Assembly (NCBI GenBank): GCA_903937385.1
Contig: CAIZZF010000020.1
Location: 124,001-188,000 of the forward strand
Origin: an uncultured Holophagaceae bacterium
GTDB lineage: Bacteria > Acidobacteriota > Holophagae > Holophagales > Holophagaceae
DNA length: 64,000 nucleotides
Reading direction: 5' to 3'
Shown: in pieces, positions 1 to 64,000 of the stretch
How the letters are laid out: every line of letters starts with the position of its first letter
Position numbering within the stretch: the stretch's first letter is position 1
Program-made: the position numbers and the translations under genes
The notes under the pieces: generated by a model
Database searches by the model: none
What the model saw: only the letters and a program-made list of their open reading frames with translations
What the model was told of the DNA's origin: nothing

Positions 1-41
1 AGATGGAGGCGCTCCTCAAGCAGGGCGGGGGTGGCCGATGA
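1..41 (+). CDS. C-terminal tail of an upstream flagellar gene (possibly fliO)
   Basis: The frame beginning at base 3 runs open from the window edge and ends at the TGA at 39-41, encoding a tail that finishes LLKQGGGGR. The stop overlaps the ATG of fliP by 4 bases (ATGA), so this is very probably the last gene before fliP in the same operon. In many flagellar operons that gene is fliO. The visible residues are too few to identify the family, so the name is inferred from position only. Confidence 0.4.
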   Translation, partial: MEALLKQGGGGR

Positions 42-793
42 GCCGCCTGCTGCGCTGGCTGCCAGTGGTCCTGCTGCTCCTCACGGCAGCCAGTCTCTGC
101 GCCCAGCCTGCGGCCCCGCTGCCTTCGGTGACCGTGGACTTCAGCAAGACGCCCTCGGGACCTGCCCTCAGCACCAGCCTCCAGGCGGTGCTGCTCCTCA
201 GCGTCCTCTCCCTGGCGCCGACGATTCTCATGACCGCCACGAGCTTCACCCGCATCGCCGTGGTGATGCACTTCCTCCGCCAGGGGCTCGGCACCCAGCA
301 GACGCCCTCGAACCAGGTGCTCATCAGCCTCTCGCTGGTGCTCACCTTCTTCATCATGGCGCCCACGGCGCGGGAGATTAACACCACCGCCCTGCAGCCC
401 CTGCAGCGCAACGAGCTGACCACCGAGCAGGCCCTGGAGCGCACCGGAGCGCCGCTGAAGGTGTTCATGCTGCGCCACACGCGGAAAAAGGACCTGGGGC
501 TCTTCCTGCGGATCGCCAAGGCCCCGGCGCCAAAGACCAAGGCCGACGTGCCCATGGAGTGCCTGCTGCCGGCCTTCCTCATCAGCGAGCTCAAGACCGC
601 CTTCGAGATCGGCTTCATGATCTTCCTGCCCTTCCTGGTGGTGGACATGGTGGTGGCGAGCATCCTGCTCAGCATGGGCATGATGATGCTGCCGCCGGTG
701 GTGATCTCGCTGCCCTTCAAGGTGCTGCTGTTCGTGCTGGTGGACGGCTGGTACCTCATCGTGGGCTCCCTGGTGCGGGGGTATACGGGATGA
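38..793 (+). CDS. fliP: Flagellar type III export apparatus protein FliP
   Basis: FliP forms the core of the flagellar protein export gate with FliQ and FliR in the inner membrane. The 251-residue product has the usual family length. It starts with a cleavable signal sequence (hydrophobic stretch about residues 8-20, ending near LCAQ). The FliP core follows, with the conserved patch LAPTILMTATSFTRIAVV, the RQGLGTQQ-P motif, and C-terminal membrane helices with FMIFLPFLVVDMVV and GWYLIVGSL. The ATG overlaps the preceding stop by 4 bases. The gap to fliQ is the only loose junction in this operon and contains a short heptamer repeat. Confidence 0.96.
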   Translation: MSRLLRWLPVVLLLLTAASLCAQPAAPLPSVTVDFSKTPSGPALSTSLQAVLLLSVLSLAPTILMTATSFTRIAVVMHFLRQGLGTQQTPSNQVLISLSLVLTFFIMAPTAREINTTALQPLQRNELTTEQALERTGAPLKVFMLRHTRKKDLGLFLRIAKAPAPKTKADVPMECLLPAFLISELKTAFEIGFMIFLPFLVVDMVVASILLSMGMMMLPPVVISLPFKVLLFVLVDGWYLIVGSLVRGYTG

Positions 794-800
794 GGTTCTC

Positions 801-828
801 GGCTATCAGCTGTCAGCTATCGGCTATC
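801..828 (+). repeat. Four tandem heptamers (RGCTRTC)
   Basis: Between fliP and fliQ the sequence reads GGCTATC, AGCTGTC, AGCTATC, GGCTATC: four adjacent 7-base units of the form RGCTRTC. A degenerate fifth unit may follow. The block lies immediately before the Shine-Dalgarno sequence of fliQ (GGGAGGTG at about 833-840). This is a direct reading; that it belongs to a dispersed repeat family is only a guess. Confidence 0.6.
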
Positions 829-844
829 GGTCGGGAGGTGGGCT

Positions 845-1123
845 GTGAATGAGCTCGTGATTGCGCAGATCGGCCGGGAAGCGCTCAAGACGGCGCTGCT
901 GGTGGCGGGACCGGCCCTGCTGGTGTCGCTGGTGGTGGGCCTCATCGTCTCGGTGTTCCAGGTGGTGACCAGCCTCCAGGACCAGACCATCGCCTTCGTG
1001 CCCAAGGTCATTGCCGTGATGCTGGTGGTCGCGTTCAGCTTTCCCTGGATGATGCAGACGATGGTCCACTTCACGACCCGCATGTTCACCGAGTTCAACA
1101 CCCTCGTCCGGCAGTTGTCCTGA
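845..1123 (+). CDS. fliQ: Flagellar type III export apparatus protein FliQ
   Basis: FliQ is the small two-helix membrane subunit of the flagellar export gate. The 92-residue product shows the family pattern: an N-terminal stretch (NELVIAQIGREALKTALLVAGPALLVSL), then VGLIVSVFQVVTSLQDQTIAFVPK, then a second membrane helix. Translation must begin at GTG 845, preceded by GGGAGGTG, because no in-frame ATG exists near the conserved start; the ATG at 849 is out of frame. It lies between fliP and fliR in the standard order. Confidence 0.95.
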   Translation: MNELVIAQIGREALKTALLVAGPALLVSLVVGLIVSVFQVVTSLQDQTIAFVPKVIAVMLVVAFSFPWMMQTMVHFTTRMFTEFNTLVRQLS

Positions 1124-1130
1124 GTCGCCC

Positions 1131-1916
1131 ATGACGCCGACCCTGATGAACTCCGGGCTCTGGGCCTTCACGGGGGCCAAGGCGGCCCTGTGGGTGCTGG
1201 TGCTGACCCGGGTCACGGGGCTGCTGGCGACCTTTCCCGTCCTTGGCTCTGAGCAGATGCCCCTGCAGCTTCGGGCGGCCCTGGGCGCCCTGCTGGCGAC
1301 GGTGATCCTGCCGGTGCTGCCCACCGCGCCCGTGCTGCCCACGGGCATCCCGGCGCTGGTGGCTTTGATGGCGGGTGAGCTGGCCATCGGCATGCTGCTG
1401 GGCACCGTGGTGGCCTGGATCCTGGAGGCTGTCGCCTTCGCTGGAACGCTCATGGACACGCAGATGGGCTTCTCCTTCGTGCAGTTCCTGGATCCGGCCA
1501 CCAATCAGAGCGCTTCGGTCTCTGGGACGCTGATGATGCAGATGGCGACGCTCATGATCTTTGTCACCGGGCTCCACCACCAGCTGATCCTCGCTCTGGT
1601 GGACAGCTACCGTGTGGCTCCCATGGGCCAGGGCGTCCCGCTGCAGGTCATGGGCCTCATCACCCTGATCGGCCAGGTGCTGGCCAAGGGCTTCCAGCTG
1701 GCCTTCCCGGTCCTGGCTGTGCTGTTCCTGATGGACCTGATCCTCGGCATCTCGGGCAAGTTCATGCCCCAGCTCCAGCTGCTCCAGCTGAGCTTCCCCC
1801 TGAAGATCTCCCTCGGCATGGTGATCCTGGGTCTGGTCCTGCGGGAGCTGGGTCCCTGGCTGCGGCCGATGCTGGAGTCGGGTCCCAAGATGGCCCTGAA
1901 GCTGTTGGGAGGCTAG
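1131..1916 (+). CDS. fliR: Flagellar type III export apparatus protein FliR
   Basis: FliR is the multi-helix membrane subunit that completes the FliPQR export gate. The 261-residue product has about six hydrophobic segments and recognisable family stretches such as LTRVTGLLATFPVLGSEQMP near the N-terminus, LMDTQMGFSFVQFLDPATNQ in the middle, and the C-terminal PQLQLLQLSFPLKI region. It begins 7 bases after fliQ. Its stop lies 1 base before the GTG of flhB, so the genes are tightly coupled. Confidence 0.95.
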   Translation: MTPTLMNSGLWAFTGAKAALWVLVLTRVTGLLATFPVLGSEQMPLQLRAALGALLATVILPVLPTAPVLPTGIPALVALMAGELAIGMLLGTVVAWILEAVAFAGTLMDTQMGFSFVQFLDPATNQSASVSGTLMMQMATLMIFVTGLHHQLILALVDSYRVAPMGQGVPLQVMGLITLIGQVLAKGFQLAFPVLAVLFLMDLILGISGKFMPQLQLLQLSFPLKISLGMVILGLVLRELGPWLRPMLESGPKMALKLLGG

Positions 1917-1917
1917 G

Positions 1918-2973
1918 GTGCCCCAGGATCCTGGACGGACTGAGACCGCCACCCCCCGCCGCCGACAAAAGGCCCGGGACGAGGGCTCGGTACCGCGCAG
2001 CGCGGACTTTGACGGCGCCATCCTGCTCTGGGGGAACTTCTTCCTGTTCCTGGGTCTGGGCAGCGCCACGGTGGCGCTCCTGGCGAAGCAGGTGGCGCAC
2101 TTCCTTCAGTTGGCACGGCCCGGCGCCCTGGCCGAAGCGGGCCGGATCACCCTGGTCGGCGACCTGATGCAGATCCTCGGGCGGCTGCTGCTGCCCTTCC
2201 TCACCCTCAACCTGCTGCTGGCCCTGGCGGTGGGCTTCAGCCAGCGGGGGTTCACCTTCAACACCAAGCCGCTCCAGCTGAAATTCGACCGACTGAACCC
2301 GGCCCAGGGCTTCAAGCGCCTCTTCGCCTTGAAGTCCCTGGTGGAGCTGGTGAAGAGCCTGGCCAAGTTCGCCCTCCTGGCCTGGGTGGCGTATTCGGTC
2401 CTGGAGCCCCGGGTGCCGGTGCTGCTGTCCACCTTGAAGCTGCCCCTGGGCCACTCGCTCGACCTCTTCCAGAGCGCGGTCTTCGCGCTCTACCGCAACG
2501 TGATGCTCGCCATGCTGGTGCTGGCCGTCGCGGACTTCGCCTGGCAGCGGAGCTCCTGGGAGAAGAGCATCCGCATGACCAAGCAGGAGGTCAAAGACGA
2601 GGCCAAGGATGCGGACGGCAGCCCCGAGGTCAAGCAGCGGCAGAAGGGCCTCATGATGGCCTCGGCCCGCCGCCGGATGCTCGCGGCGGTGCCCAAGGCG
2701 ACCGTGGTGATCACCAACCCCACGCACGTGGCGGTGGCGCTGCGGTATGACGAGAAGACCGCCGCCCCGGTGTGCGTGGCCAAGGGGCTGGACCACCTGG
2801 CACTGAAGATCCGGGAGCGGGCCCGGGAGACGGGCGTGCCGATCCTGGAACGGCCGGAGCTGGCGCGGGCGCTCTACCGCGCCGTGGAGCTGGACCAACC
2901 CATTCCCAATGAGCTCTTCCAGGCCGTGGCGCAGGTGCTTGCCTTCGTCTATCGGCTGCGGGGGGCCGCATGA
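1918..2973 (+). CDS. flhB: Flagellar export substrate-specificity switch protein FlhB
   Basis: FlhB sits at the export gate and switches secretion from rod/hook to filament substrates after cleaving itself. The 351-residue product starts at GTG 1918, one base after fliR. It has the basic FlhB N-terminus (RRRQKARDEGSVPRS), four membrane segments, the linker with SIRMTKQEVKDEAKDADGSP, and the cytoplasmic domain. The autocleavage motif NPTH is intact at about residues 267-270, followed by VAVALRYDEKTAAP. flhA, which often follows flhB, is not in the window. Confidence 0.97.
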   Translation: MPQDPGRTETATPRRRQKARDEGSVPRSADFDGAILLWGNFFLFLGLGSATVALLAKQVAHFLQLARPGALAEAGRITLVGDLMQILGRLLLPFLTLNLLLALAVGFSQRGFTFNTKPLQLKFDRLNPAQGFKRLFALKSLVELVKSLAKFALLAWVAYSVLEPRVPVLLSTLKLPLGHSLDLFQSAVFALYRNVMLAMLVLAVADFAWQRSSWEKSIRMTKQEVKDEAKDADGSPEVKQRQKGLMMASARRRMLAAVPKATVVITNPTHVAVALRYDEKTAAPVCVAKGLDHLALKIRERARETGVPILERPELARALYRAVELDQPIPNELFQAVAQVLAFVYRLRGAA

Positions 2974-3067
2974 AGCAAAAGGAACAATCCCAAGGCTTGA
3001 GTTCCAGCGCATCCGCTCCGAAGAGGGTATTGTCAGAGCACACCGCCGATCCCACCAGGGGACTCCC

Positions 3068-3715
3068 TTGACCCGCCCCATCGTGCCACCCCACCGCCCG
3101 ACCCCCAGCCTGCTGCTGGTGGATGACGATCCCATGCCCCGGGAGACCCTCTCGACCCTCCTCAACCAGGAGGGGTTCCATGTGGTCACCGCCGCGACCG
3201 GGGAAGAGGCCGAGCTGAAGCTGCGGAGCGAGAAGCCTCCCTTCGACCTGGTGATCACGGACCTGGTGATGCCCGGCAAGACCGGGATGGACGTCCTCAA
3301 GTGCGCCCTGAAGCAGAACCCCAGCTGCACCGTGCTGGTGCTCACGGGCTTCGGCAGCGTGCGCGAGGCCACGGAAGCCATGGAGCTGGGCGCCTTCGAC
3401 TTCGTCACAAAGCCCATGCAGATCGACCAGTTCCGCAACACGCTGCGGCGGCTCATGGAGCGCCGGGACCTGGCCCACGAGCGGGACGAGCTGCGCGCCC
3501 AGGTGAAGACCCTGACCGAGCGGGCCGAGCGGCTGGAGACCACTCTCGGGCGCATGGAGATCCTGGCCAACCAGATGGCGCCCAGTGCCGGGGCCGCGAA
3601 GCCGGATGCCCTGGCGGACCTCGAGCGCCTCGCCGCGCTGAGAGGGAAGGGCATGCTCTCGGATGAAGAGTTCGAGCACGGCAAGAAGAACCTCCTCGCC
3701 CGGTGGCTCTCGTGA
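3068..3715 (+). CDS. Response regulator with coiled coil and C-terminal SHOCT-like domain
   Basis: This single-receiver protein has no DNA-binding output domain. From TTG 3068 (AGGGGA five bases upstream) it is 215 residues: a receiver at about 14-130 with acidic triad DDD (19-21), phosphoacceptor D65 in VITDLVMPG, T93 and K115; a charged heptad-rich coiled coil at about 130-165; and a C-terminal segment at about 183-215 (LADLERLAALRGKGMLSDEEFEHGKKNLL). That segment matches the SHOCT pattern, a short helical hairpin usually found at the ends of bacterial proteins. The frame stays open upstream, so an earlier start is possible, but the receiver fits this one. Its stop overlaps the next gene. 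The flagellar neighbourhood could hint at motility control, but this is inference. Confidence 0.85.
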   Translation: MTRPIVPPHRPTPSLLLVDDDPMPRETLSTLLNQEGFHVVTAATGEEAELKLRSEKPPFDLVITDLVMPGKTGMDVLKCALKQNPSCTVLVLTGFGSVREATEAMELGAFDFVTKPMQIDQFRNTLRRLMERRDLAHERDELRAQVKTLTERAERLETTLGRMEILANQMAPSAGAAKPDALADLERLAALRGKGMLSDEEFEHGKKNLLARWLS

Positions 3716-5508
3716 GCTTCCGGCGGCTCAGGTCGGCGGCGCTGCTGCTGGTCGCGCCTCTCCTGGCCGCGGGGCAGGAACCGGCTCACGCGGCTGCGCC
3801 AGCGACAAAGCAGGGCAAGGCCTCCAGCGGAGCCATGAGCGACGCCCAGGCCGCTGAGCTGGCCAAGGAGGCCCTCGGCGCCGAGAACGCCGCCTCCATC
3901 AAGGCCGCCCTGGCCCGGCTGAAGGGGCACAGCTTCAAGTCCAGCAAGGTGCCTGAGCGGGAGCTGGTGCTCTACGCCCAGGGCATGCTCGAGGCCCGGG
4001 TAGGCAACCTCCCGGGCGCCGCCGTGGCGTTCAAGAAGCTGGAGCGGCAGTGGCCGACGTCACCCTTCATGGGGGAGGCCAACACCATCCTGGCGGAGGA
4101 TGCCCTCAACCAAAAGCGCTACAAGGATGCCGAGGGCCGCCTCCACAAGGCGCTGGCCTCGGACATGCCCGCCGAGCGCAAGCGAGGCTCCCAGGAGCTG
4201 CTGATCTGGCTGCTGGTGGAGCAGGGACGGCCTCAGGAGGCGCTGCCCATCGTGCAGGCCCTGAAGCCCTTCACCGGCAGCCAGAAGCCCAGCGAGCGGG
4301 GTCTCGCGGGCATCACCGAGGTGCTCACGGTCACCGGCGCCAAGGACCAGGCCGAGACCGCGCGCAAGGACTTCGCCCGGCTCTATCCCACCAGCGAGCT
4401 GACTCCCCGCCTGGAGCTGGCCTGGGGCCGCCTCCTCGGCCGCTCCGGCGATGCCAAGGGGGCGGCCCAGGTGCTCCGGAAGCTGGTCAAGGACTTCCCG
4501 AAGTCCACTCAGGCTGATGACGCGCGCTTGGCTCTCGCCAGCCTGCTGACGGACGGGAGCCTGCCCGAGGCCAAGGATCTGCCCAGCGCCGAGTCCCTGC
4601 TGGCCGAGGTGCGGAAGGGCGGCAAGAACCTGCCCAAGGGGACGGCCCAGGTCGTGGAGCTGCGTCTGCTCACCGGCAAGAGCCAGTGGGAAGAGTGCCT
4701 CAATGTGGTCGACAAGATGGACCCGGCTCTGCGCGAAGGCGCGGAGGTCAAGAAGCTCTGGGGCGAGGCCTGGAATGCCTGGGCGGGCCAGCGCCTCGAG
4801 AAGGGCATTCCAGGGGAGCTGCTCACGCGGCTGAAGCCGGGCCACTTCGGGGCCCTGGACCCGCGGCTGCGGATCGGGGTCGCGGAGCTGTTCGCTGTGC
4901 ACGGCCTCCTGGAAGTCCTGCCCTCGCTGCTGGCCGATGTGCCGGCGGCCCAGCGGGTCGCGCCGCGCAAGGCCGCGCTGGCCAAGGTCCAGCCCGAGGC
5001 GCAGCCTAGGCAGATCCTGAAGCTCATGCCACCCAAGGGCGACACGCCGGAAGAGGCCCTGTTCCGGGCCAGGGCTGAGGCCGCCCTGGAGAACTGGCCT
5101 TCGGTCCGCAGCGCCCTGCCGCGGGCCCTGCCGGGGCCGGAGCGGGTGAAGGTGATCCTGCGGCTGCTCCAGCGCCCCCTGGGGCCCAAGGAGACCGCCA
5201 CGCAGCGGCACGCGGAGGCGGAAGGCTGGCTGCCACGCCTGACCGAGAAGGTGGAGCTGCGCGAGCCCGTGAGCATCCTGGTCGGTGACCTGCGGCTGCA
5301 GGCCGGGGATGCCAAGGGCGCGCTGGCCCTGTATCCAGGCAGGTCTCTCGCGCCGGAGCAGCGGGGTTGGGTGGCGCTCATGCGGGCCCAGGCCATGCTG
5401 AAGCTGGGCCAGCGCGATCAGGCCCGGTCCGTGATCAAGGAGAGCCGGGAAGAGCAGGGCTTCAAGGGCCAGCGGGACGCCATCGCCCGGAGCCTGGGCG
5501 CCTACTGA
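3712..5508 (+). CDS. Secreted tetratricopeptide-like repeat protein
   Basis: This long (about 598 residues) protein is rich in alanine, leucine, lysine and glutamate. It has an N-terminal signal sequence (SAALLLVAPLLAAGQE) and a series of helical repeats with TPR-like spacing, for example AVAFKKLERQWPTSPFMGEA, DAEGRLHKALASDMP and GAAQVLRKLVKDFPKS. Such proteins usually act as periplasmic scaffolds. No catalytic motif was seen. GTG 3712 overlaps the preceding stop as GTGA and is preferred; another in-frame GTG lies at 3703. It is translationally coupled to the response regulator, so the two may work together. Confidence 0.75.
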   Translation: MSFRRLRSAALLLVAPLLAAGQEPAHAAAPATKQGKASSGAMSDAQAAELAKEALGAENAASIKAALARLKGHSFKSSKVPERELVLYAQGMLEARVGNLPGAAVAFKKLERQWPTSPFMGEANTILAEDALNQKRYKDAEGRLHKALASDMPAERKRGSQELLIWLLVEQGRPQEALPIVQALKPFTGSQKPSERGLAGITEVLTVTGAKDQAETARKDFARLYPTSELTPRLELAWGRLLGRSGDAKGAAQVLRKLVKDFPKSTQADDARLALASLLTDGSLPEAKDLPSAESLLAEVRKGGKNLPKGTAQVVELRLLTGKSQWEECLNVVDKMDPALREGAEVKKLWGEAWNAWAGQRLEKGIPGELLTRLKPGHFGALDPRLRIGVAELFAVHGLLEVLPSLLADVPAAQRVAPRKAALAKVQPEAQPRQILKLMPPKGDTPEEALFRARAEAALENWPSVRSALPRALPGPERVKVILRLLQRPLGPKETATQRHAEAEGWLPRLTEKVELREPVSILVGDLRLQAGDAKGALALYPGRSLAPEQRGWVALMRAQAMLKLGQRDQARSVIKESREEQGFKGQRDAIARSLGAY

Positions 5509-5552
5509 TCGGGGCCGGTTGCGGCTACCATGGGGCATCCCCGGAGATCCTG

Positions 5553-6131
5553 ATGCGCCCCCTGATCGCCGTCCTACTGTCCCTCGCTACGCTCGGCCTG
5601 ATTGCTGGTCCCAAGCCCCGCGTGAAGCTGACCACCTCCCTGGGGCCGATCCTGCTGGAGCTGGAGCCGGAGGCCGCGCCGAAGACCGTGGAGAACTTCC
5701 TGAAGTACGTCAAGAAGGGCCAGTACAAGGGGACCATCTTCCACCGTGTCATCCCGGGTTTCATGATCCAGGGCGGCGGCTATGTGGACTACCTCGGCAA
5801 GAAGCGGACAGATCCCGCCATTCCCAATGAAGCGGACCGCGCCCTGGCAGCGGGGCTTAAGAACAAGCGGGGCGCGCTCGCCATGGCCCGCACCCCGGAC
5901 CCCAACAGTGCGGCCGCGGAGTTCTTCATCAACGTGGTGGACAATCCGGCGCTGGACTTCAAGAGCAAGGCCAACGACCAGACCTGGGGCTACTGCGTGT
6001 TCGGCAAGGTGGTCCAGGGCATGGACGTGGTCGACCGCATCAAGGCGGTGAAGACCAGCAACAAGCGCAGCGACTTCCTGAACCTGCCCGTGAAGCCGGT
6101 GATCATCACGGATGCGGCTCTGGTGCCATGA
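5553..6131 (+). CDS. Secreted cyclophilin-type peptidyl-prolyl cis-trans isomerase
   Basis: This protein catalyses proline isomerisation during protein folding, probably in the periplasm. The 192-residue product starts at ATG 5553 with GGAG six bases upstream and has an N-terminal hydrophobic export signal (IAVLLSLATLGLIAG). Cyclophilin motifs are clear: TVENFLKYV, FHRVIPGFMIQGGG (catalytic Arg in FHRV), ALAMARTPDPNSAAAEFFIN, and the C-terminal FGKVVQGMDVVDRI. It follows the TPR-like gene on the same strand. Its last 26 bases overlap the convergent kinase-like gene. A second, cytosolic cyclophilin lies at 59909. Confidence 0.93.
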   Translation: MRPLIAVLLSLATLGLIAGPKPRVKLTTSLGPILLELEPEAAPKTVENFLKYVKKGQYKGTIFHRVIPGFMIQGGGYVDYLGKKRTDPAIPNEADRALAAGLKNKRGALAMARTPDPNSAAAEFFINVVDNPALDFKSKANDQTWGYCVFGKVVQGMDVVDRIKAVKTSNKRSDFLNLPVKPVIITDAALVP

Positions 6132-6816
6132 CCGCGAAGGCCTCGGCCGGGGCGCCGAGCTTCCGCAGGCTGCGCCCCAGGCGGGCCTGGTAGCGGGGCA
6201 TCAGATCGACGCCGGGGGCTGTGAAGCCGGCGCGGTCCCAGTCCAGGAAGAGCGCGCCACCGTCCGGCGGCAGCAGCACGTTCGTCGCATTCAGGTCCGG
6301 TGACCAGAGACCCCACGCGCAGAGACAGGCGAGGGCCCGACGGATAGCTCCGGCGCGCTCGGTGCTCAGGTCCCAGCGGTTGGGCCAGGAGTCGCCTTCG
6401 GCCAGGCGCGTGATCAGCACGCCTTCCACGCCGAACCGCACGGGACGCCACGCGTAGCCCATGGGTTCCACGGTGGGGAAGCCGGCCTCCCAGAGTCCCC
6501 GGTGCACGGCGTATTCAGCGGCGAAGCGGAGATTCGAGCGGTAGGTGCGCTCGTTGACGTGGCGCAGGAGGCCCCCACGACGATAGGGGCGGAGCACCAG
6601 ATCGCCGACGCGCAGCACGCCGCCGCGGCCGAAGGCTCCTGGGACGGGCACCGCCACGCCCTCGGGTTCGATGGCCCCGGGGGTGCAGATGCGCCAGCCG
6701 CCACCAAGGCCCGGCAGCTCCCGATTCACGCGGCAGCCAAGGGGCAGGCGGGGCACGCCGGGTGGATACGGCCAGTCGGCGGGAAGGGGCGGAATGATGT
6801 AGGGGGCGTGGATCAT
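6106..6816 (-). CDS. Lipopolysaccharide (Kdo/heptose) kinase family protein, KdkA-like
   Basis: This 236-residue protein has the protein-kinase-like fold of the Kdo/WaaP/InaA family, which phosphorylates lipid A-core sugars at the inner membrane. Visible features are an N-terminal phosphate-loop-like region (GAFGRGGVL), YRRGGLLRHVNERTY, a catalytic-loop equivalent WSPDLNATNVLL (Asp and Asn of the D-L-N-x-x-N motif), and the metal-binding LDWDRAG in place of DFG. Length and motif order suit KdkA (Kdo 4-kinase) best, but the sugar specificity cannot be settled here. It is convergent with the cyclophilin gene and overlaps its end. Confidence 0.75.
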   Translation of the reverse strand: MIHAPYIIPPLPADWPYPPGVPRLPLGCRVNRELPGLGGGWRICTPGAIEPEGVAVPVPGAFGRGGVLRVGDLVLRPYRRGGLLRHVNERTYRSNLRFAAEYAVHRGLWEAGFPTVEPMGYAWRPVRFGVEGVLITRLAEGDSWPNRWDLSTERAGAIRRALACLCAWGLWSPDLNATNVLLPPDGGALFLDWDRAGFTAPGVDLMPRYQARLGRSLRKLGAPAEAFAVMAPEPHP

Positions 6817-7063
6817 GGCAGTCTTTCCAGCTTGCCTCGACTGGGCAAAGAAGGCAAAGAGTGGTTCCTTGAACGAACCCAGAAGCAGATGTCAACCGGT
6901 CAATCGTGAGTGCCCATGCCACCAAAACCGGGCAATCCAGCAAGTGGCTTTTGGTGAAAGGAATTCTTGGATTCCGGTCCGCGGGTTCCCACAGTGGATG
7001 TGGATAACGCTCCCGGGATTGACCCCCCCTGACCCTGTCATCCTGGGAATCCAAGGGCCAAAT

Positions 7064-8227
7064 ATGACCTCTCCATCCTCCATTCCTCCGTCCCACTCCG
7101 GGTCCGGATACGTAACCGGACGTATCCCCTCTCCAGGGATTCCTCTCGAAGTTCAGCTCAGAAAACACCTGCTCGAGGCAACCCTCGCCGCGATGGAGGC
7201 CGCGAGCACCAGCCTGGAACCCGCGCCATTGCTGGGTCTCCGAGCCTTCATCGACGGGACTCGACCGCTTGATGCTGCCGCGTGGATGGCTACAGTCATT
7301 GCTGCGGAACTCGTGGAGGATGCCGGAGAAATCCTCCGCTCTGCTCGACATGGTGTGGCGGAACGGACTGATCTGCGCGCCCTCGAGTCGAGCCTGAAGC
7401 CGCACATAGAGAAGGCGCGCAAGCGCCGCGCCGCGCTCTGGCATCTTGATACGAGGCGGCAGCTCATCCGGTTCTCGTACACGAAGGCCGACGGCGCACT
7501 CCCCTTCGACGATGGCGATCTCCATGCCATCTTCCTGCACGCGTTCCGCCTTGAGGGCATCGGCCTGGCTTTGGACCTGGGCAAGCGCCCACGCCCGCTG
7601 CTCAGCGTGGGCCTCCCTCTGCCCGCCTTGGTCGGCGGCCTGGCGGAGTGCATGGATGCGGTGCTGAAGCGGGAGCCCGCGGAGGCGTTGCCTCACTTGC
7701 TGGAGCGCCTGAACCGGCGGCTGCCGCAGGGCCTCTGCGTGCACACGTGGACCGCGTTGCCCGCCTATGCGACACCGCTGGGTGACCTCGCCATGCGTGC
7801 GTGGTGGCGGTGGGAGGTGCCTGCGGAGATCCGCGAGCGGGTGGCCGGCGGACTGCGCAACTTCCAGGGGGCGGAGTCCTGGCTCTGGGACCGCGATGGC
7901 GCCAAGACAGAGGCGCCGCTGGACCTGCGCACCATCGTCCTCGAGGCGCGCCTCGAAGCGGCTGTCCTCACCTTCGCCACCCGCCTGGGAGCCCTGCACG
8001 CGCTGAATCCGCTGAAGGTCCTCGGCGCGCTCTTCGAGCTTGAGGCGGCGGAGCTCCAGGGCCTGGTTCGCACGGGCGTGGACCTGAAGCCGGACCCGCG
8101 CCTGGGTCAGGCCGAGCGGTTCGAGCCGAAGCTGAAGAACATGTTCGAGGACGCGGTGCTGCTCGGCGGTGGCTCCAACATCACCCTCGTGGACGAGGAC
8201 GACGACGAGCCCCTGCGCCTGGGCTGA
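7064..8227 (+). CDS. DUF2344 (radical SAM-linked) domain protein with extra N-terminal region
   Basis: Residues about 138-255 match the DUF2344 / TIGR03936 pattern: RFSYTKADGALPFDDGDLHA, then a KRPRPLLSVGLPLP stretch where the family has HPRPRLSFGPPLP, then LLERLNRRLPQGLCV. That domain normally accompanies, or is fused to, a radical SAM protein of the TIGR03960 type. No radical SAM gene is visible in the window. The first about 135 residues and the last about 130 are not recognised. ATG 7064 has AGGG seven bases upstream; the frame is open further upstream, but composition changes there. The C-terminus is strongly acidic (DEDDDE). Molecular function is unknown. Confidence 0.7.
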   Translation: MTSPSSIPPSHSGSGYVTGRIPSPGIPLEVQLRKHLLEATLAAMEAASTSLEPAPLLGLRAFIDGTRPLDAAAWMATVIAAELVEDAGEILRSARHGVAERTDLRALESSLKPHIEKARKRRAALWHLDTRRQLIRFSYTKADGALPFDDGDLHAIFLHAFRLEGIGLALDLGKRPRPLLSVGLPLPALVGGLAECMDAVLKREPAEALPHLLERLNRRLPQGLCVHTWTALPAYATPLGDLAMRAWWRWEVPAEIRERVAGGLRNFQGAESWLWDRDGAKTEAPLDLRTIVLEARLEAAVLTFATRLGALHALNPLKVLGALFELEAAELQGLVRTGVDLKPDPRLGQAERFEPKLKNMFEDAVLLGGGSNITLVDEDDDEPLRLG

Positions 8228-8230
8228 GCT

Positions 8231-9343
8231 TCAGGCTGTGTCCTTGCTGATGGCCAGCAGGAAGCCCAGACAGATGAGGCTGGTGATGAGGCTGTTGGGG
8301 CCGAAGGAGATGAAGGGCAGGGGGATGCCCTTGTTGGGTGCCATGGAGAGCACGACGCTCATGTTCATGAGGGCCTGTACCACCAGCAGCAGGACAAAGC
8401 CCATGGCGCAGAGCTTCAGGTAGCTGTCGCCCACGCGCTGGGCGATGCGGTAGCCACGCCAGAGGATGGCCACGAAGAGCGTGAGCACTGCCACGGTGCC
8501 GATGAGGCCGGCCTCCTCGGCGATGACGGCGTAGATGAAGTCCGTGTGAGCCTCAGGCAGGTAGAACAGCTTCTGCCGACCCGCCCCGAGGCCGACTCCC
8601 AGCAGGCCGCCGTTACCGACGGCCACGAGGCTCTGGAGGGCCTGGTGCCCCTTGCCGAGGGGATCCGCCTCGGGATTGAGGAAGCTCGTGACGCGGGCCA
8701 GGCGGTAGGGGGAGAGCACGACGAAAGCCGTGCCCAGGGCGCCGAGGACGGGGATGGCGAGGGCGAAGATCCACTTCGGCGCACCGCCGAGGTAGACGAC
8801 CATCAAGGCCACGAAGACGATGAGGAAGGTGGTGCCGAAGTCTGGCTCGCGGAGGATGAGGGCCAGGGGCACCACAAGAATCCCCGCGAGGCTCAGCAGC
8901 TTGGGCAGGGCATCCCGATGGTTCCGCCAGGCCTCGCGGTGCCGGACCATCCAGTAGGCCGCGATGAGCACCGAGACTGGCTTGAACAGCTCCGACGGCT
9001 GGATGCTCATGGGTCCGAGCCGCAGCCAGCGGTGGGCGCCGTTGATCTTGGGACCGAAGACCAGCACCGCCGCCAGCAGGCCGAGCATGATGAAGTAGGT
9101 GACCATCAGGGGCCGCGGGTGGTCCTGCAGGGCGGCGAGGTCCACCTGGGAGAGGGCCAGCATGAAGGCGATGCCGATGACGCCGCCGACCAGCTGGCGC
9201 ATGAGGAAGGCCGTGGCCGCGGAGTGGTTCTGGGAGGCCTTGATGGCCGAGGCAGAGTAGATCCAGACCATGCCGATGGCCAGGAGGGCCAGGGCGAAGA
9301 ACACCAGCCAGCGGTCCACAGGGCGGCGGACGTCGGCGGCCAT
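8231..9343 (-). CDS. ftsW: Peptidoglycan glycosyltransferase FtsW
   Basis: This SEDS-family membrane protein polymerises lipid II into septal peptidoglycan. It has 370 residues with about ten hydrophobic segments. Diagnostic stretches are GPMSIQPSELFKP, the catalytic-Asp loop REPDFGTTFLI, and the FtsW/RodA signature FYLPEAHTDFIYAVIAEEAG. The end reads IPLPFISFGPNSLITSL, close to the usual P-FISYGGSSL motif. It follows glmM immediately (stop and start two bases apart) at the end of a minus-strand run. RodA is the alternative, but the TDFIYAVIAEE wording favours FtsW. Confidence 0.88.
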   Translation of the reverse strand: MAADVRRPVDRWLVFFALALLAIGMVWIYSASAIKASQNHSAATAFLMRQLVGGVIGIAFMLALSQVDLAALQDHPRPLMVTYFIMLGLLAAVLVFGPKINGAHRWLRLGPMSIQPSELFKPVSVLIAAYWMVRHREAWRNHRDALPKLLSLAGILVVPLALILREPDFGTTFLIVFVALMVVYLGGAPKWIFALAIPVLGALGTAFVVLSPYRLARVTSFLNPEADPLGKGHQALQSLVAVGNGGLLGVGLGAGRQKLFYLPEAHTDFIYAVIAEEAGLIGTVAVLTLFVAILWRGYRIAQRVGDSYLKLCAMGFVLLLVVQALMNMSVVLSMAPNKGIPLPFISFGPNSLITSLICLGFLLAISKDTA

Positions 9344-9344
9344 G

Positions 9345-10664
9345 TCAGCTCAGGACCAGGTCAAGCCGGGCTGCGGCTTCGAGCTCGACCAGGGCCTGGT
9401 CCACCCAGCTGGCCTGCTCGGCCTCCACCATGAGCCGCAGCTTGGGCTCCGTGCCGGACCAGCGCACCACCTGGCGCACGCCCTCGCCCCAGCGCTGGTC
9501 GATGGTGGTCATGGCGGCCAGAAGGCTGCTGCAGTCTTCCACGGCCTTGCGCTCGCGGGCCTTCAGGTTCACGAGCCGTTGGGGCCAGGAGGTGAAGGTC
9601 CAGGCCCAGCGATGCTCCGCTGGCCGGTGGAGCAGGGCGCGCAGCACCGCCAGCGCGGCCGCCATGCCGTCGCCGCTGGGACCCACGCGCTTCTGGATGA
9701 GGTGACCGGAGGCTTCCGCGGCCAGGTCCCAGCCCAGCTTGGCCATCTCCCGCAGCAGGAACTTGTCCCCCACGGCCGTCCGCACGAACGGGACGCCCAG
9801 CCCACCCAGGGCCTGAGGCAGGCCCCCGTTGGTCATCAGGGTGCCCACCACGCCCGGGGGCGGGTCGCCGATGGCCACGCGGTCCTGGGCCAGCAGCCAG
9901 ACCATCTGGTCGCCATCCACGGGCTGGCCCAGCCCATCCACCAGCAGGCAGCGGTCGCCGTCGCCGTCGAAGGCGATGCCCAGCTGGGCCCCGTGCCTGT
10001 GCACCGCCGCCGCGAGCGCGTCGAGGTGGGTGGAGCCGACGCCCACGTTGATCGAGGGACCGTCCGCCGGCACTCCGAGCCAGTGGATGCTGCCGCCGCG
10101 GAAGAGGGCCGGAGCCGCCTCTGCCGTGGCGCCATGCGCGCAGTCGATGACCACACTGAAGTCCGAGGGCAGGTGGATGCCTCCCAGGTGCGCGAGGTAG
10201 GGCTGCAGGGAGAGGGACGCCGTGGGCACCGCAAGAGGGTGGGGCTCAGGGCTCGCCTCGAAGGCGGCCTCGATGGCCAGCTCCTGGTCCTCTTCCAGCT
10301 TCTCCCCGGCTTCGTTGAAGCCCTTCAGTCCGTTGTCCTTGGGCGGGTTGTGGCTGGCCGAGATCACCAGGCCCCAGGTCTTGGCGCCTTCCCTGCTCAG
10401 TTGAGCGACATGCCAGGCCACGGCGGGAGTGGGAGCCATGCCGAGCACGAGCACTTCCAGGGCGGAGCCGACCCCAAGGGTGAAGGCCTCGGCCAGGGGC
10501 TCCGAGCTGGACCGGGGATCCCAACCCAGCACCAGGCGTCTTACGCCAGCCTCGTGGGCGACCTGGGCCCAGGCGGCACCCCAGCGGGTGACTTCCGCCA
10601 GTGTGAGCGGAGACTGCAGGGCGATCCCACGGATGCCATCGGTGCCAAAGTAGCGAAGACTCAT
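9345..10664 (-). CDS. glmM: Phosphoglucosamine mutase GlmM
   Basis: GlmM converts glucosamine-6-phosphate to glucosamine-1-phosphate for UDP-GlcNAc and hence peptidoglycan synthesis. The 439-residue product begins YFGTDGIRG, as expected for this mutase. It carries the phosphoserine loop ISASHNPPKDNGLKGF, the Mg-binding DGDGDRCL, and the C-terminal phosphate-binding VRWSGTEPKLRLM. It lies 9 bases after folP and directly before ftsW, matching the widespread ftsH-folP-glmM order. Confidence 0.95.
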   Translation of the reverse strand: MSLRYFGTDGIRGIALQSPLTLAEVTRWGAAWAQVAHEAGVRRLVLGWDPRSSSEPLAEAFTLGVGSALEVLVLGMAPTPAVAWHVAQLSREGAKTWGLVISASHNPPKDNGLKGFNEAGEKLEEDQELAIEAAFEASPEPHPLAVPTASLSLQPYLAHLGGIHLPSDFSVVIDCAHGATAEAAPALFRGGSIHWLGVPADGPSINVGVGSTHLDALAAAVHRHGAQLGIAFDGDGDRCLLVDGLGQPVDGDQMVWLLAQDRVAIGDPPPGVVGTLMTNGGLPQALGGLGVPFVRTAVGDKFLLREMAKLGWDLAAEASGHLIQKRVGPSGDGMAAALAVLRALLHRPAEHRWAWTFTSWPQRLVNLKARERKAVEDCSSLLAAMTTIDQRWGEGVRQVVRWSGTEPKLRLMVEAEQASWVDQALVELEAAARLDLVLS

Positions 10665-10673
10665 GCTGTCAGC

Positions 10674-11510
10674 TTAGAGCGGCTGCCCGGGGGCGACAAT
10701 GGCATGGGTCCGGAACACGCGGAAGCCCCACCCGAGGGCCTCGGCATGGGCCGCCGCCGTCAGGGGATCGCGCAGGTCCGCGGCTAGGCCCGGCGTGCCC
10801 GCCCGGGCGGCAAGGAAGCGCTTGCGGGAGATGCCGATGCAGAAGTGGTCACCGAACCAGCCCAGGGCCCCTGGCAGCTCCGGGAGGGCCTGCCAGAGAG
10901 CGAGGTCCTCCTGGTAGGTGGTCCCGAAGCCGAAGCCGGGATCGAGCAGAATCCGGGCATCCGGGACGCCTGCCAGACAGAGGCGGTCGCGCACCACCCG
11001 CAACTCGGCGAAGGCCGCGTCCGCTCGTCGGGGCGTGGGGTCGTCGTAGGGGGGCATCTGGAGGTACCCATCGGCCACCCGGCTGCGCATGGCGATGAGG
11101 CCGCAGGAGGTGCTGCGGGCCAGCTCCAGCATGGCGGGGTCCGAGAAGCCGGTGACGTCGTTGAGCACCGCGATACCCGCTTCGAGGCCGCGGGTGGCCA
11201 CCGTCGCGTGCCGGGTGTCCAGGCTGAGCGGGGTGTCCGGCAGCTCGGTGCGCAGCCGCGCCAGCACCGGGGCCAGGCGCTCCCACTCGGTGTCCTCGCT
11301 GACGGGGGCGGAGCCGGGTCGGGTGCTCTCGGCGCCCAGATCCAGCATCCCTGCACCGGCCGTCACCAGGCGCTGCGCCTGGGCCAGGGCGGCGTCCGGA
11401 TCGAGGTAGCGGCCGCCGTCGCTGAAGGAGTCTGGCGTGAGGTTCAGGATGCCGATGAAAAGGGGACCACCCGCGAGGCGTGGTCCCCAGTCGAACGCTG
11501 CCGAGCTCAC
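10674..11510 (-). CDS. folP: Dihydropteroate synthase FolP
   Basis: FolP condenses p-aminobenzoate with dihydropterin pyrophosphate in folate synthesis and is the sulfonamide target. The 278-residue TIM-barrel shows [14 protein letters not shown] near the N-terminus, [38 protein letters not shown] and GISRKRFL, in the family order. Its ATG overlaps the ftsH stop by 4 bases. It probably shares a transcript with tilS, ftsH, glmM and ftsW. Confidence 0.95.
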
Positions 11511-13435
11511 GCGGGCTTGAGGGCGGGGTTGAACCCGGGATCCGTGGAGGGATCTTCCACCGTGGCCGGGGCGGAGGGCGTGGTCGTGTTCTTCGGCGGA
11601 GGCAGTGTCCCACCCTTCATCAGGATGTCGATGTCGTTGCCGTCGAGGGTCTCGCGCACCAGCAGGGCTTCGGCGATGGTCACCAGCTGCTCGCGGTGGG
11701 TCTCGATGGCGGCCTTGGCGCGGCGGTAGTTGCGCAGGACGAACTCCTGGACTTCCACATCGATGAGGCGCGCGGTGTCCTCGGAGATCTCCCGGTGCTG
11801 GGCGAAGTCGCGGCCCAGGAAGACCTCGTGCTGGCCGCCGCCGAAGTTCAGGGGGCCGAGCTTGTCGCTCATGCCGTACTCCGTGACCATCGAACGGGCC
11901 ATGTCCGTGGCCTGCTGGATGTCATTGGCGGCGCCGGTGCTCAGCTGGTTGAAGAAGATCTCTTCAGCGATGCGGCCGCCCATGGAGATGGCGATGCGGC
12001 TCTCCATGTAGTCGCGGGTGGTGTTGTAGCGGTCCTTCACTGGCAGCTGCCAGGTGACGCCCAGGGCGCGGCCGCGGGGGATGATGGTGACCTTGTGCAG
12101 GGGATCGCTGTCCGGCACCACGGCGGCGACCACGGTGTGGCCGGCCTCGTGGTAGGCGGTGATGCGCTTGTCTTCCTCGGTCATCACGAGGCTGCGGCGC
12201 TCGCTGCCCATGTAGACCTTGTCCTTGGCGTTCTCGAAGTCGGCCATCTCGACCCACTTCTTGTTGCCGCGGGCTGCGGTGAGGGCCGCCTCGTTGCAGA
12301 GGTTCGCCAAGTCGGCGCCGGCAAAGCCGGGGGTGCCGCGGGCGATGACTTCCAGCTCCACGTCAGGGCTGAGGGGGATCTTGTCGGTGGTGTGGACCTT
12401 CAGGATCTCGTGGCGGCCCTTCACGTCGGGCCGGTCCACCACCACGCGGCGGTCGAAGCGGCCGGGGCGGAGCAGGGCGGGATCCAGCACGTCGGGGCGG
12501 TTGGTGGCGGCGATGAGGATGACGCCCTCGTTGCCCTCGAAGCCGTCCATCTCAACCAGCAGCTGGTTCAGGGTCTGTTCGCGCTCGTCATGACCGCCGC
12601 CCAGGCCGGCGCCGCGGTGGCGGCCGACGGCGTCGATCTCGTCGATGAACACGATGCAGGGGGCGCTCTTCTTGGCCTGCTCGAAGAGGTCGCGCACGCG
12701 GCTGGCGCCGACGCCCACGAACATCTCCACGAAGTCAGAACCGGAGATGGAGAAGAACTGGACCTTGGCCTCACCGGCGATGGCGCGGGCCAGGAGGGTC
12801 TTGCCGGTGCCCGGAGGCCCCATGAGCAGCAGGCCCTTGGGGATCTTGCCGCCCAGCTTCACGAACTTGGCGGGATCCTTCAGGAAGTCCACGACCTCCT
12901 TCAGCTCGTCCTTGGCCTCGTCGCAGCCGGCCACATCGGCGAAGGTGATGCGCTTGGTGCTGGCGGACAGGCCCTTGGCCCGGGCCTTGCCGAAGCTGAG
13001 CGCCTTGTTGCCGCCCATCTGGGCCTGGCGCATGAACACGAACCAGAGCACCACGAAGACCAGCAGCGGCGCCCAGAACATCAGCACATAGGCGAAGTTG
13101 TTCTCGCTGGGCTTGGAGGCCTTGAACTCGTCGAGCTGGCCCTCGGTCTTCCAGCTGAGGATGACCTTGCCCAGGTCCTGCATGGGGGGCGCCACGGTGC
13201 GAAACTTCTCGATGACCTCGCCGGTCTTGCTGTTCTTGTCCGGCTGCTTGTAGGTGCCTTCGACATCAAAACCGGACAGCGTCACGGACTTGTATTTCCC
13301 CGCCACGCCCTCGGTGTAGAAGGTGGAGAAGGGAATCTCGATCTGGCGGCTGTTCTGGGGGATCTGGCGGAAGGCCAGCACCAGGAGGGCGACGATGCCC
13401 AGCCAGACCAGAACGCTCTTCATCATGGAATTCAA
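11507..13435 (-). CDS. ftsH: ATP-dependent zinc metalloprotease FtsH
   Basis: FtsH is a membrane-anchored AAA+ protease that degrades misfolded membrane proteins and regulatory substrates. The 642-residue product has a membrane helix at about 7-24, a periplasmic domain, a second helix near 105-125, the AAA module with Walker A GPPGTGKT and Walker [13 protein letters not shown], the pore motif [18 protein letters not shown] arginines in [20 protein letters not shown], and the zinc motif HEAGH. A proline-rich cytosolic tail follows. It is downstream of tilS and overlaps folP. Confidence 0.97.
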
Positions 13436-13483
13436 AGGGTGACTCCTTGGGGCCGTCTGCGGCCCAGGTGGCCTTCCAGTCTA

Positions 13484-14467
13484 CTAGGCCCGGGAAGGCG
13501 GCGCGCTGTCTCTTAGATGCAGATACCCCCCACCAGGTTCGAGGTTTAGACAGAAATGCCCCCAGGAGGCGGATTTGCGGCCCTGGGCGAGGCGTTCCTG
13601 CACCCAGGGCGCGAGTCCTCGCAGCAGCGCCGCCTCCCGGGGCCAGCCCAGGCGGGAGAAGGCGAACTCCAGCGTCCAGCGCAGTTCCGGCTCGGTCCAG
13701 GCCTCGCGGCGGAGGCAGATGGACCCTTCCTGGAGGGACCAGCGGGTGCCCTCCCAGGACGCGATCAGGGTCCGGGTCAGCTGTCGGGCCTCCTCGGCCT
13801 GGAGGTGCGTCTCGAAGAGGTGGCGATCCAGGTCCGGGGCTTCCTGGCGCAGGGCCTCCAGGAGGGGCCGCCAGCGGTTCCGGGCCGTGAAGGGCTCCAG
13901 GTTGCTGGCATCTTCCCGCCAGGGGATCCCCTTGGCCGCCAGGTACGCGCGCAGCTCCGCCCGGCGCACTTCCGCCAGAGGGGACCAGCGCAGTCCCTGC
14001 CGGGGCGCCAGGGGCTGCAGGCTGCCCAGCCCGCCGCCCCGGGCCAGCCGCAGGAAGACCGTCTCGGTGTGGTCGTCGAGGGTGTGGCCCGTTGCGACGG
14101 CCGCGGCCCCGGCCTGCTCAGCCTCCTGGTGGAACCAGTCCCAGCGCAGCTCCCGGGCGGCCATCTCCAGGCCGACCTTCTGGGTCTCCTGGTGGGCCCG
14201 CACCCCGAGGGACGCCTCGGCCAGGTCCAGGTCCAGGTTCCGGCAGAGCGTGCGGACGAGCTCCGCGTCCTCCGCCGACTCGGCCCGAAGGCCGTGGTCC
14301 GCGTGGAGCACTTCCAGCTCCAGGTCCAGGCTCTTCCGCAGGGTCCAGAGCAGCACCAGCAGCGCCACCGAGTCCCCGCCCCCGGAGCAGGCCACCAGCA
14401 CCCGGCCGCTTACCGCATCCCCCCGCCCCTGGATCTGGGCCAGCACCTCCGCTTCAAACCGGTTCAT
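13484..14467 (-). CDS. tilS: tRNA(Ile)-lysidine synthase TilS
   Basis: TilS ligates lysine to C34 of tRNA-Ile(CAU) using ATP, so that the tRNA reads AUA. The 327-residue product has the N-type ATP-pyrophosphatase loop SGGGDSVALL, DHGLRAESAEDAELV, GHTLDDHTETVFLRLARGGGL, and the family sequence RWSPLAEVRRAELRAYL followed by WREDASNLEPFTARNRWR. It is at the short end of the family and appears to lack most of the C-terminal tRNA-binding domain found in longer versions. It lies 48 bases upstream of ftsH. Confidence 0.92.
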   Translation of the reverse strand: MNRFEAEVLAQIQGRGDAVSGRVLVACSGGGDSVALLVLLWTLRKSLDLELEVLHADHGLRAESAEDAELVRTLCRNLDLDLAEASLGVRAHQETQKVGLEMAARELRWDWFHQEAEQAGAAAVATGHTLDDHTETVFLRLARGGGLGSLQPLAPRQGLRWSPLAEVRRAELRAYLAAKGIPWREDASNLEPFTARNRWRPLLEALRQEAPDLDRHLFETHLQAEEARQLTRTLIASWEGTRWSLQEGSICLRREAWTEPELRWTLEFAFSRLGWPREAALLRGLAPWVQERLAQGRKSASWGHFCLNLEPGGGYLHLRDSAPPSRA

Positions 14468-14569
14468 CTCCTCAGGCTAATGCAGAGTCCTGGAGCTGAA
14501 TACGCCTAGAAGCTGAGTGGCCGGGCTTGACGTTTCCAGCCCTGCCCACGCAGGCTGTGGGAATCGAGG

Positions 14570-16826
14570 GTGGTTGTGCCGGATCGCAAGGGTGTCCTGA
14601 AGAACTTTGTGGGCCTTGCTGTGTTGGTCCTGGGAAGCACCTTGTCCGCGCAGACCGAGGCCTGGCCGGCCTACGCGGATACCTGGCGCCGGGCGTCCCA
14701 CGCCCCCCTGACCCTGCTCTTACCCGACTCCATGTCCACGGCCCCCCACGAAGTGGCGGACGAGACCTTTCTTCAACTGACTCGGGCCAGGGACCTGGAC
14801 ATCGAGCACCTCGAGGCAGCAGCGTTCATCCGGCTGCGCCAGGTCCGTGGCTGGCCCGATGGACCTCGCTGGGTGCTGCTGGACCGGGAGGGCCGGGCCC
14901 TGGCGGAAGGCGTGGCGCTGCCCACGGGCGCGACGCTTCGGGATCACCTCCTCTCCCTGGGCCTGCAACCCACCTGGGAGGCCCTGGATCAGTTTCTGGT
15001 GCTCCACCCGGACAGTGGCTTCGCCCTCGACCAGCGCTTGAGGTTGGCCTTCAGGCTATCCACGGCCCGCTTCAGGCTTCTTCGGGGCCAAGGTCAGGGT
15101 GAGGGCCTGATGGAAGCCACGGACTCCCGCTGGCCCTCCTATAGACCTGCCCGGATGACCCACCCTGAAGCCGCTGCTGGCATCTCGCGGGAGGTGGTGG
15201 ACACCCTCCACCGCCTGAACCAGCTGTCGGATGGCTGGCGGACGGATCGGGACTTTCTCACGGTCTGGCTGACCATCATGGGGTCCCTGGACGCACCCGC
15301 GGTTCAGCCCGAAGTCGCCTTGCTGCGGGAGGCTGCACTCAGGGTTTGGCAGGCTTGCCCCCACACGGGATCCACATCGGTTCCCGGGGAGGGCAGTCCC
15401 GGTGTGGAAGGGCTCTCAGCGTTTTGGCTGGCCAGTCAGGCAGGCAGTGCGAGTCTCCTGGACCTGGACGCGCTGGCCCGGATGCAGCCTTCCCCCGGTC
15501 ACCTCTGGCCGTCTTCCGATCTGCTTAGCGATCTCGCACGCTACGCCATGCAGAAGCAGCAGGCCAGGGAGCTGCTGGGGTTCCTGGACCGCCTCCCCGG
15601 ATTCTCCTCCACCGGAGGGCGCCTGGGCCGAGTGGTTGAAGCTCCGGTCCGGGGTGGCCCTCTGGCGCGTGGTCGCCCTGGTGGAGCTGAACCGATGGCC
15701 CGAGGCCATCGGGGGGCTGCAGGAGGGACGTAGGCTGGCGGGTCCCGGCTGGCGGGAGTATGCGGCTTCTCTGAAGTCTCTCTACGGTCCTGGGAAACCT
15801 GCTGCCCAGGACAGCAAGCCCTCGCCGTCGAAGTTGCCTCCCGCCCCCGCCGAGTTCCTGGAGGTGTTGGAGCTGCCGCCCCTGGAGCCGCCGGCGCCGC
15901 CCACGGCGGCGAAGCCCCTGCGGTTCCTGGTCTGGGGCAAACCCACCTGGGCCGAGGGCTGGGCCGCCCTCCGGAATTCACCTGAGATTGCCCCCTGGGG
16001 ACCCGAGGAACTGCGCCTCGAGGCCCCCACGGAGACCGATACCAAGCGGCTCCAGCAGGCGCAGCTACATGGCGCTGGCTGGTCCGTCTTCCAGGGCGAG
16101 ACCGACATCGTGGCCACGGGCCTGGACGCGCCAGACCCGGCCCATCTAGCCCTGCCGATGCGAGCCGTGGCTCCGGCCCGGATACAGGTGCTGGACGCCT
16201 TCCTGGCCAAGCACCCAGACCAGCTGGACGCCCGGAGGGATCGCTACAACCTGGCCCGGGCGCGCATGCCGCTGCCAGCCCTGGAGGAGCGGCTTCTCGA
16301 AGACGCGGTCGCGGCTGTCATTCCCGTGGATTTCGGTCCCGAGGCGCCATGGCTCTCCAAACCGGAGAGTTGGCGCTTCCAGGCCCGCAAGGTGGTTCCT
16401 GAGCTTGCCACGGCGCTCCATCGCTGGCCTGCGAGCCGGAGCCTCTGGCAGGCCTGGATTGCTTGGTCGGCCTTCCTGCCAGGGCCACCATCGGTAGTGG
16501 CCTTGGCGGAGGGACTGCCCATCTTCGGCTCCCGGTCCAGCTGGAAGGCCTGGCTGCCAGCTGTGGTTCACAGGGCTGTCGCCACCGAGTTCCGGAAGAG
16601 CCGCCGCTTCGAGCCCATGGCGGACTGGTTCCGGGAACCCTGGCGGGACTTGGTGGCGCGACCGCGGGAGAATCCGTCCGAACTGCCCGCCGCCACTGAA
16701 GACGAGCGGGCGATTCACGAGGGCTACCTGGAGGCGCTGAAGGCCCTCAAGCAGACTGCCGAAGCCACGGAGGCGGAGCAGCGCTGGCGCCAGGCCAGAT
16801 CGCCCGCCCCGGCAAAGAAACCCTGA
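14570..16826 (+). pseudogene. Secreted two-repeat protein gene interrupted by a frameshift
   Basis: The 5' half is open from GTG 14570 to 15733, with a signal sequence (FVGLAVLVLGSTLSAQ). The 3' half is open in the next frame to 16826. Sense coding passes from one frame to the other around 15595-15625: RLPGFSS in the first frame continues as EGAWAEWLKL in the second, equivalent to one extra base. Joined, they make about 750 residues. Both halves contain a similar unit, LDQFLVLHPDS (first) and LDAFLAKHPDQ (second), each after a segment that resembles a thioredoxin-like or TPR-like region, so the protein is probably an internal duplication. Function is not recognised. Either a decayed gene or a one-base sequence error would explain it. 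Confidence 0.7.
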
Positions 16827-16833
16827 TCCTGGC

Positions 16834-17580
16834 TCAGGGCTGGGGACTCGGGCTCGGCTCCAGCCTGACCAGCAGCTCCACCAAGGCCTTGGGCACGGGC
16901 CTCTCGCACCAGAGGGCCTCGGCCCAGTCGCACATGCGGAGGGAGCCCCAGTGCATGGCGCGACCGAGGACGCCGCGGCGGAAGGCGGGGTGGGCGATGC
17001 GGGTGACGGGCTGGGCCGCGTCCTGGGCGAACTGGCTGCCGAAGGCGTCGAAGGCGGCCATGCGGCGGTCCCAGACCGCGCTCACGTCCACCAGCAGGTC
17101 CGGCTGGCCGGGGTTCTCCCCGCCCACCCAGGCGATGGCCTCGGGGCGCCAGGGGGTGCCGGGGCAGGGATGGTTCTTGAGGCCGGCGTAGTAGGCGGCC
17201 TCCCGGGCCAGGCGGAAGGCCCGGCGGTGATCGGGGTGCCGGTCGTCGGGCGCGGGCAGGATCAGCACCCGGGGCCGCAGGCGACGGAGCTCGGCCATGA
17301 GGCGCTGGAGGTAGTGCTCGTCCTCGGTAAAGCGGCCGTCGGGGAAGTCCAGGATGACGCGCTCCACGCCCAGGATCTCGGCCGCGGCCTGGGCCTCGGC
17401 CCGACGGGTCTCGGCGGTGCCCCGGGTGCCCAGGTCGCCCGAAGTGAGGTCCAGGATGGCGCCCCGCAGACCCCGGTCCGCCACCAGGGCCAGTAGGCCG
17501 CCCATGTGGACTTCCACGTCATCGGGATGGGCGCCCAGGGCGAGGATCTCGAGGGGGGCTGCATTGGGTGCAGGGCTCAT
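16834..17580 (-). CDS. bshB1: PIG-L family deacetylase, bacillithiol biosynthesis BshB1
   Basis: BshB1 removes the acetyl group from GlcNAc-malate in bacillithiol synthesis. The 248-residue product carries the zinc-binding AHPDDVEVHMGG near the N-terminus, TSGDLGTRG, the LDFPDGRFTEDEHY stretch, and PDDRHPDHRRA, which contributes the third zinc ligand. Its ATG overlaps the stop of bshC by 4 bases, and that pairing makes bacillithiol much likelier than other PIG-L deacetylase roles. bshA is not in the window. Confidence 0.88.
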   Translation of the reverse strand: MSPAPNAAPLEILALGAHPDDVEVHMGGLLALVADRGLRGAILDLTSGDLGTRGTAETRRAEAQAAAEILGVERVILDFPDGRFTEDEHYLQRLMAELRRLRPRVLILPAPDDRHPDHRRAFRLAREAAYYAGLKNHPCPGTPWRPEAIAWVGGENPGQPDLLVDVSAVWDRRMAAFDAFGSQFAQDAAQPVTRIAHPAFRRGVLGRAMHWGSLRMCDWAEALWCERPVPKALVELLVRLEPSPSPQP

Positions 17581-18764
17581 GATTGCTCCACCAGGATCAC
17601 CGGCGCGGTGCCATCCATGCGCTCCAGGATGGCCGCCAGCAGGGCCTCGTCGCGCAGCCAGGGCAGGCCGGGCAGCACCCGCTCCTGGGGGCGGCTGAAG
17701 GGGAACAGCGCCTGCCGCAGCCGCTCGGGGTCGCCCCCCAGGGACTCGGCGGCGGCTTCGCGGTGGAGGCGGCGGTCCAGCTTCACGAGCCGGTCGCGGC
17801 TCCGGGCCAGCTCACTCCGGAAGCGCAGGCGCACGGCCCCGGGCCAGGCGGGATCGGGCTCGGCGGTGGGGAAGGTGGCCGTGGGCAGGGCGCCGGGCCA
17901 GGCGCCCAGTCGGTCCCAGGCGCCCAGGCGCAGGGCATCCAGCTGGCCGGGGGCCACGCGGAAGCCCGGGGGCACCACGTAGACGCTGGGGCGCGGGAGA
18001 ATCCGGGGGGCGGGGAGGTCGACCCGCTCCCAGAGGGGCTCGCAGAGGCGCCAGTAGGCCCGCTCAGAGGGGCCGAGGACCACGCCGGTGACCGGCAAGA
18101 GCAGGGACTGCATGAGGGGGCGGAGGGCTGCGCCGGGACTCAGCCAGTGGCCCCCAGGCAGGGGTTCGCCCGCCTCGAGCCGCTGGCGGCGGCCGCTGCG
18201 GGGGTCCAGGGAGAACCAGGCGGCCTGCACCCGCGGATCCAGGGGCAGGGCAGCGCCTTCGGCCTGCAGGCGCTCGGCCTGGCGCGCCAGGAGGGCCTCC
18301 AGGCCCAGGCCCCGCCAGCACTCCAGAGCGGCCTGGATGGGCTCCCGGACCGCGGGATCGGTGGGGGAGAAGGGGCGCAGGCCCAGGGCCCAGAGGGGCT
18401 GGCCCAGGGCCAGGGTGTGGCCGCGCAGGGTGGGCTCCTCCGGCTCAGGAAGGGGGCCCCAGAGGTCCGTCGCCTCGGCCTGGTGGGTCGGGGTCCAGGG
18501 CAGCCAGCCCGTGGCGGTGCCAGGCCGGGTGTCGAAGCGGAAGCGGTGCCGGATCAGCCTGTCCTGCCGCCAGCCCACCACGGAGGCCACCTCGGCCCGG
18601 TCGTGGTCCTCGTCCGCCAGCCAATACACCGCCTGGGCCCCGGTGCGGCGGGCTTCGGCCAGGGCCGCCAAGGCCTTGGCCACGGACAGGGCCGGGCTCC
18701 AGCCCGCGCCGATCTGCTGCCCCGTGGCGATGACGGGCTGACCGCCCGGTTGCGTTGTAACCAT
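17577..18764 (-). CDS. bshC: Bacillithiol biosynthesis cysteine-adding enzyme BshC (short form)
   Basis: BshC is the putative cysteine ligase of the last bacillithiol step. Recognisable stretches are VIATGQQIGAGWSPALSVAKALAAL, YWLADEDHDRAEV, the central LSPGAALRPLMQSLLLPVTGVVLGPSERAYW, and the C-terminal PQERVLPGLPWL. ATG 18764 gives 395 residues. The GQQ motif lies at about residue 13, whereas in the classical enzyme (about 540 residues) it is near 87, so roughly 75 N-terminal residues are absent and other parts are compact. The open frame upstream is antisense to another gene and does not look like BshC. Confidence 0.88.
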   Translation of the reverse strand: MVTTQPGGQPVIATGQQIGAGWSPALSVAKALAALAEARRTGAQAVYWLADEDHDRAEVASVVGWRQDRLIRHRFRFDTRPGTATGWLPWTPTHQAEATDLWGPLPEPEEPTLRGHTLALGQPLWALGLRPFSPTDPAVREPIQAALECWRGLGLEALLARQAERLQAEGAALPLDPRVQAAWFSLDPRSGRRQRLEAGEPLPGGHWLSPGAALRPLMQSLLLPVTGVVLGPSERAYWRLCEPLWERVDLPAPRILPRPSVYVVPPGFRVAPGQLDALRLGAWDRLGAWPGALPTATFPTAEPDPAWPGAVRLRFRSELARSRDRLVKLDRRLHREAAAESLGGDPERLRQALFPFSRPQERVLPGLPWLRDEALLAAILERMDGTAPVILVEQS

Positions 18765-18788
18765 GCGCCCCAGCCTACCCGATATGCG

Positions 18789-19262
18789 ATGCTCAACCGC
18801 ATGTGGAGCCTCAAACCCTGGATTCCTCCGGCCCGGCCGGACCTGGCGACCCTGGCCATGGAGGCTGCGGACGCGGCGGGCATCGACCAGCTGCGCGCCT
18901 GGCCCGAACACCGGAAGGGCGGGGTCGGCTTCGGGGCGCTCCCGCCCTTTCTCGGCTGGCAGGGGGTCCAGGAGGGCCGCTGGCACCTGGCCCTCCTGCA
19001 GGCCCGGGAGGTGGGTGCCCTGGTGCCCGGCGCCCGCATCCAGGCACTGCCCGAAGGCTGGCTGGAAGCCCTTGACCTCGAAGCCCTCGCCCGTCCCCTG
19101 GCCCAGCATCCGGACTTTCCCGGCGGAGCCTCTGTGCACGTGGTGCACCTGCCCAGCGGGGGCCGCTTCAGGGTCCGCAGCTTCGGCACCCCCGCCGCGG
19201 ACTTCGTGGCGGAGGTGCTGAAGCAGACCAGCCACCTGCAGGTCTGGTCCCTGGCGGATTAG
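18789..19262 (+). CDS. Hypothetical protein, about 157 residues
   Basis: No family was recognised. The product starts at ATG 18789 (alternative ATG 18801) and reads MWSLKPWIPPARPDLATLA near the N-terminus. It has a run of alternating hydrophobic residues in the middle (WHLALLQAREVGALVPG) and a C-terminal segment with VHVVHLPSGGRFRVRSFGTP that looks like beta strands. There is no signal peptide or membrane helix. The start is only 24 bases from the divergent bshC start, so the two may share a promoter region. A role in thiol metabolism would be speculative. Confidence 0.6.
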   Translation: MLNRMWSLKPWIPPARPDLATLAMEAADAAGIDQLRAWPEHRKGGVGFGALPPFLGWQGVQEGRWHLALLQAREVGALVPGARIQALPEGWLEALDLEALARPLAQHPDFPGGASVHVVHLPSGGRFRVRSFGTPAADFVAEVLKQTSHLQVWSLAD

Positions 19263-19272
19263 GCTCGCCTGA

Positions 19273-19458
19273 CTACTTGCCGCGGTTGCTCATGCGGGTG
19301 TGGGTCACACCGCTCTTGCCTTGGGGCTTGGTGGAGGCCTTCTGGAGGGGCTTCGGACCGGGGCCAGCCTTGGGCTTGGCGGTCGCGGGGCTGGCAGCGG
19401 CCTTGTCCACGGCCTGGAGGGACTTCAGGAGGTCGGCGGGGACGAGTGGCTTGGTCAT
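19273..19458 (-). CDS. Small basic Ala/Lys/Pro-rich protein
   Basis: This is a 61-residue product from ATG 19458, chosen because AGGAG lies six bases upstream; the frame is open 57 bases further but without a comparable site. The first about 20 residues are amphipathic (PADLLKSLQAVDKAAA); the rest is rich in lysine, proline and glycine (PKAGPGPKPLQK) and ends MSNRGK. It is likely disordered and nucleic-acid or protein binding. It lies 19 bases after the REC-PP2C-HATPase gene on the same strand and may be a target or accessory of that signalling unit, but nothing shows this directly. Confidence 0.55.
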   Translation of the reverse strand: MTKPLVPADLLKSLQAVDKAAASPATAKPKAGPGPKPLQKASTKPQGKSGVTHTRMSNRGK

Positions 19459-19477
19459 AGGTGCTCCTGCACTCATG

Positions 19478-21133
19478 CTATCCGCAGGATAGGCTGTACC
19501 GTAGGCAGTTGCCACTTTCGTTGAAACTCATCTCCGAGGCCACGGACCGGATGATCATCAGGCCCCGGCCGCTGGCCTGGTGGGCATCTGCGGCCCCGGC
19601 CTGCTCAAAGGCCCGCCAGTCGAAGCCCGGTCCGGAGTCCTCGACCTCGATGCCCAGGGCGCAGACGGCCCCCGAGGCCTCCCGATAGAGCCGGAAGCGG
19701 AGGGTCAGGGTGCCCGTCTCATGGGAGGCCAGGCGCTCCTTCCGGACCGCATCGTAGGCCTCGAAGCCCTGCTGCTTGAGGGCCGAATCCAGGTGCAGGA
19801 GCCCGTGGTCGAGGGCGTTGGTGCTGGCTTCCGTCAGGGTCATGGCCAGCAGCTGATTCATGGAGCTGGGGACACCGTGGTTGTTGAACAGGCGCAGGCA
19901 GTCCGGCAGCACCTCCCGCAGGGGGTGCTGACGGGGGTCGAAGCAGAGCTCGAAGGCAAAGGGGCTGGTGTGGGAGGCCACGGCGACGGGCAGGACCTTG
20001 TCCATGCGGGAGGGCACGACTGGCTTGGGTGGCGGCACTTCCCAAAGGGCCCAGCTGACATCATCGTGCTGCTCATTGTTGTGGATGCCCAGGTTCAAGG
20101 ACTCCTGGATGACAAACCGATGGACCTCGAAGGGAGTGTCGCTCATGCCCTGGGTGAGCACCCGGTAGGCGTCCTCCGTGCCCAGGATCTCCTGGATGCC
20201 GTCGGTGAAAGTCAGGAGTCGCTCACCGCCGGAGACGGCGACCTCTTCCACCACGGGGTCCTCGACCTGATCGAGGACCCCTGCAGGGAGGTTGCGCGAG
20301 GCGAAGCGGCGGACCTTGCCTTTGGGGTTCATGAAGATGGCCTCGGGCAGGCCCGCGTTCAGCAGGGAGAGGGTGCCGTTGTGGAGGTCCAGGCGCACCA
20401 GCAGGAGGCAGACGAACCGGCCCGAGGGCAGCATCTTCCGGAGCTTCGTGTTGATCTCCCGGTAGATGGTCTCCAGGGGGATGTCGCGGCTGACCATGCC
20501 CTGGAAGGCCTGGATCGCCGGAATGGTCGAGACCCCTGCGGCCAGCCCGTGCCCCGTGGCGTCGCAGAGGAGGCCGAAGTGGATGCCGGGCAGCCCCTGC
20601 TGGTAGGCGCAGGCGTCCCCGTTGATGCGCTGGGTATGGAGGGTCTCCATGTGGATGTGGTCCGGCAGGGCCCGCAGGCCGGGCTCCACCAGCCGGTGCA
20701 GGATGTGCTTCGTGATGAGCATCTCCTCGTCGCTTGAGGACTTGGCGAGTGCGAGGTTCTGGTGCAGCGAGATCAGCTCCACCAGTGAGCGCACCCGCAG
20801 GCGCAGCTCGTCCGGGGTGACGGGCTTGGTCAGGAACTCCACAAGGCCCGCGTCCAGGCTCTCGCGCAGGATCCGCGACTTCTCATCCCCGGTCAGCATC
20901 ACCATGGGGATGAAGCGGTGGGGGTCCAGCGCCTTGATGCTCCGGCAGAGCTCGATGCCGTTCAGCCCGGGCATCTGGTAGTCGGTGAGGATCAGGTCCG
21001 GCCGGTGCTCCCGGTAGAGGTCCAGGGCCTCCAGGCCGTCCCGGGCGTGGATTACCTTGTAGCCGTCGCCCGCCAGGACCGCATTCGCCACGATGTGGAA
21101 GAGGGCATCATCGTCGGCGACCAGGATCCGCAA
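19478..21133 (-). CDS. Response regulator fused to PP2C (SpoIIE/RsbU-type) phosphatase and HATPase anti-sigma kinase domain
   Basis: This 551-residue signalling fusion has a receiver domain at about 1-120 (DDD at 7-9, phosphoacceptor D51 in LILTDYQMPG, K in FLTKPVTP). A PP2C phosphatase follows at about 150-365, with metal sites INGDACAY, CDATGHGLAAG, FTDGIQEI and HDDVSW. The C-terminal GHKL ATPase (about 400-551) has the N box LTEASTNALDHGL, VEDSGPGFD and SGRGLMIIRSVASEM, as in RsbW/SpoIIAB-type serine kinases. Phosphorylation of the receiver probably controls dephosphorylation of an STAS antagonist, while the ATPase part could phosphorylate the same protein. The STAS gene begins the operon, three bases upstream. 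Confidence 0.9.
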   Translation of the reverse strand: MRILVADDDALFHIVANAVLAGDGYKVIHARDGLEALDLYREHRPDLILTDYQMPGLNGIELCRSIKALDPHRFIPMVMLTGDEKSRILRESLDAGLVEFLTKPVTPDELRLRVRSLVELISLHQNLALAKSSSDEEMLITKHILHRLVEPGLRALPDHIHMETLHTQRINGDACAYQQGLPGIHFGLLCDATGHGLAAGVSTIPAIQAFQGMVSRDIPLETIYREINTKLRKMLPSGRFVCLLLVRLDLHNGTLSLLNAGLPEAIFMNPKGKVRRFASRNLPAGVLDQVEDPVVEEVAVSGGERLLTFTDGIQEILGTEDAYRVLTQGMSDTPFEVHRFVIQESLNLGIHNNEQHDDVSWALWEVPPPKPVVPSRMDKVLPVAVASHTSPFAFELCFDPRQHPLREVLPDCLRLFNNHGVPSSMNQLLAMTLTEASTNALDHGLLHLDSALKQQGFEAYDAVRKERLASHETGTLTLRFRLYREASGAVCALGIEVEDSGPGFDWRAFEQAGAADAHQASGRGLMIIRSVASEMSFNESGNCLRYSLSCG

Positions 21134-21135
21134 GG

Positions 21136-21447
21136 TCAGGCCTCCCGGATCTCGAACAGCTTGCCGAACTGCACGATCTTGAGGATCCCCATGACGGCGG
21201 GTGAGGGCTTGATGAGCACCACCTGGATGCCCTTCTCTTCGGTCTTCTCGCGGAGCACCAGCAGCATGCCCAGGGAGGATGAGTCCATGTAGTGCAGGCC
21301 GGAAAGGTCCAGGGTGATCTGCTCGGTCCCCGGGTCATCCAGCAGCTCCTGGGTGGCTGATCGGAAGGCGGTGTGGGACTCGAAGGTAAAGTTCCCTTCC
21401 AGGCGGATGAGCGAAGCCGAGGGTTCTCTGTGCAGGGTCAGCATCAT
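21136..21447 (-). CDS. STAS-domain anti-sigma factor antagonist
   Basis: This 103-residue SpoIIAA/RsbV-like protein spans a single STAS domain: LTLHREPSASLIRLEGNF, then ITLDLSGLHYMDSSSLGMLLVL, where the Ser residues of the DSSS motif include the expected phosphorylation site, then a C-terminal helix (GILKIVQFGKLFEI). ATG 21447 is preceded by AAGGGC. It directly precedes the receiver-phosphatase-kinase fusion (gap of two bases), its likely enzyme. Such modules free an anti-sigma factor or another partner; the final target is not visible here. Confidence 0.9.
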   Translation of the reverse strand: MMLTLHREPSASLIRLEGNFTFESHTAFRSATQELLDDPGTEQITLDLSGLHYMDSSSLGMLLVLREKTEEKGIQVVLIKPSPAVMGILKIVQFGKLFEIREA

Positions 21448-21613
21448 GGTTTTGCCCTTTGTCGAGTCTTCAAGCTCATTGCATCGGTCCTTGTCCGGGG
21501 AAGAATGATTAATGGACCAGGAGGCGATGTGATCTGGTTCATGGGCCGCGCGGACTGGCGCGGATAAGCTGGTTGGGCCTGGCTGTTGGCTGGGCAGATG
21601 CGGATGGTGGCCC

Positions 21614-22945
21614 ATGGGCGCAGAAGCGTGGGAAGAACAGGCCAGTCGGGCCGAGCTGGCCTTCGAGGGCTGGAAGGGGACTTCCCGGCTGGCCCGGCGG
21701 GCGCTATTGGAGGCCTGGCTGGGGCAGGTGGCCCTCGTCCGGGAGGAGCTGGCCACGGCCATGGCGGTCGAGACCGGCAAGCCCATCACCATGGCCCGGG
21801 GTGAGGTGGGCCGCGCCGAGATGACCCTGCGGGCGACCATCGAGGCCATCGCGACCTTCGGCGAAGAGGCCATCCCCTACGACCTGATGCCCGGGGCCGA
21901 CGGCTGCCGGGCGGTGTTCCGGCGCTTCCCCCTGGGCCCCGCCCTGGCCATCACGCCCTTCAATTTCCCGGTGAACCTGGCGGTCCACAAGCTGGCGCCG
22001 GCCCTGGGCGCAGGCTGCAGCGTGATCTGGAAGCCCTGTCCCCAGGCGCCGCGCACCTCCCAGCTGCTCTGGGCGAGCTTTGAGGCGGCCCGGGCGCTGG
22101 TGGGGGCTCCCGTTGCGCTCTTGCAGCTGGCTGGTCCCGATCCGGTGCAGGCCGAGGCCCTGGCCCGGGACCCCCGCATCGTCGTGGTGAGCTTCACCGG
22201 CTCCGAGCGCGTGGGTCGTCACCTGGAGCAGGTGCTGGCCGGAAAGCGGCTGCTGCTGGAGCTGGGCGGCAATGGCGCCGTGGTGGTGGACGAGGGCGTG
22301 GACCCCGTGGCCGTCGCCAAGAGCATCGCCCCGGCGGCGGTGGCCGGCGCTGGCCAGAGCTGCTCCAAGGCCCAGCGCATCTATGTCCACCGCAAGCTCT
22401 GGGACGCCTTCGCCCCGGCTTTCGTCGCGGCCATCCAGGCACTGCCCTGCGGCGATCCCATGGATCCCGCCACGCTGGTGGGGCCCGTCATCGACGAGGC
22501 CACGGCCCGCCGGGTGGACGCAGGTCTGGACCGGGCCGCCCAGGCCGGCGCCCAGTTCCTGCTGCGTGGCCAGCGCCAGGGCGCGCTGCTGCCACCGGCC
22601 ATCCTCACGGGGCTGTCGGAGGAGGATCCGCTGCAGTGTGAGGAGGCCTTCTCGCCCGTCACCGTGCTGACCCCGGTGGACTCCTTTGAACAGGGCCTCG
22701 CCCTGGCCTCGGCCACCCGCTTCGGGCTGCGGGCCAGTGCCTACAGCCGGGATCAGCGCCACCTCCGTCTGGCGGAGGCCACGCTGCGGGCCGGTGGGGT
22801 GCTGCTGAACCTGCCCCCCACCTTCCGGCTCGACGCCGCGCCCTTCGGCGGCGTCCGCGCCAGCGGCAACGGCTTCGAAGGCCCGCGCTGGGCCATGGAA
22901 GGTTTCACGGAAGGGCGCCTCATTGTCGAGGGGCCAGCCCTTTAG
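21614..22945 (+). CDS. Aldehyde dehydrogenase family protein
   Basis: This NAD(P)-dependent enzyme oxidises an aldehyde to an acid. The 443-residue product has the family landmarks in order: PLGPALAITPFNFPVNLAVHKLAPALGAGC, FTGSERVG (nucleotide binding), LLELGGNGAVV (general-base Glu), and the catalytic Cys in AGAGQSCSKAQR. The C-terminal part reads EEAFSPVTVLTP and FGGVRASGNGFEG. It is slightly shorter than typical 480-residue members because of a short N-terminus. Substrate cannot be assigned; the CSKAQRIYV wording recalls succinate-semialdehyde or glyceraldehyde-phosphate types. It may be cotranscribed with the following small gene and pta. Confidence 0.88.
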   Translation: MGAEAWEEQASRAELAFEGWKGTSRLARRALLEAWLGQVALVREELATAMAVETGKPITMARGEVGRAEMTLRATIEAIATFGEEAIPYDLMPGADGCRAVFRRFPLGPALAITPFNFPVNLAVHKLAPALGAGCSVIWKPCPQAPRTSQLLWASFEAARALVGAPVALLQLAGPDPVQAEALARDPRIVVVSFTGSERVGRHLEQVLAGKRLLLELGGNGAVVVDEGVDPVAVAKSIAPAAVAGAGQSCSKAQRIYVHRKLWDAFAPAFVAAIQALPCGDPMDPATLVGPVIDEATARRVDAGLDRAAQAGAQFLLRGQRQGALLPPAILTGLSEEDPLQCEEAFSPVTVLTPVDSFEQGLALASATRFGLRASAYSRDQRHLRLAEATLRAGGVLLNLPPTFRLDAAPFGGVRASGNGFEGPRWAMEGFTEGRLIVEGPAL

Positions 22946-22962
22946 CATCCCTGGAGTCCGCC

Positions 22963-23286
22963 ATGCCGCTGCCCATGCCCTTCCATCCCGGTGACCTGGT
23001 GGTGGTGGTGGCGCAGTCCCCCCGGGAGCGCTTCTGGGGCCGCATCCTCGGCCTGGAGACCGCCGGCATCGCCCTGCGCGGCCTGGATCTGAGCCCCTGG
23101 GAGGAGGTGCTGAGCCTCGTCCGCACGGGGCAGGCCGACCAGGTGGCCTTGAGTACCCGATTCATCCCCATGCATCGCATCGAAGCGATGTACCTCGACG
23201 AGGCCAGCTCCGGCGTGCCCAGCCTGGCGGACACGTTCCGCGAGCGCACGGGCATCGACGCCCGGACCTTCCTCGCCGACGCCTGA
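22963..23286 (+). CDS. Conserved-looking small protein of unknown function
   Basis: This 107-residue product lies between the aldehyde dehydrogenase and pta, 17 bases after the former. It opens FHPGDLVVVVAQSPRERFWG, then RILGLETAGIALRGLDLSP, and later STRFIPMHRIEAMYLDEA. The pattern of short beta strands around glycine resembles small SH3- or Sm-like barrels, but this is only an impression of fold. There is no signal peptide or cysteine. Function is unknown. Confidence 0.65.
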   Translation: MPLPMPFHPGDLVVVVAQSPRERFWGRILGLETAGIALRGLDLSPWEEVLSLVRTGQADQVALSTRFIPMHRIEAMYLDEASSGVPSLADTFRERTGIDARTFLADA

Positions 23287-23321
23287 CTCTTTAACCGCAC
23301 ACCCCGCCGCAGGAGGCTCCC

Positions 23322-24326
23322 TTGACCAACGCCAACCACTCCCTCTGGATGGAGCGCTTCCGCGAGCGGGCCAAGGTGCTGCAGCGCCACATCGTGCTGC
23401 CGGAGGGCCGCGAGGACCGCACGCTCCAGGCGGCCCAGATGCTGCTGGACCAGAGTCTCTGCCGCCTCACGATCCTGGGCGATCCCTCGGACATGGCCAA
23501 GCGGGGCGCGGCCCTGGGCCTGTCCCTGAAGGGGGCTGAGCTCGTGGACCCCGCCACCAGCCCGCTGCTGCCGGAGCTGGCCGGCGCCTACTACGAGCGC
23601 CGCAAGGCCAAGGGCATCACCGAGGCCCAGGCCCTCGAAGCCCTCAGCAATCCCCTCTGGTTCGGGGCCATGCAGGTCCAGACCGGCCACGGCGATGGCA
23701 TGGTGGCCGGGGCCCTGAACACGACCGCCGAGACCGTCCGCGCCTGCCTCCAGGCCATCGGCGCCGCCAAGGGCATCAAGACCGTCTCCAGCTTCTTCAT
23801 GATGATCCACCCGGACGCCTCCTTCGGGGAGCAGGGCGCGGTGATCTTCGCGGACTGCGCGGTGGTGCCGGATCCCACGCCGGAGCAGCTGGCAGACATC
23901 GCCCTGGCGGCCGCAGGGAATGCCCGCAGCGTCATGGGCGTGGAGCCCCGGGTGGCGCTGCTGAGCTTCTCCACCCGCGGCTCCGCCGAGCACCCCCGGG
24001 TGGACAAGGTGCGGGCGGCCCTGGCCATCCTCAAGGAGAAGGCGCCGGACCTGGCGGCGGACGGTGAGCTCCAGGCCGATGCCGCGCTGCTGGCCTCCGT
24101 GGGCAGCCGCAAGGCGCCGGGTTCCGCCGTGGCGGGCCGGGCGAACGTGCTGGTCTTCCCGGACCTCGATGCTGGCAACATCAGCTACAAGATCGCCGAG
24201 CGCATGGGTGGCGCGGCCGCCATCGGGCCCTTCCTCCAGGGCCTCGCCCGTCCGGCCAATGACCTGAGCCGCGGCTGCAGCCCCCAGGACATCGCGGATG
24301 TGGCGGTGCTGACGGCCCTGCAGTGA
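23322..24326 (+). CDS. pta: Phosphate acetyltransferase
   Basis: Pta interconverts acetyl-CoA and acetyl phosphate. The 334-residue short-form enzyme starts at TTG 23322, placed by a strong AGGAGG at 23311. Family features are [84 protein letters not shown], and [19 protein letters not shown] near the C-terminus. No acetate kinase gene is adjacent. The stop overlaps the GTG of purN by 4 bases. Confidence 0.95.
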
Positions 24327-24904
24327 GGCGAATCGCCTTCTTCATCTCCGGCACCGGCGGCAACGCCCTGAACTTGCTCAGGGCCTGCCGCGAGGGCCGG
24401 GTGCCCGGGCTGCCCGTCGTGGGGGTGGCCTCCACCGCCAAGGCGGGCGGCATCGCCCGGCTCGAGGCCGAGGGCCTGCCCATGGCCGTGGTGGTGCGAG
24501 GGGGCTTCGACTCGGACGAGGCCTTCTCCGAGGCCTGCTACCAGGCCGCCGAGGCCGCGGGCGCGGAGGTCATCTGCCTCTGCGGCTGGCTGAAGAAGCT
24601 CACGGTGCCGCCCCGCTGGAGCGGGCGCATTCTCAACATCCACCCGGGCCTGCTGCCCCGCTTCGGCGGTCCCGGGATGTATGGCATGCATGTCCACCGC
24701 GCCGTGCTGGCGTCGGGTGAGGCCGAGTCCGGCGCCACCGTGCACCTGGTGGATGGCGAGTATGACCACGGCGGGGTGTTGGACCAGCAGCGGGTGCCGG
24801 TGCTGCCCGGAGACACGGCGGAGGACCTGCAGCGGCGCGTCTATGGCGCGGAGATGGAGCTCTATCCCCGGGCCCTGGCGGCGCATCTCGGACAACGGGA
24901 TTAG
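24323..24904 (+). CDS. purN: Phosphoribosylglycinamide formyltransferase PurN
   Basis: PurN transfers a formyl group from 10-formyl-THF to GAR in purine synthesis. The 193-residue product starts at GTG 24323 within a GTGA overlap with pta. It has the Rossmann start [16 protein letters not shown], the folate and catalytic loop [14 protein letters not shown] (Asn, His), [32 protein letters not shown] with the catalytic Asp, and a C-terminal helix. Length matches the family. Confidence 0.93.
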
Positions 24905-24913
24905 ACTGGTTCC

Positions 24914-26308
24914 ATGATCCCTCTCCTCACCGCCGACGAGATGCGGGCCGCCGAACGCCAGGCCATCGAAGGCTGGGGCGTGGCGTCGCTGGTCCTGCAG
25001 GAGCACGCCGCCCTGGGTGCGCTGGGACTCCTGCCACCGGGAGTGCCCGTCCAGGTCCTGGCCGGTCCCGGCAACAACGGGGGCGACGCCCTGGCGCTGG
25101 CCCGCCTCGCCCACCTACAGGGGCGGACCGTGACCGTCTGGTCGCCCTTCGCCCAGCCCCACTGGACGGGGGACGTGGCGCAGCAGGCCCGGCTCTGGCA
25201 GGGCCTGGGCCAGACCGTCCAGACCGCCGAGGCTCCCGCCCGGGTCATGGCGACCTGGCGGGGCTGGGTGGTGGACGGCCTCTTCGGCCTCGGTACCACG
25301 CGGCCCCTCGAAGGCCCCGCGGCCACCTGGGTGCAGGCGCTGAACGCCAGCGGGCTGCCGGTCCTGGCCCTGGACCTGCCCTCGGGCCTGGATCCCAGCT
25401 CCGCCGAGGTGCCGGGAGAAGCCGTGCACGCAACCAAGACAGCCTGCTTCGGAGCCCGCAAGGTCTGTCACGGCCTGCTGCCCGCCCGGAACTGGTGCGG
25501 CGAGATCACCGTGGTGCCCATCCCCCTTGACCAACCTCCCCTCGGCCACCTGCAGCTGCTGGAGCGGCCTGCCCTGGCCCCCCGCGCCTGGGACTCCCAC
25601 AAGGGCAGCTTCGGCCACGTGGCCATCCGCGCCGGCAGCATCGGCATGAGCGGGGCGGCCGTGCTGGCGGCCCTGGGCGCCCTCCGGGTCGGGGCTGGCC
25701 TGGTGACGGTGCTGACCGATCCTGAGGTCCGGGCGGAGATCGCCGCCCAGGTGCCCGAGGCCATGGTGCAGCCCTGGCGCGGCCTAGTGCCCGCCGAGGC
25801 CGATGTGCTGCTGGTGGGTCCCGGCGGTATCACCGAGATGCCGGACTGGCAGGGCCCCCTGGTGGTGGACGCCTCGGCCCTCAAAGAAGGCGAAGGCCCG
25901 CGCTGGATGGACCGGCCGGGCACTGCCATCACCCCCCATCCCGGTGAGTTCGCCCGGCTCTTCCACCTGGCCCGACCCCTGCTCATGGACGAGCGGCTGG
26001 GCCAGGCCCGGGACGTGGCTGCCGACAAGCCCGGGGTGCTGCTGCTGAAGGGCGCCCAGAGCGTCATCGCCGGCGGCGCCAGCCCTGACCTCTGGATCAA
26101 TCCGACGGGCCACCCCGGCCTGGCCACCGGCGGCAGCGGCGACCTGCTGGCGGGCATGGTGGCCGGGTTCCGCGCCCAGGGGCTGCCCATGCGCGAGGCA
26201 GTGGCCACCGCGGCCTGGTTCCACGGCGCCGCGGCGGACCGCCTGCCAGGTGCGGGCTTGCTGCCCCGGGACCTTGCGGACCTGCTGCCGGAGCTGCTGC
26301 GTGGCTGA
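24914..26308 (+). CDS. nnr: Bifunctional NAD(P)H-hydrate epimerase / ADP- or ATP-dependent dehydratase
   Basis: This enzyme repairs hydrated NADH and NADPH. The 464-residue fusion has an N-terminal YjeF epimerase domain (MRAAERQAIEGWGV, VLAGPGNNGGDALALARLAHLQG, VVDGLFGLGTTRPLEGP, LALDLPSGLDP) and a C-terminal ribokinase-like dehydratase (GSFGHVAIRAGSIGMSGAAVLA, TPHPGEFARL, LLKGAQSVIA, and the ATP-site TGGSGDLLAGMVAG). It starts at ATG 24914, nine bases after purN, and its end overlaps tsaE, a common neighbour of this enzyme in bacteria. Confidence 0.95.
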   Translation: MIPLLTADEMRAAERQAIEGWGVASLVLQEHAALGALGLLPPGVPVQVLAGPGNNGGDALALARLAHLQGRTVTVWSPFAQPHWTGDVAQQARLWQGLGQTVQTAEAPARVMATWRGWVVDGLFGLGTTRPLEGPAATWVQALNASGLPVLALDLPSGLDPSSAEVPGEAVHATKTACFGARKVCHGLLPARNWCGEITVVPIPLDQPPLGHLQLLERPALAPRAWDSHKGSFGHVAIRAGSIGMSGAAVLAALGALRVGAGLVTVLTDPEVRAEIAAQVPEAMVQPWRGLVPAEADVLLVGPGGITEMPDWQGPLVVDASALKEGEGPRWMDRPGTAITPHPGEFARLFHLARPLLMDERLGQARDVAADKPGVLLLKGAQSVIAGGASPDLWINPTGHPGLATGGSGDLLAGMVAGFRAQGLPMREAVATAAWFHGAAADRLPGAGLLPRDLADLLPELLRG

Positions 26309-26735
26309 GCGGCTCCTGGCCGACGAGGCAGAGACCGAGGCCCTGGGCGAGGAGCTGGCCCGGCTCACGCCCCCCGGCGGGACCTGGCTCCTGCGGGGCG
26401 AGCTGGGGGCCGGCAAGACCACCTGGACTCGGGGCTTCCTCCGGGGCCTGGGCGGCGATCCCGATGCCGTGGCCTCGCCCACCTATGCCGTGCTCCACCA
26501 CTATGAGCTGCCCGGGGGGGGCCTGTTCCACCTGGACCTCTACCGCCCCGGGCCGGAAGGGGCCTGGACCCTGGGCCTGGAGGAGACCCTGGGTGCCGAG
26601 GACCGGCTGGTGGTCGAGTGGGCGGGCACCAGCGGCCCCTGGCCCTCGGCCTGGGTGGCGGACCTGACCCTGGTTGCGGACGGCGAAGGCCGCTGCGCGG
26701 AATGGACACTGCCTGACCAGTCAGACCGGCGATAA
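26301..26735 (+). CDS. tsaE: tRNA threonylcarbamoyladenosine biosynthesis ATPase TsaE
   Basis: TsaE is the ATPase that supports TsaB-TsaD in forming t6A37 on tRNAs. From GTG 26301, inside the end of nnr (8-base overlap), the product has 144 residues. Walker A is LLRGELGAGKTTWTRGFLRGLG, followed by VASPTYAVLHHYE, HLDLYR and a Walker B-like LVVEWAG; these are the hallmarks of the YjeE/TsaE family. The nnr-tsaE order is widespread. Confidence 0.93.
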   Translation: MAERLLADEAETEALGEELARLTPPGGTWLLRGELGAGKTTWTRGFLRGLGGDPDAVASPTYAVLHHYELPGGGLFHLDLYRPGPEGAWTLGLEETLGAEDRLVVEWAGTSGPWPSAWVADLTLVADGEGRCAEWTLPDQSDRR

Positions 26736-26742
26736 TCACCCC

Positions 26743-28041
26743 ATGAACCTGCAGCTGATCCTCGCACTCCTGACCCTCATCACCGCGGCCCTCGCCGTCT
26801 GGGCGGCCCTGCGCCCCCGGCGCGACCCGGGCCTGGAGGCCCTCCAGCGCCAGCTGACCGACGAGATCGGCCGGTCCCGGCGGGACAGCCAGGCCGACCT
26901 GGTCACCCAGCTGAGCCCCCTGCGGGACCAGCTGACGGGCCTGGGGCAGAACCTGGCGACCTCCAAGGCCGAGCACCAGAAGGCCCTGGCCGAGGGGCTC
27001 GCCGACCGCTTCCGGGAGCTTGCCAAGGACCTCCAGGCGGCCCTGACCCTGGGCCGGGAGGAGCAGCGCCGGAGCCTGCTGGAGGTGCAGGATGCGGTGC
27101 GCCTGCAGCTCGAGACCCTGCAGAAGGGCAACGACGCCAAGCTGGAGCAGATGCGGCAGACCGTCGACGAGAAGCTCCACGACACCCTGGAGAAGCGCCT
27201 GGGCGAGAGCTTCAAGCAGGTCAGCGACCGCCTGGAGGCCGTGCACAAGGGGCTGGGCGAGATGCAGACCCTGGCTCAGGACGTGGGCGGCCTCAAGCGG
27301 GTGATGGGCAACTTCAAGACCTTGGGCATGCTGGGCGAGGCCCAGCTGGGCGGCCTGCTGGCCCAGTTCCTGGCGCCCCAGCAGTTCGAGGCCCAGGTGC
27401 GGGTGAACCCTGACAGCCGCGAGGCCGTGGACTTTGCGGTTCGCATGCCCGGCCCCTCCGAGGACCAGCCCGTCTGGCTGCCCATCGACGCCAAGTTCCC
27501 CCTGGAGGACTACCAGCGGCTCATGGATGCCCAGGAGCTGGCGGATCTGCCTGGGGTCCAGGCGGCTGCCAAGGCCCTGGAGGCCAGGGTGGTCACCGAG
27601 GCCAAGGGCATCTGCGAGAAGTATCTCCGTCCGCCCCTCACCACGGACTTCGCGCTGCTGTTCCTCCCCTCGGAGGGTCTCTACGCGGAAGTGCTGCGGT
27701 GCCGGGGCTTGTTCGAGCGGCTCCAGCGGGACTACCGGGTCACGGTGGTGGGTCCCACGACCTTGTCTGCCCTCCTGAATGCCCTGCAGGTGGGCTTCAA
27801 GACCCTGGCCATCACCAAGCAGAGTGCCGACGTCTGGAAGGTCCTGGGCGAGGTGAAGACCGAGTTCGGTCGCTTCACGGACAGCCTCAAGGCGGTCGAG
27901 AAGAAGCTGCAGGAGGCGGCCAACAAGGTGGGCGAGGTCACCACCCGGTCCAACGTGATGACCCGGAAGCTCAAGGACGTGGAGGCCTTGCCGTTTCTGG
28001 AATCCGGGACCCCGGCTGCGCTCCCGGATGAAACCGAATAA
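26743..28041 (+). CDS. rmuC: RmuC family DNA recombination protein
   Basis: RmuC proteins limit inversions at short repeats and carry a nuclease-like fold. The 432-residue product has an N-terminal membrane helix (LILALLTLITAALAVWAAL), a long coiled coil to about residue 185, then the conserved core with MGNFKTLGMLGEAQLGGLL, LPIDAKFPLEDYQRL, FLPSEGLYAEVL and VVGPTTLSALLNALQVGFKTL. ATG 26743 is seven bases after tsaE. Length and motif order match the family. Confidence 0.95.
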   Translation: MNLQLILALLTLITAALAVWAALRPRRDPGLEALQRQLTDEIGRSRRDSQADLVTQLSPLRDQLTGLGQNLATSKAEHQKALAEGLADRFRELAKDLQAALTLGREEQRRSLLEVQDAVRLQLETLQKGNDAKLEQMRQTVDEKLHDTLEKRLGESFKQVSDRLEAVHKGLGEMQTLAQDVGGLKRVMGNFKTLGMLGEAQLGGLLAQFLAPQQFEAQVRVNPDSREAVDFAVRMPGPSEDQPVWLPIDAKFPLEDYQRLMDAQELADLPGVQAAAKALEARVVTEAKGICEKYLRPPLTTDFALLFLPSEGLYAEVLRCRGLFERLQRDYRVTVVGPTTLSALLNALQVGFKTLAITKQSADVWKVLGEVKTEFGRFTDSLKAVEKKLQEAANKVGEVTTRSNVMTRKLKDVEALPFLESGTPAALPDETE

Positions 28042-28095
28042 TTCCCTTCACAATTCCCGCATTTGCCTTAGGATTCGGGCAACCGCGAGGGTGCG

Positions 28096-28602
28096 ATGCT
28101 GAAAGGGAAGGAGCGACACGGGGCCGGGGAAGTCATTGCCGTGGACCGGAACTATGTCCCCATGCAGGAAGTCAGTCGTCGCCGGGCGCTCTGCGCCGTC
28201 GTGGCAGGCCGGGCTCATGTGTTGAATCCAGCCACCTTCGAGCGGCATGGTAACCTGGAGGTCCGCCTCGAGCTGATCATCTTCCCCCATGTCCAGGCCT
28301 GCAGCGACTCCAAGTTGTTGCTGGGCCGGCTGGAGCGCCGGGTCCTCCGCCGGGACCATTACGTTTGCCAATACGAGGGTTGCACCAAGAAGGCCACCAC
28401 GGTTGACCACGTCATCCCGGTCTGCCAGGGGGGCTCCACCACCTGGCAGAACCTGGTGGGCTGCTGCCTCTCCTGCAACCAGACCAAGGGGGGGCGCACG
28501 CCGGATCAGGCCGGGATGGTCCTCAAGCGCCAGCCCAAGGGGCCCCGAGCGCACCTGTTCGAGCGCTTCGAAGAGCTCCTGAAGCGGGCCAGCGCGGCCT
28601 GA
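28096..28602 (+). CDS. HNH endonuclease
   Basis: This 168-residue protein has an N-terminal region AVDRNYVPMQEVSRRRALCAVVAG, typical of stand-alone HNH proteins found across many phyla, and a C-terminal HNH motif: DHYVCQYEGC, then TTVDHVIPVCQGGSTTWQNLVGCC, then SCNQTKGGRTP. Two Cys pairs (CQYEGC and CCLSC) could hold a structural zinc. ATG 28096 follows rmuC by 54 bases. The biological role of this family is not established; nothing nearby suggests a mobile intron or restriction system. Confidence 0.88.
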   Translation: MLKGKERHGAGEVIAVDRNYVPMQEVSRRRALCAVVAGRAHVLNPATFERHGNLEVRLELIIFPHVQACSDSKLLLGRLERRVLRRDHYVCQYEGCTKKATTVDHVIPVCQGGSTTWQNLVGCCLSCNQTKGGRTPDQAGMVLKRQPKGPRAHLFERFEELLKRASAA

Positions 28603-28634
28603 GCGGGGCCCGCTTTCCCTGGGGATGGCCCTGG

Positions 28635-28680
28635 CCAGGCAACTTATGTTTGTTGTAAATGGCAAACATAATTTGCCTGG
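28635..28680. repeat. 18-bp inverted repeat with 10-base loop
   Basis: Arms 28635-28652 (CCAGGCAACTTATGTTTG) and 28663-28680 (CAAACATAATTTGCCTGG) pair at 17 of 18 positions, with the loop TTGTAAATGG between. It lies 33 bases after the HNH stop and about 130 bases before pepA, in AT-richer DNA. No T-run follows on either strand, so an operator or bidirectional termination signal are both possible. Confidence 0.7.
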
Positions 28681-28736
28681 TCGCCTGATTCGACTGATAA
28701 GAATGGAAAAGTGGGCCCTAACCGACTGAGATATTG

Positions 28737-28752
28737 CGATCGCTAACGATCG
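28737..28752. repeat. Repeated CGATCG palindromes upstream of pepA
   Basis: CGATCG occurs at 28737-28742 and again at 28747-28752, separated by CTAA, giving a 16-base dyad of two self-complementary hexamers. It lies about 60 bases before the pepA start. It could be a protein-binding site in the promoter region; no function is shown. Confidence 0.4.
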
Positions 28753-28812
28753 AAAAATGGGCTTTCCTTTTTTCCGTCCTGCTCCTAGGCTCGATCACGA
28801 GGAGGAAACCCT

Positions 28813-30285
28813 ATGCCTTCAGTGGATATCAGTTCTCAGACCGGTAAGGATTTCGCTGGAGATGCCCTGATCGTTCCCGTCTTTTCGGGCCGTGAACGCC
28901 ACCGTCTGCCGCTCGCCATCAGCAAGGTCGCCCGGCAGGTGATGGATGAAGAGGATTTCAAGGCGGACTATCTTGAAGTTGTTCCGCTTCACCACCCCAA
29001 TGGCGTCAAGGAGAGCCGCTGGATGGTGCTGGTCGGCCTCGGTGACGAGGAGAAGGTGACCCTCAACAAGATCCGCAAGGCCGTGGGCGCTGCGGGACGG
29101 TTCTGCCTGAAGAAGAAGTGGAAGAAGATCGGCGTGCTGTCGCCGTCCACCTCCACCCTCGATCACGATGCCGTGCAGATTGCTGTGACTGAAGGAGTCC
29201 TGCTCGCTAACTATGATTTCGTGGCGTTCAAGGGCGGCAAGCCGGAAGCCAAGCAGTTCACTTCGGTCGAGGTCTTCACGAACGGCGATGACACCCGCAA
29301 GGCGCGGCGCAAGCTGCCCGTGGTCGAGGCCGGCGTGGCTGCCTGCCACCGCGTACGCGATCTGGCCAACACCCCCGCTGGTGATCTCTATCCTGAGGTC
29401 TTTGCGGAAACGGCTGCGAAGCTGGCCAAGCAGCACAAGATCCACTGCGAGATCCTGGACGTGCCCGCCCTGGAGAAGGGCGGCTTCCGCTCGGTGCTCG
29501 CCGTGGGGCAGGGCAGTGTCCGGCCGCCCCGGGTGGTCAAGCTGGAGTACAAGCCCAAGGAAAAGCCCAAGAAGCATGTGGTGCTCGTGGGCAAGGGCGT
29601 CTGCTTCGATTCGGGCGGCCTATCGCTCAAGGATGGCTCGGGCATGGAGACCATGAAGGACGACATGACGGGCGCGGCCATCGTGCTGGCCACCCTGGTC
29701 GCCTGTGCCCAGCTGGAAGTCCCCGTGCAGGTAACGGGCCTCCTGGGCCTGGTGGAAAACATGCCTTCAGGCTCCAGCTACAAGCCCGGTGATGTCCTGC
29801 GCACCCGCAGCGGGAAGACCGTCGAGGTGCTCAACACGGACGCCGAGGGCCGCCTCGTGCTGGCCGATCTGCTCCACCTCGCCAGCGAGCTCGGCGCCGA
29901 CCATGTCGTGGACCTGGCCACCCTCACCGGCGCGGCGCTGGTCGCCATGGGCGACGGGGTCTCCGCGGTCATGGGCACCGACCAGAAGCTGGTGGACCGG
30001 CTCGTGGACTCGGGTGGCGCCGTGGGCGAGTACCTCTGGCAGCTGCCCCTGGTGGAGGAATACTCGGACCTGCTGAAGAGTCCCCTGGCGGACCTGAAGA
30101 ACATCACGGGCATCCGGTGGGGGGGCACCATCACCGCCGGCCTGTTCTTGCGGGAGTTCGTGGGCCAGGCCTCCTGGGTCCACGTGGATCTCTCCGGGTC
30201 CTGGTCCGGCAAGGAGCGGGACTACCGGACCCATGGGGGCAGCGGCGAGGGCCCCCGGTTCCTGCTCGAGTGGCTGCTGGACTGA
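28813..30285 (+). CDS. pepA: Leucyl aminopeptidase (M17 family)
   Basis: This cytosolic metallo-aminopeptidase removes N-terminal residues from peptides. The 490-residue product has an N-terminal macro-like domain and a C-terminal catalytic domain with the two-metal signature: VLVGKGVCFDSGGLSLK, MKDDMTGAAIVLATL, NTDAEGRLVLADLL and LATLTGAALVAMGDGVSAVMG. ATG 28813 is preceded by CGAGGAGGAAACCCT, a strong ribosome site. It appears monocistronic: a 200-base upstream gap and a terminator hairpin directly after it. Confidence 0.95.
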   Translation: MPSVDISSQTGKDFAGDALIVPVFSGRERHRLPLAISKVARQVMDEEDFKADYLEVVPLHHPNGVKESRWMVLVGLGDEEKVTLNKIRKAVGAAGRFCLKKKWKKIGVLSPSTSTLDHDAVQIAVTEGVLLANYDFVAFKGGKPEAKQFTSVEVFTNGDDTRKARRKLPVVEAGVAACHRVRDLANTPAGDLYPEVFAETAAKLAKQHKIHCEILDVPALEKGGFRSVLAVGQGSVRPPRVVKLEYKPKEKPKKHVVLVGKGVCFDSGGLSLKDGSGMETMKDDMTGAAIVLATLVACAQLEVPVQVTGLLGLVENMPSGSSYKPGDVLRTRSGKTVEVLNTDAEGRLVLADLLHLASELGADHVVDLATLTGAALVAMGDGVSAVMGTDQKLVDRLVDSGGAVGEYLWQLPLVEEYSDLLKSPLADLKNITGIRWGGTITAGLFLREFVGQASWVHVDLSGSWSGKERDYRTHGGSGEGPRFLLEWLLD

Positions 30286-30291
30286 AGGGCT

Positions 30292-30327
30292 CCCCCCTTC
30301 TTCGGGAGGGGGGTACACTCTTTTTTT
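30292..30327 (+). terminator. Rho-independent terminator of pepA
   Basis: A 9-bp stem (CCCCCCTTC with GGAGGGGGG, one G-T pair) closes a TTCG tetraloop at 30301-30304. A T7 run follows at 30321-30327, after seven other bases. It begins seven bases after the pepA stop. Confidence 0.75.
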
Positions 30328-30428
30328 CAAATAGATGGAGATGTCCCCCTTGACCAAAGGGCTCGGATGGGGGATTTATTGAGGACTGCCCTTGCGCATC
30401 CATACGAATCAACCCTTACGGAGTTCCC

Positions 30429-30728
30429 ATGGAATCGATGGAGACCCTCACCAAGGCTGACCTCTCCCGTCACCTGATGAAGCAGCTTGAGCTTGGCAAG
30501 AAGGACGCGGACCTCCTGGTGAACACCTTCCTGGAGAGCATCATCGAGTCCCTCCGGACCACGGGCGAGGGCGTTGAGCTGCGCGGCTTCGGCAGCTTCC
30601 GTCTTCGCGACCGCCGCGCCCGCCAGGGGCGCAACCCCCGCAGCGGGGAGAGCATCCAGGTCCCCCCCAAGCGGGTGGTCTATTTCAAGCTGGGCAAGGA
30701 ATTGCGCAGCAAGCTCATCGACGACTAG
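30429..30728 (+). CDS. HU/IHF family DNA-binding protein
   Basis: This 99-residue histone-like protein bends and wraps DNA as a dimer. It has the family start LTKADLSRHLMKQLELGKKDADLLVNTFLE, then the beta-arm GVELRGFGSFRLRDRRARQGRNPRSGESIQVPPKRVVYFKLGKEL, including the RNPRSG tip. The arm wording and the C-terminus are closer to IHF subunits than to HU. ATG 30429 and ATG 30438 are both possible; GGAG precedes the first. The next gene starts 40 bases later. Confidence 0.92.
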   Translation: MESMETLTKADLSRHLMKQLELGKKDADLLVNTFLESIIESLRTTGEGVELRGFGSFRLRDRRARQGRNPRSGESIQVPPKRVVYFKLGKELRSKLIDD

Positions 30729-30768
30729 TCGAGCGTTCTCAGAACCTGTCTCTACCTGGGGAGTCTCC

Positions 30769-31506
30769 ATGCGCCTCCGCACAATGCTATTGTCGCTGCT
30801 CGCGGTCTTTGCGATCACGGTTCCTGCCCTGGCTCAGAAAAAGCTGTCCAAGGAAGACAAGGCCAAGCTGCCCCGCATCGCCATCCTGGAATTCAAGGCC
30901 GCACCTGATGCCTGGCATGGCTGGCGCCACGGTGGCTGGGGCAACCAGATGGGGACCATCTCGAACCAGCTGCGGGATCTCTTCACCACGGAGATCGTAG
31001 AGAAGGGCAAGAACAAGATCCGCGTCATCGAGCGGGAGCGCCTCCAGGAGATCCGCGGAGAGCTGAACTTCCAGCAGAGTGGCGAGGTGGATACCGCCAC
31101 GGTCCAGAAGATCGGCAAGCTGCTGGGTGTGAAGTACGTCATGACTGGCAAGGTCACGCGCTTCGCCTACAAGGAATCTGGCTTCAGCTCGGGCTGGGGC
31201 GTGGGCGCCCTGGTGGGCAAGGTGACCGGCAGCGGCATCGCCGGGGCCGTGGCTGGCAGTGTGAACGTCAAGAAGGCCTCGTTCACGGGTCGCCTGGACA
31301 TCCGCCTGATCGAGGTGGAGACCGGCGAGATCCTCGGCGCCTGGAAGGACGAGGACAAGCTTGATGACACCAGCGTGAAGGTGGCTGGGACCGGCGCCGA
31401 GGTCTCCTACGACGAGGAGCTGGTGAACAAGGTCTTCGAGCCCATCGTCCAGCGCCTTGCACCCAAGCTGCTGCGCGCCACCGTCTCTGCCAACGAAGAC
31501 GACTAG
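30769..31506 (+). CDS. CsgG/HfaB-family exported protein
   Basis: This 245-residue product has an N-terminal signal sequence (TMLLSLLAVFAITVPALAQ). The mature part matches the CsgG-like assembly/transport fold: RIAILEFKA at the start, then IVEKGKNKIRVIERERLQEIRGELNFQQSG, then IGKLLGVKYVMTGKVTRF and a glycine-rich segment, ending in DIRLIEVETGEILGAWKDE. CsgG proteins form outer-membrane secretion channels, but many homologues are only stress-associated periplasmic proteins. This one lacks the lipobox of true CsgG, so the channel role is uncertain. Confidence 0.8.
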   Translation: MRLRTMLLSLLAVFAITVPALAQKKLSKEDKAKLPRIAILEFKAAPDAWHGWRHGGWGNQMGTISNQLRDLFTTEIVEKGKNKIRVIERERLQEIRGELNFQQSGEVDTATVQKIGKLLGVKYVMTGKVTRFAYKESGFSSGWGVGALVGKVTGSGIAGAVAGSVNVKKASFTGRLDIRLIEVETGEILGAWKDEDKLDDTSVKVAGTGAEVSYDEELVNKVFEPIVQRLAPKLLRATVSANEDD

Positions 31507-31530
31507 GGCCGGGAACCCATCGAACCGGAC

Positions 31531-32511
31531 TCAGGGCCCTGCGGGGCCCTTGTCCTTGCCCGTCGGGAACCAGGCCTGCACCGAGTCGCGGATGGCGGCG
31601 GTGTAGCCAGGGCCCAGCACTTCGGCGCAGTGCAGGTGCCAGGTGTTCACCTCGACCACCCGGCTGTGCTGGAACTGGGCCGCCAGCTGCCGCTGGACCG
31701 GGGGTGGGGCCAGCCGATCCTGGGTGGCCAGGAAGCAGAGGCTGGGGGTCGCCAGGCGCAGCCCCGCCAGCCCCTGGACGAGGTCCGTGGCTGCGGGGTC
31801 GTAGCCACCCCAGCGACCGGCCAGGCGGGCCGCCGTGGCCCCGATGGGTGGAGCCAGGAGGTGCCAGAGCCGATCTTCCGGGCCCCGCACCAGGCGCTCC
31901 GCGAAGCTGCGGGAGCTGGCCGGGGCGCCCTCCCAGATGATGCCAGCCAGGGGCCCCCGGCCCTCCCGCTCCAGGTCGGCCAGGGCCAGCAGGCCCACGG
32001 AGGCGCCCAGGCTGCGGCCCAGCAGCAGGATCTGCCGCCGGGGCAGCCCCGTGGCCTCCAGGTGGTGGACCATGCGGACCACCTCCTTCGCTTCCAGGGC
32101 GCCGAAGGTCACGGGCGGCACCTGGCCGCCCCGACGCATGGCATCATCCCGGCGCCGGTAGGTGAAGATGGCGGCATCGAGCCCCGGGAACCACTTCAGG
32201 GCCGGGCTGGTGCCCCAGCGGTCATCCCCGAAGCCGTGCAGCAGCAGCACCAGGCCCGGGGAACGCGTGGGCCGGGTGAAGCGCCAGAGCTGCAGACCCT
32301 CGACCTCGGTGCTGGTCCAGGTGCCGCCGGGATCGCCATCCTGGCCCAGGGCCAGCTCCCGGTAGGTGCCCTCCACCCGCGCGAGGGGTTGGGCCCGGTA
32401 GAAGGGCGGGTCGATGAGCTCCCGGGCCACGGCCCGGGTCTTCCAGGCGCAGAAGGCCCCCAGGCCCAGGAGTGGGGCCAGGCCCAGGGCGACCCCGACG
32501 GCACGCCTCAC
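31531..32511 (-). CDS. Membrane-anchored alpha/beta hydrolase
   Basis: This protein of about 326 residues has an N-terminal hydrophobic anchor (VGVALGLAPLLGLGAFCAW) and an alpha/beta-hydrolase domain: VLLLHGFGDDRWG (oxyanion region), nucleophile elbow LLGRSLGASVGLLAL, catalytic Asp in FLATQDRLAPP, and His in NTWHLHCAEVLG. GTG 32511 is chosen because it overlaps the ferredoxin stop as GTGA; an in-frame ATG lies at 32568. Substrate is unknown. A G-C hairpin over its last codons (31533-31550) may help terminate the convergent CsgG-like transcript. Confidence 0.8.
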   Translation of the reverse strand: MRRAVGVALGLAPLLGLGAFCAWKTRAVARELIDPPFYRAQPLARVEGTYRELALGQDGDPGGTWTSTEVEGLQLWRFTRPTRSPGLVLLLHGFGDDRWGTSPALKWFPGLDAAIFTYRRRDDAMRRGGQVPPVTFGALEAKEVVRMVHHLEATGLPRRQILLLGRSLGASVGLLALADLEREGRGPLAGIIWEGAPASSRSFAERLVRGPEDRLWHLLAPPIGATAARLAGRWGGYDPAATDLVQGLAGLRLATPSLCFLATQDRLAPPPVQRQLAAQFQHSRVVEVNTWHLHCAEVLGPGYTAAIRDSVQAWFPTGKDKGPAGP

Positions 32512-32801
32512 CAGTAGCCTGCCGTAATGATCAGCTCGTGGACTTCGGAGGGCAGGGGGCACTGACACGCGAGGCGCTGGTCAGGCCCGGCCTCCAGCTT
32601 GCCCAGCAGGGCCGTCTCGGGAGGGGCGCAGGGCTCCAGGTGCTCGGCGCCCCGGAGCACAGTGACGAGGCAGCGGCCACAGGCACACCGGCCGGAGCAG
32701 GCCGAGGCCACGGGGACGCCCGCTTCCAGGCAGCTGGCCAGGAGGGTGTCTCCGCTGGAGAGGCTGCGGTCCCCCTGGTGCGTCCGGGCCAGCCGCGCCA
32801 C
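32508..32801 (-). CDS. [2Fe-2S] ferredoxin, plant/vertebrate-type fold
   Basis: This 97-residue electron carrier holds one 2Fe-2S cluster through C-x5-C-x2-C (in ACSGRCACGRCLVTV) and a fourth Cys in LACQC near the C-terminus. Two extra Cys residues sit next to ligands. GTG 32801 is used because it follows the preceding stop by seven bases and begins the conserved region directly. Its redox partner is not obvious; the overlapping hydrolase and the lipoprotein are its only close neighbours. Confidence 0.85.
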   Translation of the reverse strand: MARLARTHQGDRSLSSGDTLLASCLEAGVPVASACSGRCACGRCLVTVLRGAEHLEPCAPPETALLGKLEAGPDQRLACQCPLPSEVHELIITAGYW

Positions 32802-32808
32802 GAGGTGG

Positions 32809-33234
32809 CTACTTGATGAGCAGGGCGGTGACGCCCGGAAGCCCCTCCGCGGGAGGCAGCTGATCCGGCTTGCCGTAGAGGACCGCATCGAATTTCTGCG
32901 TGAGCGCGACCAGGTAGAGGCCCCGGTCCGCGGGAAGGTCCAGCTCTCCGGAGTCGGGGCTGAAGGTCTCCGACTGACTCGTGAGGAAGAACCGGTGCTT
33001 GCCCGTGGCGAGTCCGCTGATCTGGAGGCTGCGGGCTTCCTTGGACGGCTGCTGGACGGGGATGCGGGCGCCGTCGACCGTGAGCTCGACGGGGCCCCGG
33101 ATGGCGCGGGTGAAGCGGAAGACCACCGTGCCCGCGGGAATGGGAGCGCTGGGCGTGAGGGGCACCTTCCTGCAGGCAGTGAAGGATGCCGCGGCCAGCA
33201 GCACCAGGGCGGGAACAGCGGGGTGGAACTTCAT
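32809..33234 (-). CDS. Putative lipoprotein of unknown function
   Basis: The 141-residue product has a lipoprotein signal (PALVLLAAASFTAC) with the acylated Cys at about residue 21. The remainder reads as a beta-rich domain (GTVVFRFTRAIRGPVELTVDGARIPVQ, LQISGLATGKHRFFLTS) similar in style to PEGA or carboxypeptidase-regulatory-like folds. No enzyme motif is present. It is first in a three-gene minus-strand run with the ferredoxin and hydrolase. Confidence 0.7.
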   Translation of the reverse strand: MKFHPAVPALVLLAAASFTACRKVPLTPSAPIPAGTVVFRFTRAIRGPVELTVDGARIPVQQPSKEARSLQISGLATGKHRFFLTSQSETFSPDSGELDLPADRGLYLVALTQKFDAVLYGKPDQLPPAEGLPGVTALLIK

Positions 33235-33295
33235 GAAGCCTCCGGAACACCCATCATATGCGATGAAGGCCCGCCCGGTCTCATCACCTGTGGGG

Positions 33296-33787
33296 TCAGC
33301 TGCGCTGGAGGAGCACCACCGCCTGGGCGGCCAGGCCTTCGCCGCGACCCGTGAAGCCCAGTCGCTCCGTGGTCGTGGCCTTCACATTGAGCAGTTCGGC
33401 GGAGAGTCCGAGGAGGGGCGCCACGCGGTCGCGCATCTGCTGGCGGTAGGGGCCGATCTTGGGGCGCTCCCCGATCAGGCAGACATCGGCGTTGACGACG
33501 CGCCAGCCCCGCTCGGCCAGGTCTCCCATGACCTGCTCCAGCAGGTGGGCGGAGTCCGCGCCCTTGTAGGCAGGTTCCGTGTCCGGGAAGTGCAGGCCGA
33601 TGTCGCCGAGTCCGGCCGCGCCCAGCAGGGCATCCATGAGGGCATGGAGCATCACGTCCGCGTCGCTATGCCCGGCGAGGCCGCGGTCATGGGGGATGGG
33701 GCAGCCCATGAGCATCAGGGGGCGGCCCTCCTCGGGCGTCGCGAACCGGTGGACATCGAAGCCCTGGCCGATCCGGAGCGCAGTCAT
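33296..33787 (-). CDS. ispF: 2-C-methyl-D-erythritol 2,4-cyclodiphosphate synthase IspF
   Basis: IspF catalyses the cyclisation step of the MEP isoprenoid pathway as a zinc-dependent trimer. The 163-residue product shows RIGQGFDVHRF (Asp and His zinc ligands), GLAGHSDADVMLHALMDALLGA, GDIGLHFPDTEPAYKGADS, and the C-terminal NVKATTTERLGFTGRGEGLAAQAV. Its ATG overlaps the stop of the upstream sensor kinase gene by 4 bases, an unusual pairing. ubiA in this same window uses isoprenoid substrates. Confidence 0.95.
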   Translation of the reverse strand: MTALRIGQGFDVHRFATPEEGRPLMLMGCPIPHDRGLAGHSDADVMLHALMDALLGAAGLGDIGLHFPDTEPAYKGADSAHLLEQVMGDLAERGWRVVNADVCLIGERPKIGPYRQQMRDRVAPLLGLSAELLNVKATTTERLGFTGRGEGLAAQAVVLLQRS

Positions 33788-35310
33788 GGCGCGTCCGGGC
33801 GCACGACGGGGTTCTTGCCCGTGCTGGCCTCAAGGGTCTTGCTGACACCGGTGATGGGGTGGTCCGGCAGCGTGACGATGACCTCGGTGCCCAGGCCCTC
33901 CTCGCTGAGGAACTCCAGGCTGCCGCCGTGCTCGTCGACGATCTTCTTCACAGTGGCCATGCCCAGGCCTGTGCCCTTCTTCTTGCCGTAGGTAAAGAAC
34001 GGCTCGAAGATCCGCTTGATCATCCGGCGTGGCATGCCCCGGCCCTGGTCCTTGACGTGGATCTGGACGCCCCCGTTGACCGAGTGCCAGGCGACGAGGA
34101 TCTCGCCGCTGAGGTCCTGGGTGGCGTCGAGGGCGTTGGCCAGGAGGTTCTCCATCACCCGGGTGAAGCGGCCGGGATCCAGCTTCACGAGGCAGGAAGC
34201 ACCCTCCGCGTGGAGGTTGACCCCCATCTCCGCGGCCCGGGGAACCAAGGGCTCGAGGATGGCGTCGAGGAAGGACCGGAGATCCACGGTCTCGCGGCGC
34301 GGCTCCCGGACCTTGGCGAAGTCGAGGACGTCCTGGCTGAGGTGGGTCAGCCGGTCCACGCACTGGAGGATTTTCTGAGAGTGGTGTCGGACCTTGGGAT
34401 CCTCCGTGGAGAGCTCCAGCAGGTCGGCGTGGCCTCGCAGCACGAACAGGCCGTTCTTGAAGTCATGGACGATGGAGCTGGCGACCTGGCCGACGGTGGC
34501 CAGCACGTGGCTGCGGAGGTTCTCCTCGGAGAGGCGGGTGCGCTCGATGGCGATGGCGCAGAGGGCCACGATGGCCTCGAAGGTCTCGCGGTCGGGGGGT
34601 TCGGTGATGGGTCTGCGGCTGTCCAGGTAGACCACGCCCAGGCGCCGTCCCTGCAGCAGCAGGGGCAGGCAGAGGATGGTCTTCAGCTCCAGGCGCTGGA
34701 TGGAGTGCTGGTTCTGCAGCAGGTCGTCCTCGGAGACGTTGAGGATCCAGATGGGGTCGCCGGTCTCGAAGACCTTGCGGACGCTGGACATGGACAGGTG
34801 GATGCTGCCTTCCAGTTCCTGGCCCAGGTTCCGCTGCACCCGGGGGGTGAGCTCGCCGTCCTCCAGCAGCATGAGGAAGCCCCGGTCCGTGCCCGAGATG
34901 GCCAGCAGCTTGTCCAGGGACTGTTCCAGCAGGTCTTCCAGGTCCACTTCCTCGGCCAGCAGCTGGGCTGTCTCCAGGATGGCCTGCAGGTGCAGCTCCG
35001 AGCTGCTCTGGTCCGAACAGAGCAGGGTGATGACATAGGCGCCATCGGCCAGGCGGAGCGGGGTTCCCGGCGTCCAGATGGCCCGGCCCAGCTGCTGCTC
35101 ACCGCAGGTGCTGCCGTGGGTCGTGCCCAGGTCCTCGGCCCACCAGGTCTCGCCTTGCAGCTCTAGCCGGAGGTGGGCGCGGCTGATCATGCTGTCGGAC
35201 AGCACCACATCGCAGAGGCTCTGGCGTCCCAAGGTGACGGAACGGGACACGGGCACGGTGCGCTCAAAGCCGTGGCGGTCGCGGATGAGGAGTTGGTAGC
35301 GCTGGGGCAC
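33784..35310 (-). CDS. FHA-GAF sensor histidine kinase
   Basis: This soluble kinase of about 508 residues has an N-terminal FHA domain (VTLGRQSLCDVVLSDSMISRAHLRLE, residues about 20-95), a GAF domain (about 120-285; GFLMLLEDGEL, LPLLLQGRRLGVVYLDSRRP), a HisKA region with H in SIVHDFKNGLFVLRGHADLL, and a GHKL ATPase (NLLANALDAT, VKDQGRGMP, FEPFFTYGKKKGTGLGMATVKKIVDEHGG). No membrane segment is present. GTG 35310 is preferred because the FHA domain starts just after it; the frame is open for hundreds of bases upstream but is not homologous-looking. No response regulator is adjacent. It is divergent from ruvB. Confidence 0.88.
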   Translation of the reverse strand: MPQRYQLLIRDRHGFERTVPVSRSVTLGRQSLCDVVLSDSMISRAHLRLELQGETWWAEDLGTTHGSTCGEQQLGRAIWTPGTPLRLADGAYVITLLCSDQSSSELHLQAILETAQLLAEEVDLEDLLEQSLDKLLAISGTDRGFLMLLEDGELTPRVQRNLGQELEGSIHLSMSSVRKVFETGDPIWILNVSEDDLLQNQHSIQRLELKTILCLPLLLQGRRLGVVYLDSRRPITEPPDRETFEAIVALCAIAIERTRLSEENLRSHVLATVGQVASSIVHDFKNGLFVLRGHADLLELSTEDPKVRHHSQKILQCVDRLTHLSQDVLDFAKVREPRRETVDLRSFLDAILEPLVPRAAEMGVNLHAEGASCLVKLDPGRFTRVMENLLANALDATQDLSGEILVAWHSVNGGVQIHVKDQGRGMPRRMIKRIFEPFFTYGKKKGTGLGMATVKKIVDEHGGSLEFLSEEGLGTEVIVTLPDHPITGVSKTLEASTGKNPVVRPDAP

Positions 35311-35421
35311 AGCAGGTCTCGGGGGGGGACAGAGGACGAAGGCGGGGATTGTCGGGCGTGACCCAAGATTATCCGTCCACTGGCTGGACACAAGTGGAAG
35401 TCCCATGCGGGAATAGGAGTC

Positions 35422-36435
35422 ATGCACCGACACCCCGACCTCGATCCCACCACCGACACCGAGGATCCCGCCGAATATTCCCTCAGGCCGCAGCGTCTTC
35501 AGGAATATATCGGCCAGGCCAAGGTGAAGGCCCGGCTGGAGATCGCCCTCCAGGCGGCCAGCCAGCGCGGAGAAGTGTTGGACCACGTGCTCTTGTTCGG
35601 CCCTCCGGGACTGGGCAAGACGACCCTGGCCCACGTGCTCGCCAACGAGATGGGCGCGCCCTGCAAGGTGATCCAGGCTCCGGCCCTGGAGAAGAAGGGC
35701 GACCTCGCGGCCATCCTCACCAACCTGGAGGCGGGCGAGTTCCTGTTCATCGACGAGATCCACCGGCTCTCGGCGCCCATCGAGGAGATGCTCTACTCCG
35801 CCATGGAAGACCGGAAGCTGGACATCCTCATCGGCCAGGGGCCCAGCGCCCAGACCCTCAAGGTGGACCTGCGACCCTTCACCCTGGTGGGCGCCACCAC
35901 GCGGGCCGGGCTCATCTCCAAGCCGCTGCACGACCGCTTCGGCATGGTCCACCGCCTGGAGTTCTACACCCGGGCGGACCTGGCCATCATCGGCCGGCGC
36001 TCCGCGGAGCTGCTGGGCATCCACCTCTCTGAGGCTGGCTCCGAGGCCATCGCCCGGCGCAGCCGCGGGACGCCGCGCATCTGCAACCGGCTGCTTCGGC
36101 GGTGCCGGGACTATGCCGAGGTGAAGGGTGACGGCACCATCACCATCGAGTCTGCCGAGGCCTGCCTCAAGCTGCACGAGGTGGACGACCTGGGTCTGGA
36201 TGGCCTCGACCGCGACTATCTCTATGCCCTCTGCCACAAGCACCGGGGGGGCCCCGTGGGCCTGCGCACCCTTGCCGCGGCCCTGGGCGAGGACGATGGG
36301 GCCCTGGAAGACCTGGTGGAGCCCTACCTCATGCAGGTGGGCTTCCTGGACCGCACGCCCCAGGGCCGCAAGGCCACGGACGCCGCCTACGCCTACCTGG
36401 GCGTCAAGTCCGATCCAGGGCCGCTCTTCCGCTAG
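35422..36435 (+). CDS. ruvB: Holliday junction branch migration helicase RuvB
   Basis: RuvB is the hexameric AAA+ motor that drives branch migration with RuvA. The 337-residue product has EYSLRPQRLQEYIGQAKVKARLEIALQAA, Walker A LLFGPPGLGKTTLAHVLANE, Walker B LFIDEIHRLS, sensor region LVGATTRAGLISKPLHDRFG, and the C-terminal winged helix (RGGPVGLRTLAAALGE, VGFLDRTPQGR). It is flanked by minus-strand genes and so has its own promoter; the next gene is convergent. Confidence 0.97.
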   Translation: MHRHPDLDPTTDTEDPAEYSLRPQRLQEYIGQAKVKARLEIALQAASQRGEVLDHVLLFGPPGLGKTTLAHVLANEMGAPCKVIQAPALEKKGDLAAILTNLEAGEFLFIDEIHRLSAPIEEMLYSAMEDRKLDILIGQGPSAQTLKVDLRPFTLVGATTRAGLISKPLHDRFGMVHRLEFYTRADLAIIGRRSAELLGIHLSEAGSEAIARRSRGTPRICNRLLRRCRDYAEVKGDGTITIESAEACLKLHEVDDLGLDGLDRDYLYALCHKHRGGPVGLRTLAAALGEDDGALEDLVEPYLMQVGFLDRTPQGRKATDAAYAYLGVKSDPGPLFR

Positions 36436-36444
36436 CGGGGAAAG

Positions 36445-36882
36445 CTAGAGCAGCTGGCCGGGGGCTCCGAGCTCGCTGGTGGCCAGGGTGCCCGCAGCCA
36501 GGGTCTCCTGGGCGCCCGAGCGGTCCCGGCGCACGCAGACGCCCTGCAAGGTGCCACCCTCGTCCACCACCAGGGAGCCGACCTCGACTTCACCCTCCAC
36601 ATAGCCGGTGCCGTGGATCTCGAGGCAGTCCGAGATCTTCATGACACCAAGGGCCCGGCCGGTCACCACCAGGTGCTTGGCCAGGATGGTGCCGGTCACC
36701 AGCCCGCCGGGGGCGATGGAGACTTCCCCGACCGAATGGATGGTACCTTCCACAGTGCCTTCGATGCGGAAGCTGCGACCCCCCGTGTGGATCTCGCCCT
36801 TGAGCAGCACATCCTTCCCCAGGAGGGAGTGGATCGCGGGGGCGGGTTCGGGCTTGGGCTTGCTGCTGCTGAAGAAACCCAT
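36445..36882 (-). CDS. Bactofilin (polymer-forming cytoskeletal protein)
   Basis: This 145-residue bactofilin forms beta-helical filaments at the membrane. The core has repeated strands with the family wording IHSLLGKDVLLKGEIHTGGRSFRIEGTVEG, VGEVSIAPGGLVTGTILAKHLVVTG and LEIHGTGYVEGEVEVGSLVVDEGG. The N-terminus is short and contains a proline-rich tail (SSKPKPEPAPA). It lies 15 bases after the M23 peptidase gene on the same strand, an arrangement also known from other bacteria, where bactofilins localise M23 peptidases to shape the cell. Confidence 0.92.
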   Translation of the reverse strand: MGFFSSSKPKPEPAPAIHSLLGKDVLLKGEIHTGGRSFRIEGTVEGTIHSVGEVSIAPGGLVTGTILAKHLVVTGRALGVMKISDCLEIHGTGYVEGEVEVGSLVVDEGGTLQGVCVRRDRSGAQETLAAGTLATSELGAPGQLL

Positions 36883-36897
36883 GGGGCACTCCTTCGA

Positions 36898-37866
36898 TCA
36901 GGATTTGCGGATGGCCTGGAGCCACTGGCGCTGGAGGCGGAGGTAGGGCTGGGGATTCACGGGCTGGCCATTCCGGCGCACTTCGTAGTGCAGGTGGACG
37001 CCGGTGGCGTTGCCGGAGCGGCCCATGGTGCCGAGGATGTCGCCGCGCGAGAGCTGCTGGCCCAGGACCACGTTCAGGCGGTTCAGGTGGGCGTAGAGGG
37101 TCTCCTGCTCTTCCGAGTGGCGCACCCGGGCGCCCCAGCCGTAGCGGTCCATCCAGCCAGCCTCCACCACGACACCATCCGCCGTGACCTGCACGGGGGT
37201 GTCGAGGTTGTTGCTGATGTCGATGCCCGAGTGGTAGCCCAGGAGGCCATCATCGGACTCGTTCTTGCGCATGAAGGGACTGAGGCGAACGCCGTAGCCG
37301 GAGCTGAGGTAGCCCGCGGTGGGGGGGATCGACGGCGTGTGGGACCAGGCGCGGATGACGGGCTCCATGCGGGCTCGCACCACGGCGGCCTGCTTGGCGG
37401 TGTAGTCGAGGTCCTGGCGGAGCCGGGAGAGCTTCTCCTGGGTGCCCGGGGGTACCGGGGCGGCGGAGGGCTGGCCCGGCGGGGCGGGCAGGACGGTACC
37501 TGCGGGGGCCTTGGGATCCAGCAGCCGCATGAGTTCGGTGTGCTGCTTGCGCAGGGCCGTCACCTCATTCTCCAGGGCCTGCGCCTGGTCCAGGGAGGAC
37601 CGCAGCTGATCCTGCTGGTCCTGGGTCTCCTGCTGCAGGCGGCCGAAGCTCATGATCTTCTTCGTCGCCCAGAAGCCGTAGCCCGAGCCGATCATGGCCA
37701 GGGCCCAGAAGCCCAGCACCAGGCCGATGGCCCAGAGCAGGTTCCGGCGGGTCAGGGACCAGCGGAAGGTGCGGTGGCTGAACACGACCATGACCGTGAG
37801 CCAGCGCATGGAGTCTGGGCGGCTGAGACGAAGGGCTCGGCGGCTGGCGGGTTTGGGCGTAGGCAT
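36898..37866 (-). CDS. M23 family peptidoglycan metallopeptidase, membrane anchored
   Basis: The product is about 322 residues. It has an N-terminal membrane anchor (LLWAIGLVLGFWALAMIGSGY), a coiled coil (about residues 70-115), a proline-rich linker, and a C-terminal LytM/M23 domain (HSGIDISNNLDTPVQVTADGVVVEAG, YGWGARVRH, YAHLNRLNVVLGQQLSRGDILGTMGRSGNATGVHLHYEVR). The zinc ligands H and D in the HSGID stretch and the HLH motif are present, so it is probably an active endopeptidase. ATG 37866 is used; an in-frame ATG lies at 37911. It pairs with the bactofilin gene downstream. Confidence 0.9.
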   Translation of the reverse strand: MPTPKPASRRALRLSRPDSMRWLTVMVVFSHRTFRWSLTRRNLLWAIGLVLGFWALAMIGSGYGFWATKKIMSFGRLQQETQDQQDQLRSSLDQAQALENEVTALRKQHTELMRLLDPKAPAGTVLPAPPGQPSAAPVPPGTQEKLSRLRQDLDYTAKQAAVVRARMEPVIRAWSHTPSIPPTAGYLSSGYGVRLSPFMRKNESDDGLLGYHSGIDISNNLDTPVQVTADGVVVEAGWMDRYGWGARVRHSEEQETLYAHLNRLNVVLGQQLSRGDILGTMGRSGNATGVHLHYEVRRNGQPVNPQPYLRLQRQWLQAIRKS

Positions 37867-37941
37867 GGCTCTCAAGCATACCTGGGACGCCCCAGGGTGG
37901 CGATTGCTCATGTCTGGGCGAAAGCTCGATCCCGGCCTGAG

Positions 37942-38958
37942 CTAGATCCCGACCTGAAAGGTTTTCGCCAGCATGTATTCCACCGCATGACCCACGAAGA
38001 ACACCAATCCCACCAGGCTGTTGAGGGTGAAGAAGGCCTGGTCGATGCGCGTCAGATCACCGCTGCGGACCAGCCACTGCTCCCGACCCAGCATGACTGC
38101 CACCGTGGCCCAGGCCGCCCAGGGCCAGAGGTGGCCGCCCATGAGGTGGTTGAACGCGGCCCAGCAGACGAGGGCCACGAGGTGGAAGAACCGCGAGAGC
38201 AGCAGCGATCGCTGCACCCCGAGCTTCGAGGGAATCGAGTGGAGTCCCCGGGCCCGGTCAAAGCCTTCGTCCTGAAGGGAGTAGATGATGTCGAAGCCCG
38301 CGGTCCAGGCCAGGACCCCGCCGGACAGCCAGAGGGCCGGGGCCTCGATGCGGCCCGCCACGGCGATCCAGGCGCCCAGCGGGGCGCCCGCCAGGGACAG
38401 GCCCAGCACCACATGGGCCCAGGCCGTGAAGCGCTTGCACAGGGAATACCCGAGGATGATGACCAGGGCCAGCGGCGAGAGCGCCCAGGTGAGGGGTCCC
38501 AGGGCGCCTGCCGACAGCCCGAAGAGCATGACTCCCGCGCCCAGGAGCAGCATGGCGCCCAGTCTGGAGACCCGGCCCGCGGGCAGGGCGCGACTGGCGG
38601 TGCGCGGGTTCTCGGCATCCAGGTCCACATCCACCAGGCGGTTGAAGGTCATGGCCGCCGTGCGGGCCCCCACCATGGCTGCGAGGATCCAGAGGCCCGT
38701 CCGCAGGGGCGGCAGGCCCTGCGCTGCGCCCAGGGCGCCGAGCAGCGCGAAGGGCAGTGCGAACACCGTGTGCTCGAACTTGATCATGTCCAGGAGTTCT
38801 CGTAAGTTATTGAAAAAAGATCTATTTGGAATCGATGAATTTTCAGTGCGAACCATATGCGAACCTGGGCCTGAAGCGGAGCCCTGCGCATCATCGCCTT
38901 CTGGGGGGATGACGTTGGAGTGGGAGAGTTGATCTGGAGTCGGTTCGGGTTGATCCAT
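37942..38958 (-). CDS. ubiA: UbiA-family prenyltransferase (quinone biosynthesis) with replaced 5' end
   Basis: This membrane enzyme attaches a polyprenyl chain to an aromatic quinone precursor (ubiquinone UbiA or futalosine-pathway MqnP type). The 338-residue product has about eight hydrophobic segments. The first Asp-rich motif is NRLVDVDLDAENPRTASRALPAG, the second YSLQDEGFDRARGLHSIP. Typical members start near MIKFEHTVFALPFALLG, here at residue 58; the first 57 residues are an extra acidic and proline-rich stretch. That stretch and its promoter region are AT-rich (20 of 60 bases G+C at 38801-38860), while the body is GC-rich. A GC-rich version of the same 5' end lies after mobB at 45334-45483. 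Starts at 38856 or 38787 remain possible. Confidence 0.88.
   Translation of the reverse strand: MDQPEPTPDQLSHSNVIPPEGDDAQGSASGPGSHMVRTENSSIPNRSFFNNLRELLDMIKFEHTVFALPFALLGALGAAQGLPPLRTGLWILAAMVGARTAAMTFNRLVDVDLDAENPRTASRALPAGRVSRLGAMLLLGAGVMLFGLSAGALGPLTWALSPLALVIILGYSLCKRFTAWAHVVLGLSLAGAPLGAWIAVAGRIEAPALWLSGGVLAWTAGFDIIYSLQDEGFDRARGLHSIPSKLGVQRSLLLSRFFHLVALVCWAAFNHLMGGHLWPWAAWATVAVMLGREQWLVRSGDLTRIDQAFFTLNSLVGLVFFVGHAVEYMLAKTFQVGI
38779..38790. repeat. Left copy of 12-bp direct repeat (island boundary)
   Basis: CTTGATCATGTC here overlaps codons 57-60 of the present ubiA. It is the junction where base composition changes from GC-rich (ubiA body, lower coordinates) to AT-rich (ubiA 5' end). 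An identical copy lies at 45334. Confidence 0.7.
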
Positions 38959-38993
38959 ATCGCTTCATGATCCGATGGAATGCCCTGTTTGTC

Positions 38994-39022
38994 TCTGTAG
39001 CGAAGACAGGACGACCTGCCAA
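38994..39022 (-). promoter_or_regulatory. Candidate sigma-70 promoter for ubiA inside the island end
   Basis: On the minus strand TTGGCA (39022-39017), a 17-base spacer and TACAGA (38999-38994) lie about 36 bases before the ubiA ATG and just after the RND gene stop. The -35 matches at five of six positions, the -10 at only three, so support is moderate. Confidence 0.4.
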
Positions 39023-39030
39023 CCCCGGCT

Positions 39031-42000
39031 CTAGTCCTGGGGGGCCTTGTTATTTGTGAAGGTTTCTACCCATGCGTAAAAACTTGGCAGGGCAAGGAGG
39101 GTGAATAGGGTGCTCGTGATGAGGCCCCCTACCATGGCGACAGCCAACGGGCGCTCCAATTCCGAGCCCCCGAAGCCGAAAAGCATGGGCAGAAGCCCCA
39201 GAATCGCAGCCCCAGCGGTCATCAGTTTGGGACGGACCCGGCCCAGACTGGCCTCCCGCAGGGCCTCATGGAAGGGCAGGCCTTTCGCGAGAAGGTCTTT
39301 GGCTTGGGTGATCAGCACCAGGCTGTTCTGCACAGCCACGCCAAAGAGCCCGATCATGCCGACGATGGAACTGATGTTCCAGGTTTCTCCAGAAATCCAG
39401 AGGGCGAGCAGGGCCCCTGCAAAAGCATTGGGCAGGGTCGCCAACACCACGAACACCTCGCGCCACTGCTTCAACGCCAGATAGAGCAGGGCGACCACCA
39501 GAGCCATGGCGGAGGCAATCGCAACCCAAAGACGGCGCTGTGTGTCCCGCGCTTCTTCGATCTTGCCGCCCAACGAGACAAAAGTGCCCTCTGGAAGCTT
39601 CGTGTTCGTTAGGACCTCCTCGATTCGTTTGGCGGTGCCACCCAGGTCGCCGTCCGAGCGGACATTCAGACCAATGCGCCGCTGACCGGCTTCTCGCCGA
39701 ATCAGCGTCGGGGTCTGGGCTTCTTGGAAGACCACTACCTGGCCAAGGGAAATGACCCGACCGTCATCCAGCACGATGGGAGTGTTCTTGAGGGTCTGTG
39801 GGCTGACTTGGCCGTCGTTGGGGAACTGGACCACCCGTTCAATTCTTTGGGGCCCCTCGAACCGCGCTTCCGAAGGGAGTCCCTGGAGCGCGGCGCGAAG
39901 GGTCCTGGAGACCAGCATCCGGGGAACCTCCAGGCGACGCAGCGCCTCATCATCCGGAACGACACGCCAGCGCGGCATTGGGGCCGGGGTGTCGGGGGTG
40001 ACGCTTCTGACTCCCGGCACTTTCTCCAGACGCTCCTGCAGGCCCGGAATCCCCTTCTGTAGCGCGACCAAATCACGATTGAAGAACTTGACCTGGATGT
40101 CTGCAGGTGTCCCGCCGATGCCTTCGGCAATCCGCTCTTGCATAGGGGTGTTCACCTCCACGGGGAACGGCATGTCCTCAGCCACTGCCAGCAGGTTCTT
40201 CCCGACGGCCTTCTCGTTGGCGTCGGGTTCAAGGATCACCATGATCTCGCTATCGGTGATGGGGCACGGATCCTCTGTGACCTCAGCCCGGCCACTTCGG
40301 CGATAGACCGCATGAACGCCAGGGATGACCTTCAGCCGCTCGTCCAACTGGAGGTTGGCCTGGTCCACAGCTTCCAGGCTGGATTCCGCAGGAACTTTGG
40401 ACAGGAGCATGTAGGCACCCTCGTCCAGGGCGGGCAGGAAATTCGAGCCCAAGCGCAGCGCCAACCAGATGCTGGGCAGGGTAACCGCGAACGCGAGACC
40501 CATCACCAGAGGGCCATGGGACATGGCCCAATTCAGCACCGGGCTGTAGATGGACTTGATGGCCACCACCAGCCTCGGTTCCTCCATATTGATGCCCGGA
40601 GGGAGAAAGCGATCCACCAAGGCTGGAACCAAAGTGAAGCTGAGTACCAAGCTGATGGTCATGGCCGAGGCCACCGCCACCCCTAGTGGCGCGTAGAGTT
40701 TCCCAGCGACGCCGCCCATGGACAGCAGAGGGATGAAGACAGCCAGAATCACCAGGACTGCCGTCAGGATCGGTACGGCCACTTCGGCGGAGGCCCGAGT
40801 CAGGGCCACGCGACGGGGTTCGAGGTGCTCCTGGTGGTCATGGTTCGCACCTCCGGTGCTCAGGGCTTCGCCCCCGCCATCGGCTGTCGCCGATGCGGCC
40901 CTAGTGGCCTGTGGCCACTGGTGTAGCCGATGAGCCAGGTTCTCGACCATGATCACGGAGGCATCCACCAGGAGACCCACCGCAATCGCAAGGCCGCCGA
41001 GGGTCATGGCGTTAAGGCCAAGGCCAGCGAGATGGAGGGGAATGGCGGCGCCAAAGGTGGCGAGGGGTAGCACGGTCAGAACCAGCACGGCGCCACGAAA
41101 GCTTCCGAGCAGCACGACCAGCACGACGGCCACCAGGAGACCGCCGACGAGCAGCGCAAGCGTTACGCCATTCAATGCCTTCGTGACAAGGCGGCCCTGG
41201 TCGTAGATCACTTCCAGGACCATGCCCTTGGGGAGGTCCTTCTTCAACTGATTGATGGCATCGCGCACCCCCTCAGCCACCTCCAAGGAGGCCGCAGTCG
41301 GCTGCTTGACGATCCGCAGGCTGACATCCTCGTGGCCGTCATGACGGGCGAGGCCTCGACGGAAGGCCGGGGCCTCACGGACCTCGGCCAGTTCGCCGAG
41401 CGTGACGAAGCCTTTGGGGCCTTGGACTGGAAGGCGACGCACTTCCTCCGAGGTCGCCGCAAGGTTCCCCACGGTGATGAACCACCCCTTGTCCTGGATC
41501 TCCAGAACCCCAGCCGCAAGATCCTGGTGGCTTTCTTCCAGCGAAGCCATGACGCGATCCAGACCGATGCCAAGGGTTCGCATCCGTTCCGGAATGAGCA
41601 TGATGCTGAGTGACCGCTCCTGGCCGCCCAGGCGTTCCACCCTCGCCACGCCCGCCACAGCTTGAAGTCGTGGCACCAACACCTGCTCGGCGTGGTCTCG
41701 CAGCTTCAATGGATCAATCTTCTCTCCTTCAAGCACGACCTCCATGAGTTCCTGGAGCCGTCCTGAGGCGCTGGACATCAAGGGTGGGCGTGTCCCAGCC
41801 GGGAACCCACCCAGCACGGTTCCCAGGCGCTCGGCCACCAGCTGACGGGCCTTCCAGGGATCGGTGTCGCTCTCGAAGGTGACGACCACCTGCAGCAGCT
41901 CCGGCAGTACCTGCGAGGTAACCCGGCGAACACCGGGCATGCCTCCCAGAGCCTGCTCTGTAGGCTGAGCCACCGAAAGTTCGAGTTCCGTGGTGGATCG

Positions 42001-42195
42001 ACCGGGGCTTTGGATGAGTACCGACAGCACCGGCAGGCTCATGTCAGGAAACAGGTCTCGCTTCAAGTTGAGAAAGGAAAGCACCCCGGCAACGGCCCAG
42101 ACGATTGACAAGGCAAAGACCCAGCCTCGACGCGGCAGGATCCAATCGAACCAACGCCGGACCAGGGATCGGTGGTGGGTAAGGTCAGTGCCCAT
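39031..42195 (-). CDS. RND efflux transporter, CzcA/CusA-like inner-membrane pump
   Basis: This 1054-residue proton-driven pump has twelve membrane helices and two large periplasmic loops. The N-terminus (RRGWVFALSIVWAVAGVLSFLNLKRDLFPDMSLPVLSVLIQSPG) and sequence order follow the heavy-metal (HME) branch. In the fourth helix the HME family normally has D-x5-D-x6-E; here the segment reads LAIAVGLLVDASVIMVENL, so the second Asp and the Glu are present but the first Asp is replaced by Ala. A cytosolic insert after that helix contains HDHQEH. Its ATG overlaps the adaptor gene's end by 11 bases. Metal substrate is likely but not certain. Confidence 0.9.
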   Translation of the reverse strand: MGTDLTHHRSLVRRWFDWILPRRGWVFALSIVWAVAGVLSFLNLKRDLFPDMSLPVLSVLIQSPGRSTTELELSVAQPTEQALGGMPGVRRVTSQVLPELLQVVVTFESDTDPWKARQLVAERLGTVLGGFPAGTRPPLMSSASGRLQELMEVVLEGEKIDPLKLRDHAEQVLVPRLQAVAGVARVERLGGQERSLSIMLIPERMRTLGIGLDRVMASLEESHQDLAAGVLEIQDKGWFITVGNLAATSEEVRRLPVQGPKGFVTLGELAEVREAPAFRRGLARHDGHEDVSLRIVKQPTAASLEVAEGVRDAINQLKKDLPKGMVLEVIYDQGRLVTKALNGVTLALLVGGLLVAVVLVVLLGSFRGAVLVLTVLPLATFGAAIPLHLAGLGLNAMTLGGLAIAVGLLVDASVIMVENLAHRLHQWPQATRAASATADGGGEALSTGGANHDHQEHLEPRRVALTRASAEVAVPILTAVLVILAVFIPLLSMGGVAGKLYAPLGVAVASAMTISLVLSFTLVPALVDRFLPPGINMEEPRLVVAIKSIYSPVLNWAMSHGPLVMGLAFAVTLPSIWLALRLGSNFLPALDEGAYMLLSKVPAESSLEAVDQANLQLDERLKVIPGVHAVYRRSGRAEVTEDPCPITDSEIMVILEPDANEKAVGKNLLAVAEDMPFPVEVNTPMQERIAEGIGGTPADIQVKFFNRDLVALQKGIPGLQERLEKVPGVRSVTPDTPAPMPRWRVVPDDEALRRLEVPRMLVSRTLRAALQGLPSEARFEGPQRIERVVQFPNDGQVSPQTLKNTPIVLDDGRVISLGQVVVFQEAQTPTLIRREAGQRRIGLNVRSDGDLGGTAKRIEEVLTNTKLPEGTFVSLGGKIEEARDTQRRLWVAIASAMALVVALLYLALKQWREVFVVLATLPNAFAGALLALWISGETWNISSIVGMIGLFGVAVQNSLVLITQAKDLLAKGLPFHEALREASLGRVRPKLMTAGAAILGLLPMLFGFGGSELERPLAVAMVGGLITSTLFTLLALPSFYAWVETFTNNKAPQD

Positions 42196-43327
42196 GACCG
42201 CCCCCTTCCCCTGGCTCGGAGCGTTTCTGTTGCAGGGCCTTCAGCAGGTAGGCGCCTTCAGCCACCACGGTTTCACCTGGCTTCACGCCTTCCAGGACCA
42301 GCACCTCGGTACCCAATTCGACGCCCCGTTTCACAGGACGGAAGCCGGCAAAGTCACCGTCCCCGACGAACACACCCCAGACTCCATCCATCTGCTGGAG
42401 GGCACTTTGCGGAAGGCTCACTCCCTGGGCCAGCGGGATGTAGACCTCAAGGGGGGTGCCTGCCATCGGCAGGGCGCCACCGGAGAGGCGCAGACGATAG
42501 CTGAGTCTTCGCGTGTCCTGGGAGAGGGCCATGGGGGCGCTCTCCAGTCGGCCCTGCCACTGATGGCCGTCGCTGGACCGAATCTTTGTGGTCGTTCCAG
42601 GCTTCCACGCTTCCGGAACGGGAAGGGGCAGTTCCACCCTGGCCAAAGCAGCGAAGGCCCCCTGAAAAGTCCCCAGTTCCTGACCGGCTTCGATGCCTTG
42701 GCCCACCTGTACCTTCCAGGTCCCAACAACCCCCGCCCTCGGGGATTTGACTGTGAAAGCGGCTCCGGCCTGCTCGGGTCGAAGTCCCCGTGCTTCCAGG
42801 GCCAGTCGGGTGGCTTCTTCATCGGCACGTGCAGTGGCTGCCTCGCTGCGCGCTGCCTCCAGTTCCCGGCGGCTACCTGCCTGGGCCTCGTAGAGCTTCA
42901 CCTCGCGGGCCTCTTCGGATTCAGCCCGGTCTAGCTTGGCCCTTGATGAGATCCAATCAGCCTTGAGCCGGGCGAGTTCCGGGCTTTGGACAACAGCTAG
43001 GGCTGTTCCTTGGCTCACGGGTCGGCCTGGCGAAGCGGGCAGACTCGACACGATGCCCTTGACCGGAGCCGAAAGAATGATCTGGGCCCCTTCATCCCCG
43101 GTGGCTTCTGCTGGGTACCAAGCGCCCCCACTGTGGGATTCCGGGACCTGCATGAGACGCAGGCCACGGATCTCCTTCAGTGACACCTTGGGCGAAGATC
43201 CGTTGTGCGAGCCTTGGCCCTCGTGGGAGTCGTGTCCTTCGTGGGCCGTAACAGCCTCCTTGTCTTTTCCGCAGCCGATGGTTGCGAGAAGGAGTGCCAC
43301 CAGGGCAACGGTGGTCAGGGGTTTCAT
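42185..43327 (-). CDS. RND efflux periplasmic adaptor (membrane fusion) lipoprotein, CzcB-like
   Basis: This 380-residue adaptor links the inner-membrane pump to the outer-membrane channel. It has a lipoprotein signal with acylated Cys in ATIGCGKD. A His-rich segment (HEGHDSHEGQGSHN) at the mature N-terminus and GGGHGH at the C-terminus look like metal-binding tails. The core has the lipoyl/barrel-sandwich hybrid (LSAPVKGIVSSLPASPGRPVSQG and SPRAGVVGTWKVQVGQGIEAG) flanking a coiled-coil hairpin (about residues 118-185). It overlaps both neighbours slightly, so the three efflux genes are one unit. Confidence 0.9.
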   Translation of the reverse strand: MKPLTTVALVALLLATIGCGKDKEAVTAHEGHDSHEGQGSHNGSSPKVSLKEIRGLRLMQVPESHSGGAWYPAEATGDEGAQIILSAPVKGIVSSLPASPGRPVSQGTALAVVQSPELARLKADWISSRAKLDRAESEEAREVKLYEAQAGSRRELEAARSEAATARADEEATRLALEARGLRPEQAGAAFTVKSPRAGVVGTWKVQVGQGIEAGQELGTFQGAFAALARVELPLPVPEAWKPGTTTKIRSSDGHQWQGRLESAPMALSQDTRRLSYRLRLSGGALPMAGTPLEVYIPLAQGVSLPQSALQQMDGVWGVFVGDGDFAGFRPVKRGVELGTEVLVLEGVKPGETVVAEGAYLLKALQQKRSEPGEGGGHGH

Positions 43328-44520
43328 GGGGTGACTCCCTCGGTGAGTGCCTGCAATTCAGCCTGGAGAAGGTGCTGGGCGTAGTGACGCCGAAGCCCTG
43401 CCACTTCGGCCTCTAAGAGTTGGCGCCGGATGGGCAGAGCGTCGGATGGGCGTTCCTTCCCGGACTGGAGCCGCAGCCCCACCGCCTGGATGGCAGCTTG
43501 GAAGGACCGCCGCGAAGCCATGCCGCCGAGGTTCTGGAGGCGCTCAAGGGCCGATTGAAACCTGCCGTCCAGTTCCGCTAGCGCGAGCTGGAGTTCGCGG
43601 TGGAGAGTCGCCAATCCCGCTTCGGTCTCACGTCGGACGGCCTGGGATTCGCCGGGTCGGCTGAAGCGGTAGGCCATACCGACCTTGGCGATGCGATCCT
43701 CGCCTTCTTTGGCGAAGGAGCCCCGAAGGGACCAGCGGCTGAGGCCGAGGGCTTCCCGGTGGCGAAGGTTTTCGCGCTCCACCTCAAGACGCGCCGTCAG
43801 TGCCCGACGGAGGGGAGCGTTCTGATAGGTGCTGGAATACACCAGGGAATCGAGGGCTGGAATGGGCCCAGGATCAGCGAGGGAAACGGGTCGTTCTGGT
43901 AGGTCGGTCTGGCTGCGGAGGGAGATCCAAGCCAGGGAGGCTCGGCGTCGACTTTCCGCCAATTCCATCTGGGCCTTCAGGATTTCGCCTTCCACCAGGG
44001 CCACCTGGAATGCAGGGTCGGCCCCGGAATCCAACCGCACCTTTGCGGCATTCAGCCAGGCCTCCACGGTCCGGAGGTCCTGCTCCCGCAAGGAAGTCAC
44101 CTCCTGCTCAAGCCAGGCCTCCAGGTAGGCTTGGCGGAGGCGAAGGAGAGATTCCCTGCGAGCGCCTTCCCGAAGCAATGGGTCAGCGTGGTTCAGGGCT
44201 CGGATGAGGCTGTTCCGGGTGCCCGACGACAAGAAGAGGGGCAGATCGATATCAGCGGATTGATCTGTGGTGCTGGATTGTCCTGTCGACCGGCGAGGGC
44301 CAGCGGCGATCCCGAAGGATGGCCCTTCCCGCAGAGAACCAGCACTGCCCGCCAGTTCGCGGTTCCGCTCCGCCAGCCAGGACTCTAGCCTCAGGCGCTC
44401 AAGGCCGGGCAGCGCATGGCTGAGGATGGTTTCAAAGGTGAGTGGATGGGGTGAAGACTGGTTGGCTGGAACTTGGGCTAGCAAGAGACAGGGCAAGGCC
44501 CCGATCAGGGCACAACGCAT
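43324..44520 (-). CDS. TolC-family outer-membrane efflux protein, CzcC-like
   Basis: This 398-residue outer-membrane channel subunit begins at ATG 44520, where a signal sequence (CALIGALPCLLLAQVPA) follows and GAGGAA lies upstream; the frame is open 48 bases further. The mature region is two similar alpha-helical halves typical of the family, with heptad-rich stretches such as LREQDLRTVEAWLNAAKVRLDSG and LHRELQLALAELDGRFQSALERL. Its stop overlaps the adaptor start by 4 bases. Confidence 0.88.
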   Translation of the reverse strand: MRCALIGALPCLLLAQVPANQSSPHPLTFETILSHALPGLERLRLESWLAERNRELAGSAGSLREGPSFGIAAGPRRSTGQSSTTDQSADIDLPLFLSSGTRNSLIRALNHADPLLREGARRESLLRLRQAYLEAWLEQEVTSLREQDLRTVEAWLNAAKVRLDSGADPAFQVALVEGEILKAQMELAESRRRASLAWISLRSQTDLPERPVSLADPGPIPALDSLVYSSTYQNAPLRRALTARLEVERENLRHREALGLSRWSLRGSFAKEGEDRIAKVGMAYRFSRPGESQAVRRETEAGLATLHRELQLALAELDGRFQSALERLQNLGGMASRRSFQAAIQAVGLRLQSGKERPSDALPIRRQLLEAEVAGLRRHYAQHLLQAELQALTEGVTP

Positions 44521-44589
44521 GGCTTTCCTCGGAATGAGCGGTTGATCGGGCAGGGCTGCGCCCGACAAGATCCGTGAATGGATTCAGTC

Positions 44590-44859
44590 CTAGTGCCGAG
44601 GAGGGGTCTTCTCCGGCTCCACCGTTCGAAGGAGAGGCTGTGGAGGAGGGCTCACCTTGAAGGTAGCCCGTGGCAGGTGATCGGGGCGGGGTGCGACGGG
44701 CGCCTCCGGCACCGGAGCCGTCGCGCAGCCGTCAGAGCATAGAAGATGGCAGACTGGGGCGCAGGCGTCCTCTGGCGACCCCGCGCATTCATCCACGCCG
44801 GTTGCGCCCAGGTAGGCCCCAACCAGGCAGAGGAGCAGGATGGCGATCCAGCGCCTCAT
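44590..44859 (-). CDS. Small secreted Cys-rich protein of the efflux operon
   Basis: This 89-residue product has a clear signal sequence (WIAILLLCLVGAYLGATG) and a mature N-terminal cluster of five Cys plus His within about 25 residues (DECAG, DACAPVCHLLCSDGC), followed by a proline-rich tail. Its ATG overlaps the arsR stop by 4 bases. Periplasmic metal-binding or sensing proteins of similar size are known in other metal-efflux operons (for example CzcI/CzcE-type), but no sequence match to them is claimed. Metal binding is inferred from Cys/His content and context. Confidence 0.75.
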   Translation of the reverse strand: MRRWIAILLLCLVGAYLGATGVDECAGSPEDACAPVCHLLCSDGCATAPVPEAPVAPRPDHLPRATFKVSPPPQPLLRTVEPEKTPPRH

Positions 44860-45209
44860 GAAGCTCTCACTTTACGGAGCGGCAACTCCTCCTGGATGCA
44901 GAGGCCATGGTGCAGAAGCTTGGTCACGCAGGGCTCAACGATGCGGTAGTGGATGTGATTGCCATGTCTTCGGGTATCGAGGATTCCGAGGTCAACCAGC
45001 TTGCGCAGCTGGTTTGATACGGCCTGGGCCTTCATCCCGACTGCATCAGCCAGGTCGGACATGCATGGATCATCCAGGATCATCAGTGCATGAAGCAGCC
45101 GAAGGCGGGTGTCGGAGGCCAACACCTCGAAAAGCTCCGCCAAATCCCCAGCCTCTGCCAAGCCGAGCAGGGGGCGTTGTTCCGGGATTGGTTTGGGTAG
45201 GCAGGTCAT
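44856..45209 (-). CDS. ArsR/SmtB-family metal-responsive repressor
   Basis: This 117-residue winged-helix repressor has the family core LFEVLASDTRLRLLHALMILD, recognition region MKAQAVSNQLRKLVDLGILDTRRHGNHIHYRI and a C-terminal helix EPCVTKLLHHGLCIQEE. The C-terminal helix has Glu, two Cys and two His, spaced like the alpha-5 metal site of SmtB/CzrA proteins; another Cys lies in DDPCMSDL and one near the N-terminus. Metal binding should release it from the operator upstream. ATG 45209 is preferred over TTG 45218. It is the first gene of the efflux operon. Confidence 0.9.
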   Translation of the reverse strand: MTCLPKPIPEQRPLLGLAEAGDLAELFEVLASDTRLRLLHALMILDDPCMSDLADAVGMKAQAVSNQLRKLVDLGILDTRRHGNHIHYRIVEPCVTKLLHHGLCIQEELPLRKVRAS

Positions 45210-45220
45210 TGTTGCCAATC

Positions 45221-45249
45221 GTCAATTACATCAACCAGTGTAATGACCT
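45221..45249. promoter_or_regulatory. Candidate ArsR operator (imperfect palindrome)
   Basis: GTCAATTACA and TGTAATGAC flank the 8-base centre TCAACCAG; the arms match except for one extra A. ArsR-family operators are typically 12-2-12-like AT-rich dyads over or near the -10. This one overlaps the -10 element of the arsR promoter, 12 bases from the arsR start. Confidence 0.65.
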
Positions 45250-45265
45250 ATGGGTTGGCCTGCAA
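45237..45265 (-). promoter_or_regulatory. Sigma-70 promoter of the arsR-efflux operon
   Basis: On the minus strand TTGCAG (45265-45260), an exact 17-base spacer and TACACT (45242-45237) precede arsR. The -10 element overlaps the palindrome described at 45221-45249, the geometry expected for repression. Confidence 0.65.
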
Positions 45266-45309
45266 CGAGCCCGACAGGACGAAAAAGCCAATGTCCGCTC
45301 CTGCTCACA

Positions 45310-45483
45310 CTAGACGAGTCGGTGTTTCTCAGTCTTGATCATGTCGAGCAGCTCGGGAAACTGGCGGAGGGAGGGGCCGCGGGGCCCCTCGAGCGGGGCG
45401 GCTGAGGCGACCCCACCCGCCTCGGTCAGGGGCGCGGGTTCCGTGTCGGGAGCGCGGTCTGGGTCGAGTTCAGGAGTGGCCAT
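45310..45483 (-). pseudogene. Displaced 5' end of ubiA behind mobB
   Basis: This 57-codon frame starts at ATG 45483, sharing one base with the mobB stop (TGATG), and ends TAG 45310. It encodes an acidic, proline-rich N-terminus starting MATPELDPD and then FPELLDMIK, matching the present UbiA, which starts MDQPEPTPD and has LRELLDMIK. Codons for ELL are synonymous but different, so it is not a recent copy. The last seven residues (TEKHRLV) do not continue UbiA. G+C is extreme here (51 of 60 at 45361-45420), as in the host. It is best read as the original ubiA start cut off by the island. Confidence 0.65.
45334..45345. repeat. Right copy of 12-bp direct repeat (island boundary)
   Basis: CTTGATCATGTC here lies within the displaced ubiA fragment and marks the change from host-like GC-rich DNA (higher coordinates) to island DNA. 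It is identical to the copy at 38779. Confidence 0.7.
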
Positions 45484-46030
45484 CACGTCCCATGGTCGGA
45501 TGAATCTGCGGGTTTGTCTCCGGGAGTACTCGGGCGGCCCAACTCCGTGTAGACGAGGATGAACTCGGCGATGACTGGGGGATCGTTCAGGTCCAGGCAG
45601 GGAACGCTGAGGTTCGAGAGGGGGACGTCGCTGGCCACCGCGACGATCCCGGGATCCTCTGGGCAGAGCAGGGCCTTGCCTTCGGACGCCCGGTAGATCT
45701 CGATCTTGGGGTGCTGATGGGTCTTGAAGCCCTCGATGAGGAGCAGGTCCACGGGGGTCATGCGCTCGATGAGGGACTCGATGCTGGGCTCCGGCTCCTC
45801 CCGGGACTCGTGCATCAGGACCCAGCGGGAGGAGGTGACCACCAGGACTTCTGAAGCCCCGGCCTCCCGGTGGCGGAAGGAGTCCTTGCCCGGCTTGTCC
45901 ACGTCGAAGCGGTGGTGGGCATGCTTCATGGTCGAGACCCGGAGCCCACGTTCCTTCAGGATCGGCAGCACCTGGACCACCAGGCTGGTCTTCCCGCTGC
46001 CGCTCCAGCCCACGATGCCCATGACCTTCA

Positions 46031-46034
<4 letters not shown>
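45483..46034 (-). CDS. mobB: Molybdopterin-guanine dinucleotide biosynthesis protein MobB
   Basis: MobB is a GTP-binding accessory factor for attaching GMP to molybdopterin. The 183-residue product has Walker A GIVGWSGSGKTSLVVQVLP, MKHAHHRFDVDKPGKDSFRHREAGA (family hallmark), and VDLLLIEGFKTHQHPKIEIYR. The C-terminus is extended by a proline-rich tail. The ATG overlaps the stop of the sigma-54 regulator gene (ATGATG). It was probably followed directly by ubiA before the island inserted. Confidence 0.93.
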
Positions 46035-47656
<1,622 letters not shown>

Positions 47657-47671
47657 GGGGGACCTTCATAA

Positions 47672-47688
47672 TGAGAATTTTATTATCA
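47672..47688. promoter_or_regulatory. AT-rich dyad upstream of the sigma-54 regulator
   Basis: TGAGAAT-TTT-ATTATCA is a 7-3-7 dyad with one mismatch, 16 bases before the regulator start. Its half-sites resemble Fur-box hexamers (GATAAT-like), but the spacing differs from the 7-1-7 consensus. It could be an autoregulatory or Fur-like site. Confidence 0.4.
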
Positions 47689-47693
47689 ATATG

Positions 47694-47724
47694 ATTTATT
47701 ATTTTGTTTCACAAAATAATAAAT
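47694..47724. repeat. Perfect 13-bp inverted repeat in the divergent intergenic region
   Basis: ATTTATTATTTTG and CAAAATAATAAAT pair perfectly around the loop TTTCA. The repeat lies about 24 bases before the -24 element of the SnoaL-like promoter, in DNA far more AT-rich than the rest of the window. It is the best candidate for the upstream activator site of the sigma-54 regulator; AAACAAAACAATAAT further right partly repeats the half-site. Confidence 0.7.
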
Positions 47725-47747
47725 ATAAACAAAACAATAATAAATAA

Positions 47748-47763
47748 TGGCAGATAAATTGCA
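47748..47763 (+). promoter_or_regulatory. Sigma-54 (-24/-12) promoter
   Basis: TGGCAGATAAATTGCA matches the RpoN consensus TGGCACG-N4-TTGCA at ten of twelve positions, with GG and GC exactly ten bases apart. It points toward the secreted SnoaL-like gene; the predicted start near 47774 leaves a leader of about 50 bases. Confidence 0.75.
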
Positions 47764-47823
47764 TGGTTCAACTTGCAACGATGTCGCTGCAAATGGCGGT
47801 TTCAGCTCATGAGGATTTCTACG

Positions 47824-48387
47824 ATGCCCAAGCGACCCTTCCAGTTCTTGACGAGCCTCCTTACAGTCTTGGCCGTGGGCCTGCTGGCCTCCGGTTCCGC
47901 CCGCGCCGCAGAGAAGACCAAGCCCAGCGTGATGTCGTACGAAGCGGCCGAGCGTCTGGTCAAGGCGCACCTCGACACCTTCGACGACCTGGACTACAAC
48001 GTCTTCACCAACCAGAAGTGGACCGAGCTGCACCGCAGCCACGCACACGACATCCTCGTGCACTGGCCCGATGGGCACACCACCAAGGGCATCGAGAAGC
48101 ACATCCAGGACCTCAGCGACATGTTCGTCTATGCGCCCGATACCCGCATCAAGGTGCATACCGTGAAGCTCGGCCAGGGCGAGTGGACCGCCGTCATCGG
48201 CGTCATGGAAGGCACCTTCTCGAAGCCCATGCCCATCGGCGAAGGCAAGAGCATCGCCCCCACGGGCAAGGCCTACAAGCTCGGCATGGCTACCATCGCG
48301 CACTGGAACAAGTCGGGCGCCATGGACGAGGAGTATCTCTTCTGGGACAACCAGACCTTCATGAACCAGCTTGGCCTCGGCAAATAG
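47824..48387 (+). CDS. Secreted SnoaL/NTF2-like protein
   Basis: This 187-residue product begins at ATG 47824 with GAGGA about nine bases upstream. It has an Ala-rich signal sequence (LTVLAVGLLASGSARAAEK). The mature part fits the cone-shaped SnoaL-like fold used by ester cyclases and small binding proteins: LVKAHLDTFDDLDYNVFTNQKWTELH, then DILVHWPDGHTTKGIEKHIQDL and the C-terminal MATIAHWNKSGAMDEEYLFWDNQTFMNQL. Several His and Trp line the expected pocket. It is the evident target of the divergent sigma-54 activator, perhaps acting on or binding the same inducing compound (inference). Confidence 0.82.
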   Translation: MPKRPFQFLTSLLTVLAVGLLASGSARAAEKTKPSVMSYEAAERLVKAHLDTFDDLDYNVFTNQKWTELHRSHAHDILVHWPDGHTTKGIEKHIQDLSDMFVYAPDTRIKVHTVKLGQGEWTAVIGVMEGTFSKPMPIGEGKSIAPTGKAYKLGMATIAHWNKSGAMDEEYLFWDNQTFMNQLGLGK

Positions 48388-48476
48388 AGGCCAGGGTTAC
48401 GACTCGCCGCTCACACGCCCTATCCTTAAATTTCAGGACAACCTTTCCCAGCCAACCCTCAACCCAGGAGCAAGCC

Positions 48477-48722
48477 ATGTCCGACGCCACGCCCAACGTT
48501 CCCCAGAAAGCGCCCATCAAGGTCGCCGTCGAAGCCGGGAAGACCTACTACTGGTGCACCTGCGGCCACAGCAAGAGCCAGCCCATGTGTGATGGCGCCC
48601 ACAAGGGCAGCACCTTCGTGCCCCAGGCCTACACGGCCGACGTGACCGGGGACAAGTGGTTCTGCGCCTGCAAGCACAGCGGCAACAAGCCCATGTGCGA
48701 CGGGGCCCACAAGAACCTGTAA
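48477..48722 (+). CDS. Double CDGSH iron-sulfur domain protein
   Basis: This 81-residue protein has two CDGSH motifs, each binding a 2Fe-2S cluster through three Cys and one His: WCTCGHSKSQPMCDGAH and FCACKHSGNKPMCDGAH. AGGAG lies six bases before ATG 48477. It follows the SnoaL-like gene by 89 bases and may be cotranscribed or have its own promoter there. Function in bacteria is not settled; electron transfer or cluster/redox sensing is likely. Confidence 0.93.
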   Translation: MSDATPNVPQKAPIKVAVEAGKTYYWCTCGHSKSQPMCDGAHKGSTFVPQAYTADVTGDKWFCACKHSGNKPMCDGAHKNL

Positions 48723-48733
48723 GGCGCATTGAG

Positions 48734-48787
48734 CGAGGGTGACCCCCGCCCTCGTCCTGCCGGGATTCGATGATCGATCCCGGCGGG
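48734..48787 (+). terminator. Tandem hairpins after the CDGSH gene
   Basis: Two stems follow the stop codon: CGAGGG with CCCTCG (48734-48754), and CCTGCCGGGAT-CGAT with ATCGATCCCGGCGGG (48756-48787). No T-run is present, so intrinsic termination is plausible but not certain. Confidence 0.45.
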
Positions 48788-48821
48788 ATGGGGCGGGGTG
48801 GTCTGGGTCAGGAGCGAGACG

Positions 48822-49478
48822 ATGAACGTGGATCCCCGGTCAGGCCTGGCCTACGAGACCTTGGGCGCGGCCCGGCCCGAGGCCCTGCTCGTGCTGCTGC
48901 ATGGCGTGGGTGGGAACGAGGCCCAGCTCCGCGGCCTCGCCCGGCAGCAGGACCCCCGGCTCCGCTGTGTCCTGGCGCGGGCTCCCCTCACCTTCGGCCC
49001 CCAGAGCCATGGCTGGTTCGAGGTGGTCTTCGGGCCGCAGGGCCCCGCGATCAATCCGGAGCAGGCCGAGGCCAGCCGGCAGCAGCTGGCGAACCTGCTG
49101 GAGAGCCTCCAGCGGGAGCTGGGCATCGCCCCGCAGCGCACGCTCATCGCCGGCTTCAGCCAGGGCGGCATCATGAGCGCCGGCCTGGGGCTCACCCGAC
49201 CCGAGCTCGTGGCGGGCTTCGGCCTGCTCTCCGGGCGCATCCTGCCGGAGCTCGCGCCGCACCTGGCCTGCCCGGAGGACCTTCGGCGGCTGTCTGGCTT
49301 TGTCTCCCACGGGCTGCAGGACACGAAGCTGCCGGTCTCGTGGGCCGTCAAGGCGGACGCCTGGCTGGGGGAACTGGGGGTGTCCTTCGAGTCCCACCGC
49401 TATGAGGCGGGCCACGATCTTACCCCGGCGATGGTCGAAGATTTTGGGACCTGGGTGGATCGGACCCTGAGCCTATGA
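48822..49478 (+). CDS. Carboxylesterase/phospholipase family hydrolase
   Basis: This 218-residue alpha/beta hydrolase resembles bacterial carboxylesterases and YpfH-like proteins. It has LVLLHGVGGNEAQL (oxyanion loop), nucleophile elbow IAGFSQGGIMSAGL, catalytic Asp in SHGLQDTKLPVSWA and His in YEAGHDLTP. ATG 48822 has AGGAGCG upstream. No signal peptide. Substrate unknown. It is convergent with kdpE, 31 bases away. Confidence 0.88.
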   Translation: MNVDPRSGLAYETLGAARPEALLVLLHGVGGNEAQLRGLARQQDPRLRCVLARAPLTFGPQSHGWFEVVFGPQGPAINPEQAEASRQQLANLLESLQRELGIAPQRTLIAGFSQGGIMSAGLGLTRPELVAGFGLLSGRILPELAPHLACPEDLRRLSGFVSHGLQDTKLPVSWAVKADAWLGELGVSFESHRYEAGHDLTPAMVEDFGTWVDRTLSL

Positions 49479-49509
49479 GGTCCCGGGCCAGCTCCACGGC
49501 CCAGCGAAC

Positions 49510-50205
49510 TCAGTCTTCAAGCCTCAGCCGGTAGCCAATGCCGGGTTCGGTCTGCAGGTAGCGGGGGCGGGAGGCATCCTCCTCGAGCTTGTGCCTGAGC
49601 TGCGCCATGTAGACGCGCAGATAGAGCGGTTGTGCGCCAGCCACGCCACCCCAGACTTCCTTGAGCAGCTGCCGGTGGGTCACGACCTTGCCGGCGTGGC
49701 GGATCAGGGTGGTGAACAGCCCATATTCAAGGGGGGTGAGATGAACTTCCTGGCCCGCCACGAGCACTTGGCGTCGGGCCAGGTCCACCTGCCACCGCCC
49801 CAGCTTGAACACGGGTTCCTCGATAGCGCCAGGATCGGCGTGGCGCAGCGCCACCCGGATGCGGGCCAACAGCTCGCCGGTCCCGAAGGGCTTGGTGAGG
49901 TAGTCGTCCGCACCCACGTCCAGAGCCCCGATCTTATCGGTCTCCTGCCCTCTCGCTGAGATCACGATCACCGGCGTCTGGCTCCAGGCGCGGAGGCGGG
50001 TCATGAGCTCCAGTCCGTCCATGTCCGGCAGGCCCAGGTCCAGCAGGATCACATCAGGCCGATGCTGCACGGCCAGGGCCAGGCCCTCCTGGCCGGTGCC
50101 AGCCTCCAGGTAGCGGTAGCCACTGCCCTCCAGGGCCACCCGGAGGAAGCGACGCATCTGGGGCTCATCCTCGACGAGCAGGACCTGGAGCGGCGCGCTG
50201 GTCAT
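49510..50205 (-). CDS. kdpE: KdpE response regulator
   Basis: KdpE is the OmpR-family regulator that activates kdp transcription under K+ limitation or osmotic stress. The 231-residue product has a receiver (VEDEP, phosphoacceptor Asp in VILLDLGLPDMDG, ISARGQETDKIGALDVGADDYLTKPF) and a winged-helix output domain (VHLTPLEYGLFTTLIRHAGKVVTHRQLLKEVWG and YLRVYMAQLRHKLE). ATG 50205 overlaps the kdpD stop by 4 bases. It is the last gene of the kdp operon. Its likely sites are the 11-bp-period repeats at 57675-57806. Confidence 0.95.
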   Translation of the reverse strand: MTSAPLQVLLVEDEPQMRRFLRVALEGSGYRYLEAGTGQEGLALAVQHRPDVILLDLGLPDMDGLELMTRLRAWSQTPVIVISARGQETDKIGALDVGADDYLTKPFGTGELLARIRVALRHADPGAIEEPVFKLGRWQVDLARRQVLVAGQEVHLTPLEYGLFTTLIRHAGKVVTHRQLLKEVWGGVAGAQPLYLRVYMAQLRHKLEEDASRPRYLQTEPGIGYRLRLED

Positions 50206-52889
50206 GGACCCTCCTCGGGAATGGCCGGGGCCGTGCCCAGAGGAAGGCTGACCAGGAATTGCGCTCCGCCCTGGGGACGGTTCACGGCCTGGATCTGGCC
50301 CCCGTGGGCGGTGACGATGCCTTTGCATATGGCCAGGCCCAGACCCGCGCCGGGTCGGCTGGTACCGGCCTCGCCCCGCGTGAGCTTCTCAAAGATCCTC
50401 TCCTCCTCGCCGGGTGCGATGCCCGGCCCCTGATCGGTCACCGAGAGGGTGAGGGACTTCCAGGCGGCCCAGGCCTTGATCTCCACTGGGGAGCCCGGCG
50501 GCGAATACTTCAAGGCATTGTCGAGGAGGTTCACCAGCACCTGCTCCATCAGGACGGCGTCCATGGCCACCAGGGGCAGGTCCTCCGGCAGCTGGGTGCG
50601 CACCCGTGTGGCTTCGGTCCCCAGCTCTCGGCGGTTGAGGACGGCACCCACCACTTCCTCCACGGGCATCCACTCCGTGCGCAGGACCAGGCTGCCGGAC
50701 TCGAGTCGGGTGATGTCCAGCAGGTTGCTCACGAGGCGCTGCAGCCGCTGGGCCTCTTCCTGGGCGGAGAGCAGCAGGTCGCGGCGCACGGATTCGGATA
50801 GGTCGGGGGTCTCAAGGGCGGTGCTCACCGCACCCGTGATGACACCCAGCGGCGTCCGCAGGTCGTGGGACACCGAGCTGAGCAGGGCATTGCGGAGGCG
50901 TTCCTCATCGGCCCGGCGCCGGTCTGAGGAGCTCTGCTCTGCCAGGAGCGAGCGCTCCAGGGCCAGGGAAGTGTGGGAGGCGAAGGCCTCCAAGAGCTGG
51001 CGCTGATCTGGCTCGAGCCACTGGGGGGTGCCTTCCGGTAAGAGCCCGAGGATCCCAAGGTTTCCTTTGGAGCCTTTGAGGGGAAGGTAGGTGGCCCTGG
51101 CTCCCGGGAGCGTGAGGGTGCTCAAACCCGCGGGTTCGTCGTGCTCGTAGACCCACTGGGCCACCCCCCGCTCCTGCTCATTCAGGGGGAAGGCGAGCTG
51201 GTGCTGAGGGGCTTCCAGCATTCCGGTGGCATCCGGCAGCATGAGTACGGCGCGGCTCTGAAACTGGGTCGCCACGTTCTGGATGGCAGAGGCCACCAGG
51301 GCGGCGGTGCCGGTGCTTCGGGCCAGCTCCTGGCCCAGGTGGAAGAGGGCCTGAGTCCGCTGCTCCCGGGCGCGGGCCAACCGGGCCTGGGCCCGGATGC
51401 GCTCGGTGAGGTTGCCGATGACCACGCCCAACAGGAGCATCACGGAGAAGGTGCCGACATGCCTAAAATCCGCCACCGCGAAGGTGAAGTAGGGCGGCAC
51501 GAAAATGAAGTCGAAGGCGGCCACGCTGAGCAGCGAAGCCAGCAGGGAGGGGCCTCGGCCGAAGCGGGTGGCGACGATGAGGATGCCCAGCAGGTAGATC
51601 ATCACGATGTCGGCGAGCTCCGTGCGGCGGAAGACCAAGCCTGCCACTCCGGTTGCGATGACCACTGCGGTGGTGCTGAGCAGGTAGTTCCGCAGGGGAC
51701 TGGTGAGGCGGGATCGGATGCCTGGGGCAACGGCCTCCTTTCCTGCCTCTCCGGTGATGACATAGACATCAATGTCACCACTGCTTCGGATGAGGTCATC
51801 CACCGTGGACCCGGCGAAGAGGTCGACCCACCTCGGGCGCGAGGGCTTGCCCACCACGATTTTGGTGATGTTGTGGTCCCGGGCAAAGGCAAGGATATCT
51901 TCGTCAGCACGGCCCGCGCCCTCGATGACGAAAGTCTCCCCGCCCAGCTTCTCCACCAGGCGCAGGTTCGCTTCCACCCGGATGCGCTCGGCCTCGCTGA
52001 ACTTGAAGTGCCTGGGTGACTCGATGTAGAGGGCGATCCAGGGTGCGCTCAGGGCCCCGGCCATGCGGCGGGTGGAACGGATCAGGCGCTCGGAGAGTCC
52101 ATCGGGTCCGACGCAGACAAGCAGGCGATCTCCGGCCGCCCAGGTCTTCCTGATGCCCTCGGACTCCATGTAGCGGCGCATCTGGGCATCGACGTTCTCC
52201 GCCGTGTGGCGCAACGCCAGCTCCCGCAGGGCCAGGAGGTTCCCCTTTCGGAAGAAGTGCTCCTGGGCATGGCGGGCCTGCTCCGGCATGTAGACCTTGC
52301 CTTCCCGCAGCCGCACCAGCAGCTCGTCCGGTGGCAGGTCCACCAGCTCGACTTCATCCGCGCGCGCCATGACCACATCCGGCACGTTCTCGCGGACGAC
52401 GATGCCCGTGATCTGGGTGACCACATCCTTGAGGCTCTCTAGGTGCTGGACGTTCATGGTCGTGAAGACGTCGATGCCGGCGTCCAGCAGGTCCATGACG
52501 TCTTGCCAGCGTTTGGCATGGCGCGAGCCCTGGACGTTGGTGTGAGCCAGCTCATCCATGAGGATCAGTGCGGGCCGGCGGGCCAGGGCCAGTTCCAGGT
52601 CGAACTCGGGAAGGAACTGGCCCATGTAGGCCAGCTCCTTGCGAGGCAGGATCTCCAGGCCCTCGCATAGGGCCGCCGTCTCACTCCGGCCGTGGGTCTC
52701 CACGACGCCGACGACCAGATCTTCCCCAGCGGCCTTCCGCTCCCGAGCCTCGGAGAGCATGGCGAAGGTCTTGCCTACACCGGGCGCGGCGCCGAAGAAG
52801 ACCTTCAGCCTCGCCCGCCCTTCGAGGGCTTCTGCCTCCTGCACCTGGCGGAGCAGCAGGTCGGGATCAGGCCGGCGGGGCTCGGACAT
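50202..52889 (-). CDS. kdpD: KdpD sensor histidine kinase
   Basis: This 895-residue K+ sensor has the N-terminal KdpD domain with Walker A FFGAAPGVGKTFAMLSEARERKAAG, a USP-like domain (about 250-370), four membrane helices (about 395-500), a GAF region and the kinase core: H in SVSHDLRTPLGVITGAVS, NLLDNALKYSPPG, VTDQGPGIAPGEEERIFEKLTR and GAGLGLAICKGIV. Length and order match E. coli-type KdpD. It follows kdpC by nine bases. Confidence 0.96.
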   Translation of the reverse strand: MSEPRRPDPDLLLRQVQEAEALEGRARLKVFFGAAPGVGKTFAMLSEARERKAAGEDLVVGVVETHGRSETAALCEGLEILPRKELAYMGQFLPEFDLELALARRPALILMDELAHTNVQGSRHAKRWQDVMDLLDAGIDVFTTMNVQHLESLKDVVTQITGIVVRENVPDVVMARADEVELVDLPPDELLVRLREGKVYMPEQARHAQEHFFRKGNLLALRELALRHTAENVDAQMRRYMESEGIRKTWAAGDRLLVCVGPDGLSERLIRSTRRMAGALSAPWIALYIESPRHFKFSEAERIRVEANLRLVEKLGGETFVIEGAGRADEDILAFARDHNITKIVVGKPSRPRWVDLFAGSTVDDLIRSSGDIDVYVITGEAGKEAVAPGIRSRLTSPLRNYLLSTTAVVIATGVAGLVFRRTELADIVMIYLLGILIVATRFGRGPSLLASLLSVAAFDFIFVPPYFTFAVADFRHVGTFSVMLLLGVVIGNLTERIRAQARLARAREQRTQALFHLGQELARSTGTAALVASAIQNVATQFQSRAVLMLPDATGMLEAPQHQLAFPLNEQERGVAQWVYEHDEPAGLSTLTLPGARATYLPLKGSKGNLGILGLLPEGTPQWLEPDQRQLLEAFASHTSLALERSLLAEQSSSDRRRADEERLRNALLSSVSHDLRTPLGVITGAVSTALETPDLSESVRRDLLLSAQEEAQRLQRLVSNLLDITRLESGSLVLRTEWMPVEEVVGAVLNRRELGTEATRVRTQLPEDLPLVAMDAVLMEQVLVNLLDNALKYSPPGSPVEIKAWAAWKSLTLSVTDQGPGIAPGEEERIFEKLTRGEAGTSRPGAGLGLAICKGIVTAHGGQIQAVNRPQGGAQFLVSLPLGTAPAIPEEGP

Positions 52890-52898
52890 GGGCCTAGC

Positions 52899-53501
52899 CT
52901 AGCGCAGCTCTGCCAGGGCGAGGTTCAACTTGAGGACATTCACCCGGGCCGCGCCCAGGAACCCCAGCTGAGGTGGCTCGGTGTGGCGGAGGACTAGGCT
53001 CTGGACCCGGTCCTCCGGGAGGCCACGGGCACGGGCCACTCGGCGGACCTGGAACAGGGCTGCGGCAGGCGTGAGGTGGGGATCGAGACCGCTGCCGCTC
53101 GCCGTGACCAGATCCACCGGGAAGGATCCCTGAGTCTCGGAGTCCAGGGATGCCAGGGCCTCCATCCGGGTTCGTGCGGCATTGCCCAGGGCGGGATTGG
53201 ACGGCCCCAGGTTGGAACCCCCGCTGGCCATGGCGTTGTAGGGTCGCGGCTTGCCATCGGTGTCGAGGGTGGCTGAGGGGCGTGGCCAGAACAGGGCAGG
53301 GTCGGTACACTCCTGTCCGATGAGGGCAGAGCCCACCACCTCGCCGTTCTGGCGGATGAGGCTGCCCTCCGCCTGCCGGGGGAAGAAGGCCCGGGCTAGG
53401 CCCGTGACAGACAGAGGATAGGCGATGCCTGTTAGGGCCGCGAGGGCGAGGACACCAACCAGGGCGGGGCGGAGCTGGCCGGCAAGAAAGGGCGTGGACA
53501 T
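52899..53501 (-). CDS. kdpC: Potassium-transporting ATPase subunit KdpC
   Basis: KdpC stabilises the KdpFABC complex. The 200-residue product has one membrane helix near the N-terminus (ALVGVLALAALTGIAYPLSVTGLA), GSALIGQ, FWPRPSAT, YNAMASGGSNLGPSNPAL, and the C-terminal DPHLTPAAALFQVRRVARARGLPEDRVQSLV, all in family order. ATG 53501 lies ten bases after kdpB. It is followed by kdpD. Confidence 0.95.
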   Translation of the reverse strand: MSTPFLAGQLRPALVGVLALAALTGIAYPLSVTGLARAFFPRQAEGSLIRQNGEVVGSALIGQECTDPALFWPRPSATLDTDGKPRPYNAMASGGSNLGPSNPALGNAARTRMEALASLDSETQGSFPVDLVTASGSGLDPHLTPAAALFQVRRVARARGLPEDRVQSLVLRHTEPPQLGFLGAARVNVLKLNLALAELR

Positions 53502-53511
53502 GGTTGGCACC

Positions 53512-55623
53512 TCAGGCGGTGAAATGGAGGGTGACCAGGAGGAAGTCGATGACCTTGATGCCGGCGAAGGGCACCACCAGGCCCCCGAGGCCATAGACCA
53601 GTAAGTTGCGCTCGAGCAGGGCCGCCGCGCCAGCGGAGCGATACTGGACCCCCCGCAGTGCCAGGGGGATGAGCGCGACAATGATCAGGGCATTGAAGAT
53701 CACGGCCGAAAGGATGGCGCTCTCCGGACTGTGCAACCCCATGACGTTGAATACACCCAGGGCCGGATAGGTGGCGGCGAAGGCCGCGGGCAGGATGGCG
53801 AAATACTTGGCCACATCGTTGGCAATGCTGAAGGTGGTGAGGGCACCCCGGGTCATGAGCATCTGCTTGCCGATCTCAACGATTTCGATGAGCTTGGTGG
53901 GATTGGAATCCAGGTCGACCATGTTGCCAGCCTCCTTGGCCGCCTGGGTTCCCGAGTTCATGGCCACGGCCACGTCGGCCTGGGCCAGAGCTGGCGCGTC
54001 GTTGGTGCCGTCCCCGGTCATGGCGACCAGCCGTCCGCCCGCCTGGTATTGCCGGATGAGATTCAGCTTGGCCTCGGGTGTCGCCTGGGCGAGAAAGTCG
54101 TCCACGCCAGCCTCCGCGGCGATGGCGGCGGCTGTAAGAGCATTGTCTCCAGTGATCATCACCGTCTTGATACCCATGGCGCGCAGGTCTGCGAACCGCT
54201 CCTTGATGCCGCCCTTCACAATGTCTTTGAGTTGGATCACGCCGAGGGCTTGGGGGTGCCCGGCCAGGCACTCCGCAACTACGAGGGGCGTGCCCCCAGC
54301 CTTCGATACCTGCTCCACGATGCGGCGGAGGCTCTCCGGGAAGGTTCCTCCTCTCGCCAGGAGATAATCCTCCACCGCTGAGGCGGCGCCTTTCCGGACC
54401 TCCCGGGCCTCACCGCCGACCACCAGATTCACACCACTCATGCGGGTCTGTGCGGTGAAGGGAATGAAGTGCGCCTCCAGGAGACGGAGGTCGCGTTCCC
54501 GGAGCCCGTGCTGGGACTTGGCCAGCACCACGATGCTCCTTCCCTCAGGCGTCTCGTCCGAGAGGGACGAGAGCTGGGCCGCATCGGCTAGGGCTTCCAC
54601 GCCAAGGCCTTCGGCGGGAAGGAAGGCCACCGCTTCCCGGTTGCCGAGGGTGATCGTGCCGGTCTTGTCCAGCAGCAGCACGTCGACATCTCCGGCGGCC
54701 TCCACGGCGCGGCCGCTGGTGGCAATGACGTTGGCCTGGATCATCCGGTCCATTCCGGCGATACCGATGGCACTGAGCAGGGCGCCGATGGTAGTCGGAA
54801 TGAGACAGACCAGGAGCGAGACAAGGACTGTCAGGCTTACGGGCGTTCCCTGCCCGGCGGCCCGGACGCTGAAGATCGAATAGGGCAGCAGGGTGGCGGT
54901 GGCCAGGAGGAACACCAGTGTGAGACCGGCCAGGAGGATGTCGAGGGCGATCTCATTGGGGGTCTTTTGCCGCTTCGCGCCTTCCACCATGGCGATCATC
55001 CGGTCCAGGAAGCTCTCTCCTGGATTGGCGCTGATGCGGATCACCAGCCAGTCCGATAGCACCAGGGTGCCACCGGTCACGGCGCTCCGGTCCCCGCCAC
55101 TCTCCCGGATTACCGGAGCACTCTCGCCAGTGATGGCGCTCTCATTAACGGAAGCGACACCTTCGACCACTTCCCCGTCCCCGGGAACGGTCTCGTCGGC
55201 TCCCACCAGAACAAGGTCGCCGATGCGGAGATCAGGAGCAGCCACGAGGCTGGAGGGGCCCGTCCGGACCGGCGTTTGGAGGCGGCGAGCCTTCACATCC
55301 CGTCGGGATCGACGGAGGCTGTCGGCCTGGGCCTTGCCCCGGCCCTCGGCCATGGCCTCGGCGAAGTTGGCGAAGATGAGGGTGAACCACAGCCAAAGGG
55401 CGATGGCGAGAATGAAGCCGGGGCGGCCGTCGCCATGACCCAGCAGGGCCTGGAGTCCCAGTCCGGTGGTGAAGGCGCTGCAGACCCAGACCGTGAACAT
55501 GACCGGGTTCCTGAACTGGTGCAGAGGGCTGAGTTTGCGGAGGGCATCAAGGACGGCCCGGCGGACCAGGTCTGCCTGAAGGAGGGGACGTGCCTGGGAA
55601 GGGGCGGGCAGGTTGGATCTCAT
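53512..55623 (-). CDS. kdpB: Potassium-transporting P-type ATPase subunit KdpB
   Basis: KdpB is the ATP-hydrolysing subunit. The 703-residue product has the actuator motif [14 protein letters not shown], the phosphorylation site [13 protein letters not shown], nucleotide-binding region with [10 protein letters not shown], the hinge [38 protein letters not shown] and [29 protein letters not shown]. Membrane helices surround these. It overlaps kdpA by 4 bases. Confidence 0.97.
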
Positions 55624-57296
55624 CGGAGGCTCAGCTGTTCAGCAAGGGGGCCCAGCGCCAGGGCCGGCAGGAAGGTGAGGGCCCCCACCAGCAGCACCAC
55701 CCCGACCAGGGTCGCCACGAAGAGCGGGGTGTGGGTCGGGAGGGTGCCGGGTCCTTTGGGCGTGATCTTCTTTCGGCCCAGGGAGCCCGCGAGAGCCAGG
55801 ACCGGGAGAATGGTGCCGTAGCGGCCGATCAGCATGGCCAGGGCCAAGGTGAAGTTATAGAAGGGAGTGTTGGCGTTCAGGCCCGCAAAGGCGCTGCCGT
55901 TGTTGTTGGCGGCGCTGCTGAAGGCGTAGAGCACCTGGGTGAAGCCATGCGGGCCAGGATTCGAGATGGAGCTCAGCGCCGAGGGCAGGAGCACGCCTGC
56001 AGCCGTGCCCACCAGCACGATGGCGGGGGGCAGCAGGATGGCGATGGAGACCATCTTCATCTCGAAGGCCTCCAGCTTTTTCCCCAGGTACTCGGGCGTG
56101 CGACCCACCATGAGGCCGCTGATGAACACGCCCACCATGGCGAAGAGCAGCATGCCGTAGAGCCCGGATCCGACCCCGCCGAAGACCACCTCCCCCAGTT
56201 GCATGAGCCAGAGCGGAAGCAGGCCACCCAGCGGTGAGAGGGAGTCGTGCATGCCGTTCACGGCCCCGCAGGAGGCGGCCGTGGTGGCGGTCGCAAAGAG
56301 GCTGGTGCCAGCCACTCCGAAGCGCACTTCCTTGCCCTCCATGTTGCCAGCGGGTTGGAGCACACCGACGCGGGTCAGCTGTGGGTTCGGCCTTGCCTCC
56401 AGTGTGGAGACCATCGCCAGGGCTCCCAGGAAGAGCAGGGTCATGGCCGCCAGCAGAGCCCAGCCCTGCCGGCGATCCTTCACCAGACGGCCGAAGGTGT
56501 GGCAGAGGCCTGCGGGGATCAGGAGGATCGCCAGGGTCTGAAGGAAGTTGCTCAAGGGGGTCGGGTTCTCGAAAGGGTGTGCGGCATTGGCGTTGAAGAA
56601 GCCGCCCCCGTTGGTTCCCAGCATCTTGATGGCCACCTGGGAGGCGACGGGGCCGACGGCGATGAGCTGCCCGGAGGCGGTGCGGATCGCCCCCGAGAGC
56701 GTCTGGACCACGCCCTGGGAGACCATTACCAGCGCGAACACCAGAGAGAGCGGGAGCAGGATATAGACGGTGCTACGAACCAGATCCACCCAGGCGTTCC
56801 CCAGGGACTCTGACTCGCGCCGGGCGAAGCCGCGGATGAGTGCAGCCAGCACGGCGAGGCCTGTGGCCGCCGACAGGAAGTTCTGCACCGCGAGGCCCGC
56901 CATCTGGGCCAGGTAGCTCAGCGTGGTCTCTCCGGAGTAGGCCTGCCAGTTGGTGTTCGTGGTGAAGCTCACAGCAGTATTGATCGCCAGATCCGTGGCC
57001 ACAGGACCCATGTGGTCTGGATTCAGGGGCAGCAGGGCCTGGGCTTTGAGCAGGGTGTAGAGCGCCAGACCACCGATCAGGTTGAAGAGCAGGATCGCGA
57101 GGGCGTAACTGCGCCACCCCATGTTCTCGTCGTGGACGCCCATCAGGCGGAGCAGACCACCTTCCAGGGGGCCCAGGACCGGATGAAGAAAGGTGCGCTC
57201 ACCCTCGAGAACTCGGCCCATGAAACCGCCCATGGGCACTGAAAGGAGCAACAGGAACAGCAGATAGAGCACGAACTGCAGCCAGGCGGGGCTCAC
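55620..57296 (-). CDS. kdpA: Potassium-transporting ATPase K+-binding subunit KdpA
   Basis: KdpA is the K+ channel-like subunit with four selectivity-filter repeats; visible are [60 protein letters not shown], the [16 protein letters not shown] stretch and [14 protein letters not shown]. The 558-residue product has about ten membrane segments. Its ATG overlaps the kdpF stop by 4 bases. Confidence 0.97.
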
Positions 57297-57385
57297 TGGA
57301 ACTTCTCCGGCATCAACAGGGCGACCACGAGGTAGGCCATCAAGCCCAGGGCGAGGATGAGGGCGAGCAGGAGCGTGGGACTCAT
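57293..57385 (-). CDS. kdpF: KdpF small membrane subunit
   Basis: This 30-residue single-helix peptide (LLLALILALGLMAYLVVALLMPEKF) ends in the P-E-K-F type tail typical of KdpF, which lies between KdpA and KdpB and stabilises the complex. It overlaps kdpA by 4 bases and the preceding small membrane ORF by 4 bases. Confidence 0.9.
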   Translation of the reverse strand: MSPTLLLALILALGLMAYLVVALLMPEKFQ

Positions 57386-57576
57386 GGAATCACCTGGGAG
57401 GACTGGCTGAACTGGACCAGCAGCCAGATCAGCAGAGGAAGGAACATGATCACCAGCAGCCAATGGGCTTCGGAGCGACTCTCCAGACTGGTCTCTCGCG
57501 GAGTTCGCATCGAATCGAGCCCCAGGATAGAGGTGAGCAGGGCCATGGGCAGGAACCAGGGCAATACGATGTGCAT
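57382..57576 (-). CDS. Small two-helix membrane protein at the head of the kdp operon
   Basis: This 64-residue product starts at ATG 57576 with GGAGG five bases upstream. It has two hydrophobic segments (MHIVLPWFLPMALLTSILGL and HWLLVIMFLPLLIWLLVQF) separated by a charged loop (RTPRETSLESRSEA). Its stop overlaps the kdpF start by 4 bases, so it is the first cistron of the kdp operon. It is not one of the standard Kdp subunits and is not recognised. Confidence 0.75.
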   Translation of the reverse strand: MHIVLPWFLPMALLTSILGLDSMRTPRETSLESRSEAHWLLVIMFLPLLIWLLVQFSQSSQVIP

Positions 57577-57674
57577 AGAACCTCCAGTTGTAGGGCTTAA
57601 GCACCAGGAGTCAGAGCTGGGAGGGCTGCTGGTGCCGGAGATTTTGGCCAACGCCACAGGATGGTTCCGAAGGG

Positions 57675-57692
57675 CGTTAAGACGCTGTTAGG
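57675..57692. promoter_or_regulatory. KdpE-type direct repeat, site 1
   Basis: CGTTAAGACGCTGTTAGG contains GTTAAG and GTTAGG starting 11 bases apart, the spacing used by OmpR-family regulators. It is about 100 bases upstream of the kdp operon start and matches the inverted copy at 57789 at 16 of 18 positions. Confidence 0.65.
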
Positions 57693-57706
57693 AGTTCGGC
57701 CCGGGG

Positions 57707-57724
57707 CGTTAGGTTGTTGTTGGG
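57707..57724. promoter_or_regulatory. KdpE-type direct repeat, site 2
   Basis: CGTTAGGTTGTTGTTGGG-like sequence with GTTAGG (57708) and GTTGGG (57719), again 11 bases apart and in the same orientation as site 1, 32 bases (about three helical turns) from it. Confidence 0.55.
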
Positions 57725-57788
57725 ATGCCGGCTTCCTGGTCCAAGGAGTCGCAGTGCCTGGGTTCCGGACGCAGGCCTCGTCCCAATT

Positions 57789-57828
57789 CCTAACACCGCC
57801 TTAACGCCCTGCATGGGCAACCTATAAA
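57789..57828 (+). promoter_or_regulatory. KdpE-type site 3 overlapping the kimA-like promoter
   Basis: CCTAACACCGCCTTAACG (57789-57806) is the inverted form of site 1. Its second half CTTAAC (57800-57805) sits exactly where a -35 would be, 17 bases before TATAAA (57823-57828), pointing toward the KimA-like gene. Class II activation by an OmpR-type regulator is the simplest reading. The remaining about 100-base leader to ATG 57931 shows only a short G-C stem near 57868-57888 and no riboswitch that I recognise. Confidence 0.6.
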
Positions 57829-57930
57829 CCTACTCACCTGCTTTGAGAGGGGGGGGTAAGGCGAGGTTGCCGGCGCCGACGGCAGCATCGTTCCAGGTCC
57901 AATGGCCCGCATTTCCAGGAAGCCCACCTC

Positions 57931-59823
57931 ATGCCCAACTTCCGAACCCTCCTTCTGGGCCGCCGCCTTGCCAGCGAAGAGAGCCACGAGACTCGGATCA
58001 GCAACCCCATCGCACTCGCGGTGTTCAGCTCCGACGCGCTGTCTTCCGTGGCCTACGGCACCCAGGAAATCATGGCGCCCCTCACGGCGGCCATTGCGAT
58101 CTTCGGCGCCGGGGTCCTGGGCTGGTCCTGGTGGGTGGCCATCGGCATCGTGGGCCTGCTGCTGGTGCTGAACGTCAGCTACCGCCAGACCATCCACGCC
58201 TATCCCAGCGGGGGCGGCGCCTACCTGGTGGCCAAGGACAACCTGGGGGAGGTCGCGGCCCAGACCGCGGGGGCCTCGCTGCTCATCGACTACATCCTGA
58301 CCGTGGCCGTGTCCGTGTCCGCCGGCGTGTCCGCCATCGTCTCTGCCTTCCCTGGTATGGAGGCCCACCGCGTGCTCCTTGCCGAGGTCATCATTGGCTT
58401 CATCGGCCTCATGAACCTGCGGGGCGTGAAGGAGAGCGGACTGATCTTCAGCCTGCCCACCTACGGTTTTGTGATCTGCATCTTGGGCCTGCTGGCCAAG
58501 GGCTTCTGGAACGTCGCCACCGGCCATGAGGTCGTGGTCGCCCACGCTGCGCCGGTCCACCTGGAGGGCACCTCGAAGCTGGCTGTGCTCTGGCTGCTGG
58601 CCCGGGCCTACAGCGCCGGCTGCACGGCCCTGACCGGTGTGGAGGCCATCAGCAACGGCGTGACGGCCTTCAAGGAGCCGGTCTCCCACAATGCCTCCAA
58701 GACCATGACCTGGATGGTGGTGCTGCTGGGCACCATGTTCCTCGGCATCACCTACCTGACGAACCACTACGGGCTCACCTACCAGCCGGACTCGCCCGAG
58801 ACCCTGCTGTCCCAGCTGACCCGCATCATCCTGGGCGGCGCCGAGCACGGCCTGCCGAAGCTGATCTACCTCACCAGCACGGGCTTCACCATGGCCATCC
58901 TGGCCCTGGCCGCGAACACCGCCTATGCGGACTTCCCGCGGCTGGCGGCGCTCCATGCCCGGGACGGCTTCCTACCTCGGCAGTTCACCAGCCAGGGCGA
59001 TCGCCTGGTCTTCTCCAACGGCATCTTCATCCTCTCCCTGGCGGCGGGCTTCCTCGTCCTGCTCTTCGGGGCCAAGGAAGACCACCTGCTGCCCCTCTAC
59101 GCCGTGGGAGTCTTCCTGGGCTTCACCATCAGCCAGACCGGCATGGTGGTACGCTGGTTCCGCCTCAAGGGCAAGGCGTGGCGGTTGAAGGCGGTTGTGA
59201 ACGGACTGGGCGCCGTAACGACCCTGATCGTCATGCTGGTCATCGCCGTGACGCGCTTTGCCCACGGGGCCTGGATCGTCATTGTGCTCGTGCCGGTGCT
59301 GGTGTTCACCTTCTTCAACATCCACCGGCACTACATCCGTATCAAGTCCCTCCTCGCCGCCAGCCGGGTGGACTACTTCGGCCCCCGGCGGAACCGCGTG
59401 GTGGTGCTGGTCTCCGGCATCCACGCCGGGGTGGTGCAGGCCCTCAACTACGCCAAGGTGATTGCCGAACATGGCGAGGTGGAGGCCCTGACCATCGACT
59501 TTCCAGATGAGCACGGACGGGATAGCGCCGCCCTGGAGAAGCTGCGGGCAGACTGGCCCCGCTACTGCGAGGGCATCCCTCTCCGCTCGCTGCGCAGCCC
59601 TTTCCGCAAGGTCGTCGAGCCCATCGTGCAGGAGCTGGACCGCATGCGCATGGTGGAGCCGGAATACACGCTCACCGTAATCCTGCCCGAGTTCGTGACC
59701 GGCCATTGGATGGAGAACGTTCTGCACAACCAGACGGCCTGGCGCCTCAAGGGAACACTGCTGCGTAAGCCCAAGATCATCGTCATCTCCGTCCCCTATC
59801 ATGTGGACCCCCTCGCGGAGTAG
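57931..59823 (+). CDS. KimA-like potassium importer (APC superfamily)
   Basis: This 630-residue permease matches the KimA/YdaO type of high-affinity K+/H+ symporter: about twelve membrane helices (residues about 30-470) and a cytosolic C-terminal domain. Close wording includes FSSDALSSVAYGTQEIM, SYRQTIHAYPSGGGAYLVAKDNLGE, LLIDYILTVAVSVSAGVSAIVSAFP and LMNLRGVKES. The C-terminal domain reads VVVLVSGIHAGVVQALNYAKVIAE. Annotation pipelines would often call this an amino-acid permease; divergence from the kdp operon supports K+ transport. AGGAAG lies upstream of the ATG. Confidence 0.85.
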   Translation: MPNFRTLLLGRRLASEESHETRISNPIALAVFSSDALSSVAYGTQEIMAPLTAAIAIFGAGVLGWSWWVAIGIVGLLLVLNVSYRQTIHAYPSGGGAYLVAKDNLGEVAAQTAGASLLIDYILTVAVSVSAGVSAIVSAFPGMEAHRVLLAEVIIGFIGLMNLRGVKESGLIFSLPTYGFVICILGLLAKGFWNVATGHEVVVAHAAPVHLEGTSKLAVLWLLARAYSAGCTALTGVEAISNGVTAFKEPVSHNASKTMTWMVVLLGTMFLGITYLTNHYGLTYQPDSPETLLSQLTRIILGGAEHGLPKLIYLTSTGFTMAILALAANTAYADFPRLAALHARDGFLPRQFTSQGDRLVFSNGIFILSLAAGFLVLLFGAKEDHLLPLYAVGVFLGFTISQTGMVVRWFRLKGKAWRLKAVVNGLGAVTTLIVMLVIAVTRFAHGAWIVIVLVPVLVFTFFNIHRHYIRIKSLLAASRVDYFGPRRNRVVVLVSGIHAGVVQALNYAKVIAEHGEVEALTIDFPDEHGRDSAALEKLRADWPRYCEGIPLRSLRSPFRKVVEPIVQELDRMRMVEPEYTLTVILPEFVTGHWMENVLHNQTAWRLKGTLLRKPKIIVISVPYHVDPLAE

Positions 59824-59908
59824 GCCCGGCCCCCCCCGCCCAGGAACTTCCTGCTGACGGCCAGGGCAGGGGATCCTATCCTGGGGGATTGACCCTGAAA
59901 GGTGACCC

Positions 59909-60376
59909 ATGACCCGAGCCCTGCTGCAGACCGACAAAGGCGACATCAACATCGAGCTGTTCTCCAAGGAGGCCCCGGGCACCGTGGCCAACTTCGTGAA
60001 GCTCATCGAGGCCGGCTTCTACGACGGCCTGGCCTTCCACCGCGTGATCCCGGATTTCATGATCCAGGGCGGCTGCCCCAATAGCCGCGAGGGTGCCTCC
60101 GGGCACGCCGGCACCGGCGGTCCCGGCTGGAAGATCCCCTGCGAGACCGCGGGCAACCCCCACCAGCACCAGCTTGGCGCCCTCTCCATGGCCCACGCGG
60201 GCAAGAACACGGGCGGCAGCCAGTTCTTCGTGGTGAACGGTGACCGCCGCAACGTGGCTCACCTGGACGGTGTCCACACGGTCTTCGGCCAGTGCGTAGG
60301 CGAGGCGGACATCGCCGTGGTGAAGGCCATCCGCGGCGACGACCGGATCATCAAGGCTACGGTCACCGAGGCCTAA
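59909..60376 (+). CDS. Cytosolic cyclophilin-type peptidyl-prolyl cis-trans isomerase
   Basis: This 155-residue PpiB-like enzyme starts directly with the fold ([29 protein letters not shown]) and has no signal peptide. Catalytic and binding residues are in [14 protein letters not shown] and [19 protein letters not shown], with [13 protein letters not shown] near the end. It differs from the exported homologue at 5553. A very stable hairpin follows the stop. Confidence 0.95.
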
Positions 60377-60392
60377 CAGGGCGTCAACCCCG

Positions 60393-60427
60393 CACAGAAT
60401 CGGGCGGCTCGGCCGCCCGATTCTGTG
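60393..60427 (+). terminator. Perfect 16-bp hairpin after the cyclophilin gene
   Basis: CACAGAATCGGGCGGC and GCCGCCCGATTCTGTG pair perfectly around the loop TCG, starting 17 bases after the cyclophilin stop. No T-run follows on either strand. It probably acts as a terminator, or as a bidirectional block before tag. Confidence 0.65.
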
Positions 60428-60450
60428 TTGGGAAAAGCGAAGGAGGGGGC

Positions 60451-61041
60451 ATGACCCTGGCCAGGTGCGGGTGGTGCGGGAGTGATCCGACCTATGTGGC
60501 CTACCACGACGAGGAGTGGGGGGTTCCGGTCCATGACGACCGGCGGCTCTTCGAGAAGCTGGTGCTGGAAGGGGCCCAGGCGGGCCTCAGCTGGATCACC
60601 ATCCTCCGGAAGCGGGAGACCTACCGCAGGCTCTTCCACGGTTTCGAAGTGGCGCGGGTGGCGGCCCTGACCGACGCTGAGCTGGAGGCGATCCTCCTGG
60701 ACCCGGGCATCGTGCGAAACCGCCTGAAGGTCTTCGGGGCGCGGAAGAATGCCCGGGCCTTCCTGGCGGTGCAGGCCGAGTTCGGCAGCTTCGACACCTT
60801 TCTCTGGGCCTTCGTAGGCGGGAAGACTCAGGTCAACCACCCGGAGACCCTGGCGGACCTCCCCGCGGTGTCCCCGGAGGCCGAGGCCCTGAGTCGGGCC
60901 TTGAAGAAGCGGGGGTTCACCTTCGTGGGGCCCACGATCATGTACGCCTACCTCCAGTCCATGGGCCTGGTGGATGATCACGTGGCCACCTGCTGGCGAC
61001 GTCAGGGAGGCGGCCTCGCGGACCGGGCCTCGGCCCGGTAG
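60451..61041 (+). CDS. tag: DNA-3-methyladenine glycosylase I
   Basis: Tag removes 3-methyladenine from alkylated DNA. The 196-residue product starts at ATG 60451 (AGGAGG upstream). It has CGWCGSDPTYVAYHDEEWGVPVHDDRRLFEKLVLEGAQAGLSWITILRKRE (zinc Cys and base-pocket residues), then DPGIVRNRLKV, LWAFVGGKTQVN, and FTFVGPTIMYAYLQSMGLVDDHVATC with the C-terminal His/Cys zinc ligands. Confidence 0.95.
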   Translation: MTLARCGWCGSDPTYVAYHDEEWGVPVHDDRRLFEKLVLEGAQAGLSWITILRKRETYRRLFHGFEVARVAALTDAELEAILLDPGIVRNRLKVFGARKNARAFLAVQAEFGSFDTFLWAFVGGKTQVNHPETLADLPAVSPEAEALSRALKKRGFTFVGPTIMYAYLQSMGLVDDHVATCWRRQGGGLADRASAR

Positions 61042-61062
61042 ACTGGAAGGCTCGGAGCTCAT

Positions 61063-62960
<1,898 letters not shown>

Positions 62961-62964
<4 letters not shown>

Positions 62965-63305
62965 GGCAGCCGGTCTTCACCTTCGAGGCGGAGATCCTCA
63001 CGGACGCCCCCTTCGAGCAGGTCGCCGCCCGGCTGCAGGCCCTGGGCTCTCCCGCCGAGCTGCGTAGCCTGAAGGCGTTCCGCCACTGGCAGCCTGTGGA
63101 GGTTGCCGCCGATGCGCTCAGCCTGCGCTGGGAGCGCTCCCGGGCCGGCGCCCTCGAGCAGGGCCACATCCTGATCCGACCTGACGACCGGGGCGCCCAC
63201 CTGCGGCTGGAGGGCCGCCTGAAGGGCTGGAGCGGCTTCCTGCTGCTGGGTCTGCTGCGCTGGCGCACGGACCGTCTGCTCGACCGCTTCGTGGAGGATC
63301 TGTGA
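62961..63305 (+). CDS. Small hypothetical protein, possibly SRPBCC/START-like
   Basis: This 114-residue product starts at GTG 62961 (GTGA overlap with metG) and ends overlapping the exonuclease start. It reads FTFEAEILTDAPFEQVAARLQALGS, then WQPVEVAADALSLRWERS, then HLRLEGRLKGWSGFLLLGLLRWRTDRLLDRFVEDL. The early strand-helix pattern and the long C-terminal helix suggest a SRPBCC-like fold, but no motif confirms it. Confidence 0.7.
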
Positions 63306-64000
63306 AGTTCTATAGCTGGAACGTGAACGGCTTCCGGTCGGTGCTCAAGAAGGGCTTCATGGACTGGCTGGAGGAGGCGGAGCCGGACGTAATCTCGCTC
63401 CAGGAGATCCGCGCGGAGTGGGAAGAGGTGGACCTGGACGTGCGCCGGCAGCTGGAGAGCGCCTACGACGTCTGCTGGTTCCCCGCCAGCAGCAAGAAGG
63501 GCTACGCGGGCTCCGCCACCCTCACCAAGAAGGAGCTGGGCTTCAGCCACGCCAAGGGCATGGGCATCGCCGCCTACGACGCCGAGGGGCGCATCATCGT
63601 GTCCCGGAAGGACCACCTGGTCTTCATCGCAGGGTATTTCCCGAACGCCTCCTCGGGCCTGGTGCGCCTGCCGTTCAAGCGCCAGTTCGCGAAGGATCTG
63701 GCGGCCCTGGTGGCGCAGCACCACGCGGCGGGCGACGAGGTCATCCTGGTGGGCGACATGAACGTGGCCCCCGAGGAGCTCGACCTGGCCCGGCCCAAGG
63801 ACAACACCAAGAACCCAGGCTTCACGCCCGAGGAGCGGGAGGACTTCAAGCTCTACCTGGAGGCGGGCCTGGGAGATGTGTTGCGCGAGCGGCATCCCGG
63901 CGAGCCTGGCCTCTACACCTGGTGGACCGCCCGAGGCGGCGCCCGGGAGCGGAATGTGGGTTGGCGCATCGACCTCTTCCTGGCCAGCCGCCCCCTGCTG
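63302..64000 (+). CDS. Exodeoxyribonuclease III (partial, runs off the window)
   Basis: This AP endonuclease / 3'-5' exonuclease cleaves abasic sites in DNA. It starts at GTG 63302 within a GTGA overlap and remains open at the window end (233 codons seen of about 255 expected). Motifs are KFYSWNVNGFRS, ISLQEIRAE (metal-binding Glu), PASSKKGYAGSATLTKK, AGYFPNASSG, VGDMNVAPEELDL (catalytic Asp/Asn) and RIDLFLASR close to the edge. The final DH motif lies outside the window. Confidence 0.93.
   Translation, partial: MKFYSWNVNGFRSVLKKGFMDWLEEAEPDVISLQEIRAEWEEVDLDVRRQLESAYDVCWFPASSKKGYAGSATLTKKELGFSHAKGMGIAAYDAEGRIIVSRKDHLVFIAGYFPNASSGLVRLPFKRQFAKDLAALVAQHHAAGDEVILVGDMNVAPEELDLARPKDNTKNPGFTPEEREDFKLYLEAGLGDVLRERHPGEPGLYTWWTARGGARERNVGWRIDLFLASRPLL

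Follow-up and report, generated by a model that had tools for sequence, protein, structure and literature searches.

Gene content of the kdp-kimA locus

The window, i.e., the whole 64-kb stretch of DNA that was analysed, carries on its minus strand a 65-residue open reading frame followed by kdpF, kdpA, kdpB, kdpC, kdpD, and kdpE, and on its plus strand a divergently oriented kimA homolog (Table 1). Named close relatives of this genome are Geothrix species and metagenome-assembled genomes (MAGs) of Holophagaceae (Acidobacteriota), with KimA identity reaching 99%.

The product of the kimA homolog aligns with Bacillus subtilis KimA (PDB 6s3k) at residues 5 to 625, the cytosolic domain included, with an E value of 2.4e-132, and this is its sole PDB sequence match at E ≤0.001. 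The four K+-coordinating residues, Asp36, Tyr43, Thr230, and Tyr377, whose roles are described in the available portion of PMC10284832, are all found in the window protein and in 21 of 21 box-bearing KimA rows of the tree discussed below. Judged by its sequence, the importer, which had been called KimA-like in an earlier sequence-only reading of this DNA, is firmly identified as a full-length KimA homolog, with a predicted function in K+ transport.

As that reading had stated, KdpE is encoded in the kdp operon, together with kdpD and kdpFABC. It contains a receiver domain and an OmpR-type DNA-binding domain and matches Escherichia coli KdpE (PDB 4kny) with an E value of 6.7e-75. KdpE is also its top NCBIfam model, with a score of 276.9 bits that is under the equivalog cut-off of 325; the window KdpD likewise scores 935.6, below its equivalog cut-off of 1123. 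The KdpE name thus rests on synteny, the best hit, and the recognition residues, not on the model. The membrane-like 65-residue frame ahead of kdpF has no Pfam or NCBIfam family match and may represent an additional small subunit of Kdp or a regulator.

Table 1. Features of the kdp-kimA locus, and porin genes near kdp in three related genomes
Feature	Position	Strand	Remarks
kdpE, OmpR/PhoB-family response regulator	49510..50205	−	Start placed at MTSAPLQVLLVEDE; PF00072 + PF00486
kdpD, full-length sensor kinase	50202..52889	−	KdpD + Usp + DUF4118 + GAF + HisKA + HATPase
kdpC	52899..53501	−	PF02669, 3.3e-69; start selected within a longer ORF
kdpB	53512..55623	−	TIGR01497, 1022.5 bits, above cut-off
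kdpA	55620..57296	−	PF03814, 2.5e-238
kdpF, 29 aa	57293..57382	−	PF09604, 5e-9
65-aa membrane-like ORF upstream of kdpF	57382..57579	−	Many relatives have one
Probable −10 element of the kdp promoter, CATCCT	57658..57663	−	11 bp after the proximal box
kdp-side KdpE-type box, proximal, CCTAACAGCGTCTTAACG	57675..57692	−	
kdp-side KdpE-type box, distal, CCCAACAACAACCTAACG	57707..57724	−	32 bp from the proximal box
kimA-side KdpE-type box, CCTAACACCGCCTTAACG	57789..57806	+	
Probable −10 element of the kimA promoter, CAACCT	57818..57823	+	11 bp after the kimA box
kimA homolog, 630 aa, K+/H+ symporter family	57931..59823	+	B. subtilis KimA 6s3k
Cyclophilin gene 3′ of kimA	59909..60376	+	PF00160; outside the proposed system
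BBP2 porin genes	L139:3470-4882, L141:2344-3696, L146:5718-7094		Genomes G036, G011, and G034

The boxes and the promoter layout

The pattern GTTARG-N5-GTTRGG has exactly three matches in the window, at 57676-57692 (+), 57708-57724 (+), and 57789-57805 (−), so the three copies reported earlier and their 11-bp period are both correct. In 100 dinucleotide shuffles of the window, the mean number of matches is 0.01 and none reaches 3, a flattering figure because the pattern was derived from the same three sites; the independent test is conservation in relatives. Read in the direction of the genes, the box spans 18 bp and has the consensus CCYAAC-N5-CYTAACR. Its half-sites, CCYAAC and CYTAAC, are direct repeats with an 11-bp period, which is the half-site period of the sites of OmpR-family regulators. 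Each box is oriented towards its gene, with two boxes 32 bp apart at the kdp promoter and a single one at the kimA promoter.

The complete 3.68-Mb genome contains four exact boxes, three of which are those of the window. The fourth, on contig C1 (C1:79574, or L152:2575-2592), adjoins a gene for a Trans_reg_C protein and sits between this gene, which encodes an OmpR-type winged-helix regulator, and a 216-residue open reading frame with a signal-like start. L154:2875-2892 (−) and L155:2352-2369 match it, with similar flanks, in genomes G041 and G042. This box comes without the YANNCT motif at the offset described below and is not counted as a KdpE target; it may belong to the adjoining regulator. 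A genome-wide regulon prediction at up to two mismatches was dropped, as the box pattern gave 109 matches versus 184 for the reversed control pattern, so that only near-exact boxes are informative.

The composite of a box, 11 bp, and CANNCT is found exactly twice in the window, at the kimA and kdp promoters. At both promoters, CANNCT is probably the −10 element, with the box occupying the −35 position. The sequence-only reading had taken TATAAA for the −10 element of kimA, 17 bases from a −35 element that coincided with a half-site. The spacer between TTAACG (57801-57806) and TATAAA (57823-57828) is actually 16 bp long, and TATAAA follows the box in 1 of 23 aligned kimA promoters, that of the window only; CAACCT at 57818-57823 is therefore preferred. 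If CAACCT is the −10 element, the box would replace the −35 hexamer rather than overlap a canonical one. A consensus scan of 57560-57960 reveals no sigma-70-type promoter, as expected of activator-dependent promoters, and no terminator was found in the kdp-kimA interval.

In the related genomes described in the next section, YANNCT begins at offset 29 from the start of the box in 22 of the 23 boxed kimA promoters and at offset 28 in the remaining one. On the kdp side, it is found at offset 28 or 29 in 26 of 33 promoters, the exceptions being G014, G022, G024, G026, G032, G036, and G053. These 33 rows comprise 31 genus members with KdpA, G030, where no pump was found, and G053, which represents another genus.

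Conservation of the boxes in the order

The comparison set consists of 77 genomes of the order. Exact boxes number 64, in 33 of the 77 genomes, versus 25 matches to the reversed control pattern in all of them. According to their coordinates, 55 of the 64 boxes lie beside kimA or kdp, 23 of them just upstream of kimA and 32 at kdp (including two in G007 and the one in G036, where the operon begins with a porin gene and the box precedes it), and the other 9 are found elsewhere. All 23 kimA boxes point towards kimA; the distance from the box start to the start codon is 115 to 142 bases. The number of exact boxes expected by chance on the sense strand of these 23 upstream regions is 0.001.

A proximal kdp box with at most one mismatch is found in all 31 examined members of the genus that have KdpA (23 exact, 8 with one mismatch), a count that leaves out the 32nd, G023, in which KdpA is present and the kdp promoter is fragmented. 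In 14 of these 31, a second box, again with at most one mismatch, is located exactly 32 bp upstream. As for other genera, a box at up to one mismatch is present in the kdp region of G053, none is found in those of G050, G052, G060, G065, and G066, and the region of G057, which starts inside kdpA, is uninformative. A lack of conservation of the repeats in relatives had been named beforehand as one finding that would refute the proposal, and the boxes are strongly conserved.

Among the 23 kimA regions, the mean pairwise identity of the half-sites is 96%, a value close to 100% by construction because the rows were chosen by having the box. Mean identity is 75% for the hexamer at offset 29-34, on which no choice of rows was based, and 35 to 37% in the flanks, little above random. 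Less biased support for the box comes from the −10 spacing and from the phylogenetic tree, where 21 boxed rows form one clade without an unboxed member.

Several boxes in individual genomes are associated with other genes. A BBP2 (OmpL-like) β-barrel porin is encoded between a KdpE-type box and kdpF in G036 and G011, with one mismatch in the G011 box, and a BBP2 porin is encoded beside kdpC in G034. Such a porin would be consistent with K+ entry across the outer membrane being controlled in the same way. G034 also has an exact box at L146:5530-5547 (−), 21 bases before the start of a 243-residue open reading frame that has a signal-like start, lies between kimA and the porin gene, and is a possible further KdpE target. 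In G007, two boxes stand back to back ahead of kdpA, at L138:4582-4599 (−) and 4606-4623 (+), each followed by CANNCT. The leftward one points at the 3′ end of a gene running rightward, which we take to be sdhB-like; no kimA is present there, and this box probably belongs to a relict kimA promoter.

Rearrangements of the locus and apparent loss of the pump

The gene order of the window, with the boxed kimA divergent from kdpFABC, is found in 10 of the 23 cases; one of these is G029, where much of the stretch from kdpA to kdpC is missing in the assembly. In 7 more, kdpDE, kdpFABC, or both are adjacent to kimA in another order, typically with kdpDE and kimA divergent and kdpFABC behind kimA. In 5 others, kimA is divergent from kdpD and no pump was found. 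The last case is G047, in which kimA and kdp reside on different contigs, both with boxes, and no contig end lies within 67 kb of kimA.

The five genomes of the pump-less group, G017, G030, G040, G041, and G042, are 85 to 98% complete, and neither KdpA nor KdpC was found in them (0 of 5 in the KdpC search, with the window genome and that of Geothrix limicola, G009, as positive controls), an absence that in MAGs could also reflect assembly loss. In four of the five, kdpE follows kdpD; in G017, the contig ends inside kdpD. G017, G030, G040, and G041 occupy two separate places in the KimA tree. A KdpD domain is present in all 23 genomes with a boxed kimA.

Retention of the box in the pump-less and unlinked cases indicates that the kimA box does not depend on a neighbouring pump and instead accompanies kdpDE. 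For this reason, the earlier description of the interval as one shared regulatory region stands only in part: the boxes are common to kdp and kimA, and the interval is better described as two separately boxed promoters, since kimA retains its box when the pump is not found.

Neighbourhoods that combine kimA with kdp genes are also seen in three other Acidobacteriota families, in two of which kimA is part of a kdp cluster. There, kimA is located behind kdpB-C and a sensor-only KdpD (L179), between a kinase-regulator pair and kdpABC (L180), or next to KdpD-type sensors (L178). Matching of coordinates yields at least three such neighbourhoods among the matches listed, and none of the three has an exact box within 330 bp of kimA.

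KimA paralogs and a probable origin of the boxed copy

In addition to the window copy, this genome encodes a tandem pair of other KimA proteins (C8:439829-443716; L153), which are 66% and 61% identical to it. A tandem kimA pair is found in many members of the genus (also L181, L182, L176, and L177), without a KdpE-type box. Its products possibly form a heterodimeric importer, or the pair is possibly regulated in a different way.

The KimA tree includes 72 rows, left after removal of those shorter than 560 residues and those repeating the first 300 residues of another row. All 21 box-bearing rows fall into one clade, with support of 97 and no unboxed member; G042 and the truncated G037, absent from the tree, are assigned to it solely on the basis of 98% and 90% identity, respectively, to the window copy. 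No exact box is found within 330 bp upstream of the genes for the 48 other Holophagaceae rows or the 3 outgroup rows. Of the 48, 28 are single genes or stand first in a tandem pair; the other 20 stand second and are weak controls, with largely coding sequence in the 330 bases upstream. The box follows kimA through rearrangement and unlinking. In Geothrix limicola, the boxed copy beside kdp is 89% identical to the window protein and the unboxed first gene of the tandem is 85% identical.

This distribution fits a single origin of the kimA box, so that the 23 boxed genes would not represent independent gains. In the simplest history, a tandem-type kimA would have been moved next to kdpDE, probably once in the genus, and would then have captured a KdpE promoter; some descendants would then have lost the pump and retained kdpDE with kimA.

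Cyclic di-AMP

The diadenylate cyclase (DAC) domain is found in none of the 77 genomes of the order, compared to 305 of 396 sampled genomes of the phylum. Searches for known RNAs and riboswitches in the window interval return two chance-level Rfam matches, far below the gathering scores, and nothing reaches the gathering score in four kimA loci, namely, that of the window and three loci of other kimA copies. The suggestion that this KimA lies outside the riboswitch logic of Firmicutes agrees with both results. In the protein itself, Arg337, His579, Asn580, and Gln581 of the c-di-AMP pocket of B. subtilis KimA are kept in 21 of 21 boxed rows, and in all 21, P479 is replaced by Leu and S582 by Thr. 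This pocket may serve another ligand or nucleotide.

KdpE as the candidate regulator

The E. coli KdpE site, as given in the accessible part of PMC3264566, consists of a direct repeat of 6-bp half-sites with a 5-bp spacer, upstream of kdpF, and the same source names KdpE residues R193, R200, and T215 as important. The box has an identical geometry and is likewise located upstream of kdpF. The aligned residues of the window KdpE are R, R, and T, and among 17 ungapped KdpE rows, a single position of the recognition helix is variable (A or T in YMAQL). The base sequence of the box differs from that of the E. coli site, but the part of PMC5401905 consulted likewise finds no noticeable similarity of the Mycobacterium smegmatis site to other published KdpE sites.

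The locus very probably contains two back-to-back promoters, each activated by phosphorylated KdpE (KdpE~P), for Kdp and KimA under K+ shortage. The box, its orientation, its spacing to CANNCT, its conservation, its restriction to one KimA clade, and its persistence through rearrangements in an order where no DAC was found are seen in the sequence; KdpE is most likely the binder, activation the direction, and low K+ the signal. Under this model, KdpD would sense K+ shortage and phosphorylate KdpE, and a KdpE~P dimer would sit on each 18-bp box as on two direct half-sites 11 bp apart. It would then recruit RNA polymerase to the CANNCT −10 element, the box taking the place of a −35 hexamer in the manner of PhoB sites. 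The two boxes of the kdp promoter are spaced by about three helical turns, and the kimA promoter has a single box. Low K+ would induce both transporters together, the ATP-driven pump Kdp and the proton-coupled importer KimA, without c-di-AMP. KdpE-type control of kdpFABC-DE and the divergent kimA, the core of the original proposal, is supported by the conservation of the boxes, their clade restriction, and the fact that no DAC was found in the 77 genomes. Speaking against it are the difference in sequence from the E. coli site, the KdpE and KdpD scores under the NCBIfam cut-offs, the 7 kdp-side promoters without YANNCT at the offset, the 8 proximal kdp boxes with one mismatch, the 9 exact boxes found elsewhere, and the c-di-AMP pocket residues that KimA retains.

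It is unlikely that KdpE binds the kimA box and represses the gene, an arrangement in which the importers would alternate. The box does cover the −35 position, where a bound protein can also block the polymerase, but the kdp side shows the same orientation and the same 11-bp interval before CANNCT, and KdpE is described as an activator of kdpFABC in both E. coli (PMC5458449) and M. smegmatis (PMC5401905), as far as the available portions of these papers go. The lack of a sigma-70-type promoter in the consensus scan of the interval likewise argues for activation. That the boxes of both promoters are bound by some other OmpR-family or ToxR-like winged-helix regulator, a decidedly improbable reading, would be compatible with the 11-bp period, which is common to OmpR-family proteins, and with the position of the fourth exact box of the genome next to a Trans_reg_C protein gene. 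However, that box has no YANNCT at the offset, and the boxes track kdp and kimA in genomes that all (23 of 23) encode a KdpD domain; even the pump-less genomes retain kdpD, and four of them kdpE, beside the boxed kimA.

Two further readings have very little probability. In one, c-di-AMP would control KimA as it does in Firmicutes, either via a riboswitch or by direct action, and the boxes would serve kdp only. Conservation of four pocket residues in every boxed row speaks for it; against it stand the lack of any DAC match in the 77 genomes of an order whose phylum mostly has it in the sample searched, the absence of Rfam matches above chance level upstream of kimA, and the fact that kimA keeps its own box where kdp is elsewhere. 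The other, equally improbable, holds that an unusual sigma factor uses the boxes as core promoter elements, their conservation reflecting transcription alone. A box ending 11 bp before a conserved CANNCT could be read this way, but the exact box is rare, with four copies in 3.68 Mb, 14 of 31 kdp promoters carry two boxes 32 bp apart, and the ends of the half-sites lie 12 and 23 bp ahead of the −10 element, unlike a −35/−10 layout. A broader evolutionary reading, in which KdpDE replaced c-di-AMP in the control of a duplicated kimA in Geothrix that had come to lie beside kdpDE and acquired a KdpE promoter, and the pump was lost in at least two lineages, leaving KimA as the main transporter target of KdpDE, with a retained nucleotide pocket that may now accept a different ligand, has slightly better than even chances of being correct.

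Implications and comparison with known systems

The available portions of PMC9945522, PMC6488665, PMC10117811, and PMC11302148 describe no action of KdpE on kimA, and no description of KdpE control of KimA was found in the open-licence literature, a body that leaves subscription papers and preprints outside. The same literature yielded nothing that treats Geothrix, potassium, and kdp together. In the cited papers, so far as their accessible text extends, KimA appears as a c-di-AMP target of Firmicutes and KdpE as the activator of kdpFABC. Within the literature searched, the arrangement would therefore be a new target of KdpE and a new regulatory logic for KimA, assembled from known parts. If true, it would explain how soil bacteria of the genus Geothrix and their close kin, which seem to lack c-di-AMP, control KimA, and it would extend the KdpE regulon to a second importer. 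The linked, inverted, unlinked, and pump-less loci would provide a natural rearrangement series for studying how a regulator changes its targets, and the box can be used to find further KdpE targets in Geothrix.

Direct half-sites with an 11-bp period that replace the −35 element, about 10 to 11 bp before the −10 element, are typical of the pho boxes of PhoB. The layout proposed here shares the half-site period and the −35 replacement with the pho box and differs from it in the regulator, the sequence, and the signal. The E. coli KdpDE-kdpFABC system is similar in that KdpD and KdpE are encoded beside kdpFABC, in the geometry of the site, and in the arginines of the recognition helix. Its site, TTTATA/TTTACA, is T-rich and has geometry alone in common with CCYAAC/CYTAAC; it is located at −72 to −50, according to the part of the source consulted, whereas the box here ends 11 bp before the putative −10 element. 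In addition, the box is often duplicated at kdp in these genomes and a second transporter, KimA, has a box of its own.

B. subtilis KimA is homologous to the window protein over the full length, with the K+-coordinating and most pocket residues alike. Its gene is under a c-di-AMP riboswitch, whereas here neither a riboswitch nor a cyclase was found and control by KdpE is most likely. In Bacillus thuringiensis, kdp and kimA are both controlled by c-di-AMP riboswitches, as reported in the accessible part of PMC6488665. One regulatory input is thus common to Kdp and KimA in that organism, as it would be here, but the shared input there is an RNA sensor, whereas in the Geothrix group it is most likely a two-component regulator.
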